Positions 1-64,000 of a stretch of DNA of 64,000 nucleotides are shown piece by piece. Below the pieces are notes generated by a model. It did no database searches. It was not told the DNA's origin and was given only the letters and a program-made list of their open reading frames with translations. Numbering within the stretch: position 1 is the first letter of the stretch; each line of letters starts with the position of its first letter. Position numbers and translations under genes: made by a program. Origin of the DNA: Rhizophlyctis rosea (Eukaryota > Chytridiomycota > Chytridiomycetes > Rhizophlyctidales > Rhizophlyctidaceae); contig JADGJC010000211.1 in the NCBI GenBank assembly GCA_027596075.1, positions 1 through 64,000 of the forward strand, in the 5' to 3' direction.

Positions 1-95
1 GCAGTTGAACAAGTGTTAAAAGTTAACCTGCCTCACGCATCCAAGCGATTCTATTAGTGCTCTCGTAGTACGCGATTCTGCCACATCGCAACAAC

Positions 96-569
96 GTGAC
101 GCAATCACTGCACAGTTGTTTTTCTCCCATTCTGGCGGCGCGACCAGGCCTCGAGGCCAGCTTTCGACCATGTCCGACCGTCAAATCGGTTTCAGCAAAC
201 TATATGACCGTAACATCCCATGATTGTTGGGACGAAGAAGCGAACCATGCCGCTCCCGATAATCTCAATGTGCATCGGCCTCTATCAATGAACGAATGGC
301 GGCCCATGCGTGTGTTGCGCCGTCCGATCATTTACCAAGACTCACGTGTTGGACTGCAATCAGGAATGTTCGTCGATATGAGTATTGAGTATGCGAGAGA
401 GAGGGTGCAGGAGACGGTCTTGACGGACAGGTTGAAGGACTTGAGGTGGGATTATGCGTATGTTTGGCGGGACGAGAACATTGCGTTGGAGATGATTGAT
501 GAGAATGGGGGTTCCGTGAAGTGTCGGTTTGTCACCCAACGCTATGAGAGTAGACCTCTCGTCGTGTAG
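96..569 (+). CDS. hypothetical protein (possibly 3' part of a longer gene)
   Basis: An open frame of 157 codons ends in TAG at 567-569. The first ATG is at 96, but the true start could be a later ATG or a spliced exon left of the window. The C-terminal half, with alternating charged and aromatic residues, looks protein-like. No signal peptide, membrane segment or known domain is recognisable. The frame is followed by about 400 bp without a convincing gene, then the SPC1 gene on the other strand. I do not recognise it; it is an open reading frame of plausible composition and nothing more. Confidence 0.35.
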   Translation: MTQSLHSCFSPILAARPGLEASFRPCPTVKSVSANYMTVTSHDCWDEEANHAAPDNLNVHRPLSMNEWRPMRVLRRPIIYQDSRVGLQSGMFVDMSIEYARERVQETVLTDRLKDLRWDYAYVWRDENIALEMIDENGGSVKCRFVTQRYESRPLVV

Positions 570-959
570 CTACAAAATTGCAGCAGAATACACTCCTTTC
601 GGTAATGAATATTTGCCGAGTTTGAGTGGAAGTACTGTGATTGATTTGCAGGGGACATTTAACAAATTTGACTTCATTTTGCGATTCACCGCGTCTTGAT
701 CAATGGCTCTCAATGCGCAGGAATTGATTGAAAGCTGTGAGCCTAAAGGGTTGAATATGGAATACTTCCTGGACGATTCGAAGCAGCGTTTCCCGAGCAA
801 GACGAATAGTCAATACATTCGGCATCTCACAAACATCTCCGTCCAAGATTCCAACAACTCAGTCCACAACGACACGCCAAATTTTCAAGAGGTGTGAAAT
901 GATGCTCTGCTCGAATGCAGCAATGGGTATTTGTCGAAAATGGTACACAATAAATCAAA

Positions 960-1750
960 CTAGAACAATATTCTCCCGACGCGAGCTAATAAAGATGTGG
1001 ATTCTTTTGGTGCCTCCTCCTCGTCGTCTTCATCGTCATCATCAGTATTTCCGACTTTTTTTGTGTCGAGCTTTTTGAGCCATGTTTCGGGGTGTTGGTT
1101 GTACGTTGGCCATGGTGGTACGCATACCTGGAGGTTAGTTGCCAATGGTGAGTGGGTGAGCGATGATGCTTGGACTACCGCTATGACGTTCGCCTTCCAG
1201 GCCCTCCCTAAAACCCATCGTACCCTCGTCGCCGGGAGGTCCCCGCTACACGTCCCTGTCCGCGCTCTCCGTGCTCTCCGCCTTCCTTTCTCCACTCCCC
1301 TTTCGCTGAACTGTTCCCAAGGTCTCATAGGTGCCAAACACCTCTGCACGAGCCCACTTTGCGCCGCCAATTCTCCAACGTGCTGTATCACAAGTCTGCA
1401 AAAGTACCTACCAATATTGTTGTTAGTGCTCCCGCGCCGAGGACCACAAGGGTGGCGAACAAGTCTTGTAGGAAGAGCCCGACGAAGAATGCTACAGTCT
1501 GTTTTGTCGGCAGTGCAGTGGTGAGTAAGGTGTCAACCTTCCGAAAGGTATGTCGGAAGGTCAAGAGAGCGCATGGCCAGCGCTCGTATTCCAAAAAAAC
1601 TTACACCAGATAGAGTGAGGAGGATTTGACAAAGCCTGTCCGCATGCTTTTGACCGTGAAAGTCCTGCAAACAAGTTCGACGGTGAGTGTGAATGCACGG
1701 GCTTGAGGTGGTAAGTCTTCACTCACGATTATTCCTTTGTTTGCGAGCAT
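960..1750 (-). CDS. SPC1: signal peptidase complex subunit 1 (SPC1/SPCS1, SPC12 family)
   Basis: Small accessory subunit of the ER signal peptidase complex. The spliced model is complement(960..1127, 1412..1498, 1605..1664, 1727..1750), 112 aa; all junctions are GT-AG and phase 0. Exon 2 gives the family's DFHGQKHADRL motif (compare DYKGQKLAEQ in the human protein). Exon 3 gives two hydrophobic segments joined by a short turn. Exon 4 opens with VCVPPWPTYNQHPETWL, the conserved motif after the second membrane span, and ends in an acidic tail. Known family: both termini are cytosolic, with two membrane helices. The length fits the family (about 100 aa). The 278-bp third intron is long for this window. 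Recognition is firm; only the 8-residue exon 1 is a little less certain. Confidence 0.9.
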
Positions 1751-2827
1751 AGTGGGTCCCTTCCAAGTTGATATGTGCGGCCTTCGTGGAGTATATAATA
1801 TCTGTGTGTGCGTCAATGCGTGCGATGGAGATGGGAAAGTGAGGAAGGAATACTGGCAGCGTGCAGGGAAGGGACCTTGTTTACGTGTCAAAGTCCGCAC
1901 CAGTGATGAGTCGATGTGAGTCAGGCATCAAGCATGCCATTGCAATGCCGATCCTGGGTCCCAACATCGGGGACGTCACAAGGCTCGGCCCCACCGTGTG
2001 GAGAAAGAACCCCCCCTTCCGCTTCTTATTGAAAAGCCGACACACATCTTCCGCCATTCTTTCCCACGCCCTGTTTTTGACAAGAAGGGGTTTGCACCTG
2101 CTCGCATAGATACTTATATGCTGATGTGCATATGTGTCTTGCTGCATACTATTGAGTATCGCTCACCACCCAGTAAGTACGGGTGGTCCTGCAACACCCT
2201 ATTTGTGCTTCCGAAACTTGACCCCTCACCCATGTTGGTTTTCTCGCCAGAACCCCTTCTCACTTGTAAACATAACAACACGGTGGCTGTGATCCGTGCA
2301 CGTCCTACATCTACTTGACCCCATCGCCCGCTCTCAATACTGAAATCACAGTCAAACCGTTCTGTTTACGGCGAATAAAGTCTTCCGCTATAGACAAGAT
2401 ACCTTAGACGTTACACCTCAGACACGTACGACAGGCATAGGACCCTTGTGCACTTGACATTGTGAGTTTCATCAAACTAACCGAGAGCACCCCGTTGGCC
2501 GCTCAACTCACACTCGGGTCCTCCTTTTAAGCAGCCGCCATAGCAATCAAATCATAGCGAGTCGGAGACCAACACGCAACTCCCACTCCAACACCCTAAT
2601 AATCCTATTCTAGTTGCCCGGCGCTCCATGTTGGTCGCCTGTCAGCAGAACCATATAGTTTCATTTATTCGGTCGCACGCATATGTATCCACCTGCTCGA
2701 ACTCCCAGTCGTCAAGTCGATACTCAATATTTTCGCGGAGGAAGCGTGATCGTTGGAAAGTCTTGAATCAGTCCTATTATTGTCAGAAGTCAGGCTAGTG
2801 GCCATATTTTGAGGGAAAGCGTGAGAA
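1751..2827. other. intergenic, divergent promoter region of SPC1 and the CUE2-like gene
   Basis: About 1.1 kb between divergently transcribed genes. A TATA-like run (gtatataata, near 1791) lies just upstream of SPC1 on this strand. Open frames here overlap in several frames and resemble nothing known. I see no RNA gene or repeat. Part of this may be 5' UTR or a noncoding first exon of the downstream gene. Confidence 0.5.
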
Positions 2828-5212
2828 ATGAAGGATAATGCTGCAACTGCTGCTGCAAAGGGCGCCAGGCGGAACAAAAAGTCCAAGGCGGCCATGGCCG
2901 GTGTCGCGGTCGCTGCTGTGGCTACGGCTGCCGTGGCTGCTGCTAGCGCTGCTACTGCTGGTGGACAGCACGGTGCTGGTGTTGATCACGATCAGAAACT
3001 TGGTGTGAAAGAACGGGTGAGTGGATTTGTGCTTTTGACCGTTGCTTGCGAAATGCGGGGAATCGGCGGTGGAAAAGTTGGCGGAACTCGTGCTGCGCAA
3101 CATGGACGCAGAATGTAGGGGGAGGCAGTCATGTTATCAATCAGCTAATCAGCATGGGATCACAGGAAAAGGCGAAACCCCCTCCCCTCCGCGCCATGTC
3201 CGCGCCTGTCGAGATCAAACGTATAAGTGAATTACACGCCAGCTCCGAATCCTCTTCTTGCTCCTCCTCCGCCTCGTTCAGCAACACCCCTAATTCTTCT
3301 ACCTGTTATGCACCCCTATCACCCCTATCGTTCCTGGAGAACTCGTTCTCAGAGATCTCACGTGAGAGGTTGGCCGATCTTTTGAGCCAGGCCAACAATG
3401 ACGTGGAAGATGCTGTAAACCTTGTCCTTGAGGAATTGTCAGAGTCAGAGTCATATGGATCGTCTGCGGCGTCAGAGACGTCGACAGATGATTTTGGGGA
3501 CATTTGGTCTCAATCGTCTGATGGCGGCTGGGATTCCGAAAGATCAAGTACGTTTCAGCAGGCCGTACATTGCCGTTTGCTCAATCAATCTAACTTTGCT
3601 CGATATCAGCATCAGCAGACGTATTCATCAGACCGGCCATCGTCTCGACCGACCCCGCGATCCAAACTTTGTCAGAAATTGCTCCCGGATATACCCTCTC
3701 CCAACTTCAAGATGTGCTCGCTAAAGCCGGCGGAAACGTTGAAGCCGCCGGCGAACTCATCCTCACCTCCCCACCTCCTCCACCCGACACCCCCTCGCCC
3801 CCTCACCGCGTCAAGAAGATCACCGAACGCCCCTCTCAAATGTTCTCCTTTGCCAAGGAAAACAAGCGCGACCAACAAGTCGAACTCCTCCAATCCATGT
3901 TCCCAGACCACCCGCGCAAGAGCATCGAGTCCGCGCTGGCCGTCAGCCGGGGCAACATGGAGCGCGCGGCGGAGCATTTGATGTCTTTGGAAGTGCTGGC
4001 TGATGCGCGGGAGGAGGAGGGCAAGAGTCGGGATCATGATTTGGCGGTGTTGACGGAGATGTTTCCGAATGTTTCTGTGTCGGTTTTGACGAGGGAGTTG
4101 GGGAGGGCGGGGACGGGGTTGGAGGGAGTTGTGGAGAGGTTGGCGGTGAATGAGAGGGCTTCGTTTGGGGCTGTTGCGAGTAGTGGAGTGAAGGCGCAGA
4201 GGAGGGAGTCGATGACAGCTATGTATACGAGTTCGACGACGGGGTCGAATCCGTATACTAGGTTTGGGCTTTATATGGAGCCGGATGAGGTGAGATGGTT
4301 ATTTGGTGACTCATCCGTATTATCGCAACATGAGAGACATGAGTTGTTGATGTGACGTCATATTACCCGTTCTGCAGATTCCGAACGGAGGTGGAATTGC
4401 CCACCACGGTGCGCGCGTCAGACGCGATTTCGGGACGCCGAAAGACCTCCGGAGTAAAGCCGAAGCACTCAAGCAAGAACGTAATGACGCGTTCAAGAGA
4501 GCTGCGGCGGCGTATCGGAAGGGAGATTTGACGGGGCAGGGGTCGGCGGTTTACTATAGTCAGGAGGTGGGTTATTCTGTCGCGCGTTTCGGAGTGATAT
4601 TTGCTTCACATTCTGTGGGATATCAGAAGACCTGATTGTGATACTGTTTTTTGTAGGGAAGAGATTTGGCGTTGAAGATGGCGGAGTGGAACGATCAGGC
4701 TGCGAAGGCTGTTATTGAACGGAATCGGTTAGTGGTCTTGTCTTTGCTGCTGTTTAGTCCGTCTTGTCTTTCCTTCGTTTGTTCTTTGTTACTCGTGATG
4801 ATTGAATTCCAAATGCGCAAGCATTTCTCAAAACACGCGCACGCAAACACACTCCGAATCACTCGTACATTCAATCACAAAAAAGCCAAAAACGAGAACC
4901 CACCATCTAACCCGATCATCCCTCTCCCTCTTCCCACCCAGCCAACGCCAAAACAACGACCCATACATCCTCGACCTGCACGAACTCACCGTCCGCGAAG
5001 CGCTCGATTACGTCTCTGAAGCCGTGAACGAGTGGTTCTCGCACGAGGGGGCGAGCACGAGTCCGCGGAAACCATTGAAGATCATTGCGGGGGCGGGGCA
5101 TCATACTAGGAATGGAGTGAGGAAGTTGTATCCGGCGGTGTTTGGGTATTTGAGGCAGAAGGGGTGGAGGTTGAAGGAGGGTGGGAATGGGTGGTTTTTT
5201 GTGTTGGGGTAG
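2828..5212 (+). CDS. CUE2: CUE2-like protein: CUE motifs, DUF1771 and Smr nuclease domain
   Basis: Likely endonuclease of no-go mRNA decay. Domains in order: an Ala/Lys-rich N terminus; CUE/UBA-like helical motifs (about 3350-3450, 3675-3760, 3870-3990 and 4035-4150), which in this family bind ubiquitin or stalled ribosomes; a DUF1771 segment (about 4430-4735, containing AAYRKGD and YYSQE); and a C-terminal Smr domain (4962-5209) with the LDLHEL motif and the glycine loop AGAGHHTRNG. Known: yeast Cue2 has this CUE-Smr arrangement and cleaves mRNA at collided ribosomes. At least five introns, for example 4289-4378 and 4567-4656; the Smr frame is reached by splicing at about 4730 to about 4942. 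The start at 2828 is tentative: the first exon would join by GTGAGT at about 3016 to an acceptor at about 3111, and an ATG at 3153 is an alternative. Confidence 0.85.
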
Positions 5213-5888
5213 GGTGTGGGGGGCGCGGGGGTTTTTTCTTTTTGTTTTCCTTTTCTTTTGTTTGTTTCCTCTTCTCTTCTTCTTTTTATATACCTGGGGT
5301 TTTATGTTTGTGCGAGAGGGAAGTGTGGGGAGGGGCGCCTTTGTCGTTCAGATATTTGTACATTAGCTTTCTTGATGTTTGTTTTTCTGTCACTTCCGTC
5401 TTCTGTTTATCCTTGTACAATAGTTTGATGTGCGGTGATGCTCGTGCCCTTGCGGCATGTTGTCTTTTTTCGACGATTGTTGGTCTGGTGCGGGAAAGTT
5501 TCCTTGACAGATAGTAAACCCGTCGCCGTCTGTCTCTGTGATGTAACGACTGATTGATTACAAACGGCGGAAGATATTCGTTCTTTCCACAGCAAGCTGT
5601 GAAGCGCCTCTGCTGTCTCCCAACTCGACACGCAATAGAAGATCAAAGTTTTCAAAAGCAACGCATGACCTCCCTTCAAGATACACACCTTCGACAAGTC
5701 CAACCCTCGCTTGGAGTGAGTGGAGCTGAGCTGGAGCTAAGCCCAAGTGCTGTGCCCAACAACTGTGCCCCACATGACTGAGCACAGTTTGCTCCACAAG
5801 CATAAATGTGTGAATGTGTCGCCCAGAACACTCATAACCGTGTTCACATCCGTAAAATTCCCAAGATCAGAAGCCGACGCAGTCCTCG
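5213..5888. other. intergenic, 3' flank of CUE2-like gene
   Basis: T-rich downstream flank (5225-5300 has long T runs) followed by upstream sequence of the F-box-like gene. No gene, RNA or repeat seen. Confidence 0.5.
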
Positions 5889-6972
5889 ATGAAATCCAAC
5901 CCCGTCATCTGCGATGACGTCCTATCCCTAATATTCGATCACCTCCTCCAAACCCTCCAATGGGAACTTCAACAGCTACCAGACCCCACCGTGAAACAAA
6001 GTGACATACCCTGGGATCAACTCCGCAACTGTCGGGGCAATCAACCAAAGTCCCACTGCTACTGTCCATTTCCCAGGTATTCATAAGTATTCATCGTCAG
6101 CATCAGCACAGTCGGCGCTTATGTCTTCGCTAACGACCACGAAACGATTTACGGAAATCATCACATCCCTTCCGCGGTTCTCCGCTTTGACACGTCAGTA
6201 CCAGCATAGAATTTGGCGCGCAACCGAGTGTAACTGTCACGATCACTTGCTGTTTGAATTGAGTGAGGATCGCCAGGTGGGCGGTTACTGGGACGAGTGG
6301 GATACCATCCTGGTGGGCGTCATGTTTCCGACATGGGCATATAGAGAAGCAAAAGTCGTCCCAGCTCCCCACACCCATCCAACACCAGATGGATGGACGC
6401 TCGTACAGCACCGAAAACGTCGCGTGACCATTCCTATCGTGCCACTCACGTCCTCATCAAAGGTGGAAGGCTCATACACTACCACCACCACCACCACCAC
6501 TACTTCCCTCCCAATTCCCCGTCCAACCCACATGACGTCCCCAACACCACCACCAACCAACATTCACATCTTCCTGCAAAGCCAGACCCAGGATAGACAT
6601 CAAAGATGCCCCACACTAAGTACACTCAACCTCACCGAATGGTCCCACACCTCCACCGCCCAACACCTCTACACCACGCTCCAAAGTGGGCACCTCCCAT
6701 TTTGCCTCCACCACCTACCCCCATCCCTCATCGAACGTTTCATTGCAACATTCATAGCGTGGTACGAAGACGGTCGTATCATGCCACCACTTTCTACCAA
6801 GACGTACTCGCATATTCAACAGACAGAGTACGATTATATAAACGAGGAGAACGAAGTCCAGGATGGGTATTGGAGGGATGGGTGGTGGGAGACTGGATTT
6901 GATTTGTGGGATGAGCCGGGGTGGTTTGAGAGTGGGAAGGCGAAGAAGTTCCATTATAAGGGTGTTGGGTAG
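5889..6972 (+). pseudogene. F-box-like protein, frameshifted by a 10-bp tandem duplication
   Basis: Paralogue of the gene at 7786-8712. The N-terminal CDDVLSLIFDHLL is F-box-like. The 5' frame (from ATG 5889) runs through CYCPFP and then stops at TAA 6084. The remaining 290 or so residues, with clear paralogue matches (SSLTTTKRFTEIITSLPRF, FPTWAYRE, DGWT), continue in the next frame. The cause is visible: gtattcataa/gtattcatcg at 6077-6096 is a 10-bp tandem repeat. Without one copy the two frames would join exactly where the intact paralogue is continuous. A rescuing intron does not work: the only acceptors nearby (AG ending 6100, 6106, 6111) are in the wrong phase and the intron would be under 40 bp. 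It is either a recent pseudogene or an assembly error. A CAC microsatellite (about 6478-6503) lies in the 3' part. Confidence 0.75.
6077..6096. repeat. 10-bp tandem duplication that breaks the reading frame
   Basis: Two adjacent copies of gtattcat(aa/cg). The length, 10, is not a multiple of three; the shift puts a TAA stop into the F-box-like gene. Confidence 0.8.
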
Positions 6973-7785
6973 CTTATGAGGGGGGTTTGATGAAGTTTGG
7001 TGAAGGATATGAAGTCCGCCCCGCTGTATATCGTTATCATCATATCATGGAGATGTTTTCGTTTATGTGCAAGTAAATGGTTAGCCCATCTTTCGGGAGT
7101 TTTGTGTGTAATAGTTGTGATTCAGAGCAATTGAGCTGTTGATCGATGTGGAAATGTACATTATTCATGTGGAGATGCTTTTACTGATATAAAACACCAC
7201 GCATCGAAAAGTAACGATTGAACACCGTGAACCGCCCGACATTTAATGAAGTGGGATTATAGGCGATTTCTGCGTTTTTGCCCATGAGGCTGTATTTAAT
7301 CAATCAGCACATGCATCACGATTCACTGCAGGCCCGGGTTTTTGTGTCATGGTTCCCGTCGCGAAAGTGACAATTGGGGCTCTTATTACTACTGAGATGA
7401 GCGATCACACAACTCTTCATATACACTTTTCATGCACTAATACAGGCTGTGTACGGTCTTCCAGCATGTGGTGCTGTGGCACCATGAAAGGCGGCGTTTT
7501 CTGGATTCACGACAGTTCCGACGTGTAGGACGGATATTTTGCAGGAGACTGTCATGTTGATACTTGAACTTCGCTGTCTATCAGAGGAGGAAAGCTCGAA
7601 TATGTGGCAAGCTGGGTGTCGCTGTCGGCATGGTTGTTGATTGAAATTGTGAGCTCCGTTCTCAGCAACTGTGCGCAGCATTGCCCCGCCCTACTGTGCC
7701 CCCACGCAGGGTCTCGCCCGGGGCTCAAAAATATAAATTCGGTGGAGCACGCGCAAATTACAAGGGTTTGAGTGACCAATTGACC
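6973..7785 (+). promoter_or_regulatory. intergenic region with TATA-like element before the second F-box-like gene
   Basis: About 0.8 kb between the two paralogues. atataaatt at 7731-7739 lies 47-55 bp before the ATG at 7786 and is a plausible TATA box. No other gene is evident; reading frames across this stretch do not resemble a protein family. Confidence 0.45.
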
Positions 7786-8712
7786 ATGGCAGTGGTGCCC
7801 GTCTGCAACGATATCCTCGCTCTCATCTTTGATCAGGTTCTCGAAACGCTCATCCTCAACTTCCACTCTGCGGTGAAATCCAAGGACCTCGACCGTCACG
7901 CTGATGTTGAATCCTGTTGGGATGCTTGGGACGGTGAACATAACTGCCACTGCCCAATCCCAAGACTCGGGCACCCCTCCCAGGAAGCATCAAATACTAC
8001 CCCACTATCCCTGCTCACGACCAATAAACGTTTCCACGCCATCATCACCTCTCTTCCTCGCTACAAGGCGTACAAAACCGAAATTCAACTGCACATCTTA
8101 CAGACAACAAGGTGGAATTGCCACACTCACCTACTATTTGAGCTCAACGACATATTCTGCTCAAGTACGCATCATAAAATTGTGGTCGGAGCAATATTCC
8201 CGAAGTGGGCGTACGAAAGACGGCGATCCGTTTCACCATCCGACCACGAACCTACCAAAGACGGCTGGACCATTATAAAACCCAAACAAAAACGTCCAAA
8301 ACCCCGGCTATCCGACGCCATCATAACCGATGCCATGATCTTCATCAAATTCATAAGAATACGTTGTGCTGATCCGAATCCACAAATATCGTTCCACCCC
8401 TCCGAGTGGTCTTATCAATCCACTCTCCATGACCTCCTACCCGTCCTCCAAGCTCCCGTCAAATCCCTCCCATATTACACCTCGAAAGTACCCTGGCACC
8501 TCCTCATCCACCTTCAAGCAACTCTCTCAGCATGGCACATATCCGACTGTCCCATGCCCCCACTGTCGGCCAACCGGTTCTCGCAAACATGGGAAAGGTA
8601 CTGCATATATTGTTCGCAGGTTATGAAGGAGGTAGATTGTGATAATTGCATGTTGGATGATCCGGACTGGTTCGAGACCGATAAGGGGGATAGATTCTTC
8701 TACAAGTGTTAG
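7786..8712 (+). CDS. F-box-like protein (intact paralogue)
   Basis: Single-exon gene, 308 aa, ATG at 7786 chosen because the F-box-like helix (VCNDILALIFDQVLETL) begins 6 residues later; the frame is open further upstream to 7681. Shares with the broken neighbour: the F-box-like N terminus, a Cys/His-containing CPIPR stretch, LTTNKRFHAIITSLPR, WNCHTHLLFEL, IFPKWAYE, DGWT, and a C-terminal aromatic/acidic block (DPDWFET, FFYKC). Known: F-box motifs recruit SKP1 of SCF ubiquitin ligases; the remainder has no recognisable WD or LRR repeats. The function as an SCF adaptor is inference from about 20 residues. The pair looks like a recent lineage-specific tandem duplication. Confidence 0.65.
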   Translation: MAVVPVCNDILALIFDQVLETLILNFHSAVKSKDLDRHADVESCWDAWDGEHNCHCPIPRLGHPSQEASNTTPLSLLTTNKRFHAIITSLPRYKAYKTEIQLHILQTTRWNCHTHLLFELNDIFCSSTHHKIVVGAIFPKWAYERRRSVSPSDHEPTKDGWTIIKPKQKRPKPRLSDAIITDAMIFIKFIRIRCADPNPQISFHPSEWSYQSTLHDLLPVLQAPVKSLPYYTSKVPWHLLIHLQATLSAWHISDCPMPPLSANRFSQTWERYCIYCSQVMKEVDCDNCMLDDPDWFETDKGDRFFYKC

Positions 8713-9164
8713 TAATATGAAGAGCGTTAACAGGGCACCACCTTGCCACATTCATGGAATATGAATACATAAGATGATGTCGTTCTTGAGTTTGTGGAAA
8801 CTACTACATGCATTGTGGCATTGACGCACCTCTTGCGATGGCTGAGTTCTGATTGATCGTGGACATTGATGGCGAAAGAAATACTTGCCCCTTTCTTCAA
8901 ATCATGACATACCTTAGCCTATGAAGTCAATACCGGGGCTAGTCCGCAGACAGATGGCGTTGTCCCCATTGTCATCAAGGTGATAAGGAGGTTACGCTGG
9001 ACGGCTGTGAAAATACCGCTATGACATTGGATTTGGTGGTGGTGTTCAATGGTGACCATTCAATCAAGTGGCATATGAGAAATTCACTTGGTGAATCTAT
9101 CTATTCCCGATAGTGTGTATTTCCAGGGTTTTGGATGTGACACAATGTTGTTTCCAGCCCTCCA
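8713..9164. other. intergenic, convergent 3' flanks
   Basis: About 450 bp between convergent genes. No coding or RNA signal seen. Confidence 0.5.
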
Positions 9165-10146
9165 TCAATCTGTATCATCAGACTCACTGTCCTCCTCATC
9201 CGAACTCGAGTCTTCCTCCACATCCTCTTCATCTGAATTTGAGTCATCGGTTCCTTCCTCATCTCCGTCTTCCATCTCTCCATCTGTGTCGGAGTCGGAT
9301 TCACCAGGAGTGACGTTCTTGATGTTTCCACTCCTAAAAATCTGCGCAGCACGTACAATGGAGTCCCGGCAGGTTGGACACACATCGCGATTGAGCTTCC
9401 GATAGCACATTTCGCAAACACCGTGGCCTGCAATAAAAAGCGGATGAAAGCAGAACATCAGATGGAAGGTATATAAGATGGATTATTATTGAGCGATTCC
9501 TGACAAGAGGATCAAACTCACCGCAGCCGAAAACGACATTCTGTTTCTGCACAAAGCAAATCGGACAGCTTTTGATCTGTCATGGAAAAATGAACTCTGT
9601 ATGCATTTTCGGGTGAATGACCTTTGAAAATGGCACAAACTTACTCCACGGAAATGAAGCGCTTTTGCCAGTCCGCCCGCCATAATTTGATAGCTGTACA
9701 TGAGGGAACGGGCACCGGCTGCAAGAGTCGGAATTATCAGAAGTTTGTCGTCTTCATATGGGTGGGAGCTCCCTTCACTAAGACCTTCTGCCACTTGGAG
9801 TTGGTCTAGCTATCGCTTACAAGCATGCACTATGGGAAGCAACCCACTTTGTGAGTATGGTGCACCAAGAGCTTTTCGCACAATTCATCGTAATTTTACC
9901 CTGATCCATCGTCCTTTTATGTTTGTCATAAGCTCGCTGGTAAGCTTCATCGTAAACCCTCTTGGCGTCCTTCTTTCGTTTAAGGAGTTTCTTTTGCCTT
10001 GACTTGTCATCTTTTCTATCATAGGCGTTTCTATGCTTGACCCTCGCTAGCCAGTATTTGTCCCACAAGTGCGACGTAGCATTTTCTGCCGCCTGTTTGG
10101 GAATGTCGTCGATGTCCTCGTCTAGTCTCTTCCCTATGGTTATCAT
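9165..10146 (-). CDS. C3HC4 RING-finger protein (probable E3 ubiquitin ligase)
   Basis: Spliced model complement(9165..9427, 9522..9576, 9645..9793, 9900..10146), 237 aa, all phases consistent. A Lys/Arg-rich helical N terminus (residues about 20-80) is followed by a short middle region and a RING domain at residues 136-170: C136-x2-C139-x10-C150-x-H152-x2-C155-x2-C158-x8-C167-x2-C170, i.e. C3HC4. The C-terminal 50 residues are almost all Asp/Glu/Ser (9170-9300). Known: RING domains bind E2 enzymes. Ligase activity is inferred; no substrate domain is recognisable. The exon 1-2 junction uses a weaker GTAAAA donor and is the least certain part. Confidence 0.75.
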
Positions 10147-10676
10147 CTTTCACTACCGGTTGGATGTGTATTGGTCAAGAACTTCGTGACAAGAACACGA
10201 CGCGGTTGACACCCAGCCCGAGTTGCTGGTTGTGTGTCGGCCCGCTGTGCACTCTGTGCCGCCTTCAAAGGATTGACGCCTGATTGCCATGATTGGTTAC
10301 GGGAATCTCAATGCTCAGTGACGGAGGCACGGAGTCATGGACGCTCCGCCATTTCGGAACGTCGCATGAATTACGGTGGCGGATTATGGATGACATGTGT
10401 CGCTGTTTTGTTCTGAATCTAACAACCTCGAGGAGGCTAAATGCCACCGGCAGTCATCATCATAGCATGGGGTGTAGGTACACGTTGAATGTGCAGCGTA
10501 CAACACAGGTGTGCAGGCAGCATCCAATCCTATCTTCTCTAATTTCCCAAATCACCCGAGCTTTCTCTGCTTGAACCCAAAGCATATGATCCTCCAAACT
10601 TTTGGAAAAGGCCCATCCAAAATCATGCATCTCACACAATGACGAACTGAGAATTTCGACTTGCTCTTTTCAGCAG
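10147..10676. other. intergenic between RING gene and HIR3 3' end
   Basis: About 530 bp; would hold the RING gene promoter and the HIR3 3' UTR (both on the minus strand). Short frames in several phases, none convincing. Confidence 0.5.
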
Positions 10677-13600
10677 TCATTGCGAATCCAAATGAACATC
10701 GCCAACAGCCAATGAGTCTTCAATATCTAAGGTTTCGTCCCCATCATCCACCCTTCCACCACTCCCATTTCCATTGATCGCCTCCCTGAGCTCCTCCTTG
10801 AATGCCACGTGGTCCGTCGTAGCAATAACCGCATCACTAACCGGGGCCTCCGTCCGCGCCTCAACCTCATCAACTTCCATAGAGGCTTCGTCAATGCCCG
10901 CAGCATCAACGTCCTCCCCACGCCTCCCATCATTGCCTCCTTCCTCCCCCACCGCTTCATCCCTCTCTCCATCCTCCACAGCGCCTTCCTGCACCGGCGG
11001 CTGGGACGAAGCCTCTCCCTCAACCTCGATCTTCATGGCAGCACTCGTTCGTCCTCCTCTCTGTCGACCGCAAAAGCAGTCAGAAGCAATGTCCCGCTCT
11101 ACTGTACGTCACAAAAGTACTCACCCTACTACTCCCCGGCGGATTCCGACTCAAACTCCTAACCCTCGCCAACACATCCCCAAACTTCACCATCTCCCCT
11201 CCCCCTCCTCCACCACCACTACTACCACCACCCCCCTCGTTCCCCTCCCCCTCCTCCAACCCCCCTCCAACAACCTCCAAAAACCAACTAGAATAAGTAT
11301 CAACCAACAAAAGATTCAACGCCTCCTCCTCCTCCTCCCCAACATCCCCACAAAACTTCTTCAAATCAAACGCCCCCGTTAAACACTTCAACCTCTCGCT
11401 CGGCTCCCCGTCCTGGTACCCCGCCGTCATACGAGACTCAACCTCCGTCGCGCGCCGCTCAAAGGCCGCTTTTGTCATCGTGCCGGAAAGTCGCGTGCAC
11501 CCCCCGTCTGAGGTGTCTTGGACGACCTGGTTGTAATTCCAAGTGATGAGTTCATGACTGTCTCATATTCGCTGAACCCCCCATCAAAAATCTCAGAAAA
11601 GAGTGAAACAATTACCTGACGCAACCCAGCATAAGCCCTCTCCCAAACCTCCTTCCCCTCCAACAAACTATCATCCGCCTTCCTCAACCGATTACACAGC
11701 TGCCGCAACGTCTCCACATCCCGCGCCTTCCGCGCCAACTCAATCAAGAACAGCGTGTACTTGTGCACATACACAAAGTGCTTGCCAGGTCTAAGTGAGT
11801 GGGGAATGTATGAAAATCACAGACCAGGTAGAAAAGCAACACATAAACACAAACAAAAAAACCAACCTCTCAAACTCCGGCTTCCAAAACCTTACAATAA
11901 TAGTCTTCGCAGAAGTCTTCAACCCAAATATTGTCAAAAGCTCCTCCAAAGCCCCACTCGCATCGTCATAGACGTGATATAACAACCAAGCGATCTGTAA
12001 TTCACAAAAGATATACACGAAACCCATTATCAGTTTACGAGAATCTCAAAAATCCACTCCCGGCAAAAACTCGCAAACTTTCTCTTACCCTATAATAAGG
12101 CTTATGCTGCCACCCAGGCCCACGACTCTGGTTGCTCTGCTTCTTATCAATCGCCTCCACCCTCCTCAACTCATGCAACAACCGATCAAACGCCGCTCTC
12201 CGCTCATCCACGACCGTTTCGCCATTCGCGTTGACCTCCAAAGTCGCGATGGCAGATTCAAGACTAGGTGGTGTCTGAGATCGCCGAGGTGACGAAGGCG
12301 CGGTGTTGGGTGCGGAACCGACCGTTGATGGTGGAGGCGATTTGGGGAGGACTTCGTCGAGGATGGAGATGACGTTGTTTGGCTGAGTTGTTTGGGAGAG
12401 ATGTTCATACGCGGTAATTTGATACAAGGATTTCAAATGGGATTACTCACCTCAATCTTCCTCTCAAACAACAACTTTGCCAAGTACGAAATCAACTTAA
12501 TCGACGGATCCAATATCTTCTCCTGTTCCTTCGTATGCCATGCCTCCGGCACCAACCCAATCGCTCTCTGATACTGAGAAAGAACCGTCTGACCCAACGC
12601 CAAAAAAAAGACGCATCAACCATCAAACTCAACACTCCGGTTCCCACCAGAAACAGCACCACATACCTGCACCGACTTCCCCAACTTCCCATAAACCTTC
12701 CCAACCATAAACACCCACTGCCACTCCTCCCGATCCAAACTCCCCGCCTGTCTAAAACAATACGCCGCAAGCTCCATCCCATACCTAACCGCCTCCTCCT
12801 TCCCCCTCCCCTCCCCACCTTCCATCTCCTCCATATCACTGGTCACCCTCCCAACCTCCCCCATACCGATCCCGCGATCCCTCTTCCGCCACTCGCTCTG
12901 CGCCCTCGGCAAGAAAGAATCCAACACACTAGCGTTCATAGGCTTCGTCAAAATCCCAAACAAAAGGTACCCAAACTCTCCCCACAACGAACTGGCGACT
13001 TCCTTACGTCCACCGTGGGTTTCCATGAAGGCGTTTTTGGCTTCTTTTGTGGTTGGGATGAGTTTTGTTGCTTGGACGAAGGAATTGAAGGCTTTCTGTT
13101 TACAAATGACCGTGTCAGAATACATCACAACCAAACAAAACACACCGCGCCTCCTTCCCACGCGGTCAACAGTAATACCCAAGGAATAAAAAAACAATGC
13201 AAACCTTCTGAAACTCCCGAATCATACTCTTCTCCCTATTGATCCCCCCCGCGTTCCGCTGCAAAAACTCATTCGCCAACGACACGTAGCTCGATGCAAG
13301 CGCTACCCACGCCTCAAACGACTTAGGATTCAGATACAAATGATACTACGATAATCATCAAAGAGAAAGGGAAAATTCAATCAGTCAGCGACGAAAAGAC
13401 AAAGCATATCGTCCCCGCCAAAATCAACACATACCGCAAACTGCTCAGCAGCATACTCCAACCACTCCACAATCTTCTCCCAATTCCGATTATCCTTCTT
13501 ACTAGCCTGCTTGGCCACCGCCCACTGTATCCGGCCCTGAATATAATACAGATTGAAGTACACCTCTGCTCCACAAAAACAACAATGTTTCCATCATCAG

Positions 13601-16600
13601 CCAAATCCCCCACGCAAACTAAAATCCGGACAAAATGAATGACGTACCAGAAAGCTTAACCCTATCCTCCTCCGAAAACTCCAAAACACCTCCAAGCCGC
13701 GACGCAACACCCGGACTAACGCTCTCCAAATCAATCTCCGACGCAATATAACTCGTAATCAATTCCCTGTTTACCGCCACTCGGGCTTTCAACCAAAAGA
13801 AGGGTCAAATTCAATCCCAAATATTCAGGCAATTCCCACCTTCGACGAACACAAAATAATCTCACTACAAACTCACCATTCTCCCAAGGCGGCTCACTAA
13901 ACACCATCTCAACCTTATCCAAACAAGCCCGCACATCATTCGTAATACTCCGATACTGCCGCTCATCAATCTTCTTCTTCGCATACTTTGCAACAGTTTC
14001 AAACACCTGCGTCGCGCCTTCCCTCTCGAACTCGCGGTGCGAACGGAGGTGGGGTTCGATGATTAGGTTCGGGTCCACCTGGTCAAACAGTAAACTCGTA
14101 AGCCGGGAATATTGCGTAATTGGAAAATAGCAGCTTACCCGAACAGTAACGCCGTATAGACAGTGGTAGCATTGGTAGATTTCCCTCTGGTATACTTCGA
14201 AACTGTCCTCAGTGAAATGTCGATGGATAAGTCTCAAAAGCCTTCCTAAAATCGCAGTCAATCAAAAAAATCAGCCTGTCCAGAAAAACAAACCCTCCTT
14301 CAACCCGCAAAAACATACCATCATCATCACCACACAACCCCGCCCCTCCCAAAAGATCATGCACAAAACACAAAATCTCTCCCAAATCATCATACTGCAC
14401 TCCCTTCATCTCCACACCGTTAGCCCTCCCAGATCCCTGCAAAGTCTCCACATTCCCCTCCTCCAACGCCACACCCCCCGACGGTCCCCCCTCACTCATC
14501 TCAATCTCCACCGCCCCCTCCCCACCCACCATCCACCTCCTCCCAACCCCCTTCTCATCCTGCTCCGCAAAGAAAAACCTAAGCACCTCATACAAAACAC
14601 ACCATGCCCTAACACAAAACTCCCTCACAGAATTCGAAGAAGCCGGTCCGACGAGTTTATCCACACCACCAACTTCCCTAACATGTACCGCATAGGCAGA
14701 ACTCATCTGTACGCATAGGATAACAGAGGAGATGAAGTATGACTGGAGATCTGCCGTGGTGTCTGTTAAGACGGGTACGGACGGTGCGGGGATACGGAGG
14801 GCGGTCATTAGGGTTGTTGTTGATGTTGGGGAGGAGAGTTTTGCGAGGATACGGTGAAGAAGTGTGGATATCTATCTCGACCGGGATGTTGAGATTCGAG
14901 TTGCGGACTTTGTAAGCATATGCGATCAACTTACGGTATGAACCCCCCTCCCAACATCCACCCCCCTCCCAAAAAGCACAACAGTCTCAACAAACACAAC
15001 AACAAGCGCAACCCACGCCCGTTCTTCCTCCCCCGTCTTTTCCAAAGCCTGGCAAAATACTCATCAATGCAACCCTTCAAAAAGAAAAGCGCGGTACCGA
15101 AGGACTTGAAAAACCCACCTCAACCAACAAATCCCCCAACTCCCCCCTCTGCTCCCCATCCAAATCCCCAAACACAAACTCCCTAGACATCCTCGCAATC
15201 TCCTCCTCATGCTCCCCGTCACCACCATCAATTTCCATCTCATCGCCTTCCCGCCCACCACCACCATCTCCACCCAAGAAAATCGGCGCCAAAAGCCGTA
15301 TCAACCCCTCGCTATCACCTCTCGCCGCCGTGCTCCCAGCATTCAAGATGTGTTGTCTGCATTTGAGGTTTCGGAGGCGTTGTTGGACGGATGCGGGGGT
15401 GATTGAGGAGTGGTGGCGACTGTGGAGCAAGGGTTGTTTGAGCATTTAGTTGGGTTGATGGTGATGAGCCATATGGGGGTTTTGTAGGAGAGAAAACGAT
15501 TTACTCACCAATGTGGAAGAACCACCGCCACATCCTGCTCCCCTTCCGCAACATCAAATAACCCCAACATATCATTCAACACCTCCGCAGCATCCTCCGT
15601 CCGTCCCTTCATCTCACAAAGCTGGGAATCTAACCACCGAAATCTGTCCGCCCCAAAAACATTAATTCGCTCAGCACATGGCCTCTGTCGGTGTTTATGA
15701 AAATTATTGGTCATTTATGAAAATGATCTTACCTAACAACAAACCCCTTCCCAACACCCTCCTCCCCCCGCTCATAAAATTTCTCCAACGCCACGGTCCA
15801 CATCCTATTCAACACATCAATCCTCCGACCCGACAACAACGGGTTCGGCTCCAACGATTCTTCATTCTCTTCTTTGTCGGTCACACTTGTTTCTTTTGAC
15901 TGGTGGATCCGGTCAAGGAGGAGTTCGCATGCCGTTATGAGAGTCTGTTAGGATGGTAGGGCATGAGTGTGCGCAAATCGGTCATTTGCATTGTAGATCT
16001 ATGTCCTTATTACCTCCAACTGATGAACCTCATCGACTCGATCGAGCAAAAATGTTGGACCATCATGCTTCTCCAATATCGAGATCATCGACGACACCGC
16101 TTCCGATAGTCCTTCCGGCCATTTGACGACATTTTGTGTCCCTTTCCCTTTCGAACGCTCATCGATCTCTTCGTAATTGCTCAAAAGCACAGAATGGACA
16201 AACTCCTTCATAGCGCCCAAGGTTCCAAAATTGCACTTTTGTAGGTTATTGAGGGCGGAGTTGAGGGACGTTTGTGAAAAGCGGGGATGCGGAGGGTCGT
16301 TGGACCGTTGTTTGCTTGGACTGCCAAATGTTGGGCGTACTGTTCCCCGTCTGTAATGTCGCCATATGAGCCATCATCTCCCACATTTATCGGCACTCGA
16401 ATCACCCACCGTTTTCTCGTCCGCCGGGCAGGCGTCCCAGACTCACGCTGCGCCAAAAGTTTCGCCATGAAAGAAGAAACAAACTCATCCGTATCGGGAA
16501 CAATGGCAGCCATGTGCTCAAGACGTCGTCCGTCATTGTGACATCTGTCACATCGCAATGATACTCCGACTGGTAGCCAACGTTCCAGTGAATCGATCGA

Positions 16601-18298
16601 TTCAATATCATCCATCACTTTGCGTTGTTGTTCCTGCTCCATTTTATCGCGGACACGTTTCGATGACCTGTTCAGTGGTGAGACACAGCGAGCACGGACT
16701 ACACATTTCCATCAATGTCCTTACCTTGGAGCATCTCTTTTCTCTTCAGTATTGCGCTTCCGCTTCCTGCTCGGCGAATCTTCACGCGCGCCATTTCCTT
16801 CATTCACCGGTTCGTCGATGACCATCTCGGTCGCGGGCGGCTCAATATCCGCTTGGGTGGCATCTTCGTCGAGAGTTGCTTGGCTTCCTGATTCCGCCGG
16901 CAATGTTGCATTGTTATCGTCACCCCAGCCCTCCGGCACGATGAAGTCCAATTTGGAAGTCAGAGATGCGGGTTTGGACGACCTTCACACATTTATCGAT
17001 CAATTATGATTATTATGCAATGAACCTTGATATAATTCTCACCCCAGCAGTTGCCAGTACGTGGTCAGCAAAGTGTGCGCCACTCCCTCCCAGGTCGATT
17101 GCTGGATCGCCACGCTGTGGGAAGTGTGTTCCACATCGTAGTCGCCTAAGCGAATCATTAGAATGCCGGTTGATATCCACGCAGAACTCCTTGCATCCCC
17201 ACCTGATGGCTGCATTTGTCGAGGCGTGCCCTGATCACCCAATAGCTTGACATCATTCCGTTGCATTAACTCGATGATGTCCATGGGAGTAATATCTTCG
17301 CCTATTGAACTGGCCACGGCAATCGTAAGCTATGTCGCTTGTCGTCGAAACGCTGTCCTTCTCTTTACCTGGTAAGGGATCGACAATCCAGATGTTCTTG
17401 CACAATCTGCGCTTTGATCCATGCTCCCCGCACGTACCCCGGATCCGCCTTTAGAGCTTCATTCACCACCCGCAAACAATTTCGAAAGTCTCCAATCTCA
17501 TACAGGACCTATGTTGGTATGAGCATCAGATCATGTTTAGTCCGTATGTGAGCAGTTTTACATGCCTCACAAAGTCCTGTCAAGCACGTGGAGCGAGACA
17601 CGCGAGTGTCCGCCTTTCGTAGTCCTATTTCATAGGCTTCGCGAGCCTCACCCAGTCGACGCTGACGCATTAGCAGGTTTCCAATATTGCTCCAAATCAA
17701 GACGTCGGCGGCCTCAATATTGACAGCCTGGCGACCATTGCATCAGCCGGAGTTCAAGTAGTCCGGCCAAAAAATAGGAAACTCCAACCTCGCGATAATG
17801 TGTCAAAGCGTCTTCATAGCGTCCTTCTGCTTCTTCAAGATTGCCCCAATTCTTGTGCAAGAGATAATGCAGCTTGTGCAGCGGAGAACCTTGTACTGAC
17901 TCTCCCTGCAATTCAATCGTGGTTGAAAATGGTTCGCATGGACTCCGATATTTGAGAGCACCTTACCACTGGCAGTGGTTCTTTCATAACATCAGTCTGG
18001 ACCAACTTTTCAAACACTTCTCTCGCTTCAGCAAAGCGTTTCTTGGCCTGATGCCGCAGCCCTCGCGTGTACACGTCAAATGCTTGTTCAATCTTTGTGG
18101 TGACAAATCGTCAGATCTAGACTTTGCCACGGCAGGCTCAAATCATATTACTAACTTGAACCTCCAGAGGAACATGTTCTTCATCGACTGTTGGTTCAAC
18201 ACGATCGTTGTGGTCGTTCAAAACTCTGAACCGGATCTGCAAAAGTAGTTGGTTGGCACAGTTGGAAACTGACCGAGCACCGGGTCGTCACACACCAT
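10677..18298 (-). CDS. HIR3: HIR3/CABIN1 homologue, HIR/HIRA histone chaperone scaffold
   Basis: Large nuclear scaffold subunit of the HIR complex, which deposits H3-H4 independently of replication. Read on the minus strand from 18298. Exon 2 (from 18236) gives IRFRVLNDHND; the next exon (about 18090-17968) gives the first TPR-like helices (AFDVYTRGLRHQAKKRFAEA...). Then KNWGNLEEAEGRYEDALTHY (about 17850), WSNIGNLLMRQRRLGEAREA (about 17690) and VLYEIGDFRNCLRVVNEALK (about 17500) match the order of the N-terminal TPRs of human CABIN1. About 20 short introns follow; the middle is helical (for example about 12740-12970 and 11480-11770), and the C terminus is Asp/Glu-rich, ending DSQ-stop at 10677. 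The estimated protein length of about 2,000 aa fits the family. Acidic and poly-Gly tracts lie at about 11180-11330 and 10700-11030. Individual middle exons were not all fixed. Confidence 0.85.
18296..18298 (-). other. candidate one-codon first coding exon of HIR3
   Basis: On the minus strand ATG (18298-18296) is followed at once by GTGTGT; the acceptor TTTTGCAG ends at 18237, and the next exon reads IRFRVLN. The spliced start MIRFRVLN resembles the CABIN1 start MIRIAALN. No other in-frame ATG precedes the acceptor without a stop or wrong phase in the stretch I checked. Confidence 0.55.
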
Positions 18299-18861
18299 GT
18301 TGTTCGGAATGGCAACAAGAAAGCCCTGGTCTGGAAATAGCTTTGGCTTTGTGCCGTAGCAAGAGCTACGAACGTGTGGGAGTTTGGGAAAGCGCGAATG
18401 TTGAAACCCTCAGCTTCCAAACTGGGTGCCCTTCACTTGAACGCAATATTTGACCAAGACTGCGTATAAGGTTGAAGCCTACAACGGTCTTCAAACAACA
18501 AAGCTCTGCACCGTTAGGTAGTCGAGCACGCTCCAATATGGTGGTAGGTTGGAAATGAATGTGTGGGAAGGGCGATGGGTTGGTTTGTGAGTTGAAGGGA
18601 TCGGACCGAAACATGACATGGGCGACTGCTGCGCGCTTTGGGCTATTTTGGGTGATACTGTGGCTTGTACACAGTGGCATGGTATCTGCGCCTATTGTAC
18701 ACAAAGATGGCCAAACCCATGCTGCAGATTCCATGGCCAAGGGTGGAGGGACATGCTCCCTTCCCCCCTCTTTTTCCCACGCCCACCTTTTGACAGCATC
18801 TGCCTACTTTCTATCCTGTGCAAGTCAACAAGCGTATCCTACCCCGGCTGTCGGTCTTGCA
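18299..18861. promoter_or_regulatory. bidirectional promoter region, HIR3 (-) and E4-E2 fusion (+)
   Basis: 563 bp between divergent start codons. No canonical TATA box on either side that I can see. The plus frame is open upstream of 18862 to 18559, so a longer N terminus of the E4-E2 gene cannot be excluded. Confidence 0.5.
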
Positions 18862-21800
18862 ATGACGGGTCAGGAATTGACTCCTGAAGACTTGCGCCGT
18901 TTGCGCGCTCAGCGATATGCTGCCGCTGTAAAACCACCCTCAAACGATACGGCCGCATCGGTCCAGGCAGACGCAAAACCCTTGCCCGTTGTTCAACCTC
19001 TGCCAAAGGTCGGCGATGAAGGGCACCCCAGTAAGAAGAAGCGACTGGAGAACGACAACTCGAATACTCCCACCAACTCAAACCCCATAGTTACCATCCC
19101 ACAGTCCACTCGGCTGGCAAACCCCACTGTCGGTGCCCCGAAGTCCCTTACCCCAAAGGCTGCGGTGCCCGTCGTCAGCAAACCGATTCCGACTCCACAA
19201 AAGGTCTCCAAACCCCAAACACCAGATCTGAAGAGGTTGATCTCCTTCCTCTTCGAATATGACCGGCCTGTAGACGCACAAAACTGGTCCAACATGGAGC
19301 CGAGACCCCTTGTGGAAGCTGTGTGGAAGATGAAGAGTGTCAGGATACCTGATTGGGAGCTGCTGCAGTACCTTTTCGGATGCTTCAACCGACTGGACAC
19401 CAATGCGGTTAAGAATGAGAAGAAGCTCTTCGAAGTGGCCGGTGAGCAGCTCACCAATGCATTGATAGATCGGTTATGGGAGGAACGGGTAAGAGGTGTG
19501 ACCCAGCGCTCGTATCATGCTGAAAGATTCTGACAAGCTGACTGCTCCAGGCGCGAGACATTTGGAGTGATGTAGAGGACGATTTGTCGTACTTCTTGAC
19601 GCTCCTGGAAGAGCGCCGCGTCAGCAGCACCGTTACACAACATCTGACAAAAGCATTGGACAAAGCGTTCGAGTCGCCATCAACCTCCACCAAAGTGGTC
19701 GCTCTGGCTAAGCGATTGGTGAAGAACTCGTTTTCTCGTGTGAAGGATGCAAACCTGTCGGATCGGTACAAACTGGAGGCGCGCCTTGCAACAGTACAGA
19801 CAGTCATGAAGCTCTCCAAAATGATGGGCGCCACGCTTGCGGATATTTTGGAGGAAGAGACCAACAAGCAAGACATCATCAAGACATCATGTATCGCACA
19901 CGTTCTCGGTGTGGGGCTTTTGGAGTATCCCGCGTCGCCGGCACAACGTGTATGTATTTGAAAGCCTCATCATTTACATGAACAACACTTCATATCTGCT
20001 CAATCAGGAAACTTTTACTTCGATCGCCAACTACCCACAATGCACTGTCCATGAAATCAAAGCCGTATATGAAAACGTCCGCCGTTCATTGAGCTTCGCA
20101 GTCGATGCCCTCCATCAGGCTTTCCTTCAAATTCTACGAGGAGGAAAGAAGGATGCCCTATGTGCGTGGATAGACGCCGCAGTAGAAGCATGCGCGAAAG
20201 TCGGAGTGAAGTCGCGTCGAAGGGATCCCGTTGGGCCGAACTTCGCCATGAACCTCACGGCGTTGCTGGTCAAGATGGCGAAGAAGTTACAGGAATCCAA
20301 ACTTGCGATACAGCATGAGTATGTGTACTCTGCGAAAGGACTGCACTTAAGACAGTCCAGACCCATTGTCAAAGGTAAGGCAACCGACCACAACAACCTC
20401 ACTGCATCCGCTTACGTCTTTAGCAGTCCCCGAAACGTTGCCTGCATCCGATCAATCAATCAAGTATACATTCGCAACCGAAATCTTCTACCTCACGCAG
20501 CGTGCCATCCATCTATGCCTGATCCCCCGCATCACCGACTTCCGCGAGATTAGTCAATCACTTCCCTACCAATACCCCGATCCCAAACAGTTGCAGACGG
20601 AGGCCACGCTCCTTACGGATCTGTTCCGGACTCAAGTGTTGGACCCGGAAATCCTTGATGATCTCTTCAGCTTCTTTGGCTTGGAGCTCAAGTATCTTGA
20701 ACCTGTCTTTGCCGCAGGAGCATCGCAGAGCAATCCGCTTGCTTATTGGCCGGAGTACACTATTATGGACCAGGGCTTGGTGTGGCAGACGGTCGCTAGG
20801 GTTGACAAACTTGCTGCGGAGAAGCTTTACATGTCGTGGAATGAGTGGGTGAATTTCTCGGTGCTGTGTCTGCAGGTTTGTGTCTCTGAAGTTTGGTGAT
20901 GAGCGCAGGTCGGACATTGTCTGACGGTGCATCTGCGCGACAGCATTTGGAATTGTTCGCAAGGCCCATTGTCCCAGCTAAATTGGTGATGTCTTTGGAC
21001 GCTACTCTGGAATCGGCAGAGAGAGGAATCGGAGGTCGTTCAGGAGGAGTTGGAGACTTGTCCATTTCTGGTCAGTTCTTCAACAATCGCAAAGTCCAAA
21101 CTGAGCTGCCGTTTGCAATGTTGACCGTCTTCATCAGCATCGACATGATGGAAGGTAAGCAATTTCAATGAATTTTGCAAACGACTCGCAAGTTGCTGCT
21201 GATGACCGAACTCCAACACCCAGGCGCCGACATCGACAAGGAAGACGACGCAATCAACGAAGCCTCCGTGCGTCAAAGCGTAGCCCTCCTAATCAAACAC
21301 CTCTTCTCCCTCCCCGACGTCCGCCACAACATCTTCCCCGCCATGTCCGCCTCCCCACTTTACGCCGACTTCACAACAAAACTCATGAAGCACCTCCTCC
21401 ACTTCTTCGAAGACCTCCTCCTGCGCGTCGGCAACATCCGACAAATCGAAGTGAACCAGGACGCCGCGGGGAAGAAAGAGGTGGACGATCCGAAACTGAA
21501 GCATTTCATGGCTTCGGAAACGCGGTCGGCTAGTGGGGTGGTGCAGTTGGTTGATGTTATGTTGGATGTGCATGAGATTTTGTGTGCTAATGAGGCTACA
21601 CGGAAGGGGTTTGTGGACGGGGAGCTTGTGAGGAGACATGCGAGTATTTGGATTAAGTTTGTGAATGGGTTGGCGGGACCTAAGAAGGATGCGTTGAAGA
21701 TTAAAGCGGCGAAGCAAATGAGGTTGGAGCCGAAGAATATGGTTGCGAGTGTGGGGAGGATTTTGGCGAGGGTTGGGGGTTGTGAGGGGGTTGTGGAGGC

Positions 21801-23256
21801 TTTGGTTGATGAGCCGGTGGGTGTTTCAACTTTTAGATTTTTTTGGCTTTTGTGTGTGAATGTTTGAGACTGATGTTGATTCGTAGGATTACGACCCAGC
21901 CATCATGGACAAGTTCACGAACATTCTTGAGAGGGTGCAAGTTGACGGCGGAACCATCGATGGGGTCCGTCACCTCACTCGAGCAGGTATGTTGCTCATC
22001 ATTGAACTATCAATGAGCGTCCATCCCAGTAACCACTGCCACTCAAAATCAATAAATCAGTCAACGCGGCGCGCTCCTCCCTGACACAAGTACAGCCCTC
22101 CACAGCATACACAATCTCTCCAACCCTCTCCTCCCTTCTCGAATGGGACGACGCCATCCTCGCCGAAATCCACAAAGCCACCATCAGCGAACTTGGCCAA
22201 GTAAACGAATGCGACATGACGTCCCCAAACGGAACATACCTCCACGCCTGCCACTCCCTCATCGAAGCTGAAGTCGACGCGCGCGCTCCCAAAAACAAAG
22301 CTCTTCTCAAAGAACTCACCAAGCTGAAAAAGACGGACATGTTACCCTGTCATCCGTATTCAACAGTGTGTTTTTGGCACCAGGAAGGGAGGGTGGATGT
22401 TGTGAGGGTTGCGGTTACGGGACCGAAGGATACGCCGTATGAGATGGGGGTGTTTGTGTTTGATTGTTATGCTCCGGGGAGTTATCCGATGGTCCCGCCG
22501 GTGGTGAAGATTGTTACGACGGGAAATGGGACGGTGAGGTTTAATCCGAATTTGTATAATGATGGTGAGTTGTGGGGTTTGTAGTCGTGTGTCTGTGGGG
22601 GAAGGTTGAGTGGTTTTTTTGGGATCGGAGATTTTCTGGTATGAATTTGGTCGGACTGACTGACGTGTCATCTGAACATGCTATCAGGCAAAGTCTGTCT
22701 CTCCCTCCTCGGCACATGGCACGGTAAAGACGAATCGGAGAAGTGGAATCCGCAGACGAGTTCGTTGTATCAGGTACATTTCCCCATCCCCCTTTCCCCC
22801 CCTCATCCCTTTCCCTCACCTCTACTTTCCCCTACCTCACACTTACCCTCCCCCACAGGTCTTCGTGTCAATCCAAGCCCTGATCCTCATCGAACAACCG
22901 ATCGTCAACGAGCCGGGGTACGAAACTTTCGCGGGCACGAACGAGGGAAAGAGAAAGAGTAAACTCTACAATGAAGAAATCCGGTTGAATACATTGAGAC
23001 ATGCGGTTGTTGGGCAGTTGAGGAGTCCGCCTGCTGGTATGAATCATTCATGAAGAGCTTGGTTGATGGAGAAAGGATGATGACTAATCTTTCCTTAGGT
23101 TGTGAAGCGTTTATACGGCAACATTTCGAGTGTGTTGCTGGGCCGGTTATGAAGACTGCGTTGAGGTGGAGGGATGAGAGTGAGCCGGGGAATCGGGGAC
23201 GGTTTGAGGCTGTTTTGAGGGAGGTGGAGGGGGAGTTGAGCAAGTTGGTTGAATAG
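18862..23256 (+). CDS. Ufd2-type E4 core fused to a BIRC6-like E2 (UBC) domain
   Basis: Spliced model: 18862..19488, 19551..19949, 20008..20374, 20424..20875, 20944..21154, 21224..21816, 21887..21986, 22061..22564, 22688..22773, 22859..23036, 23099..23256; 1,224 aa, every junction in phase. Residues 1-120 are disordered (Pro/Lys-rich). About 125-910 is the Ufd2 core: family landmarks include FAMNLTALLVKMAKKL, EIFYLTQRAIHLCLIPRI, TQVLDPEILDDLFSFFGL, YWPEYTIMDQG and RPIVPAKLVMSLDATL. Ufd2/UBE4 proteins should end in a U-box; none is present. From about residue 985 there is a UBC fold with RFNPNLYNDG, the active-site context KVCLSLLGTWHG (Cys1088) and KWNPQTSSLYQVFVSIQALIL, closest in my memory to BIRC6/UBE2O-class E2s. 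The exon 7-8 splice (21986/22061) joins the halves with no stop. Inference: a one-polypeptide E2-E4 enzyme. Confidence 0.85.
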
Positions 23257-23540
23257 GGTGGAGAGCGGGGGGAAATATTTTGTGTAGGATAGTTGGCATG
23301 GCAGCCGATGCCTTTTTTCGGTGCTTGCGTGTGATTTTGTAGCTGGTTGATTATGTGTGTGTGTGTGTGTGTGTGTTTTTTTTCGTTGATGTTGTTTGTA
23401 TAAATGTGAAATATCTTCTTGCTGTACCTCTCCTGTCCTTACATTCTTGCGATGTTTTTGTGCTTTTGATGAGGACATGTAGGGTATTCAGGTTATTTTA
23501 CAAAAGTGCTATATGTACAACCAACCTCCCCCCTCTTTTT
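23257..23540. repeat. convergent 3' flank with (GT)n microsatellite
   Basis: tgtgtg... dinucleotide run at about 23354-23377 followed by a T tract; 3' flank of both the E4-E2 gene and the lebercilin-like gene. Confidence 0.7.
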
Positions 23541-26432
23541 TCACGTCCCACCCACTCGTCCCCTCCGTCCACTCCTTCCCTCCGACGGTCCAAAACTCGG
23601 CATGTACCCTACTCCTCCTCCTCCTCCTCCTCCTCCTCCTCCTCCTCCTCCTCCTTCCGTCTTGGTCGTAAGATTCGTCACGCTCTTCCCCGTCTCACTG
23701 CCTGGTGTTTTCGGCTTGCCAGAGAGAAAATCAAGTTTATGTCCACCCTGTTGCTGTTGTTGAGTGTTTTGTGGAAATGCGGGGGCGCTTAGGAATGAGA
23801 GTTTTTGCGGTTGGGAGGGGATTGTGGAGATGTTTGTTGTTGGTGTTGGGGAGGGGTACGTGGGTGTTCGTGGGTGGGGTGTTGTTGTTGTTGTTGGTAT
23901 GGAGGTATTGGACGGAGATAGGTTTTGAGAGGGTGTTCTTGGTGGTTGGTTGGTGGTTGGTGGGTTTGTGGTGATTGAGGGTTCTTGATAGGGTTTCGGC
24001 GAAGCAGGCTTTGGAACCGAGGGTTGGGATGTGGTAGTTGTTGTTGATGGAGGTGTAGATGTTTTCGATGATGTAAAACTGAAAAGATTCGGTTTATGGA
24101 CTGATGCAGGTTTTGAGGGTTGTGGTGACTGAGATGTTGGATTTGGTGATGTTAAACGGGTGGTGGGTGTTTTCGAGTGTAATGCTCGTTCTTCTGGTTG
24201 ATGTGGACGTGGAGAAGGTGATATGGGATGTGATGACACCCCACTAGGTTTTGGTGACCGTCCACTATCATGTCTTTCCCCATCCCTTATGCCTTTCGCT
24301 CTTCCAATCTGTATGTTATCTTCATCTACATGTATCTGATCCTGGTTAATATGCGCAGTTTCGGTATCGCTAGGCTCGCCGTGATCATCCAATCCTTCAT
24401 CCTCATCCACGACATCCCGCACAGGGTCCAACTTCTTACTTCCCGCACCAGCATGTCCAACATCTTTACGGTCAACATCCCCACCCCGACTTTCAACAGA
24501 ACTATCACGTTCCGCATGTTTCTCACCTCTGGAATCACGGCCCCTCACTGCATAAGAATCTGTTGACCTCTGACTGGCCTCCGAGATATTGGACTGTGTC
24601 CGTCGATGGGCGGTATTTCTGTAACTATAAGAAGGCGCTCTTTTCTGATATTTGTCTTTCCTGTAGTGGCTCCCAACAGAGACAGCATCTGTATCTTGAT
24701 CCTCAGCCCCACTCTCCGTCTCGTCTTCGCTTGGAACGGGTTGGAGTTTCCTCCTATTGCCAGCTTGTGCATAGATAGATAGAGCTGAGATGGTGCGATC
24801 TCGGTCCTATGCGTTTGAGGATAAATCCCATCGTCAAATTTTTGTCAGCATGCATAGGCAAAACAAAAATCAAGACGCAAACCTGCAACTTCTGCCTCAG
24901 TTCGGCATGATTAGCTTTCAACTCTTGCAACTCCTCCATCAATTTAGTACTCTTAGCCTTTGTTTCGCGCAGTTCCATGCTCTTGGCCCCTTGCGTATGT
25001 TTCAACGTCCGTTCCAAATGCTGCAGTTCCAAATTCACATATCAGCTCACTCACACCTTCACACCCTTCTCACCACCCGTTTCTCAAGGCGCACATTACC
25101 GCAATTATCCCATCCTTCTCCTCCAAAACCCTTCTCAACCGTTCCACAGTCAATGTCAACTTATCGCTCTTCTCAATGCCTTTATTCCGTAACGTGGCGC
25201 CCATTGTGTTGACAGCACCCTGCAAGCGGACGTTCTCGTCTAGTTGGGCTTGAGTGCTGCGTTCGAGGGTTGCGATGCGTTGGAGGTGTTTTTCTCGTTC
25301 GATCTTTTTGGTGGTAAATCGTGGGCACAGCTTCAAACGTTGGTAACTTCCCATTTGAGCATCATACCTTCAGCCCGCGAACCTCCTCCGTAAGTGTCCG
25401 CACCAGTTTCGGCAGGTCCCCTTGATCTTTGTCCATTTTTTGGATGGCTTTTTCTTGTCTTTGTGCAATCTGTGTGGGTGGAACAACGTATGAGCCTTGC
25501 GACCTTTGCATATTCCAGCACATAGCGTGTTTGAGAAAGATCCTTACAATCTTCAGTGTCTTCCGTTCCTCCATCAGCTCTTGCAACTTAGCCTTTTGCT
25601 CATCAATGATACGTATTAGGCGGTCCATCTCCTCAAAATGTGCATTTGAGGGTGCTACAGGGCGGATACGTGCTGGGCCTGGTTGGGGAGTTGCGATTTT
25701 GTTGATGTTTGATTGAGAGCGTCTTCCAGCTGTGTTGTTGTCACTCATATGACTACATGATAGCAAGAGCTTATTGATGAATGGCTCACTCACCGGACGA
25801 TTTTCGACGCAAGTTGGTCATGGTAGCATTACGCGATTTCATACCAGGTTTGGAGGGAGGACCTGCTTCTGCAACTACGCAACTCAGCAAATTAAGATGC
25901 GGTCCCAAAACACCGTGGCCATGAGCAATGTACCTGAGATGCGCTTCGATGTGGTGCTATTGTCCATTCGTGCATTTGATTTTCCACGATCGATTGGATT
26001 CTTGGACTTGGTAGGGTCAACATTAGCTTTCACATATTCTTTCCTCTCGCCAGCCAAGAAGGCCAGATCAGTCTGTGAGCCTCCCATGCCGTATATTTGC
26101 AGCTTTGGTGTGTTCGGCTGGGCCGACTGGTGCGGTGGTGGCGATAGAGAGGATGGTGCGTCTGATGGAGGGGCATGGTACTGATGGGTTGGCTTATACA
26201 TATTGGACTGATTAGATGGAGCTGGGGAAGGAGATGGGTGTAACCAGTGTGGAGCGGGAGCGGGTGTTGTGGAAGTGGTGTGTGCTTGGCCTGTGGCTGT
26301 CCCACCGAAGAAGGAGGCCATGTCGTCATCGTCGTCGGGGTGAACTTTGGACGTAGCTGATTTCAACGAATACTTGTCAGCAGCAGCCGTGTCATGATCT
26401 TCGAAGTCAAAGTCATAGTCGTAGGATGTCAT
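23541..26432 (-). CDS. lebercilin (LCA5)-like coiled-coil ciliary protein
   Basis: Start ATG at 26432 (MTSYDYDFDFEDHD...), stop at 23541. An acidic, Ser/Pro-rich N terminus leads into Asp/Ala/Pro-rich linkers, then coiled coil over about 25660-24850: MDRLIRIIDEQKAKLQELM, QRQEKAIQKMDKDQGDLPKL, VRTLTEEVRGLK, LERSTQAQLDENVRLQGAVN, LRRVLEEKDGIIA and a final ELRETKAKSTKLMEELQEL. The order of an LKELQKRQEKAL-like heptad, then LPxLxxxxEEVRxL, then a long heptad run is that of the lebercilin domain. The C terminus is Ser/Thr/Pro/Gln-rich low complexity with a 14-Gly run encoded by a (TCC)n microsatellite at about 23613-23654. Known: lebercilin locates to the ciliary transition zone and axoneme. One clear splice: a donor after CGAAAATCGTCCG (about 25798) to an acceptor CACAG at about 25725. 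The family call is by motif memory, so moderate. Confidence 0.65.
23613..23654. repeat. (TCC)n trinucleotide microsatellite coding poly-Gly
   Basis: About 14 uninterrupted TCC/CTC units; on the minus strand they encode a glycine run in the lebercilin-like protein. Likely length-variable. Confidence 0.9.
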
Positions 26433-26878
26433 AGTGGTGTGTATGGAAGGGCATCCAGATGTCGAGCGGGAAGCAAGATCTCCTTCCGGGTGTGGGAAGT
26501 TGACTTCTTCAAGCTACCCATAGACCCGAGAGGACAGACCAGAACGTGTGTGGGAGGGGGCAACCAGCTTATGTCATCACCCATCCTCCAAGCCCTCCGA
26601 GGTGGCACAGTTATTGGACTGCAGACTGTCTCACTTTCTCACCCATCTCGTGGCAATGGTGGCATTCATTTTGCATTGTTTGGATTCACATCCCCACCTA
26701 GGTAGGCTGGCCTCAAACCCTTTTTCCCAACCTTCATGCTCCACCTTCTTATAGGTGATCTCCCTCAGTGAAACACTGAGACAACTTATAAATAGCACTA
26801 CTCCATACCACATACACTCTCATCAGAAGGGAAAACTTGCTCTTGACTTGTTGTCTCCCAGTGTAGAAGTTCGTCGCA
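26433..26878 (+). promoter_or_regulatory. bidirectional promoter region with TATA box for the MOV10-like gene
   Basis: 446 bp between divergent starts. ttataaatag at 26786-26795 lies about 85 bp before the helicase ATG (26879). The 9-mer TATAAATAG is also found upstream of the U1 snRNA gene (41164-41172). Confidence 0.6.
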
Positions 26879-29800
26879 ATGACTCGGCTACAACGCGGGG
26901 ACGTGACCCCGTTCGCCCAATTCCTCGCAAACCTGGACGAGGAAGCTCGGCCAACCACCGTCACAGAACTCAAACTCCGCTATGGTCGCTTTCGTGCTGT
27001 CCAGCCCATTCAGAACTGCTCTCCGGCTGTCGCGGTGTACGCTCTGAAACGTCTGGGCGTTATCAAGGTTCGGGTTGGCAAGCAGGGCCCAGTGGTGCAA
27101 TACCTTCAGGGACTCGGTCGCTATGCAGCTGCAACCGCCGGCTCGGCGACCCTGTCGCCTGTCCAAATAGCGCTTCTGTATGATACTCCTGAACGGCTGG
27201 CTGTTGATAAGGCGGGAATTCATATCACGGAGGCAAACAAGGCCATCGCGAGGGCATTTGGTGTGCCCGACCCCGATCCAACGGTAGACGCTGTCGTCGT
27301 GCGCATGTCAACCTCAACTGAAGGAGTGTCGGTTCGCTTCAACATTCTCAATCGTGGCCATAGCCCCCAGTTCCTTGAACGCCCGCCCTACCTGGTCCCA
27401 AATGTTCCCAACATCGCTCTCTCGCAGTGGAGGGAACCTTTGGTCCTCCATCCTGGAACGCAAAGGCGCCTGGATCTGAAAGTGAAAGCATGGTTTCACG
27501 GCTATATTCGCGCAGTACTGATTTTCGATTTGAAGTCATTCGTCATCTGCCGGTAGGGTAAACACCAGGCCGCTATGGGTAGGCAGAAAAACTCAATGCA
27601 TCCATCCTCAATCAGGTTCCTCGCCATTCGCGTAGAAGACCCGGCAATCACTGAAGATATCAACAAAATGCAACCGGTGGCGCCGTTCAAAAGGCGAAGG
27701 GGCATCAAGCCAGCGGAGATTGTGGACCCCAAAATTGAAATCGTCGAAGGAGTGAAACCACCCAGGTAGGATCCGCGCCATCTGGCAATACAGCACCACG
27801 CCCAAGGCTCACTCCATTATAGGCCAAACTTCATCGACCTCCTACGGCCTCTCAAAGTCTATCCCATTCCAAAAGCGATTGCGTACAAATTCAGCAAAGG
27901 CGATTTTGCGGAAGTGTTGCCAGAAGACAGCCCATTCCCCATCGATCCGACCAATCAGTTGAAGTCCTTCGCCGCGCTCTGTTACCTAGAGGAGTTGCAG
28001 ATGCAGGTCGATATTCGCAATTATGATATGGAAAATGGGGAGCTGGTTCGTTCGGGCAGATATTTTGCGCTGACTGGTAGGTTCCATGCAGTGGTATGGT
28101 AGTATTCATGATGCCTGAACCTCGCTGCCAGTGCCTGGCCTCGCCGAAAAGAGGCCTTCGGTCCTGTACGGTGACAAGGTTTACGTTCGCTGTGGCGGAG
28201 AACAAAGGGAGTATGAGGGTTACGTTCATGCTGTGCGACAGGAAGAAGTAGGTTTCCGCCACAAAGCAAGCTGAGAAATGGGAAATGCTTACACTAGTAT
28301 GTTAGGTTTATCTACGGTTCAATCCCCGATTCGAAAACCAAATCTGGCTACCAGGAATGCGCTTCCAAATCCGCTTCACCTTCACACGGACGCCCCTCCG
28401 ACGCATGCACCAAGCTCTCGAACTCTGCGAAGAAATGGACGTGCAACTCCGCTTCCCCTCAATCGCACCTCCGTTGCCCTCCAACACAACTGCGTCTCCA
28501 ATCTCAACCAACCACGAAAACTTCAACGCGGAACAACTGCAAGCAATCCAAAACGTCGTCGCGCACACCCACGGATGTTTGCCGTACGTCATTTTCGGCC
28601 CACCGGGAACGGGTAAGACGAAGACGTTGGTCGAATGTATTATTCAAGTGCATAAGCGTGCGGTTAGGGATGGGAGACGCGTTGCGATTTTGGCGTTTGC
28701 ACCGTCGAACAGCGCGGCGGACCAGATCGTGGAACGGTTGAAGGATGTGTTCCCTCCTTCCGAGATGCTTCGGATGAATGCGTATAAGAGGGCGAAGGAA
28801 GACGTCAGCAAGCTCGTGATGCCGTATACGACTTATGAGGATAGGGATGGAGTGTTTGCGTTGCCGAAACGGGAGGTCGTGATGAAGTATAAGGTGGTTG
28901 TGTGCACGGCTGTTACGGCCGGATTGTTGTACTCCATGGGTGTTCCGGCGGGGCATTTCACGTGAGTTGTGTGGAGGTGCGGCTGCTGAAGAGGAAAGGG
29001 TGCATGCTAATGGTCTTTGTGGCAGAAACTTCTTTGTGGATGAGGCTGGGCAGGCTACGGAGCCGGAGTTTTGGATCGGACTTGCTGGGCTTATTGATAC
29101 GAGGGTCGAGAGTAGTCAGGTTGTGCTTGCTGGGTATGTGTTGTTGGTCAATTGTGTAAGTGGTTTCAGCATGAGTTTCTGTGTTGACCGGATACACACA
29201 GGGATCCAAAACAATTGGGACCCGTCATCCGCTCGCGTGTGGCAAAAGCTTGGGGTTTGGAGAAAAGCTACTTGGAACGGATCACGGACTTACCTGTCTA
29301 CGCTCCCGCTACGAGTTCTGCAGCAACGACCACAACGGCAGCCGCGGAAGAAGAGTGGCGTTCCATCCCCGATTCGTACATTGAAGGACCTCGCGGCACC
29401 CGACACTTCATGGCCTCTCACGGCATCAAATTCGACGCCGACGGGTTTGTGGAAGCCAGGGAATTGCGCGAACAGTTCAAGCGCGAGGCGTGGGTTTCTG
29501 GCACGTATCAGAGGGACATGGCGAGTCGGGAGGGGTCCAATGCAGGCGTGGCAGGACCGTCAACACTAGCAGTGTCGAGCGCTTCGTCATCAGCATCGAC
29601 TCCTGCCACATCATCCGCCTCAGACTGGCAACAAATACCAAATGATTGGATCCACGATCGCTTCGGCGGCCGTGAAGAGTTCGAAAAGGTCCACGGCCTC
29701 AAGCAAGACCAAGGCGGCTACCTCAAAGCCGCTCAACTACGCAGAACACTCAAACAAAAGTTTTGGAATTCCGGAGAGTACCAATCCTCTCTCGCCCAAT

Positions 29801-30966
29801 CAGCCCCTCCACCATCAACCACTTCTCAACCCACACACACCGCACCGAAATTTCAAAACCCGCACCTGATAACGAAGCTCGTGGCGAATTACCGGTCCCA
29901 TCCAGCTATTATCGATTTGCCTAATCGCCTGTTTTATAGCGGGGATTTGGTGCCACTGGCTGATGTGAGGATGCGGGAGAGTTTTTGTGAGTGGGATGCG
30001 TTGCCTAAGAAAGGGTTTCCGGTTGTGTTTCATGCGGTCCAGGGGAGGGATTTGAGGGAGGGGGATAGTCCTAGTTGGTATGTCTCGACTCTTCTGTATT
30101 TATGTTCTGGTTTTCGTTTGATGTGGGATTTTTCGGACTGATGTGGGTTTTTGGGGGCAGGTTCAACCCGGACGAAGCGGCGCTTGTGAAGCGGTGGTTG
30201 GTGCAGATTAGGGATAGTAGGAAGTTTGGAGCTGATTATGGGCAGATGGGGGTTATTACGCCGTATCGGAAGCAGGTGCAGAAGATAAGGCAGTTGTTGA
30301 GGGGGAGTCAGATGGAGGGTGTTAGGGTTGGGAGTGTTGAGGAGTTTCAAGGTAGGTGATGGACCGATTTGGTATATGTGGTTGAATAGTCTGGGGTATT
30401 GTGGAGGTTTGGATGGTGTTGGGAATTTGTGGAGTGTCTAGAGTGTGTTTGTTTCGTTTTTGAGTTCCTGCACTACTGCATCCTCACTCATACACACACC
30501 CCTTACTCCGCAGGCCAAGAACGCCGCATAATAATCGTCTCAACCGTCCGTTCCACAACCGATTTCCTGCAACACGACCAACGCCACCACCTCGGTTTTC
30601 TGCAAAATCCGAAACGGTTCAACGTCGCTATTACGCGTGCAAAGGCTCTTCTGATTGTTATTGGGAACCCGTTGGTGTTGGGGCAGGATGAGTGTTGGGG
30701 GGAGTTTGTGAGGTATTGTCGGGGGAATGGAGCGATGTTGGGGGATCCGGGGGAGGGTGGGATGGGGGAGTTGGAGACTGCGATGGGGGGGTTGAGTGTT
30801 GAGGATGGGGAGGGGGAGGGAGGGGTGGGGGTTTCGGGTGTGACGGGGGAGGAGGATCCNNNNNNNNNNCCCCCCCCCCCCGCCCCGCCCCCGCGGGCCC
30901 CCCCCCCCCCCGCCCCCCGCCGGGGGTCCCGGGGGAGGAGGATCCGGAGTGGGATTTGGTTGGGTG
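26879..30966 (+). CDS. MOV10/SDE3-like SF1 RNA helicase
   Basis: UPF1-like superfamily 1 RNA helicase linked to RNA silencing and RNP remodelling. N-terminal beta-rich part (26879-27552), then [32 protein letters not shown] and [15 protein letters not shown], which are MOV10-type landmarks. Core motifs: Walker A GPPGTGKT (about 28605), DEAGQATE (about 29040), [14 protein letters not shown] spliced across about 29130-29210, [17 protein letters not shown] (about 29890), [19 protein letters not shown] across about 30350-30515, and [17 protein letters not shown] (about 30620). Between the motif III region and the NYRSHP motif is an unusual insertion with two copies of a ~58-residue module (29350-29520 and 29620-29800). 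Introns include 27554-27615 and 28970-29024. The stop TGA at 30964 lies beyond a 10-N gap; a 15-bp duplication flanking the gap shows that the true C terminus is simply [10 protein letters not shown]. Confidence 0.88.
30860..30930. other. assembly gap (10 N) plus C/G homopolymer artefact
   Basis: Ns at 30860-30869, then C/G-only sequence to about 30927. The 15-bp gggggaggaggatcc occurs just before (30845-30859) and just after (30931-30945), so the gap and junk look inserted into a continuous sequence. Confidence 0.85.
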
Positions 30967-31620
30967 ATGGGTTGGTTTGGGGTTTTGGAAAATTGTGTAG
31001 GTGCTGCTTCTTTTTTTGCGTTTTTTTGCGGAGATTTTGCGAGCTTTGGGCAGGGTGCTTTGCTTTTGCGTTCGATTGCTTCTGCTTCTTTTTAAAGCCC
31101 AGTTCTGAGCTTTTCAGTGTTTCGTTGATGGTTTTCTTGTACAGCGTTTTTCCAAACTTGAATTTGTGTATAAACAGAGTTAGTGTAAAAGTGAGGTTGA
31201 ATCATTGGAATGGGCGGGGGTGTCGAGGGATCGTTTGCGATGCAGGGCGACTTGGGGTTGGTTGGTTCCTCCATCTTTTGACACCATGTCCACAATCGGG
31301 GCTCGAGATATTTCGTCTGGATGCGGAATGTGTAATGCAATTGCCACCATTCCATGCCTGGCCGTTTCAACCCCATCCCCACCAGGGATCCCCAAACAAT
31401 CCTTCCACGGCACGGCGACAGAATGTGCCCCTCTCAACAATTTGTTGATGATAGGTTTCCCATTTTCAGCACCCCACACAAAACGACCTCACGCAATCCC
31501 AAAACTCCAATAATGTTCCACTATGACGTCTTCCATTTCCAGTGGGGTTGTAATGTATGGTATTTTTCGAATTTTATCAAAATCAATCTGCGGCTACAAG
31601 TTAATGACTGGCTAAGCAGA
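30967..31620. other. intergenic, 3' flanks of MOV10-like gene and COX13
   Basis: About 650 bp between convergent genes; T-rich at 31008-31090. Overlapping short frames but no recognisable gene. Confidence 0.5.
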
Positions 31621-32266
31621 TTAGTGCGCGTCTCCGGGCCACTCGTCCTCAGGGCCCTGAAAGTAACCAAGAAATTGAGTATTGGATTAGACTGACGATT
31701 GACAAGGAAAGGGCAACTTACGCGGTTGACCCAGGGGTTGTGGAAGAGAGAGTGGTCGCCGTCACCCCAGGGGAAGGGCTGGAATATGAAAACGGTGGTG
31801 AGAAACGTACAGTGGTTAACATCAACTTGAGACAGGAGAACACGCCAAAACATACGTTCTTGCGCTTCCTAGAGTGGGGCCAAGCGATGTAGTCCGAGTT
31901 CTCCTTGTGAGTCCTTTGGTGGTGGATGTGCTCCAATTCCCGGCCGCCGGCCCACCAGGTCACGAAAGCGAGGGTTGGGACGACGAGGAAGAGGTTGATT
32001 TTCCACCACATTGAGACGGAACCTGGTTGTGAAAGAAGGTTCGCGGGAAGAGTTAGATAGGGGCTTTGGAGTTCGAGGAGGGAAGGGGGAGGACATTAGG
32101 CAAGACACGCACCCTCGGCGTGGTGCATGGCTTCGAGCTCCTCCTTGGTCATAATCTTCTCGTAAGGGGGGAAGTGGTCGATTTGCTTTACGGTGTAGTG
32201 GGCGTTGCGGCGGGGGGTGACCTGTGCCGAGCGGCGGAAGGGGGCGAGCCCGAGACGAGCGGACAT
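31621..32266 (-). CDS. COX13: cytochrome c oxidase subunit 6A (COX13/COX6A), mitochondrial
   Basis: Small inner-membrane subunit of complex IV. Model complement(31621..31656, 31722..31778, 31856..32022, 32113..32266), 137 aa, all GT-AG and in phase. The N terminus MSARLGLAPFRRSAQVTPRR is rich in Arg and Ser/Ala and lacks acids: a mitochondrial presequence. A single membrane span (WWKINLFLVVPTLAFVTWW) follows. The exon 3 sequence PFPWGDGDHSLFHNPWVNR is the family signature. It ends GPEDEWPGDAH. The long stretch of alternative frames open across 31869-32495 is a shadow. Convergent with MOV10 and divergent from GPN1. Confidence 0.95.
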
Positions 32267-32545
32267 CTTTGGTTCTTTGTAAGGGGGTTGATTCTGGTGG
32301 GATGGGAATGACCTCCTTCAAGATGGAGTTGTTCGTCAAGCGCGGATGATGACGGGAGTGGGTGGGCCAAGGCCGTTGGCAAGGCTGAGCGCGGGCTTGG
32401 GAGAGAAGCCACCAGTAATTATGAGGGCTTGCACTGTCGTAAGCCGCTTGGATGCGCCACACATGCCCGCAGCCGCCATGATGTCCGATTATCAATTCGT
32501 CTTTCTCACACAGTTGTCCTTCTAGGGGGATCTAATAATAACACA

Positions 32546-33849
32546 ATGGCATCACAACCTACAAGCGCAGGAGCGGGTCCGTCGGGCGGTGCGTCAGGGC
32601 ACCAGCCAACAAACATCATCGTCATTGGAATGGCAGGTTCGGGGAAGACAACTTTCATGCAGGTAAAACCATGTGAAGACTCTCGTTTTCCCACGCCCCC
32701 TGTACTTACGCTCCTCCTCACACCAGAGAGTCAATTCGTACTTGCACACCATCAAAAAGCCCGTATATGTTATCAACCTCGATCCGGCAGTAGGACAGCT
32801 CCCCTTCGGTGCCAATATTGATATTAGAGATACGGTGAATTATAAGGAGGTTATGAAGCAGTGAGTGTGCGGAGTCTCTTCCCAGCGAACTATCACGTGA
32901 AAGCCAACAAACTTGCTCAGATATAACCTTGGACCCAATGGAGGAATCCTGACTGCACTGAACCTGTTTACAACGAAGTTTGACCAAGTTCTGAACCTTC
33001 TGGACAAGCGAGCTTCCACTTTGGAGTAAGCCAAACGGCAGCTTACACGCTCACATATGCAGTGCCCTCTGACGCACAACTCACCCAACAGCTACGTCCT
33101 CCTCGATACCCCCGGCCAAATCGAAATCTTCACCTGGTCCGCCTCAGGTGCCATCATAACCGACACCCTCGCCGCAACCTACCCAACAGTCGTAGCCTAC
33201 ATAATCGACACCCCACGCTCCACAGCACCCGCAACATTCATGTCAAACATGCTCTACGCCTGCTCAATTCTCTACAAAACAAAACTACCCTTCGTTCTCG
33301 TCTTCAACAAAACCGACGTCGTCTCGCACGACTTTGCTGTTGATTGGATGAATGATTTCGAGAGTTTTCAGAAGGCGCTGGAGGAGGATACGAGTTATAT
33401 GGGGACTTTGGTTAATTCTATGTGTTTGGTGTTGGAGGAGTTTTATAAGCATTTGAGGGTTGTGGGGGTGTCGGCTATGACGGGCGCGGGGATGGAGGAG
33501 TTGTTTGCGGCGGTTGGGGAGGCGGTGGGCGAGTATCATAGGTATGTATGTTGCACACTTGGAGGGTTGTTCACGAGGTTCGCAAACCACTGACTTGATC
33601 TCTATGACTCGTGATAGTGAATACAAACCGGAGATTGAAAGAATGCTGTTGGAAAAGCAGGCAAAGGCGGAGCAGAAGCGGCAAGAGAGTCTGCAGAAGC
33701 TTATGAAGGATATGAACTTGGAGAAAGGGAAGGAGGTGCCGCTGGGTATGTTTACTGCTCCTTATGTCCGTTATCTTGACACGATGAGTTCTGAGTCATA
33801 TACAACAGGAGATACACCCGCGGACGATGATGAAGACGAAGAGATGTAA
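32546..33849 (+). CDS. NPA3: GPN-loop GTPase 1 (GPN1/NPA3/XAB1)
   Basis: Cytosolic GTPase needed for assembly and nuclear import of RNA polymerase II. ATG at 32546, TAA at 33847. G1 GMAGSGKTT spans residues 28-36; the family-defining GPN loop (NLGPNGGI) is in the exon beginning at about 32920; G3 is DTPGQIE (about 33105); G4 FNKTDV (about 33305); a G5-like [12 protein letters not shown] (about 33470). The C terminus is a charged helix ([14 protein letters not shown]) ending in an acidic DDDEDEEM tail, as in Npa3. At least four introns, the last at about 33542-33617. The 279 bp separating it from COX13 would be a divergent promoter. Confidence 0.95.
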
Positions 33850-34170
33850 CTTGGTTACTTCCTGGAACTGTATATAGGTCTCTTTTACATCTGACATGAC
33901 AGCGCCGCAACGCTCTTCAAAAGTCTCACAACGTGTATAAAAGTCTTGCATCTGTAATTTTCATTCATTGAATTTGTTTACTTGAGCAGTGGATAGGAAT
34001 TCGCATTCGACATTTGTATGAGATTGTGAGAAAAGTATAACTCTTGATATTAAGCCGGTATATCCACTTCAAGGAAAAGACTATATACATAGATGACACG
34101 AACCCTGCGACTACACTAAAACGACTACACTAAATTTCACAAGAAAGGCGTCTACAAACATTCCAACACA
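33850..34170. other. intergenic, convergent 3' flanks
   Basis: 321 bp, AT-rich, between GPN1 and the copper transporter. No gene seen. Confidence 0.5.
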
Positions 34171-35304
34171 CTAACAACACAACTCCTCGTCAACCTTCTT
34201 AGTCACCACAACACCATCCCTCTCCGCCAAAATCCTCCCAACCTCCCCAAACACCGCGGACCCAATCGCCAACCCAACCACAATAGCAATACACAACCCA
34301 ACATTATACGTCATGACGACTAACATCATTATATACGCCAACGAAGCTGATACTAGACGAGATACACCGCGAATAACGGCAGATGCGATGCGGTAGGAGG
34401 TTTTGATGTCTGTTCGTAGGAGTGGGGTGATGGAGGTTTGCGAGGCTGATGGGGGGTCGAGGGAGGAGATGGAGGATGAGGAGGATGTTGTCGCTGGTTG
34501 TGTTTGTGTTGCTGATGTTGGAAGTGTCCGAGGAGGCATGTAATACACCGCGTCCCTCCGTCGTTCAACCGTCAAATGCGCAACCTGGAACGCCTCATAC
34601 ACCATCCCCAACAAAATCGAACACATAATCGCCGCAACGTACTGTCCCGACGTATTCGGCACCCACTCCTTAAACAGTATATAATCCCTAATCCCCGTGT
34701 GGAAGTACATCCGCATTTCCACGGGGTCTGAGGCTGTTGAGGCGGTGCAGTACGGTAGGGACGGTGTTGCGTCGCACATTGATTGCCAGTATGAGCATTG
34801 CCGCATGTTGGGCATGGCTTTACATAATTGGGCGTAGGTGGAGAGAAGGTCGCATTGGGCGTATGTTGCGTTTGGGCGGATGGAGCAGGTGGAGCATCCG
34901 TCCATGGACATTTCGGTGCAGATTGAGGAGATTGAGGCGGTTGTTTGGGCGGAGGTTGGGAGGGAGGGGAGGGGGGAGAGGGATGGGCCAGTGCATCTCG
35001 TTGTTGAATTCGCGCAGGTCGATGTGTAAGCCGCGCAATCGCTCATGCGGGGCATGTCTAAGGAGCAGATGTTGGAGAGGAGGGAGAAGGGTGTGCAGTA
35101 TTCGGAGGGGATTGTGGAGGAGGGTGAGGAGCAGGAGGTGCGGATGGTGCAGCCGGGCATGCCGGGCATTTGTTGGCAGAGGTTTGTGAGGGAGGTTGTG
35201 CTGTTTGTGTCTGGGAGGGGGGCGGTTTGGGCGTGGAGGGTTGGGAGGAGAGAGAGGGATGCGAGGAGGAGGGCGGTGCCCTTGGGAAGGGTGCGAGGCA
35301 GCAT
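34171..35304 (-). CDS. CTR-family copper transporter with four-module Cys/Met ectodomain
   Basis: Plasma-membrane (or vacuolar) Cu(I) importer. Single exon, 377 aa. Residues 1-25 are a signal peptide (LLLASLSLLPTLHA). Residues 43-186 contain 16 cysteines in four groups of four: 43/52/58/70, 80/90/97/104, 129/137/140/151 and 161/170/177/186; the first gap of each group holds a Met pair (MPGM, MPRM, MSM, MPNM). The CTR domain starts near residue 197 (MRMYFHTG...). TM1 about 222-240, then a Ser/Thr-rich loop, TM2 with the MxxxM filter (MLVVM), TM3 with GxxxG (GLAIG). Ends in CC, like the Cys-rich tails of other CTRs. Known CTRs trimerise and capture copper by Met motifs; the Cys/Met modules as copper scavengers are my inference. 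It lacks introns, unlike most neighbours. Confidence 0.88.
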   Translation of the reverse strand: MLPRTLPKGTALLLASLSLLPTLHAQTAPLPDTNSTTSLTNLCQQMPGMPGCTIRTSCSSPSSTIPSEYCTPFSLLSNICSLDMPRMSDCAAYTSTCANSTTRCTGPSLSPLPSLPTSAQTTASISSICTEMSMDGCSTCSIRPNATYAQCDLLSTYAQLCKAMPNMRQCSYWQSMCDATPSLPYCTASTASDPVEMRMYFHTGIRDYILFKEWVPNTSGQYVAAIMCSILLGMVYEAFQVAHLTVERRRDAVYYMPPRTLPTSATQTQPATTSSSSSISSLDPPSASQTSITPLLRTDIKTSYRIASAVIRGVSRLVSASLAYIMMLVVMTYNVGLCIAIVVGLAIGSAVFGEVGRILAERDGVVVTKKVDEELCC

Positions 35305-36780
35305 GACTGGGGCGATGTCGACGAGGAGATGGTGAGAATATGAGGTTGAGAGAGAACGGCTCTCACTTCTGTTGGTAACTTAGTACTGTACGAGCTTGGC
35401 GAACAGAGAACGGTGGTGCAGCTACTGTAAATAAACCTTGACCACTCTTGCTGACACAAACTGCGGAACTGTCAAGGGCAAAAATCGCGCAACCGGCACT
35501 TTATATGAGCGTCTTGGTGGCACTGGGAATGGGATCCTGACCAAATTGCGGCGCATTGATCCGACCAATGACAGAACCTCTTCCCTCCTCGTTGTTGATT
35601 GGTTCGAAACATGAAGACGCCAAACCTTGTTGTATGTGTCATGATGACTCACATACGCCAGGGTTCCAAGCACATCAAACCATTTCACTTTGGTACATGT
35701 ACACCACTTCCACACAGCAAAAAGGCAGAAAATGCCCGACCGGCACGACCTACAATTTGCGACACTTTCAGCAGCCATAATCTTCCTAGAATTTACTCAA
35801 TACCGCTTCATGAAAGAAACGGACAATCAATTACGTGACCTCAAACAAAGAGTGTGGGCAGTGACGCTTGCCACCGAGCCCACTGAGTCCACTGACCCTC
35901 CCGAGGTAACAATAACAGCGACCCAGATGCGATATCCGGATGTGCCAAAAAAATGTCTCTGAAAACGTAGGTACTAAAGCCTCTTGCGCAGTACACGCAG
36001 GTTGGAAGCAAGCGACGACGCCTCTTCGATGAAGTAGAGGACTGACACCATAACCGGGGATTGTGCGGGCTGAGGCGACATTTTCACTCTTAGCGATGTG
36101 GGCTGCTCTGATCAATTGGATTGAAAGTGGTGGTTACCTTCGCGGGGGTCCCGTGGCGGCTACTTTGGGAAGGAAAACTGTACGGCTGGGAAGTAAAGCG
36201 CCGCAGAAGTAGTGGTCACGTCCAAGTGTTTACAGAAATTTGGTTCTAATGGTGATAATGGTTGTGACAATGCGTTCTCTGATGGAACTGTCAGTTGCTT
36301 TTTGTTTTTTGGTCGCTTGAGCTCTGACATACAAACGACCTCTTTCCAACGTGGTCTTTCTGCACTCTGTTTTGGGACTTATGCGCCATCTTGGATGGTA
36401 CTGGCACATATGAATATGACTGGTTTGATCACCGCGTTGGACGATTGTCAGTGATTGTCCTCATGACAACATCGATCCTATGCATTTGAATCAAGTCATC
36501 CTGCGTTCGAGCCGATCAGAAGTGACTTCCCGCCATTCCAAACCGCTCATGTCAAAATCTTGACATGGCACGATGGAAGTGGCGCAGTTTGCTTGTCAAA
36601 TCTGGAGTGTCTTGATGAATAGGGGTGTCCCGCCGATCAAATTAATTAATCACCAAATGCATGAAATGGGGGCCTTCCCACGCGCGCGGACATCACAATC
36701 AGATCCCCATTCATAGTCAATCAATTGACATCATGCATGTCCATCCCGTCCATCTCGTCCAAACATTAGGCAGCGCGATT
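35305..36780. other. long intergenic region
   Basis: About 1.5 kb upstream of the CTR gene (-) and of the hairpin array (+). Apart from the small frame at 35732-35962 I see nothing coding. It carries the promoters of both flanking units. Confidence 0.5.
35732..35962 (+). CDS. possible small ORF, 76 aa
   Basis: ATG at 35732, stop at 35960. The N terminus has a short hydrophobic stretch (FATLSAAIIFLEF) followed by a charged helix. Reading frames on the opposite strand are also open here, so coding status is doubtful. No family recognised. Confidence 0.2.
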   Translation: MPDRHDLQFATLSAAIIFLEFTQYRFMKETDNQLRDLKQRVWAVTLATEPTESTDPPEVTITATQMRYPDVPKKCL

Positions 36781-36790
36781 GGCAAATTGC

Positions 36791-36800
36791 TATATAAAGG
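36791..36800 (+). promoter_or_regulatory. TATA box upstream of the hairpin array
   Basis: tatataaagg, preceded by ttgc; the sequence after it (36801-36945) is pyrimidine-rich with no start codon context of note. A transcript beginning about 30 bp downstream would contain all four hairpins. Confidence 0.5.
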
Positions 36801-36945
36801 TCCCCACCCCTGCATCCCCCCACATATTTTCCCACGCTCGCTCTTCCCACACTTCTCGCTGATCACTACACACGAACGAACCTCATTCTACTTCCGCAAT
36901 CATCTTCTCTTCCCACATTCCCACACTTCCCGTTCACATACACTT

Positions 36946-37052
36946 GAATGTCTTATGGTTCAAAGTTCCATGTCAGCTCCCAGTCATCCACAGCGCTGCA
37001 TCTTGTGTCGCAAGACGGGGGCTTTCAATAGAACTTTAATCGTGAGACATTC
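36946..37052 (+). ncRNA. hairpin unit 1
   Basis: Arms 36946-36968 and 37031-37052, inner helix AGCTCCC with GGGGGCT (7 bp). 107 nt in total. The only unit with T at stem position 14. Confidence 0.7.
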
Positions 37053-37122
37053 TTCCTTTCTTCACAATTCTCCGTCATATCCTTCTATTTCTCGTTCCTT
37101 TTGGTCATTTTCCCTTCCATTC

Positions 37123-37220
37123 GAATGTCTTATGGTACAAAGTTCCATGTCAGCCCTCTCTTCAGCCTTTCCCAAGCGCTTGGCGTGAGCTCACACTTGA
37201 ACTTTTACTGTATGACATTC
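37123..37220 (+). ncRNA. hairpin unit 2
   Basis: Arms 37123-37145 and 37199-37220; one T-T mismatch at stem position 7, otherwise paired except for the bulged C. 98 nt. Confidence 0.7.
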
Positions 37221-37272
37221 CCCGTTTTACTTTTTCTTCTTGTTCTACATTTTTTCCAACCTTACCACCCGC

Positions 37273-37380
37273 AATGTCTTATAGTACAAAGTTCCATGTC
37301 AGCCATTCCTTAAACGCCCACACTCTGTGTGAAGCGGCTATCTTGGGAGGCTCACGCTTGAACTTTTACTGTATGACATT
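37273..37380 (+). ncRNA. hairpin unit 3
   Basis: 5' arm from 37273, 3' arm 37360-37380; inner helix AGCC with GGCT. An A replaces G at stem position 11 and pairs with T. 108 nt. Confidence 0.7.
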
Positions 37381-37445
37381 ATCAGGGCCTTCAGCATATA
37401 TGTTCTTCTCACTTGCTTCGTCATCCTGCTTTCTTATTAACGGCA

Positions 37446-37542
37446 ATGTCTTATGATACAAAGTTCCATGCCAGCCTTCTTGCACATCGTCTCGTATTGA
37501 TGCGGTTGCGAGGCTTCCGTTCGAACTTTTATTGTGAGACAT
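37446..37542 (+). ncRNA. hairpin unit 4
   Basis: 5' arm from 37446, 3' arm 37523-37542; inner helix AGCCTT with GAGGCT. Stem position 12 is A-U here and position 7 is T-A. 97 nt. Confidence 0.7.
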
Positions 37543-37599
37543 AGCGTTGTTGCGTCTTTCCCATCTGCATTTGATCCTCTTGATTGACAACAAGCATTA

Positions 37600-38204
37600 A
37601 TCAGTCACATCTGCCTTTGTTTTCTACATATGATCGAGTGTGAAGGCCCAAATTTGGAGTCTGTACCGGGCAATGCGGGGCATGCTAGTTAGGGCCAGCT
37701 GTGGAACATATCAAAGCTTTCAAGATTCTTCGCCAATTGGGTCTATTGATGGCAGAGATGTGGTCAAAAGCTTCCAGGAATGCGTGCCGTGCCGTGTTGC
37801 TCTTCCACAGGTACCGTCATTAGTCTAAATCATCTTACGGGTGTGGAATAACGGGAAACTCAAGACGCACAAAGCTTCCCTTGCATTCTCAAAGCTGACG
37901 AGTCTGATGACAGACTTGACAATGCAACTCGCCCTGGTAACTGGGCGTTGCTCCATATGGGAGGAGTTCTCTTGGCCTGACCTCTAACCCATAATTGAAC
38001 AAACAACCACATATCCCAATCAAAAATACTCCTTCAAAACCCATTATTTGAAAGGCCACTTGGCTTATTTATCATACATACACTATACGCTTCCCCAAGC
38101 AAAACATAAAATACAATCTCCAATCACACAAATCGCAGGGTATACCACTACACCACTCTCCCCGTTCTCCTCCCTCACATCCCAGACCCACTCAAACCAA
38201 CCCA
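37600..38204. other. intergenic between hairpin array and acyl-CoA synthetase
   Basis: About 600 bp. Presumably the 3' end of the hairpin transcript and the 3' UTR of the synthetase. No coding or RNA signal recognised. Confidence 0.5.
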
Positions 38205-40795
38205 TCATTTCTTCCAAGCCCCCTTAATCTCCTCCTCAAACTTCTCTTGAATCTTCTTCCTCTGCACCTTCCCCGCCGGCGTCACCATCCCATTCTCCGG
38301 CGTCCACTCCTCCTTATCCAAAATCACCGCCGAAACAGTCTCGCTTGTCCGCAGCCGGCGCTGCTTCGCTTGTGATTGTAGGGATTGGAGGACGGAGTCT
38401 TCGCTGGCGTTCTGTGCAGGAAAACTGTCAGTCTTTGGTGATTGGAGGAATATCCAGGAAGGAGGACATACCTTATCGCTAGCAACGACGACTGCAATAA
38501 CGGTGTCGTGGTCGCCGTCAGCGATGATGCAAACACTCTTGACGTGGGGTGTGGCGTTGTACTCTGATTCGAGCTTTTCGACGGCGACGTATTCGCCTGA
38601 GGGTTGTTTGACGAGGTTTTTGGCGCGGTCGATGATGGAGAGGGTTCCGTCAGTGTTCCAACGACCTTGCGGAGGATATTATCAGCATGAGGGAGGGCGA
38701 CACATAAGCAATGAATGATGCTCACCAATATCACCCGTCCGGAACCACCCATCCTCAGTCATGGCTTCCTCAGTTTTATCCTTTGCTTGGTAGTATCCTC
38801 TCATAACAGATGGACCCCGCACCCAAATCTCCCCTTCACCGTTCTCCACCTTGTACTTTTCGTTTTCTTCCATAGCAACTAATTTTACTTCGCTGTTGGG
38901 CGCGATGGCTCCGACCGTGTTTTGTGCGGTGATGATGGAGGGTAACATGAATGATACGATTCCTGTGTGTAAAGTCATCAGACCAAATTTCCATGCGCAA
39001 TGAGTGCTGCTGATTTCGAAGTTCCTTACCAGCAGTCTCGGTAAGTCCATACCCCTGCAAAACCGGACACATCATCCCCGCCAAAAACCTCTGCGTCTCA
39101 CCCTGCATCGCCGCACCACCACTAGCCATCAACCTCAACCGTCCTCCAAACGCCTCCTTCACCTTCCCCAAAACAGCCGCCTCAACTCCCTTCTCCACCA
39201 CCCCCGAAACAGCCTCCGGCATCACCTTCCACCCCAACCACTTAATATACGCCGCACCCTGCACGACCCATTGTTGCCATTGTGGCAATTTCGTCAGTTG
39301 CGACAAGATGCCTTTACGGACGCGTTCCCAGATGGCAGGCACGCCGGCGGCGAGCGTGGGTTGGAGGGCGCGGAAATCGGATTTGGTGGAGGGGTGGAGG
39401 GCGGGACCGTCAGTTAGGGTTCGGGGGTTTGCGTAACCGATTCGGACGCCGCGGAGGAGGACGTAGTGTTCGAGGACGAGTTCGAGGACGTGGGCGAGGG
39501 GGAGGTAGCCTGGATGTACATTGATAAGTGGGTTCGAGAGACCCATAATGAGATTTTAAATTTGCACCTACCGATATATGAATCCTCATGAGTAACAAAA
39601 TCTCCAATGATACGCTCAATCCCGGCAATCGACGCCATGACGTTCTTATGCGTCAGCTCGACTCCTTTCGGCGTTCCGGTACTTCCAGACCTGTAAACCA
39701 CCACCAAATAAGTCACAAATCCGGACCCCAAACCCTCCAACAAAAGCACCAAACTCACGTATACATAATACAGGCCAAATCCCCCTCCCCTGGCGGCCTC
39801 GGCTCCCTCCCACTCTCCCTACCCAACTTCACCAAATCATCAAACGATATAATCTTCCCAACCTTCTCCAACTTATACTTCTTCTTAATATCCTCCTCGG
39901 TCCCTTGCTTCCCGACATAAATCACCGTCTGGGCTTTCGGGATGGCTTCTGATACAATGGGAAGGAGGTCCTCGGATGCAAAAATAATGGTTGAGTTGCA
40001 CTGTTCGGCTGCTTGGCGGACGCCGTCGACGCCTAGGGCGTCGTAGACGGTTGCGATGATGATGGTTTGGGAAAAGGCGCCATGGACGAAGGGGAGCCAT
40101 TCGCGGCTGGTTGGGGGGTGGGTTAGGTTTGGTGGGTGGGTGTGAGGGGTGAGGGGACGTACCATGTTTTTGCGAAGACTAAAATCTTGTCATCGGCCTT
40201 GCATCCGATTTCTACCAATCCCGCACCGGCAAATCGACTTGTTTCCGCTACATCTTTGTAGGATGTCCATTCATAGTCACTCAACCGGTACCGGGTCCAC
40301 TTCTTCTTTTTCGGTTTTTGGTCCTTCTCGTCACCCTTCTTGCCGTCATTCTCCTTTTCGTCTTGTTTCCAGCTCTCCCGCGATACATCCTTCTCATTTG
40401 GTGTAGCGGATGCATCTGGTTGTTTTGATTCCTTTTTGGAGTGGTCGGATTCTGGATCGACCTCATCTGTCTATTAATCGAAATACATTGGAAAGTTAGG
40501 AATGCACCCGATGCGGGATATGTACTACTGCAAATTACCATACCTCCAAGACATCTCTCCAGCCCATGCAATCCGCATTGCCCCAAGTTTCTCCACACCA
40601 CTTCATCAATTCGAATAGTGTGTTGGGCCGATCATCAGAACTCATATCAGTGCCATCCCGGCCACGAAGTCGTGGTCGCTCAACAAGTGTATCAATGGAC
40701 ATTGGAGATCGTTTCGTTGCGGTCTCCTTTTCATTGCCGGTGCCCTCAACCGAGACTGCATATGGTCCATGGGCGTGAAAGATGTTTGGTGACAT
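38205..40795 (-). CDS. long-chain fatty-acid--CoA ligase (FAA1/ACSL type)
   Basis: Activates long-chain fatty acids to acyl-CoA through an acyl-AMP intermediate. Start [12 protein letters not shown] (ATG 40795), stop at 38205. Landmarks: [11 protein letters not shown] about 40270, [18 protein letters not shown] about 40150-40080, the P-loop-like [18 protein letters not shown] (about 39690-39640), YLPLAHVLE (about 39510), [13 protein letters not shown] (about 39110), QGYGLTET (about 39060), [16 protein letters not shown] (about 38820), [10 protein letters not shown] (about 38730) and, after an intron, [25 protein letters not shown] (about 38640), the fatty-acyl-CoA synthetase signature. About eight introns. 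Between the N-terminal ~85 residues and the core is a Lys/Asp/Glu-rich low-complexity insert (about 40310-40450). Subcellular location is not evident. Confidence 0.93.
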
Positions 40796-41205
40796 TGGCA
40801 AGGATGGTTGCGGTGATTTTGCGGGTAGAAGTTACAAGGCTATCCTTTGAGAATAATGTGGTGCAATTTTGGAATGTGATAGTTTTCTGTGGAGAAACTC
40901 TGAAACATGTGGGAACTTGCTCTTTATATTTGAGAACTAGATCGCAAGGAGTCAAGGACCCTCTGTGTGAGCCTTGAGGCACTGACGTCAGGCCTTGATG
41001 GCGGTGCACCCAGCCTCGCCGCACGTGTCACTTCGATCATGACGAATACATGACTAAGCTTCATTAATCGCAATCAGCACAGCATGACTGCGCCGCATCA
41101 ACTGCGCTTCGACTCAGCAGCAAAGCGAAGCAACCAGCATGCTGAGCCCCCTTCCCCAAAACTCTATAAATAGTAGCCCACCCCCCTCGTCCCCTGCTCT
41201 CTTTC
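40796..41205. promoter_or_regulatory. divergent promoter region of acyl-CoA synthetase (-) and U1 snRNA (+)
   Basis: Contains a perfect CRE palindrome TGACGTCA (40983-40990), an E-box CACGTG (41022-41027) and a TATA box ctataaatag (41163-41172), about 35-43 bp before the U1 5' end. The CRE and E-box are about 190-230 bp from the synthetase ATG. Confidence 0.55.
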
Positions 41206-41370
41206 ATACTTACCTGACGGGGGTTCCCGGTGCTCAAGAATGCCGGGGCCTAGTCATTGAACCTGGCATTGCACAAACGTCTGGGTTCGGTGTGCTACAC
41301 ACTCCTTCGGGGGTCGTGACCGTATAATTTTTGGCAGTGGGAGGTGTTCTGCGTTCGCGCGGCCCTCCTG
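41206..41370 (+). ncRNA. U1 spliceosomal snRNA
   Basis: Begins ATACTTACCTG, identical to the 5' end of U1 that pairs with 5' splice sites. Stem-loop II carries the U1A-binding loop CATTGCAC. The Sm site is ATAATTTTTGG, followed by CAGTGGGAG and a terminal stem-loop with the GCGTTCGCGC sequence typical of U1 stem-loop IV. Length 165 nt, equal within a few bases to animal U1 (164 nt). A TATA box precedes it. It recognises the GTAAGT/GTGAGT donors seen across the window. The 3' end (CCCTCCTG) was set by stem IV and may be off by a few bases. Confidence 0.96.
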
Positions 41371-41821
41371 ATATGTTCTGAATATAAAGAAGAAAACTGA
41401 GTTTTTCTTTTTGGTGAAAATGCATGATTATTTGTTTGTGCGCAATGTCATTGGCCTAATGTTTGCTGACATCAGCATGGTAAGGGCGGGCACTGATCAC
41501 CTTGAGACCAATGCGCAGTGGGAACAGCTTCTGCTACGAAAGATGCGGACAAAGCTCAAATCGTCCAGTCACTGACGAAGGGCACTTGGCCATCATGTTG
41601 TGCACAACTCGACCTACGTATGCACCCCATGCCCAATCACAAGGACCCTGCTGATTACAGATGACAGCTGTCAAGCTGCACTTTTTCTATCACTTAATCT
41701 GCCTTCCAAGTTGCTTATATTCATGGATCTCTTCGCTTATTAACGGCCCATATAGTCGTTCCCATTGCAAACCCACAAATCTCCTGCAACCAGTCTCTCC
41801 AAGTTAAATTGGCTTTCCACT
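41371..41821. other. intergenic after U1
   Basis: About 450 bp; includes a T tract shortly after U1 (41401-41412). Nothing else recognised. Confidence 0.5.
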
Positions 41822-44261
41822 ATGCTAGTTCGGCAACCTTTGCCATCCAAGAGTTTCTTTGACACTCCGACGGGCCTTGCTTTGTATTCGCCCAACTATA
41901 GGTACGGTCTCTGGATTGCGATGCTGCTTGCCGTCTTACATCATCAATTTGACTCATATTCATCTACACACGTATGACTCAAGCACAAAACATGTCCCCA
42001 AAACCATCTACGCGCAGCGCGCCTATCAACAAGGATGGCTGATCCCACAATCTCATCGACCTTCACCCACCGTAAAAGCCCCGACAACAGGTTTCCAGCA
42101 GGAGGAAGTTAGGATTGAGGATGCGAGGGTGGTGGGCATGGTGGAGAAGATCAGAGTAAGAAGATGTCAAGAACTCTCTAACAAACTTACCCCTCACCAT
42201 CTATCAATCGATCTCGAAACTATCAGCATGATCTGGCCGCTCGTGGCATTCGTGGCATCTTCACCCTGCAGAATCGATTCAGGCAGCAAGACCTTGAACG
42301 CAGGTCAGTGCGCAACGTTTCAACAGTGCATTGGGGCATGTACTCCTTATACTGAAACAAAGGGCGTCATGACAGTGGGAAATTGCCGAAGTATCAATTC
42401 GAAAAAATTATGCGGGAAACAAGATTGCCGATTGTGCCTGAGGTATGATACTACTCTCAGGGTTTCTAGATGCATCGGAGCTTGCTAATTCAGAGACTTG
42501 ATGCAACCATTTAACAACAGGATGTTAAACATATATTTGAGTATTACGCCAAATCCGGCATATACATTTCTTATGAATCCTTGTTACGGGACATACGTGT
42601 AAGTTGCGACAGCAGACCTCATGTGTTGATATTATTCTGATAATGCGTATGAATAGGGCACATTGACAGAACCCCGACGAGCAGCTGTGCAAAGATTATT
42701 TGACCACTTCCCTAAAAGTCATGGCGACCGTATAGATCGCGACGTGCTTCTTAGCGCTTTTCATCCCAACTCGCATCCATTTGCCGCACGAGGTACCCCT
42801 GACCATTCGATGCTCTAATTTCTCTGATTTCACAAAGTACATCAGCACATGGATCTAACCGTCTTTCGAACAGGAAGTAAATCCCCCTCAGAGATCAATG
42901 CCGAATTCCTTGACACCTTCCCTCAACACCCACACATCTCCCTCTCCGATCTCATGACATACTTCACCACCATCTCCCCCATCTACGCCTCCGATACAGA
43001 ATTCTGCAATGCCATCGTCGAGCCATGGGATTTGAGATCTGCTCTTGCCACACATACCGCTCCCCAACCAGTGCCCGCAGCCACAGATTCATCAGCACCA
43101 ATATCATCATCACAATCCGCTCAACCACAGTTTACAACTACTTCCAGACATCCAACCCAGACACATACGAAGAATTGGGGTGCATTCGGTCCAGTTAGCC
43201 TTAAGCGCGATCCGCGGGTGGTGAACAGGAGGTACGAGCCTTTAATGGATTACACAATGGATATGGTTGGAGTACAAGGGGAGGAGGCGCAAGCGAAGAA
43301 GAAGAAAGTTGGAAAGATGAAATTGAGAAGTGGGGTGGAGATGACTGTTGAGGTGGGTTTGTGGTAATGCAGGAAACGACGCCGCTTACCAAGATGGCAC
43401 CTGTCAAGATGTGCTGATGGATTTTACTTTTGACTACTTCAGGAGTCTATCGAAGCTATCAAACGCCAGCTTGCAGATCGTGCTAACGTCAGGGCCGGGA
43501 GGAGTATCGCTGCGTTGGGACGCCGCTTCCGTGATGCAGATCCTACTGGACGCGGGGCGGTGGATCGCTTTGTGTTTGGAGATGTCTTGGAACGTGATGT
43601 GCCTGGCTTGGGAGAGGAGGTTTGTTTGAATGCTGCCCATCAAACGCTGTATATCAGCCCTCATACTGACAATCACTGCTTCGTCCTGTAGAACATAAAC
43701 CGCATCATAACCTTCCTAGATCCCCAAGGAACAGACACCGTACCATATGGCAAATTCATCGACAGCTTTCGAGGAGGGGAGATGGATTCTCGTAGAAATT
43801 ATGTCTGTGACCAGTCCTTTGCGAAATTGGATAAGGAGGGAAAAGGATATATCACTGTTAGGGATTTGCGGGCGGCATTCGACCCTTCGGTGCGGACTGA
43901 TTGGTCTTCGGGAGCTAAATCGAGGGAACAGGTGTTTAGGGAGGAGTTGGATGCTGGGTTTGATGGGATGCAACGGTAAGAAGACTTTGTGTCTTTGGGG
44001 TTCGTCACAGTGGCGGGTTCCACTGTCAGCCCCAGACTGATTATCTCAATGACTTTTTGTCACTCATCTTGGGCATTCCCTAAACATCTCAGCATGGATA
44101 GAATCACCCGTGAGGACTATCGAACTTACTGGCATAACCGTGGCGCCACAATCGAGGACGACAAAGCGTTTAGTATGCTCGTGTTTACAACATTCCCAAC
44201 TAAGTACCGGCACGGATGTTATCGGTCGTGGAGGGAGGGGCCTAGTGTTGGGTGGGCTTGA
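41822..44261 (+). CDS. calcyphosin-like EF-hand protein (two calcyphosin-type halves)
   Basis: Calcium-binding protein resembling calcyphosins, which are common in ciliated organisms. Start MLVRQPLPSKSFF at 41822; splices from about 41899 to about 41984, then HDLAARGIRGIFTLQNRFRQ (about 42215) preceded by VEKIR, LPKYQFEKIMRETRLPIVPE (about 42385), DVKHIFEYYAKSGIYISYESLL (about 42522) and EPRRAAVQRLFDHFPKSHGDRI (about 42670); GSKSPSEINAEFLDTF (42876) completes the first half. A Ser/Gln/Thr linker follows. The second half repeats the pattern: RSIAALGRRFRDADPTGRG (about 43500), INRIITFLDPQGTDTVPYGKFIDSF (about 43700), FAKLDKEGKGYITVRDLRAAF (43819) and FREELDAGFDGMQR. Several loops lack full EF-hand acidic sets; DKEGKGYITVRD is the best. 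The last exon's 3' end is uncertain because another frame is also open to 44319. Confidence 0.75.
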
Positions 44262-44478
44262 GCGTGTACTGAGCAAAGAGCAGAAATTGTTAGCATGGCG
44301 TTCATTTGGTCGTCAATAGTATTTCATTGCAAAGTGAAAATGAGTGTATTCATGGATTTGATAATGATTGCAAAACATTGCACGCGAACCTAGCTATATT
44401 TGCACTAACGACATCTTGCCTGCCTAATGCTATCTATCAGCACGAGGTTGCGTTGATATTAGACCGATGACAAATCGC

Positions 44479-45510
44479 TCAATTACGCAGATATTTGCCC
44501 TTCAAGAACCGACTGTAACGCCTATGGACGGACGCAGAAGACCTATCAAGCAACTTCCCAATATCCACCCAACTTGTGCCCATTTCCCGTCCATGAGTAA
44601 TCTTTGCATCTTCCTGCACGGTGAACCGGCCATGCTTCAATGTAGGATTCAAACATTGGATCCATCTTTGTCTGACTTGACTATCGTATCTTCCCAAACG
44701 GCGACCCAACGCAGCCCAATTCACTGTTCTGCCTTCAATTTCTGCTGCCTTGACTTCCCCCACTATCTCAGCATCTTCCCCAGGATAGAAGGTACCACGC
44801 TTGATGTGGGGATGTAGTCTTTGCATCCAATGTTGGCGAACTGTCTGTTCTGGTCTCTTCAGCTTCCTGGCAAGCTCCGCCCATTTAGGTATTGCCCCAG
44901 CGACGACTGCCCTTCCTACATCAAGACGAATAACACGATCTTCTTCTACGCTCCACGGAGCAATCTTTGCATTAGACTGCAGAAGATTGATGGCGTGTTT
45001 TCGCACAACCTCAGGAATACGGTTCAATAGAGTAGCCAGTCCGGCCCAAGACAATTTTCTATCTGATGGCAAAGTAGTGACTTTGAGCAGAAAAGCGTCT
45101 TCTTCTGGCGTGAACGGATCCTTTCGAACACTTGGATTCAGCAAGAGAGCACGGTATTGCACCGAAGACACTTATCTGTTGACTTTTCGGGCCACCTTTG
45201 TGTACCGGGGCCGGCGTTGCTCACTTTTCGCCGCCTCAATTTCAGCTAGCAATAGGGCATCTTCAGGAGGTACCCATTTCCGCATGCACTTTGTGAAAGG
45301 AACTGGCGCTGTGATGTCAGTTGGGGGAACTACTTTGGTCCGACTACCTCGCCGCAGCGGGAGTTCTTTTGAAGGCGTGAGGGTTTGGACGGTGGTTGAC
45401 AGGTGCCCATGAAGGCGGTGGAAGTTTGCAGGAAGATGTAAACCGAATTTGTAGGAGGCACCAATATAAGCTGGCAAGCGAAAGTTGATGCTTATACAGG
45501 TGTGAGCCAT
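44479..45510 (-). pseudogene. multi-repeat Myb/SANT protein interrupted by an in-frame stop
   Basis: Minus-strand frame from ATG 45510 (MAHTCISINF) to stop 44479, about 343 codons, broken by TAA at 45174-45172. Both sides are in the same frame and belong together: the stop falls within the last helix of a Myb repeat (KVARKVNR-stop-VSSVQYRALLLNP). At least four Myb-like repeats with tryptophan landmarks are seen: around WVPPEDALLLAEI (45270), PFTPEEDAFLLK (45110), PWSVEEDRVIRL...WAELARKL...VRQHWMQRL (44960-44820), and FYPGEDAEIV...WAALGRRL...VRQRWIQCL, with part of a fifth. Known: multi-repeat Myb proteins of this kind include SNAPC4-like snRNA activators and fungal Bas1-like factors; which one is not clear. 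No GT-AG intron removes the stop. Either a pseudogene, a read error, or stop readthrough. Confidence 0.7.
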
Positions 45511-45547
45511 TGTGTTTGATGCTTATACAGGTGTGAGCCAATGTGTT
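45486..45547. repeat. 31-bp tandem duplication over the Myb gene start codon
   Basis: tgatgcttatacaggtgtga... repeated at 45486-45516 and 45517-45547 with one mismatch. The copy nearer the gene contains the ATG (cat on plus, 45508-45510); in the outer copy it is TTG. Confidence 0.85.
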
Positions 45548-45970
45548 GAGAAGCTAAAAGCACTTCCTTTTGATGGTCTGTTGGTGGGGAAATGTGAACT
45601 ATGTGAAGATCCAAGTTTCAGTTCCCAAGGCCTGCCCAGCTTTGGTTGGCTCTGGGTTGAAGACCCATTTAACCCAAAATATAGTTATAATGTGTTTCAC
45701 CAACGCGTCTCGGAGTCCTCGGATCCCCGGATCCCATTGGTGAAAACCCATCCACTGAATCCGTTCCGACAATCTTCCCAATATTCCAAATCCCACTCCG
45801 TATTGCTCAACTTCACCATGACGCATTGTTCCATCCTTCCTGAGATCATACTTGTTTGAAGGTGTCACGACACATAGCTGTGAAACACCACTCATTGGGT
45901 TGCTTGTCATTCCGCTTTCCATTGTATCGAACTCCGATTTGCGAACTCATGCAGTTCATGCCGTCAAAAT
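45548..45970. other. divergent intergenic region, Myb (-) and DUF7053 (+)
   Basis: 423 bp. No clear TATA box. Short frames only. Confidence 0.5.
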
Positions 45971-46585
45971 ATGAACAAAACAATTTACGAAGTCACCATC
46001 ACAGAGCATCTGCCTCCTACGGTGAATCCCGAGGCAGCGCTGCGCCTACTCCACGATCATCACAGACTCTGCGGTCTTCAACCCCTAGTGACAAATGTGC
46101 AATTCGTCCACACCATTCAACCACACGATGCAACACCCGCCACAAGTTCCCCATCCAATCCTTCCATCCGCAACGCCCCACAACCCCTTCCCGATCCCCC
46201 AACACTCCGATCCTTCTCCACAACCTTCTCCACCATTGACCCCAACACATCCCCCAACACCAACCCAGTCCGCCTCTACGACGTCCACGAACGCATCACT
46301 CTCATCCCTTGCCTGGGAAACTGGGCCTCCATCAACATTCGCTTCCCAGTCTACTACCAAAACACCGAAAATGGGGTGCGAGCAATGGCATCAGCAGCGG
46401 CAGGAACTACTGTGCTATGCGTATATACGGTCCACCCCGGCGAGGATGGGCAGGGCACTTCATTGGTGGAGATTGCTAGTGTAGAATGCCCTGCGCTTCT
46501 CATGCCGTTCGTCAAAGGGAGTATGGAGAAGGCGCATAGGGAGATGATGCGGAATATTGTGAGGGCTTTAGAGGCAGAGGGATAG
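45971..46585 (+). CDS. DUF7053-type conserved fungal protein (START/SRPBCC-like fold)
   Basis: Single exon, 204 aa. N-terminal YEVTITEHLPPTVNPEAALRLL and LQPLVTN, then a Pro/Ser linker, then YDVHERITLIPCLGNW, VYYQNTENGVRAMASAAAGTTV and a C-terminal EIASVECPALLMPFVKGSMEKAHREMM. The LPP start, the VHERI-LIP-LG block, the 'G(V)R...A..GT' block and the 'E..CP.LLMPFV..S...AH' C-terminal helix are the features I remember for the DUF7053 family, where the fold is thought to bind a hydrophobic ligand. No experimental role is known to me. No signal peptide. Function unassigned. Confidence 0.75.
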   Translation: MNKTIYEVTITEHLPPTVNPEAALRLLHDHHRLCGLQPLVTNVQFVHTIQPHDATPATSSPSNPSIRNAPQPLPDPPTLRSFSTTFSTIDPNTSPNTNPVRLYDVHERITLIPCLGNWASINIRFPVYYQNTENGVRAMASAAAGTTVLCVYTVHPGEDGQGTSLVEIASVECPALLMPFVKGSMEKAHREMMRNIVRALEAEG

Positions 46586-47316
46586 GTGGTGCACAATAAC
46601 AATATACCCGCGACGGAGTTTGGTCACCAAATTTGCATGATTCATTTGAAAGACTCTGGCACATCAGCAATGTTTGAGGGGAGATCAAGCCTTGGTGAAA
46701 GAATTTATGATATGCTGCCGGAGTCCAGGTCTTGACAAACATTCACCAAACGCCCAAGCACTCCATTCAGATGGAAAGTCAAAAGTAGTTCTTGTAAACA
46801 CAAAACTTTATTTATCACAGAAGAGAAATAAGACACAGAACGAAACAATACAGAAAGAGGCGACTAAAGAATCCAACCCTAAACTTAAACAGGAAGTGTT
46901 TTTCAACATATCTAGAGTAAAAGAACCGTCAACGGAAACCAGCCCCATCCGTCCCCTCCTCTATGTTATTTGACAACCCTCCCTCCAAAAGTTCTGATTG
47001 AGATCCCCACGTCGCCTCCGAATCCCTTCGTCCGTGCCATCCCCTTCATTATATCTAATGTAAGGCTATTGTTATGTACAGCTGACTTATCAACAAATTT
47101 GGTATTGGTTTCCGGTCCCATCTGCGAACGTCCCATCACGTCCGTCACCCGAAAACTACCTAAGATTCCGAGAGATGAGGAGGTGTCGCCGCCATGGTAC
47201 CGGGAAGGGAAAATTGAAAATTGTGTACAATGAAAGAACCGTGCGTAAATAAATAAACAATTGCGGGAGGGTAGATGCATTATGATGGTACATATGAGGT
47301 ATTGCCGTTTATTTAC
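46586..47316. other. intergenic, convergent 3' flanks
   Basis: About 730 bp between the DUF7053 gene and the Gln-rich gene; AT-rich around 46790-46930. Frames present are short and unrecognised. Confidence 0.5.
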
Positions 47317-47931
47317 TTAAAAGCACGGTTGGAACGCCGGCCCCGTTAGCGCCGCGGGTTTGCGCCATGTTGTTGAGACGACGGGGGAAGCGGCGGATAG
47401 GGATCCAGATCGGACGTGGTGGTGTTGCGGGCGGACGACGTGGGGGAGGGATTGTTGTCTTTGGTGGGTGTAGATTAGCACTTGTTGTTGTTGCTGTTGA
47501 GCAGTTTCCCGTTGCTGTTGCTGCATCTCAAGGTAATGCCTCCTCCGGTAAAGATCAATGGTTGCGCGGTGCATTTCAGCACGGTAGCGAAGGACGAAGG
47601 CGATGTCGTCGCGGGTTAGGGGGTCGACGGAGATTGGGGAGCGGTCGTATTCTTCTAGGGTGTAGGTTTCCGTGACGTCGACGACGGCGTTGAAGGAGAC
47701 CATCTTTTTTGGCTTTTCTTCCAGTGTTTCTTCTGATGATGTCGAGTCGACGCTCAGGCGACCGGCGCGGGCGGGTGGGCTGGGAGGGTTGGGGAAGTAG
47801 GAGCCGTAGTCTTGCTTGTATGTTGCAGGGATTTCCATTGGTGGACTTGCGGGGATGGAGGGAAGGGATGGGTTGAAGGGAGGAAGGACGATGGAGGAAG
47901 TTTGTGCGGGGATGGTGACGGTCAAGCTCAT
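47317..47931 (-). CDS. Gln-rich fungal protein with KKMVSFN...EEYDRS motif
   Basis: Single exon, 204 aa; ATG at 47931 chosen because the upstream part of the frame is not protein-like. Pro/Ser-rich N terminus; central KKMVSFNAVVDVTETYTLEEYDRSPI, resembling a short motif ('K/R-V-x-F ... ETYSPEEYDRSPI') seen in many otherwise unrelated fungal proteins; then a helical LTRDDIAFVLRYRAEMHRA and two Gln runs. KMVSF also fits the PP1-docking RVxF consensus, so a phosphatase-regulatory role is possible but only a guess. No known domain otherwise. Confidence 0.6.
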   Translation of the reverse strand: MSLTVTIPAQTSSIVLPPFNPSLPSIPASPPMEIPATYKQDYGSYFPNPPSPPARAGRLSVDSTSSEETLEEKPKKMVSFNAVVDVTETYTLEEYDRSPISVDPLTRDDIAFVLRYRAEMHRATIDLYRRRHYLEMQQQQRETAQQQQQQVLIYTHQRQQSLPHVVRPQHHHVRSGSLSAASPVVSTTWRKPAALTGPAFQPCF

Positions 47932-50413
47932 TTTTGCTAAACGCGCGGTTATGTTTGGTGGTAGTAGGAGTAGTGTTTGGTGATTCAAATGGATGATCTG
48001 AACGAAGACGACAGCGAGTGTAGGCGAGGGATTATATCTACTGAATACGCCGAAGCAAGGCAAATGGCTGAGGATCTAACAAAAAAAATCCGGGGCAAGG
48101 GCAGCCAAGGTATACGTGCATTTTATGTTCTCTTCGCCCCCCCCTTTCCCCTGCCACGAAGTGCTTTTCAGGCAACTGCGGATGAATCACATCATTGTTA
48201 CAAGACACTCTTGTCAGGATCTCAAAAAGACCCCGCGTTAGCCCGCGTTCTGTGGTGAGATCACTCAGTCACCGATCTTGCTTTGCTTTGATTTTGCCTG
48301 CAGCGTGTCATTATTGGCGACGTTGCATGTACAGTTGAGCCGAACTCCGAGGAAGAGGCTTAGTAAATCACCTTTTACTCAATCCATCAGACGAGATTTC
48401 GGAACATCATACGATTGGGTCGCCAAATTATGACTTCAGTGTCTGGGCCACGATGTTTGCATGGATTGGCATTGTTGGATGAGTCTTGTGAGGTCGGCAG
48501 CTTTAGGCACGACACGTGGTTTGACGGATCCCATTCCGCAGCAACTCGCCTGGCTTGGCCCTTGGCCCAATGGACACGGGAAGAAAACCTTCTTTGGCTC
48601 GGCGGCCTCTCGGAACTTGTTCTGGCCCAAAAGTCCGGTCCACGAGTAGCATTCCAAATGCTGTCACAAAACACGAAAGCTGAGCCACCCACCGGTCGTT
48701 TTTGGAAACGGGTCACCAACTTAGTGACGGAAGAAATTGGAGGTCCGAGGAACAATCCGGGACACCAGTGCGTCCAAATCCGTGGGACATGACGTGAAGG
48801 CACAGTTTTCCCATACAACAGAAACATCGCCACCCAAATTGCGCAGCCCCCGGTTGAACCAACGTTCCACAACATCCACCCTCTGAATGCCCACGAAATG
48901 ACGACACTGCCATCTGGGTGGGATCGTTACACAGAGATCAAGTCCGCTTTTTCGGTGCGATGCATGTGGGTCAAGGGTTGCATAAATGAATCCACGCGGA
49001 TGGGAAAGCATCTCGGCCAATTGCTTTGATCCTCAAAACGTTCCACACCCAATTCAAATCATTTCAAAACAATGATGGTGACTTTTCGCTTTTGACGTTG
49101 TTGTTGGTGGAAATTTCATTTGAGGGTCGGGTCGGCGGGATTATTATCAGTGCGCAGATTCGTGATTGTTGGATACGGAACCCTTTCTACATCCCTGAGT
49201 TGATGGTTATGATGGAAGTGTCTTCCTGAATTGGCTTTAGTGATATCGCGTTTTTTGGCGCGTGCCGAAATGTCCCACCCAACTGTGAACCCACGGGGCT
49301 TTTGGGAGACCGACATGTGATGCGCACAAAGGAAAGCTGGGCTGGTTCAACCAGCCTGGTTTGGCTGATAATGAAATCTCCTACCGCGCACCGTGCCGTG
49401 TCTGCACCGATTGCTTCAGGGATGCATTTCCTTGCCACGCAAAGTCGAGAGCCCGGCATTGATGCTACCTATCCATACCAATAGGAAGAGGGGATCAATT
49501 GATTCGTTCACCTTCATGACAAACGCTTATCGCTCAACATGAGTGATTGTCCATTCTCATTTGATGGGCTGCCACCCCGCGAACGTAGTCAAGGAATCTT
49601 CGTATTTCTCACGTTATAGACATAGGTAGTACCGCTTTCATAGTACCGCTTTCCATGCAGCTGCAAGCCAAACAAGGATGCAACAGGCTGATGTGTCAAT
49701 TGACGTGAATAGAGGTTTTCGTGACAATAATGAGGATAACCAATGGATGGCGGTTATAGTCATTATGCGCAACCGCTCTGACATCATTCATCATTAGTAT
49801 CATAAGACTTTTCAGGAAGTCCCACGGGAAGTCGAAGAAAGGGTCCACCAACGCGATCAAGAGGTTCGCCGTTGGCAGGTCTTCCAGTATCAAGTTCATT
49901 AAATGACCAGTGTCGCCCTCCTTGAAGTTGCTCTCCCCGGCGGCGGTTCCTTTTCTCGCGGGCAATTTGGGATCTCATTTAAGGCGGCGGACGAAGAAAC
50001 GGAGCTCATCGTCCTCGAGACCGACGGCAAGCAGAAGACCCTCAGAGGACGAGGAAACGGAAGACGTCGAAGAATCATCAATCATATACTTCATATTGGA
50101 GAAGATGGGATTTGATGGACTTTCTCTGTTCATTGGGTGGGCTCGTCTCATAATTTAGTCAATCATCATATACTTGTTATGTCGAAGTGTAAATGTCAGC
50201 CATGTGCACACATATTGAGCATTCTACAGTCAATATCATCCATCGACTCCACATTTTTCTGAGTGCTTCAAGTGCTTCCCAGATTTCCGGTGGCATGAGC
50301 TTTTTTCAAACATGGTGGAGTAGCTCGAAAATGCCAAAGATGCGAGAACAGTAGCAAGCCGGCCGGCCAGGTGAGGTACCAGCACTTTGTCGATGGGTAA
50401 AAATTGCGCACGA

Positions 50414-50752
50414 ACCACAAGTGAGACCACACGGCGATCTGCGAAAATTCACAGAGTAGTTTCGACGACTGAATGCAGGCTCCAATCCTTTCCCTCATCC
50501 TCCTTACCCTCTCCTGCCAGCAAATGGTGATGAATTACAGCGATGTGTACGTATTCAAGTTCACTGACGTTCCTTGCATCACGGTGCATGACCACAAGTG
50601 AGACGATCTGCGAAAATTCACAGTTTGGGTCCGACGACTGAATGCAGGCTCCAATCCTTTCCCTCATCCTCATTACCCTCTCCTGCCAGCAAATGGTGGT
50701 AAATTACAGCAATTTGTAACTTATTTGACGTTCCTTGCATTACGGTGCATAA
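50414..50752. repeat. tandem duplication, two diverged copies of about 170 bp
   Basis: Copy A 50414-50589 and copy B 50590-50752 share accacaagtgaga, gatctgcgaaaattcacag, cgacgactgaatgcaggctc, ccttaccctctcctgccagc-like blocks and acgttccttgcat. Copy B has small deletions. Confidence 0.85.
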
Positions 50753-50845
50753 TGAGCATTTCCTGGCCTCCGCACTTTACCCGCAACCATCGCCGCACAA
50801 TACACCGGGATCCATGCACAGTAGCGCTGTGGGTAACCGTAGCTA

Positions 50846-51135
50846 GAGGTGAGTTACTGGCAACCGTAACCGGAGGAGCTTTTGCCGGTGAAGCACTTGG
50901 TAGCAGTAGCCCTTACCCCTGTCGACAGAGAAGATGGACTTGTTGAAGACCTGGAGCGCTCAATAATGCAGTTGCCAGCGGCATCTCGGGCCTGTGAGGA
51001 GCAGTAGTCCTTCTTCAAGTAGGTGAAGGTTTCACCGCACTCGGCGGTGGTGCCGTTGTATCAGTCCTTGCTGGATTGTTCGTGAGAGATGTAGGAGGTG
51101 CTTGGGGGTGTAGCTGTGCATGGGGTGCATGCAGT
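50846..51135 (-). pseudogene. decayed gene for a Cys-rich, probably secreted protein
   Basis: On the minus strand the frame reads Cys/Thr/Pro-rich sequence (ACTPCTATPP), then SSKD, an in-frame TGA, YNGTTAECGETFTYLKKDYC, ARDAAGNCIIERS, a shift into a second frame (VFNKSIFSVDRGKGYCYQ), and a shift back (KCFTGKSSSGYGCQ) before a TAA. The protein-like pieces in succession, each with spaced Cys, indicate one former gene with one nonsense and about two indel mutations. Cys spacing suggests a secreted disulfide-rich protein; the signal peptide part is not evident. Family not recognised. Confidence 0.5.
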
Positions 51136-51511
51136 GTGTAGTTGTATGAAATCAGGGGTGAGCGCGAAACAGCCTCAAAGTGCAGGATTTTCGCTGTGCC
51201 CTTGGTTAAGAAAGTAAGCAACGCAACATCCTTTCCAGTTCAGCTTTCCGTTTCACGTTTGCTGAGAAAAGCGAGCGATGAGCAACCTTTAAATCATTTG
51301 ATAGATTCTCCTCCAACCACAAGGAAGGTGGGGTGGAAAGTGTTGAACCAAGGAAACAACTTGTAAAGACAGACCGGAGTCCTTTAGCAAGTCGGACAAC
51401 CACACGAAGCAGTCGGGTTCCATGATACAAATTCGCTGTTCCGCTAGTATTACTACCTCCTTCTCGTCTGGAACAACGCCACGAGGGAGGGAAAGGACAG
51501 CGGGTCCGTAT

Positions 51512-51547
51512 GGTTGCAATGCCAACACGGGTTGCAATGCCAACACG
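51512..51547. repeat. 18-bp perfect tandem repeat
   Basis: ggttgcaatgccaacacg occurs twice in a row. Confidence 0.9.
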
Positions 51548-51996
51548 GCGCTTGCACTCGAATACGCTTACACGGATGTCGGTTTAGCCCTCACCATACA
51601 TCGTTCTATCTGATTGGTAGTCCCACAGACACTCCCCACCTGCCACAACACGTCCAACCCACGGGGTGCAGCGAAATTGACAAGCAGTATCGCACAGGAA
51701 GACAACTAATGAAACAATCCGGCATCCGCATCAACCTCTCGCCAAGCATAGAGATTGACACAAAACATCGGATTGTCCCATCAATTGGCTTCATTTGCGA
51801 TACGGCTCACTCAATCTTGCTCGGGAGGGATGTGTTGACATTGGGAACGGAGTAGATCTGATGAGGAGAGATTTGGGCGAAACAGGGATGAGGAGGGGTT
51901 TTTATTGTTTTTCGGGAATGAGGCTGTGTGAGTCATTGATCTGCTTATGTGATGTGACACAACCCCACACGCCACACTCTGTGCAAGGAGTCACTG

Positions 51997-52012
51997 ACAC
52001 GTGATCACGTGT
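51997..52012. promoter_or_regulatory. 16-bp palindrome with two E-boxes upstream of the deformylase gene
   Basis: acacgtgatcacgtgt is a perfect inverted repeat holding two CACGTG boxes, 147 bp before the ATG at 52159. CACGTG is the core site of bHLH factors such as Cbf1 and Pho4 in yeasts. Confidence 0.6.
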
Positions 52013-52158
52013 GGATGTGTCAGCATGGAAATTACACATCATCATGGGTTTCATCAGCAGGTTTCAGACCTTCGGAGAGAGGTGTGCTATTCTTCAAAAA
52101 CGTCGTCTTCCTTACCCCGCCATTCCTCTTCTACCAGCAACCCCAAAACACCGCAAAT

Positions 52159-53441
52159 ATGACCACCTCAGCAGCACCAGCCAAAGCCGAGGCCGCCGCT
52201 CCCTCACCAACAGTAACACTCCTAATTGTGTGTCCAGACCAAGTCGGTATCGTCGCGGCGTTGACGTCGTTCGTGGTGCAGCACGGTGGAAACTTGAGAG
52301 ACGTTGACTTTCGTAAGTAGTGGGTGTTTGTTGCTTTCTGTCTGGGCAGAACCTCCGCTTTGGTTTGTTGCAAGGGTTCCAACCCTCCGGTCATACCCTC
52401 CGTCCACCCCTCACTTTGTTTACTAACAAACCCTTCCCCTCCCCGGACCTCCCCCCACAAACAGACACAGACCACGAACAACACCTCTTCCTTGGCCGCC
52501 TAGAATGGAACCTCTCAACCTTCTCCCTCTCCCGCTCAGACATCCGCCCCGCAATCGCAACACTCTGCGACCCCTTCAAAGGCCGCTGGGAACTTCACTT
52601 CTCAGACCAAAAACAGCGTGTCGCCCTCTTTGTTTCACTACAGGACCATTGCATGTTGGATTTGCTGTGGAGGGATCGCTTGACGGGTGTTAATGCGGAG
52701 ATTGCATTGGTTGTTAGTAATCATGAGACTTTGAGGGCTGAGGTTGAGCATTATGGTGGGTTGTTGTGTTGTGTTGTGTGCTGTGGCGGTGCTTGGGGTT
52801 TGGGTGGAGGGGGGGGAGGGAGACTGTCAGTTTGGAGTTTGACTGTGCTGTGCTGATTGCGATTGTGTCGGGTTGTTGTTATCCCGAGTTCAAGTTTGTC
52901 AATGCACTTGGTGTTGGAATTGATTCCATCGGGGTTTGCTATTGTGTGGTGAATGGGATTGCAATTGTACCGCAAAAAGGACTGATCACACAAATCTTAA
53001 TTCACCCAGGCATCCCCTTCCACCTCTTCAAAATCACAAAAACCAACAAACGCGACCAAGAACAAGCCGAACTCGCCCTCCTCCGCTCCCAAAACATCGA
53101 CCTGGTAGTCATGGCAAAATACATGCAAATCATCTCCGACGAATTTCTCACATCTTTCCCAAACGTCATCAACATCCACCACTCCTTCCTCCCCGCTTTC
53201 GTGGGCGCTAAACCCTACCACCAAGCTCACGCCCGCGGCGTCAAGCTCATTGGCGCAACAGCCCACTTTGCTACTCCTGAATTGGATGCGGGGCCGATTA
53301 TTGAGCAAGAAGTCGTGCGCGTTTCGCATCGTGATACGGTTGATGATCTTGTTAGGAAGGGGAAGGATGTTGAGCGGGTCGTGTTGGGACGGGCGGTGAG
53401 GTTGCATTTGTTGCATAGGGTTTTGACGTATGGGAATAAGA
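52159..53441 (+). CDS. purU: formyltetrahydrofolate deformylase (PurU-like), 3' end lost in a gap
   Basis: Hydrolyses 10-formyl-THF to THF and formate. Residues 10-90 form an ACT domain (VTLLIVCPDQVGIVAALTSFV ...). Exon 1 ends after RDVDF at a GTAAGT (about 52313); the next exon starts in TDHEQHLFLGRLEW (about 52466), and a 253-bp intron at about 52757-53009 precedes IPFHLFKITKTNKRDQE. The hydrolase/GART-like domain has VVMAKYMQIIS, the catalytic-site NIHHSFLPAFVGAKPYHQA (Asn, His) and ATAHFATPELDAGPIIEQ (Asp), all present. It runs to TYGNK at 53440, where a 10-N gap begins; homologues end within a few residues of this point, so little is missing. No organelle presequence is obvious (the N terminus is MTTSAAPAKAEA). 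Confidence 0.9.
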
Positions 53442-53525
53442 NNNNNNNNNNCCCCCCCCCCCCCGCCCCGGCCCCCCGCCCCCCCCCCGCGCTGGCTGGG
53501 CGGGGGGGGGGGGGGGGCGGCCCTA
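53442..53525. other. assembly gap (10 N) plus C/G homopolymer artefact
   Basis: Ns 53442-53451, then C-only and G-only runs to about 53525. Same character as the gap at 30860. Confidence 0.85.
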
Positions 53526-53846
53526 GGGGGTTGGAGGTGGGGGAGTGGAATGTATATTTGTATGTAGAAGCATGTTTTCTGTTGCTTGTGTTTTCGGTGC
53601 TGTAAAGAGAATGTAAATCATAGACGCAAACAAACAAAGAAGGGGCGCAAGACAACGGATATATGAAAAACGAAGGACGTGAAGAGAAGAATTTACAATG
53701 TGCATGTACAAAATTATCTTGCTACTCGACTTCCACACCCCTACCCTACAATTCCGACCTACTATATTACAAGTTTCCTAACACTATCACCTGTCAAACT
53801 ACATACCCCAGAACCGTCTCTCCATCCCCTCCCCCACTCACACGCC

Positions 53847-55811
53847 TCACCGCCTGCCCTTCTTCTTCCCCTTCTTCCCCCCACCAACCTCCTCCCCCCA
53901 CCTCTCCCCCACCTCCCCCGCACCAGCCAACGCATGCCCCGTCCGCCGAATATGATCAAAAAGCTTATTCCGCGTTCCAAACTCCTCTCGACAAACATTA
54001 CACTTCCACTGCGTCGTCGCCCCACATTCCTCCGCAGCAACCGAACTAGAAGAAGCCTTCGCAGCCTCCCTAGCAGCTTTGCGTTCCTTCGCTTTACCCT
54101 TTTTCTTCTTTCCCCCTTTCCCTGTCGTCGATGCGTTATCGTCGTCGGATGATACATTAGCTTCTTTTAGGGAGTTGATGATGGAATCGACTAGCGGGTC
54201 CTCCAGTGTGTATTGTGTGCCGTTTTGGGTGGTGGGTATTGCGGGGATGGAGTGGTCGTCTTCGTGGTGAGGATCGACGTCGCTTTCGGATTGGACTAGA
54301 CCGGAACGTTGGCGGCGTTGTTGTTGTTTTTTCTTTTTCCGGGTGGTGAAGGTGGGTGTTGAGGGTGTGGCGTCTGAGTCGGTGTCTAGTGCGGGTTGTA
54401 GTGCGTCGTCATCGTCTCCTATTGATGCGAAAGCGTCCACATCGTCCACATCATCCGCATTTACGTCATCCTCCTCCCCTTCATCTCCATCAACCTCCAC
54501 GCTTAGCTCCCCATCCTCCTCCTCCTCCTCCCCCTCCTCCCCATCCTCATCCCCCTCATCACTCCCCAAGTCACCCCCCTCCTCATCCGCCAAAAGCTCC
54601 TCCCTCAACAACTCCACCATCCTCAAATGCTTCTTCGACTTCCCATGATTCTCAAACTGCCGCTCAGACTTAAACCCCTTATTACACGCAACACAAAACA
54701 ACTCATCATACTCCTCCGCCACCAAATCCTCCACCTCATCATCATCCTCCCGGACTTTTGCCCACTCCGGCGCTTCGTACTCTTGAGCTTTCAGCGCTCG
54801 TTCCCGCTTTTCTTTCGCTACTCGTCTTTTCTCAGCGGCGATCTTCTCTTCTGTGGCTTTTCGTTGGGCTTCTTGGAAGTCTTTGTACCGCGGGTCACGT
54901 TTTCGGACGAATTCTGCTAGTTGGCGGACGGCTTCGACGAATTCTTTTTTGGCTTGGGTGCGTAGCTTTTTGTTTTCGGTTTCCATTAGGCGGCGGATAC
55001 GTCGGTCGGGTGCGTCGGAGAGGCGATATTTGTCATACCATCGGAAAGATTTGACAGATGTGAAGTAGAGGAATTTATTATAGAATTCGCGGAGTTGTGG
55101 GTCGTAGGGTGTGGAGGAGGAACCAAAGTCGGTGAAGGTGATGGAGTCAGATTGGTCGTGTGAGGCTTCGGTGTCGACTGTGAGGGCTTCTTCTTCTTCG
55201 TGTTCAAGGCGGGCGAAGAGTTCACGGTAGGTTTGGTAGAAGGATTTTGGGTCGGTGTCTGTGTAGCCTTTGTAGCAGGACGCGGTGAAGAAGCGCATGA
55301 GGGTGTCGGTTGTTGTTACGTCGACGTAGCCGGAGCCGCCGGAGCCGATGTCGGCTTCGTCGTCTCCGCGGAGGATAGCTTCGCGGTGGCTGTCATACCT
55401 GCGATCGAGAGAGAACATATATGTTGGCGGATGCTCCTTTCTCACATTGCCAGATCCCATCTCCCCCTCCTCCTTCTTCTTCCCTCCCTCCGCGAATGCA
55501 TGTGATTTACTCATGCACCACCTGCATACCATGCACGTTCCTGATCGTCACTCAGCACTTCATACGCTTGTTGAATATCAGCAAACAGACGGGTAGCTTC
55601 CTCCACGCGATCTCTGTTTTTGTCCGGGTGCAGTTCTAATGCTTTTCTTCTGTATGCCTGCGAGTACGGCGGGCGGGGTAAGTGACTGTCCTTGGTATAC
55701 AATGAGGCACACACAGCCAGCGTCCGCTGCTTTCATGATGTATACCTTCTTCAGCTCTTCAGGAGTTGCCTTTCTCTCCACGCCCAGGAGCTCATAATAA
55801 CACGTCCTCAT
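53847..55811 (-). CDS. JJJ1: JJJ1/DNAJC21 J-domain protein
   Basis: Hsp40 co-chaperone of cytosolic Hsp70, needed for late 60S subunit maturation (release of Arx1 in yeast). Exon 1 [22 protein letters not shown] (ATG 55811), then [16 protein letters not shown] with the HPD motif (about 55670-55600), spliced into [16 protein letters not shown] (about 55405). The long last exon carries Jjj1 landmarks: [22 protein letters not shown], a Lys/Glu helical stretch (about 54950-54790), the first C2H2 zinc finger ([23 protein letters not shown], about 54690) and, after a very acidic region (54400-54590), a second one ([23 protein letters not shown], about 54000). Ends KKGKKKGRR. Three exons in all; the open sequence upstream of GTATGACAGC in the last exon is intron. 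Confidence 0.95.
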
Positions 55812-56784
55812 GTTGGAAAGTTCAGTCCCTAGGAGGGATGCAATAGACGGTATGGACTGATGAGCTTCCTGCCAACCACTCGGCGCTTCTCAACCCAGCA
55901 GGGTAGTGCGTGTAGGTATATGTGTGGAACAGATAAAGTGACCAAGGGTGGCAAGCACGATGTGAAGGAGGGTCACCAAAAAATACATCAAGGATGTGAA
56001 ATGTGCCAAATTAACGCGACTGCGCCCCATATATAAATTTTAGTCACACAAATGCCGCCACATTGCGCCATTTCCAACTACCCCATTTGGTTGCGATTTG
56101 TAACATTTTATAATGTGGGTATAGACTGTATAACGGGGAAAATCTATTATGAAAGTATTATATTTGCATATTCACAGCATGGGACTCACATATCATGCAC
56201 AGTAGCAAAAAGGCAATTTATGCGGCCGCCCTTTGGCCAAGGTGGCAGTCATCAGCACCCAGTTTCATTCATTGTGCCCGACCTGGGTGGGGATCGAACA
56301 CTCAACCAACCGGATGCCTCAGCAGCGCGTGGGGATATTTTTCATGCCGCTTCTCCCTTACCCGCTATTAGACCTTGGTTATGACAGTCACACAAACAAA
56401 TCTTGACAACCTTCCAAAATGAGTCATTACACATTTGACCCAAATATGGTTAGACTGTTTCCTTCCCTTGCTTCTCATTCCAGAACGTGTTTCGGTCTGA
56501 TCAGATGGGAGGGTGATGACGCAAAAGCCTCAAAAATAACACCCGCTTGCTCTTCATCCCGCTTTGGCTTCTTTCTTTCTTCAAGACCGTATGTCATTAT
56601 ACCCAGCTGCCATCTAAGGAGGCAGTCGACTCCTACACACTGCTCCTCCATATCGCCTATACGTAAACTCATCTAAAACACCTACGCGTTAACGAAACGG
56701 TTAAACCACACCCAATTCCTCTTCTCATATCACGCCTATTTATAGCAAAAATATAAAATGTCCGCACTAAGACTATTTGTTCGT
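55812..56784. promoter_or_regulatory. divergent region between JJJ1 (-) and STIMATE-like gene (+)
   Basis: About 970 bp. Holds a TATA-like element (atatataaatt, about 56028-56039) and, at about 56266-56300, a minus-strand GTTCGATCC B-box-like motif. No protein-coding gene seen. Confidence 0.45.
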
Positions 56785-58610
56785 ATGCGACCACCACCAC
56801 CAGAAGGTGGTGCACCGTCGCCTTGTAAACTTATGGATAGTATGTAGGGGTCTCGTCCAAGTCGTTCTTAAAGTATTTTGCTCGTCGTGCTCACATACGT
56901 CACCCACACAGGTTTTGCAGTAGTAGTCCAGGTCGTCTTGGCGACAATAGCCTTGAGCTCACTAATATGTGAGTAATTGTGCGGTGGGCTGCGTGATCTG
57001 GACGTCTCAAAGAAGGGCGAGGGAACAATTGTGGGAGACTACGCCGTCGGGGGAAGTACAATGCAGTGTTGAGGGGTGCAAAGACGTTGACTGTGTCAGT
57101 CCCGATCCGCAGCCAGCGACGAAAAACATAGGCGGGATGAATATCTTGGAAAGTCACAGGATGAATATCTTGGAAAGTCACAGCACTATTTGTGCGATCA
57201 TGAGCCCAGCGCGTTCCCTGTCGATGTCCCAGATTCTGAATCTGCATAGAGCATTTTGTCATGTCCCATATATTGACCGACAACATCTTATTCCCCAGTA
57301 AAACGCCAACGTGAAACCCCACGCCGACCATTGGCAATATGGGCCCTGGACACGAGTAAACAGGCTATCGCCGCTTGCATGGTACACGTAGCCAACGTCG
57401 CGATCGCATTGTTCAGCGGACAAGACGATCGACATGAGGAGGATAATCCTTGTGTGTGGTACTTTTTGAATGTGAGTTCGTGACATATCGAGTGGTGATC
57501 GAATTGGAGGGGGAGAGCAGGTAGGATCGTGCGGAACAGCCAAAATGGATGGAGAAGGGAGTGAAAATATCGCGACTTGGAGACCATGAAGTGGTGTCAA
57601 ATGCGGAGGTTTCATTAAGGACCGATGGGGAATGTGTATGAGATTGCCGGAGCTGTATAGTGAATTGGATGACAACTTTGGATCTAAATCCGGGCTGCGT
57701 GATCAATTTGCTTTGGCAGTGAATGTGCGTCAAGGCGAGGAGGATGCTCTTGGAGAACGCCACTTTGACTTGGACTGTTCCATCCCTACAGATTCTGCTG
57801 GACACGACAATAGGTGTCGGCATCCTGTATCTAGTCCTCAAACTTCTCCACTCCATTGTCGACTACTACCGAGTACCCGATATGCAATCGGGTCATTATG
57901 GACATCCTCCACGGTAAGGAAACACCCTTTGGAATAATCTTAATGTTGAATTCATCAAATTTCAAATCCACAGCCTCTCGGCCTGGGCCCGCCAACTAAC
58001 CCTCTTCATCTTCGCCTGGTTCATCGTCAAACTCCTCGTCGTCCTCCTCCTCCAACTTCTCCCCATCCTCGCCACCATCGCCACCTACATCCTCTCCCCC
58101 CTCGAACGATCCGGCGACACCCGTCTCCAAGTCATCGTCGTCATGCTCATCTTCCCCCTAATCATGAACATCATCCAAGCGTGGCTTATCGATATGGTCA
58201 TCAAGGGCAAGGGGAGTCCTAAACATGGCGGGTATGAACGGGTTGGGGATGATGAGGGGGATGAGGAGGTTGGGAGGGCGTTTGGGGAGGGGGATGATTT
58301 AATTGAGGATTTGGAGAGGGAGGTTGGGGATTGGGCGGTTCCGAGTGGGGATGAGGCGGGGAGGAGTAGTGGGGAGAGTGTTAGGAGTGGAAGTAGTGGG
58401 GAGAGTAGGGGTGGTGGAGAGGGGAAGGTGAAGAGGGTTAGGAGTAAGAGGAGTGGGAGTGATGGGGATTCGAGAAGTGTTAGGAGTGATGTTTCGCCTT
58501 TGAGGGAGTTGAATGGGGGCGGTGGGGCTGGTGGGGCTGGTGGGGGTGGAAGTGCGGGTGGGAATGTGGGGGGTGAGAAGGGGAAGACTGGGAAGGGGAG
58601 TCAGAGATGA
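56785..58610 (+). CDS. STIMATE (TMEM110)-family multi-pass membrane protein
   Basis: Model 56785..56839, 56912..56968, 57299..57471, 57792..57913, 57974..58610; 347 aa, all phases fit. Exon 1 MRPPPPEGGAPSPCKLMD; exon 2 gives TM1 (FAVVVQVVLATIALSSLIYK); exon 3 gives the family signature KRQRETPRRPLAIWALDTSKQA and PCVWYFLN; exon 4 ILLDTTIGVGILYLVLKL and YGHPPR; exon 5 has two more membrane spans (LTLFIFAWFIVKLLVVLLLQLL, and LQVIVVMLIFPLIMNIIQAWLI), then DMVIKGKGSP and a long Gly/Ser/Asp/Glu tail (about 140 aa). Matches the human protein block by block (RRPWRIWFLDTSKQAIG, LLDATVG, FFVNALMFW). Known: STIMATE is an ER protein that helps STIM1 at ER-plasma membrane contacts; the fungal role is unknown. 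Confidence 0.92.
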
Positions 58611-58844
58611 TCTGATAATTATTATGTGGGGGTGGTGTAGAGCGGGATTTTACGCCTTGACCTCAGACAAGTATCTTTGTGTATACGTATGTGATTTTGT
58701 TGATGAATTGTATTGTGTATGTTGTCCTCCTGGGATATGTTTACTTCACGGAAAGATATTTGACTTTAGAAAGTGGAGGGACCTCTTATATGAGGTATGT
58801 TCACATGCTATTATCTGGTGTCAAAAAAGTCAAGGACCCTGAGT

Positions 58845-59035
58845 CTCGAAGTCTTGAGTCTTGCTTGAGTGTCTTGATACTTGACAGGATGCGAGGGAGT
58901 CTTAGGTCTTGACCGGTTGCGAGTCTTGTGTCTTGACCGGTTGCGAGTCTTGAGTCTTGACCGGACGCGAGCGAGTCTTGAGTCTTGACCTCAAATGCGA
59001 AGAGTGTTGAGCCGTAGTATGCCTTGACGGATGCG
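58845..59035. repeat. degenerate minisatellite (gagtcttgagtcttgaccgg-like units)
   Basis: Units of about 20-26 bp with 'gagtcttg' and 'cttgaccggttgcga' recur about seven times, imperfectly. Confidence 0.8.
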
Positions 59036-59039
59036 AACG

Positions 59040-59400
59040 CTGTTTGCTCAGATTTAGACCGTTACAGGTCCCACCACCGGGCGCGGGGTGTTGGCAGGGT
59101 TCAAAAAGAACCTCACCAAGGGAGAAGAAAGATAATCTTGTGGATTGCCTTGAAACGCTTCGGATACTTGTGAGGGAATGCTGTTTGCTCAGATTTAGAC
59201 CGTTACAGGTCCCACCACCGGGCGCGGGGTGTTGGCAGGGTTCAAAAAGAACCTCACCAAGGGAGAGGAAAGTTAATCTTGTGGATTGCCTTGAAACGCT
59301 TCGGATACTTGTGAGGGCATGCTGTTGCTCAGATTTAGACCGTTACAGGTCCCACCACCGGGCGCGGGGTGTGTGCAGGGTTCAAAAAGAACCTCGCTGA
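59040..59400. repeat. 141-bp tandem repeat, about 2.6 copies
   Basis: Copies start at 59040, 59181 and 59322 (ctgtttgctcagatttagac, with one T fewer in copy 3). Copies 1 and 2 are nearly identical over the full 141 bp; copy 3 degenerates after about 59400. Each contains ggttcaaaaagaacc, a small perfect hairpin. Confidence 0.95.
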
Positions 59401-59564
59401 GGAAAGAAAAGTTAGTCTTGATGCCATTCCGCGGTGGATGGCGCCTTGATGGGTGTTGCTGTCCAGCGAAGGACTGGAGGACAGAGAGAGATTGAGGAGG
59501 GTGCTGAATGCTGATTGCCTTGAATGAGCCTTGAATGTGGGCAGGGCACCCAGTGACCATAGTA

Positions 59565-59611
59565 AGCCACATCGCCAGCCATTCAGCCACATCGCCAGCC
59601 ATTCAGCCACA
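59565..59611. repeat. 20-bp tandem repeat
   Basis: agccacatcgccagccattc at 59565-59584 and 59585-59604, then a partial third copy. Confidence 0.9.
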
Positions 59612-60014
59612 TGCGCTACACACACGGTCGAACTCGCACCCCACGCGTTTCAGGGACCAGTTTGCAGTTGTATTAGTTGTGTAGGTTCCCTCTAGATCCA
59701 GCAATCAGGTTCTGCTTTGAAACCAACTTTGGTAGCACTTTGTTCATCCCATCGGTACGGCGGACCCTCAAAGACCTGATTCTCATCACACCCCCTCCGA
59801 ACTGAACGGGCTTGCATCACCTGTTTCAACGTAGAGACTTTGTCGCAATTTATTATCGCGCTTTCATCCTACAACCATACTTCAATATTCCAGGACGCAA
59901 CGCCTTGACCACCCACAATACTCTTCAGACTTCACTCAGTCCATAGCTCCTTCCTTACATGCAACCGCGGCGCGTGCAGGCCCCTCACCACACCATAGAT
60001 CCCAGACTATTCGA

Positions 60015-63000
60015 ATGCAAACTTCGGACCGGCCTAGAACACCCGACAAGGACAAAACCATAGACAGAGCCAAAAATGCTCCCTCGCCCCCATCCTCCGC
60101 ACAAAAGAAGAAAGAACCGGTCGGCGACGATTGGGCAAAACTAGCGGCAGGGACGAGGGCCAAAGCTGCCAGGCGGGCAAACCAACTGGACCCTATTGTT
60201 GTTCGGTCGGCACCGGAGCCCGCGTCCAGATATAAGGGTGGGACTTTTGAGGGGAGGAAGTTGACAGCTAAAACTAGCACGGAGGAGACGGCTATTGAGG
60301 AGGTTAAGGAGGGGAGTGGGGAGGGGAAGAAGGCGTTGGGGGAGGAGAAGCAGGGGAGTTCGGGAACTTTGGGGAGAGAGGCGGTACGGGCATCAAGACC
60401 TAGGAGTCAGAGTTTTAAGACTGCTGTTGGGCAGCAAGTGGAGGTGGTGAAGGAGGGACATGGATCACTTAAACGGCCAGTAGGGCCACGACCGCGGAGT
60501 CAAAGTCAGAGGGAGGGACGGGCAACGAGGCGGGTGGGACCTGATGGGAGTGCGATCAATTCGGTTGTTGGGGCATCAATTCCTTCCGTGCATAGTACTG
60601 GAAGTTCGGAGGATGGTGCAGTTCCATCTCTTCCGAGAGAATTCTCAAAAGGACCTTCACAGCCTCGGGTGCAACTTATGGCCTCCATGCCGGTCATTGG
60701 GGAACCGGGGTCCTGTGGAGATAATGGTGGAATTCCTGCTGCTTCGTTACCGAACGTAAGTGGCGATGATGGAAAGCCCCAACCTCCGTCACGGAGCGCG
60801 GCGTCATCTCGTCGACCAACGGCTGCATCAGTTGCATATCAAGGCCGTGCAGCACTCGTCGCATCCCAACAACGCAAAATGTCAATGGTAGACATAGCCG
60901 GTGCAGCAAACGCACCCCCACTGGGCCGCGCATCAGTAGTCAGCCAAACTCAAATCGACACCGCAGAACTGGAAAAGCCCCTAATCCTCCTCTACCCACG
61001 CAAATCCGTCATCACCCAGCCCTCCAACCCCTCCATGCGCGACATAACCATCATACCCGGCGTAGCACCCATATCCCGCAGCGTCAGCCAAATCCGCGAC
61101 TCCCGCGCCGGAAGCCTCGCCAAATCCTCCGGCTCCATCTCCTCCCCACTCCGCGTCTCCGTCCTAAACCTCAGCAAAAGCTCCGTACCCCACGGCACAT
61201 CCTCCTCCGCTAGTCTCGGTGCGGCCCAATCCTCCCATCCAAGTGTAGCTCGTCTAGTCCCCGACACCGACATCTCCATGACATCCCTAATAGCCACCAC
61301 ACCTTCACGTACAATGTTTCTGCCTGGTTCAATACCAACGACATCACTAGGAACATCGCTCACAGTCCCTGCACAGATATCAGAAGAAGAAACCGCAACA
61401 GCAACAGCAGCAGCCTCCCACTCACTCGATCTCCTCCGCGAAGAATCCCGCGACTCCGCCCCCGACACCCGCCTCTCCACCTTCGCCAAACACCGCCCAG
61501 ACCTAATAACACCCACATCCTCCACCCGCGACGCATCCCGCCCAATCTCAACCGTCGGGCCGATCGACGAAACATACCGCACCAATCCAGAATACTACGA
61601 ATACCTCCGTCTCACGACACGCCACTCCTCAAGTCAGTTTATTCATAGGATAGATAGCAGTGAGGTTGTGTGGGCGAGTGGAGCGACGAAAGCGAAGTTT
61701 ATTGCGCAGTATTTGCTTGGGGACCAGATTGGGAAGGGGAGTTTTGGGAAGGTTAAGGAGGGGTTGGATAGGGATACGCTTAGGAGAGTGGCGGTGAAGA
61801 TTATTAATAGGAAGAGGTTGAAGAAGGTTCAGGGGGGTGTTGAGGCTGTTACTACGTGAGTAAAAAGGGTATTTTCGTTTTTCTTTCTTTTGACTCTTCT
61901 TCATTGATGTTTTTCTTCTCCTCCAACCCTAACACCCCCCTTCCCCCACACAGAGAAATAAAACTCCTCCGCCGCCTAAAACACCGAAACATAATCACAC
62001 TTCTTGACGTGTTCTGTAAAGTCGAGGATTCCCAAAACCAGTCCCCGCCCGCTATATTCGCGTGGTTTAGCACTATTGAGGAGGAGCCGATTCTGTGGCA
62101 GTATGAGGATGGGCCGGGGCAGACGAATGCGCGGATATTGAAGTGGTATTTGATTTTTGAGTATTGTCCGTGTAGTTTGCAGGTGCTTGTTGAGCAGGCG
62201 GAGGGGGGACGGTTAGGGGTTGATATGGCGCATAGGTGGGTTTTTGGGGTTTGGGTTTTGAATTTGATGAGTCGTGGTGTTTTTCTGTTCGGTTTCTTTG
62301 GTTTTGAGAGTGGGTAGGAGGAGGGAGTTTTCTGGGAGCGGTTCGTGAAGATGGGAGGGAGGGGTTGGGATCAAAAACTTTTGACGGACATCAGGGTCTT
62401 TTGAAGTGGAAGGGGAGGCAGTGGATCTAATTTCCGAGCACGTTAGTGCCGTTGATGAATAGTGGGATCTGGTTTGAAGGAGGGAGCCATTAAGGAGGCC
62501 TATCATCAAACTGCGTTTCAAGTGTGGGATGAGCTCATCAACTTATTCCACTTTCAGATATTTTGTACAGTTGATTGAAGGATTAGATTACCTACATAGT
62601 CAAAGCGTCATACGTAAGTTTTCCCCTTTCTCTTTGCTTTACGATCTCATTTTGTTGCCATACCAACCTTGATGGACATTCTTAACGCTGCCTCTCATCA
62701 ACTCCCGTAGATCGCGACATCAAACCAGGCAACCTCCTAATAACTCCAGATGGTGTGTTGCAGATATCGGATTTTGGGATTGCGGAGGTAAGGGGAAAAT
62801 GGCTTGGCGAAGCATATGAAGATTGCTTCCTTCTTGGATTTTGGACATAGGTCATATGTGCCATCTGATAACTCATCCTCGTTTTTGCAGCAATTTTCAC
62901 CTTACAGTGGGGAACCAATGGAGACGGCCACATTTGCGGGGACGCACCAGTTTTTGAGTCCGGAGATTACGAGTGGGGCGGCGAGTTTTGCGGGGGAGAA

Positions 63001-63934
63001 GGGTTAGTTTTGGTGAAATGGTTTGATGAGTCGTCTGCTTGGGCCCGGACTAATTGGTGACCGATTTTTCTTTCTCCCCTCTCTCTAGTGGACGTATGGG
63101 CTTGTGGAGTTACATTGTAAGTTGTTCCCTGCTGCCCGTTGCAATGCACAGACAGCACGTTCGTCTGACGAAATTCAATCTCGAACTTTCGTGTAGATTC
63201 AACATGTTGACAGGACGATATCCTTTCGAGTTTGATACGGGAGAAGAGCATAACGTTTTGTCGCTCTACGACAAAATTCAGGAAGGAAGATTCGAAATGC
63301 CTAAGGAGTTTGATGCCGATTTGCAGGATTTGTTATATGGTTAGCCATTCACTTTTCATGTATTCTTTCCTAGTCAAAACATCTTGCTCGCCCTCACTAA
63401 CACATCAATACAGGCATGCTAAGAAAAGACCCCACCACCCGCCTCAGCACCGCCCAAATCCTCCTCCACCCCTGGACCCGCACCTACTTCGCCAAACCCC
63501 TCCGCTCAAAACTCACAATCCAAACCTACCCCGTAACCGAATCCGAATCCCCAACGTCCCCCTCAACCCCATCCTCCCCACTGAAACCCACAACAGCAGC
63601 CACCAACTCATCATCGAACAAAAACTCCTCAATATCACGAAGCACAGGCAACACGTTGGCCAATACGGAGAAAAGTAAGACGCCGCCTCATATTACGCCA
63701 TGCGAGACGACTATGATTGCGTATTTGGAGGATATGCATGCGGGGGAGATTGAGGCGGAGTTGGAGGAGTTGGGGACGGTGGATATGATGGGTGTTGGGG
63801 ATGAGGAGGGTGAGGAGGTGCAGAGGGGTGGGCAGGGGAAGGGGTTTAAGGTTTGGTTGAAGAAGGTGTTTACGAAGCATAAACGGAAAGAGAGGCCGAG
63901 GAGGGGGTCGGAGCCTGTTGGTGGGGAGGGATGA
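60015..63934 (+). CDS. LKB1/STK11-like serine/threonine kinase with long N-terminal extension
   Basis: Candidate upstream kinase of AMPK/SNF1. The first exon (60015-61857) has about 565 residues of Ser/Pro/Arg/Ala-rich sequence, then the kinase start [20 protein letters not shown] with the Gly loop, and Lys595 in [11 protein letters not shown]1 landmarks: [87 protein letters not shown] (HRD), [13 protein letters not shown] (DFG), [10 protein letters not shown] and [21 protein letters not shown] 43-residue insert lies between beta-strands 4 and 5 (LLDVF...KWYLIFEYC). The C-terminal extension is Ser/Thr-rich with a basic tail ([12 protein letters not shown]). Introns about 61858-61953, 62236-62558, 62614-62710, 62790-62890, 63006-63089, 63118-63197 and 63341-63413. 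A CaMKK-type kinase is the alternative but fits the motifs less well. Confidence 0.85.
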
Positions 63935-64000
63935 TGAAAGACGGGGTTGTGATGTTGTGTGATACTTGAGGTGACGGACTGGGATAGACCGGGGGTTATC
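63935..64000. other. 3' flank of kinase gene, to window end
   Basis: 66 bp after the stop codon; no feature visible. Confidence 0.5.

Follow-up and report, generated by a model that had tools for sequence, protein, structure and literature searches.

Positions 18862 to 23256 (plus strand) of the window, a 64,000-nucleotide stretch of Rhizophlyctis rosea DNA that forms part of contig 126 (genome 44.1 Mb, 634 contigs), encode a protein in which a Ufd2-type ubiquitin E4 core is followed by an E2 (UBC) module of the BIRC6 class instead of a U-box. The same domain order was found in proteins from some animals and algae, pointing to an old family of self-contained ubiquitin-chain builders that has apparently gone undescribed. 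We assign a probability of roughly 0.6 to the reading that this is an old eukaryotic family in which a BIRC6-class E2 joined to the E4 core has replaced the U-box, and that its members act as Cdc48-associated chain elongases.

U-box E4s are the standard examples of enzymes that are obliged to recruit an E2. A widely kept fusion in which an E2 replaces the recruiting domain would show that E2 recruitment is itself replaceable, and would offer a single-chain system for the study of E4 chain building. For animals in which protein quality control is rarely studied, it would mean a probable membrane-bound, Cdc48-linked ligase; if the reading is correct, BIRC6 and UBE2O would also be joined by a further kind of hybrid ubiquitin enzyme.

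Gene structure and domain order

The 11 exons join in phase into a single open frame, as originally predicted, through GT-AG introns of 49–123 bases. Exon 1 (18862..19488) encodes the N-terminal region, the 3′ part of exon 2 (19551..19949) begins the Pfam-defined E4 core, exons 3 to 6 (20008..20374, 20424..20875, 20944..21154 and 21224..21816) continue it, and exon 7 (21887..21986) contains its end. Intron 7 (21987..22060) separates the E4 half from the UBC half. The latter consists of exon 8 (22061..22564), to which the spliced model, a structure-sequence search and a linker profile assign the linker, a BIRC6-type N-terminal extension and the first half of the UBC, followed by exon 9 (22688..22773; active-site region), exon 10 (22859..23036; C-terminal half of the UBC) and exon 11 (23099..23256; C-terminus and stop). 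Intron 3 has two in-frame acceptors: that at 20423 gives a protein of 1,224 aa with its predicted active-site cysteine at residue 1088, and that at 20426, which starts exon 4 at 20427, gives one of 1,223 aa. The longer form is identical at every residue, exon 1 included, to the deposited R. rosea protein HDV00_004255 (NCBI; P0001 below). If intron 7 is retained the frame meets a stop in the next exon, and the fusion therefore depends on the 21986/22061 splice. An ATG at 22216 is in frame and corresponds to residue 969.

Profile searches placed the Ufd2P_core domain at residues 332–902 of P0001 (19917..21943, spanning introns) and the UQ_con (E2) match at residues 1023–1138 (22378..22933, likewise spanning introns). 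In the 1,223-aa form, which was used for the Pfam scan, these correspond to 332–901 (149 bits, E 2e-43) and 1022–1137 (71 bits, E 1e-19). The E4 core had been expected at about residues 125–910; a core is indeed present, although those limits are wider than the Pfam match. The Cys1088 codon lies at 22696..22698, and both this residue and the NPN motif are intact. The same scan of the 1,223-aa form gave a weak UEV match (E 0.004) and no match to a U-box, and a BIR domain was not found in the chytrid protein at E values up to 1. Among the best 60 of 255 matches to solved structures, the UBC scored highest against BIRC6 (190 bits), followed by UBE2O (126) and UBE2Z (113), in agreement with its earlier assignment to the BIRC6/UBE2O class; by this sequence score its nearest relative is BIRC6 and not UBE2O. 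In the same set the E4 core matched yeast Ufd2 weakly, at 35 bits.

A U-box profile run over the R. rosea genome gave 6 matches at E 0.001, none of them on the contig that carries the fusion gene, where a hidden U-box exon was thus looked for and not found at this threshold. The original prediction had proposed looking for a separate U-box Ufd2 in chytrid proteomes; in the R. rosea genome one is present on contig 202 and accounts for one of the 6 matches. Its rough model ends in a U-box and has a p97-motif-like IRARRLAK near its start. The chytrid therefore has both forms. Ufd2, UBE4A and UBE4B share the Ufd2P_core with the fusion protein but have a U-box, as described for UBE4A and UBE4B, where it follows the core C-terminally (PMC3087547), whereas the chytrid protein has a UBC module after its core. 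BIRC6, the closest UBC module by sequence for the chytrid protein and by fold for a haptophyte relative, has a BIR domain; the scaffold of the chytrid protein is instead the E4 core. UBE2O is similar in that a UBC of the same broad class is attached to a large N-terminal part, but that part is different and its UBC more distant.

From core end to UBC start, 47 of 49 proteins (a metagenome protein, P0036, counted) have 96–181 residues, the chytrid protein having 106; the outliers are P0023 (284) and P0025 (371). A profile built from the family linkers showed that the second half of the linker resembles the region upstream of the UBC in stand-alone BIRC6-class proteins (P0034, E 5e-13; P0030, E 2e-12; most others weak). 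On this evidence we rejected the idea that the linker holds a remnant of a U-box. The ATG at 22216 has part of the BIRC6-type extension ahead of it in the same exon.

The predicted structure of the haptophyte member, a model of a relative of the chytrid protein, matches yeast Ufd2 and then BIRC6. Six BIRC6 alignments begin at model residues 675–677. Two of six yeast Ufd2 alignments end at model residues 637–639 (yeast 876–879), and the other four extend to 702–894 (yeast 911–925). Because these four pass beyond the core, and because the ranges are given by first and last aligned residues alone, the structural border between core and E2 is not sharp. Going by the two shorter alignments, about 40 residues separate the folds; the Pfam U-box profile has 73 positions. 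In fold alignments the E2 module of this protein is 42% identical to BIRC6 and 25–28% identical to UBE2O, and BIRC6 outscores UBE2O by fold as well. The profiles, the same order in 47 other proteins and this predicted structure all bear out a BIRC6-class UBC placed after the core of a protein that lacks a U-box, and we regard the architecture as well supported.

A family of E4-UBC fusions

A search with the whole protein gave 289 matches among 7987 scored candidates, and 33 of the best 120 carry both domains according to precomputed annotation. With the R. rosea core alone as query, the sole match among 7994 scored candidates was the protein itself, so relatives of the core were reached through the amphioxus core. 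By the same kind of annotation, the 30 matches to the latter comprised 24 with core and UBC, 3 with core only, 2 with core and U-box (both insect UBE4B) and 1 with UBC only. When 33 proteins were scanned singly both domains were found in every one; the U-box was absent from 32, the chytrid protein among them, and present in P0036. Profiles built from the family identified the core in 55 proteins. Of these, 51 belong to the fusion branch; the other 4 are P0036, a pair of insect UBE4B proteins and the chytrid's U-box Ufd2. A UBC was present in 48 of the 51, always C-terminal to the core, and missing from the models of P0134, P0136 and P0137. The core-then-UBC order thus occurs in 48 of the 55 core proteins, and a 49th, P0036, also retains a U-box.

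Named sources of fusions are Branchiostoma (three entries), Haliotis, Nucella, Batillaria, Liolophura, Gigantopelta, Littorina, Patella, Babylonia, Lingula, Owenia, Nematostella, Dysidea, Chlamydomonas, Volvox, Pleodorina, Sanguina, Myrmecia, Elliptochloris, Nannochloris and Calcidiscus; the remaining entries are mostly metagenome sequences. We take these genera to span amphioxus, molluscs, a brachiopod, an annelid, a sea anemone, a sponge, green algae and a haptophyte. Among the matches listed (the best 120 of 289, and the 30 from the amphioxus core) there was no vertebrate fusion and no other fungal fusion, and none from insects, land plants or yeasts was seen. The active-site stretch NPNLYxxGKVC(L/I)S(L/I)L is kept in 47 of 48 fusion UBCs. 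The exception, P0122, deviates exactly at the cysteine and ends 10 residues past the UBC match, apparently because an exon was mispredicted. With its Ufd2 core, BIRC6-class UBC near the C-terminus and lack of a U-box, the chytrid protein fits the proposed grouping of E4-UBC hybrids. Judged from these sequences, the fusion is not a chytrid oddity but is common to some animals and algae, and both gene structure and family are solid at this level of evidence.

The architecture had been put forward as undescribed. We found no description of an E4-UBC fusion among the open-licence papers searched, but the fusion itself is widespread, and protein databases already contain its members, annotated with both Pfam domains but without a family name. 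For 4 family members there was no match in NCBIfam, a model set used to annotate bacteria and archaea. The Chlamydomonas member, Cre12.g510300, is listed as the E2 ‘Ubc21’ with domain PF00179 in a table of putative ERAD genes, an entry that leaves the E4 half unmentioned; its FPKM values were 0.11, 0.14 and 2.14 at lead levels of 0, 3 and 80, with a log2 change of 3.62 for 0 versus 80 (PMC7838096). A snail protein, Biomphalaria ufd-2 (BGLB026024, 938 aa), is recorded with Ufd2P_core alone and no U-box, which its authors attribute to annotation (PMC6548493). In a viral structure search, giant viruses had U-box E4-like proteins and E2s matching this E2 as separate entries.

Descent of the two halves

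For the UBC tree, 138 rows were reduced to 100 by removal of 38 similar stand-alone UBCs, and P0122 was excluded as truncated. All 47 fusion rows fell on one side of a branch with support of 99/87, which was recovered in 98% of 200 bootstrap replicates. Because the stand-alone rows were drawn from the same ranked search, they are a skewed sample. For the core tree, 44 of 55 rows were kept after 11 similar or partial fusion-branch rows were removed by hand. The 40 remaining fusion-branch rows, 3 of them without a UBC in the model, separated from the 4 U-box-bearing rows with 100/98, a comparison set that includes no identified UBE4A. Nested in the fusion branch are an animal group and one in which every named member is a green alga, each supported at 100/99. 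Both halves of the chytrid protein group with the other hybrids in these trees. Its core is highly divergent: it is 26–28% identical to those of three other fusions, and 20% identical both to that of its own U-box Ufd2 and to that of an insect UBE4B. Where it belongs within the family is uncertain: P0001 sits on a long branch joining another (a long-branch warning was issued), and several rows, the chytrid Ufd2 among them, have an odd letter make-up.

As the fusions stand apart from all other rows in the UBC tree and the core tree alike, a single old origin appears likeliest. The simplest reading of the sequences would be one fusion event, which either predated the split between animals and algae or spread by transfer. 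P0036, which has a Ufd2 core, a U-box and two tandem UBCs, resembles the fusions in joining an E4 to a UBC but differs in retaining the U-box; both of its UBCs fall outside the fusion group, and it is therefore probably a separate event. We rejected the possibility that the fusion arose recently from a stand-alone E2 of the chytrid itself, as one of its other BIRC6-class UBCs, on contig C482, also lies outside the fusion group. On that contig, at 164000-172000, a separate long open frame is followed by BIRC6-class UBC exons. One more such exon, absent from the UBC tree, is found at 3999-4172 of contig C624.

Proposed mode of action and alternatives

Codons 11–18 (18892..18915) encode LRRLRAQR, an exact match to the VCP/Cdc48-binding consensus (aliphatic)RxxRxxR; Ube4b uses an N-terminal motif of this kind to bind p97 (PMC5559722). 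The consensus appeared within the first 40 positions in 23 of 20000 shuffles of residues 1–333 of P0001, and it is present N-terminally in the chytrid protein and in each of two insect UBE4B sequences. A relaxed form of the motif, spotted before it was counted, turned up N-terminally in 8 of 51 fusion-branch proteins and in 3 of the 4 others. In amphioxus, Owenia and P0136, presumably a sponge protein and one whose model lacks the UBC, the motif stands after a hydrophobic segment. By simple hydropathy, such a segment starts within the first 200 residues of 16 of 46 proteins, all of them from named animals or placed with animals in a tree. Eight of the 46, all in the animal group, have one segment starting in the first 10 residues (signal-like) and a later one (membrane helix), and the same measure detected none in P0123 (Lingula) or P0126 (Littorina), although these are animals. 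P0136 has EF-hands ahead of the segment, as does Nematostella, there below the Pfam cut-off. Of the 55 core proteins, 11 carry UIM-like motifs, namely six from named green algae, four unnamed members that group with them, and P0024, in which the motif lies inside the core region; the Pfam UIM profile matched 2 of 33 proteins scanned singly.

The mode of action that we infer by analogy with well-known relatives is as follows. The N-terminal motif may dock the protein on Cdc48/p97 while the E4 core would hold a ubiquitinated client. E1 would charge Cys1088 of the built-in UBC, which could then transfer ubiquitin either to the client directly or to a ubiquitin that the client carries, making a separate E2 and a U-box unnecessary. 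Self-sufficiency in charging and chain extension, as the original prediction had it, would follow from this scheme. Many animal members are probably anchored in a membrane, with the ER as the likeliest one. A fuller account, tentative and rated by us at slightly less than even odds, has the hybrid originating a single time, ahead of the divergence of animals, fungi and green algae, and disappearing from vertebrates, insects, land plants and yeasts; with its own E2 it would assemble chains on clients bound to Cdc48, in many animals from the ER membrane.

The proteins may instead be real fusions that work like BIRC6 or UBE2O, initiating ubiquitination of their own clients with the E4 core as a mere client-binding scaffold. 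The E2 module and its N-terminal extension do belong to the BIRC6/UBE2O class, and UBE2O has been termed E3-independent (PMC12835413), but we consider this reading doubtful, as the UBE4B-like p97 consensus of the chytrid protein and the UIM-like motifs of 11 of the 55 proteins suggest clients already ubiquitinated. Acquisition of the chytrid fusion by horizontal transfer, not descent, is compatible with elongation on Cdc48 and would accord with the lack of another fungal fusion among the 120 and 30 matches listed; we think it unlikely, since no particular donor emerged, the P0001 branch being long and its placement unclear.

UEVs are inactive E2-like domains that lack the catalytic cysteine. 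The weak UEV match could be taken to mean that the fused UBC is inactive or regulatory, for example a decoy that binds ubiquitin or E1, and its activity is something that we infer; retention of the cysteine and NPN in 47 of 48 fusion UBCs makes such a role very improbable. Hardly credible is a merger, by gene prediction, of neighbouring genes for a U-box-less E4 and an E2. An intron does lie close to the junction and the ATG at 22216 is in frame, but the 47 other proteins repeat the domain order, P0024 is labelled as a Trinity transcript ORF, and part of the BIRC6-type extension stands ahead of that ATG within a single exon.

Elsewhere in the window, on the minus strand, a 421-aa open frame at 23544-24806 is convergent with the fusion gene; it has a poly-Gly run encoded by a CTC repeat and no Pfam match. 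Also on this strand are a member of the Ctr copper transporter family (34174-35379), Myb-like DNA-binding domains (44482-45171) and a Zuotin-like frame with a zinc-finger match (53850-55547).
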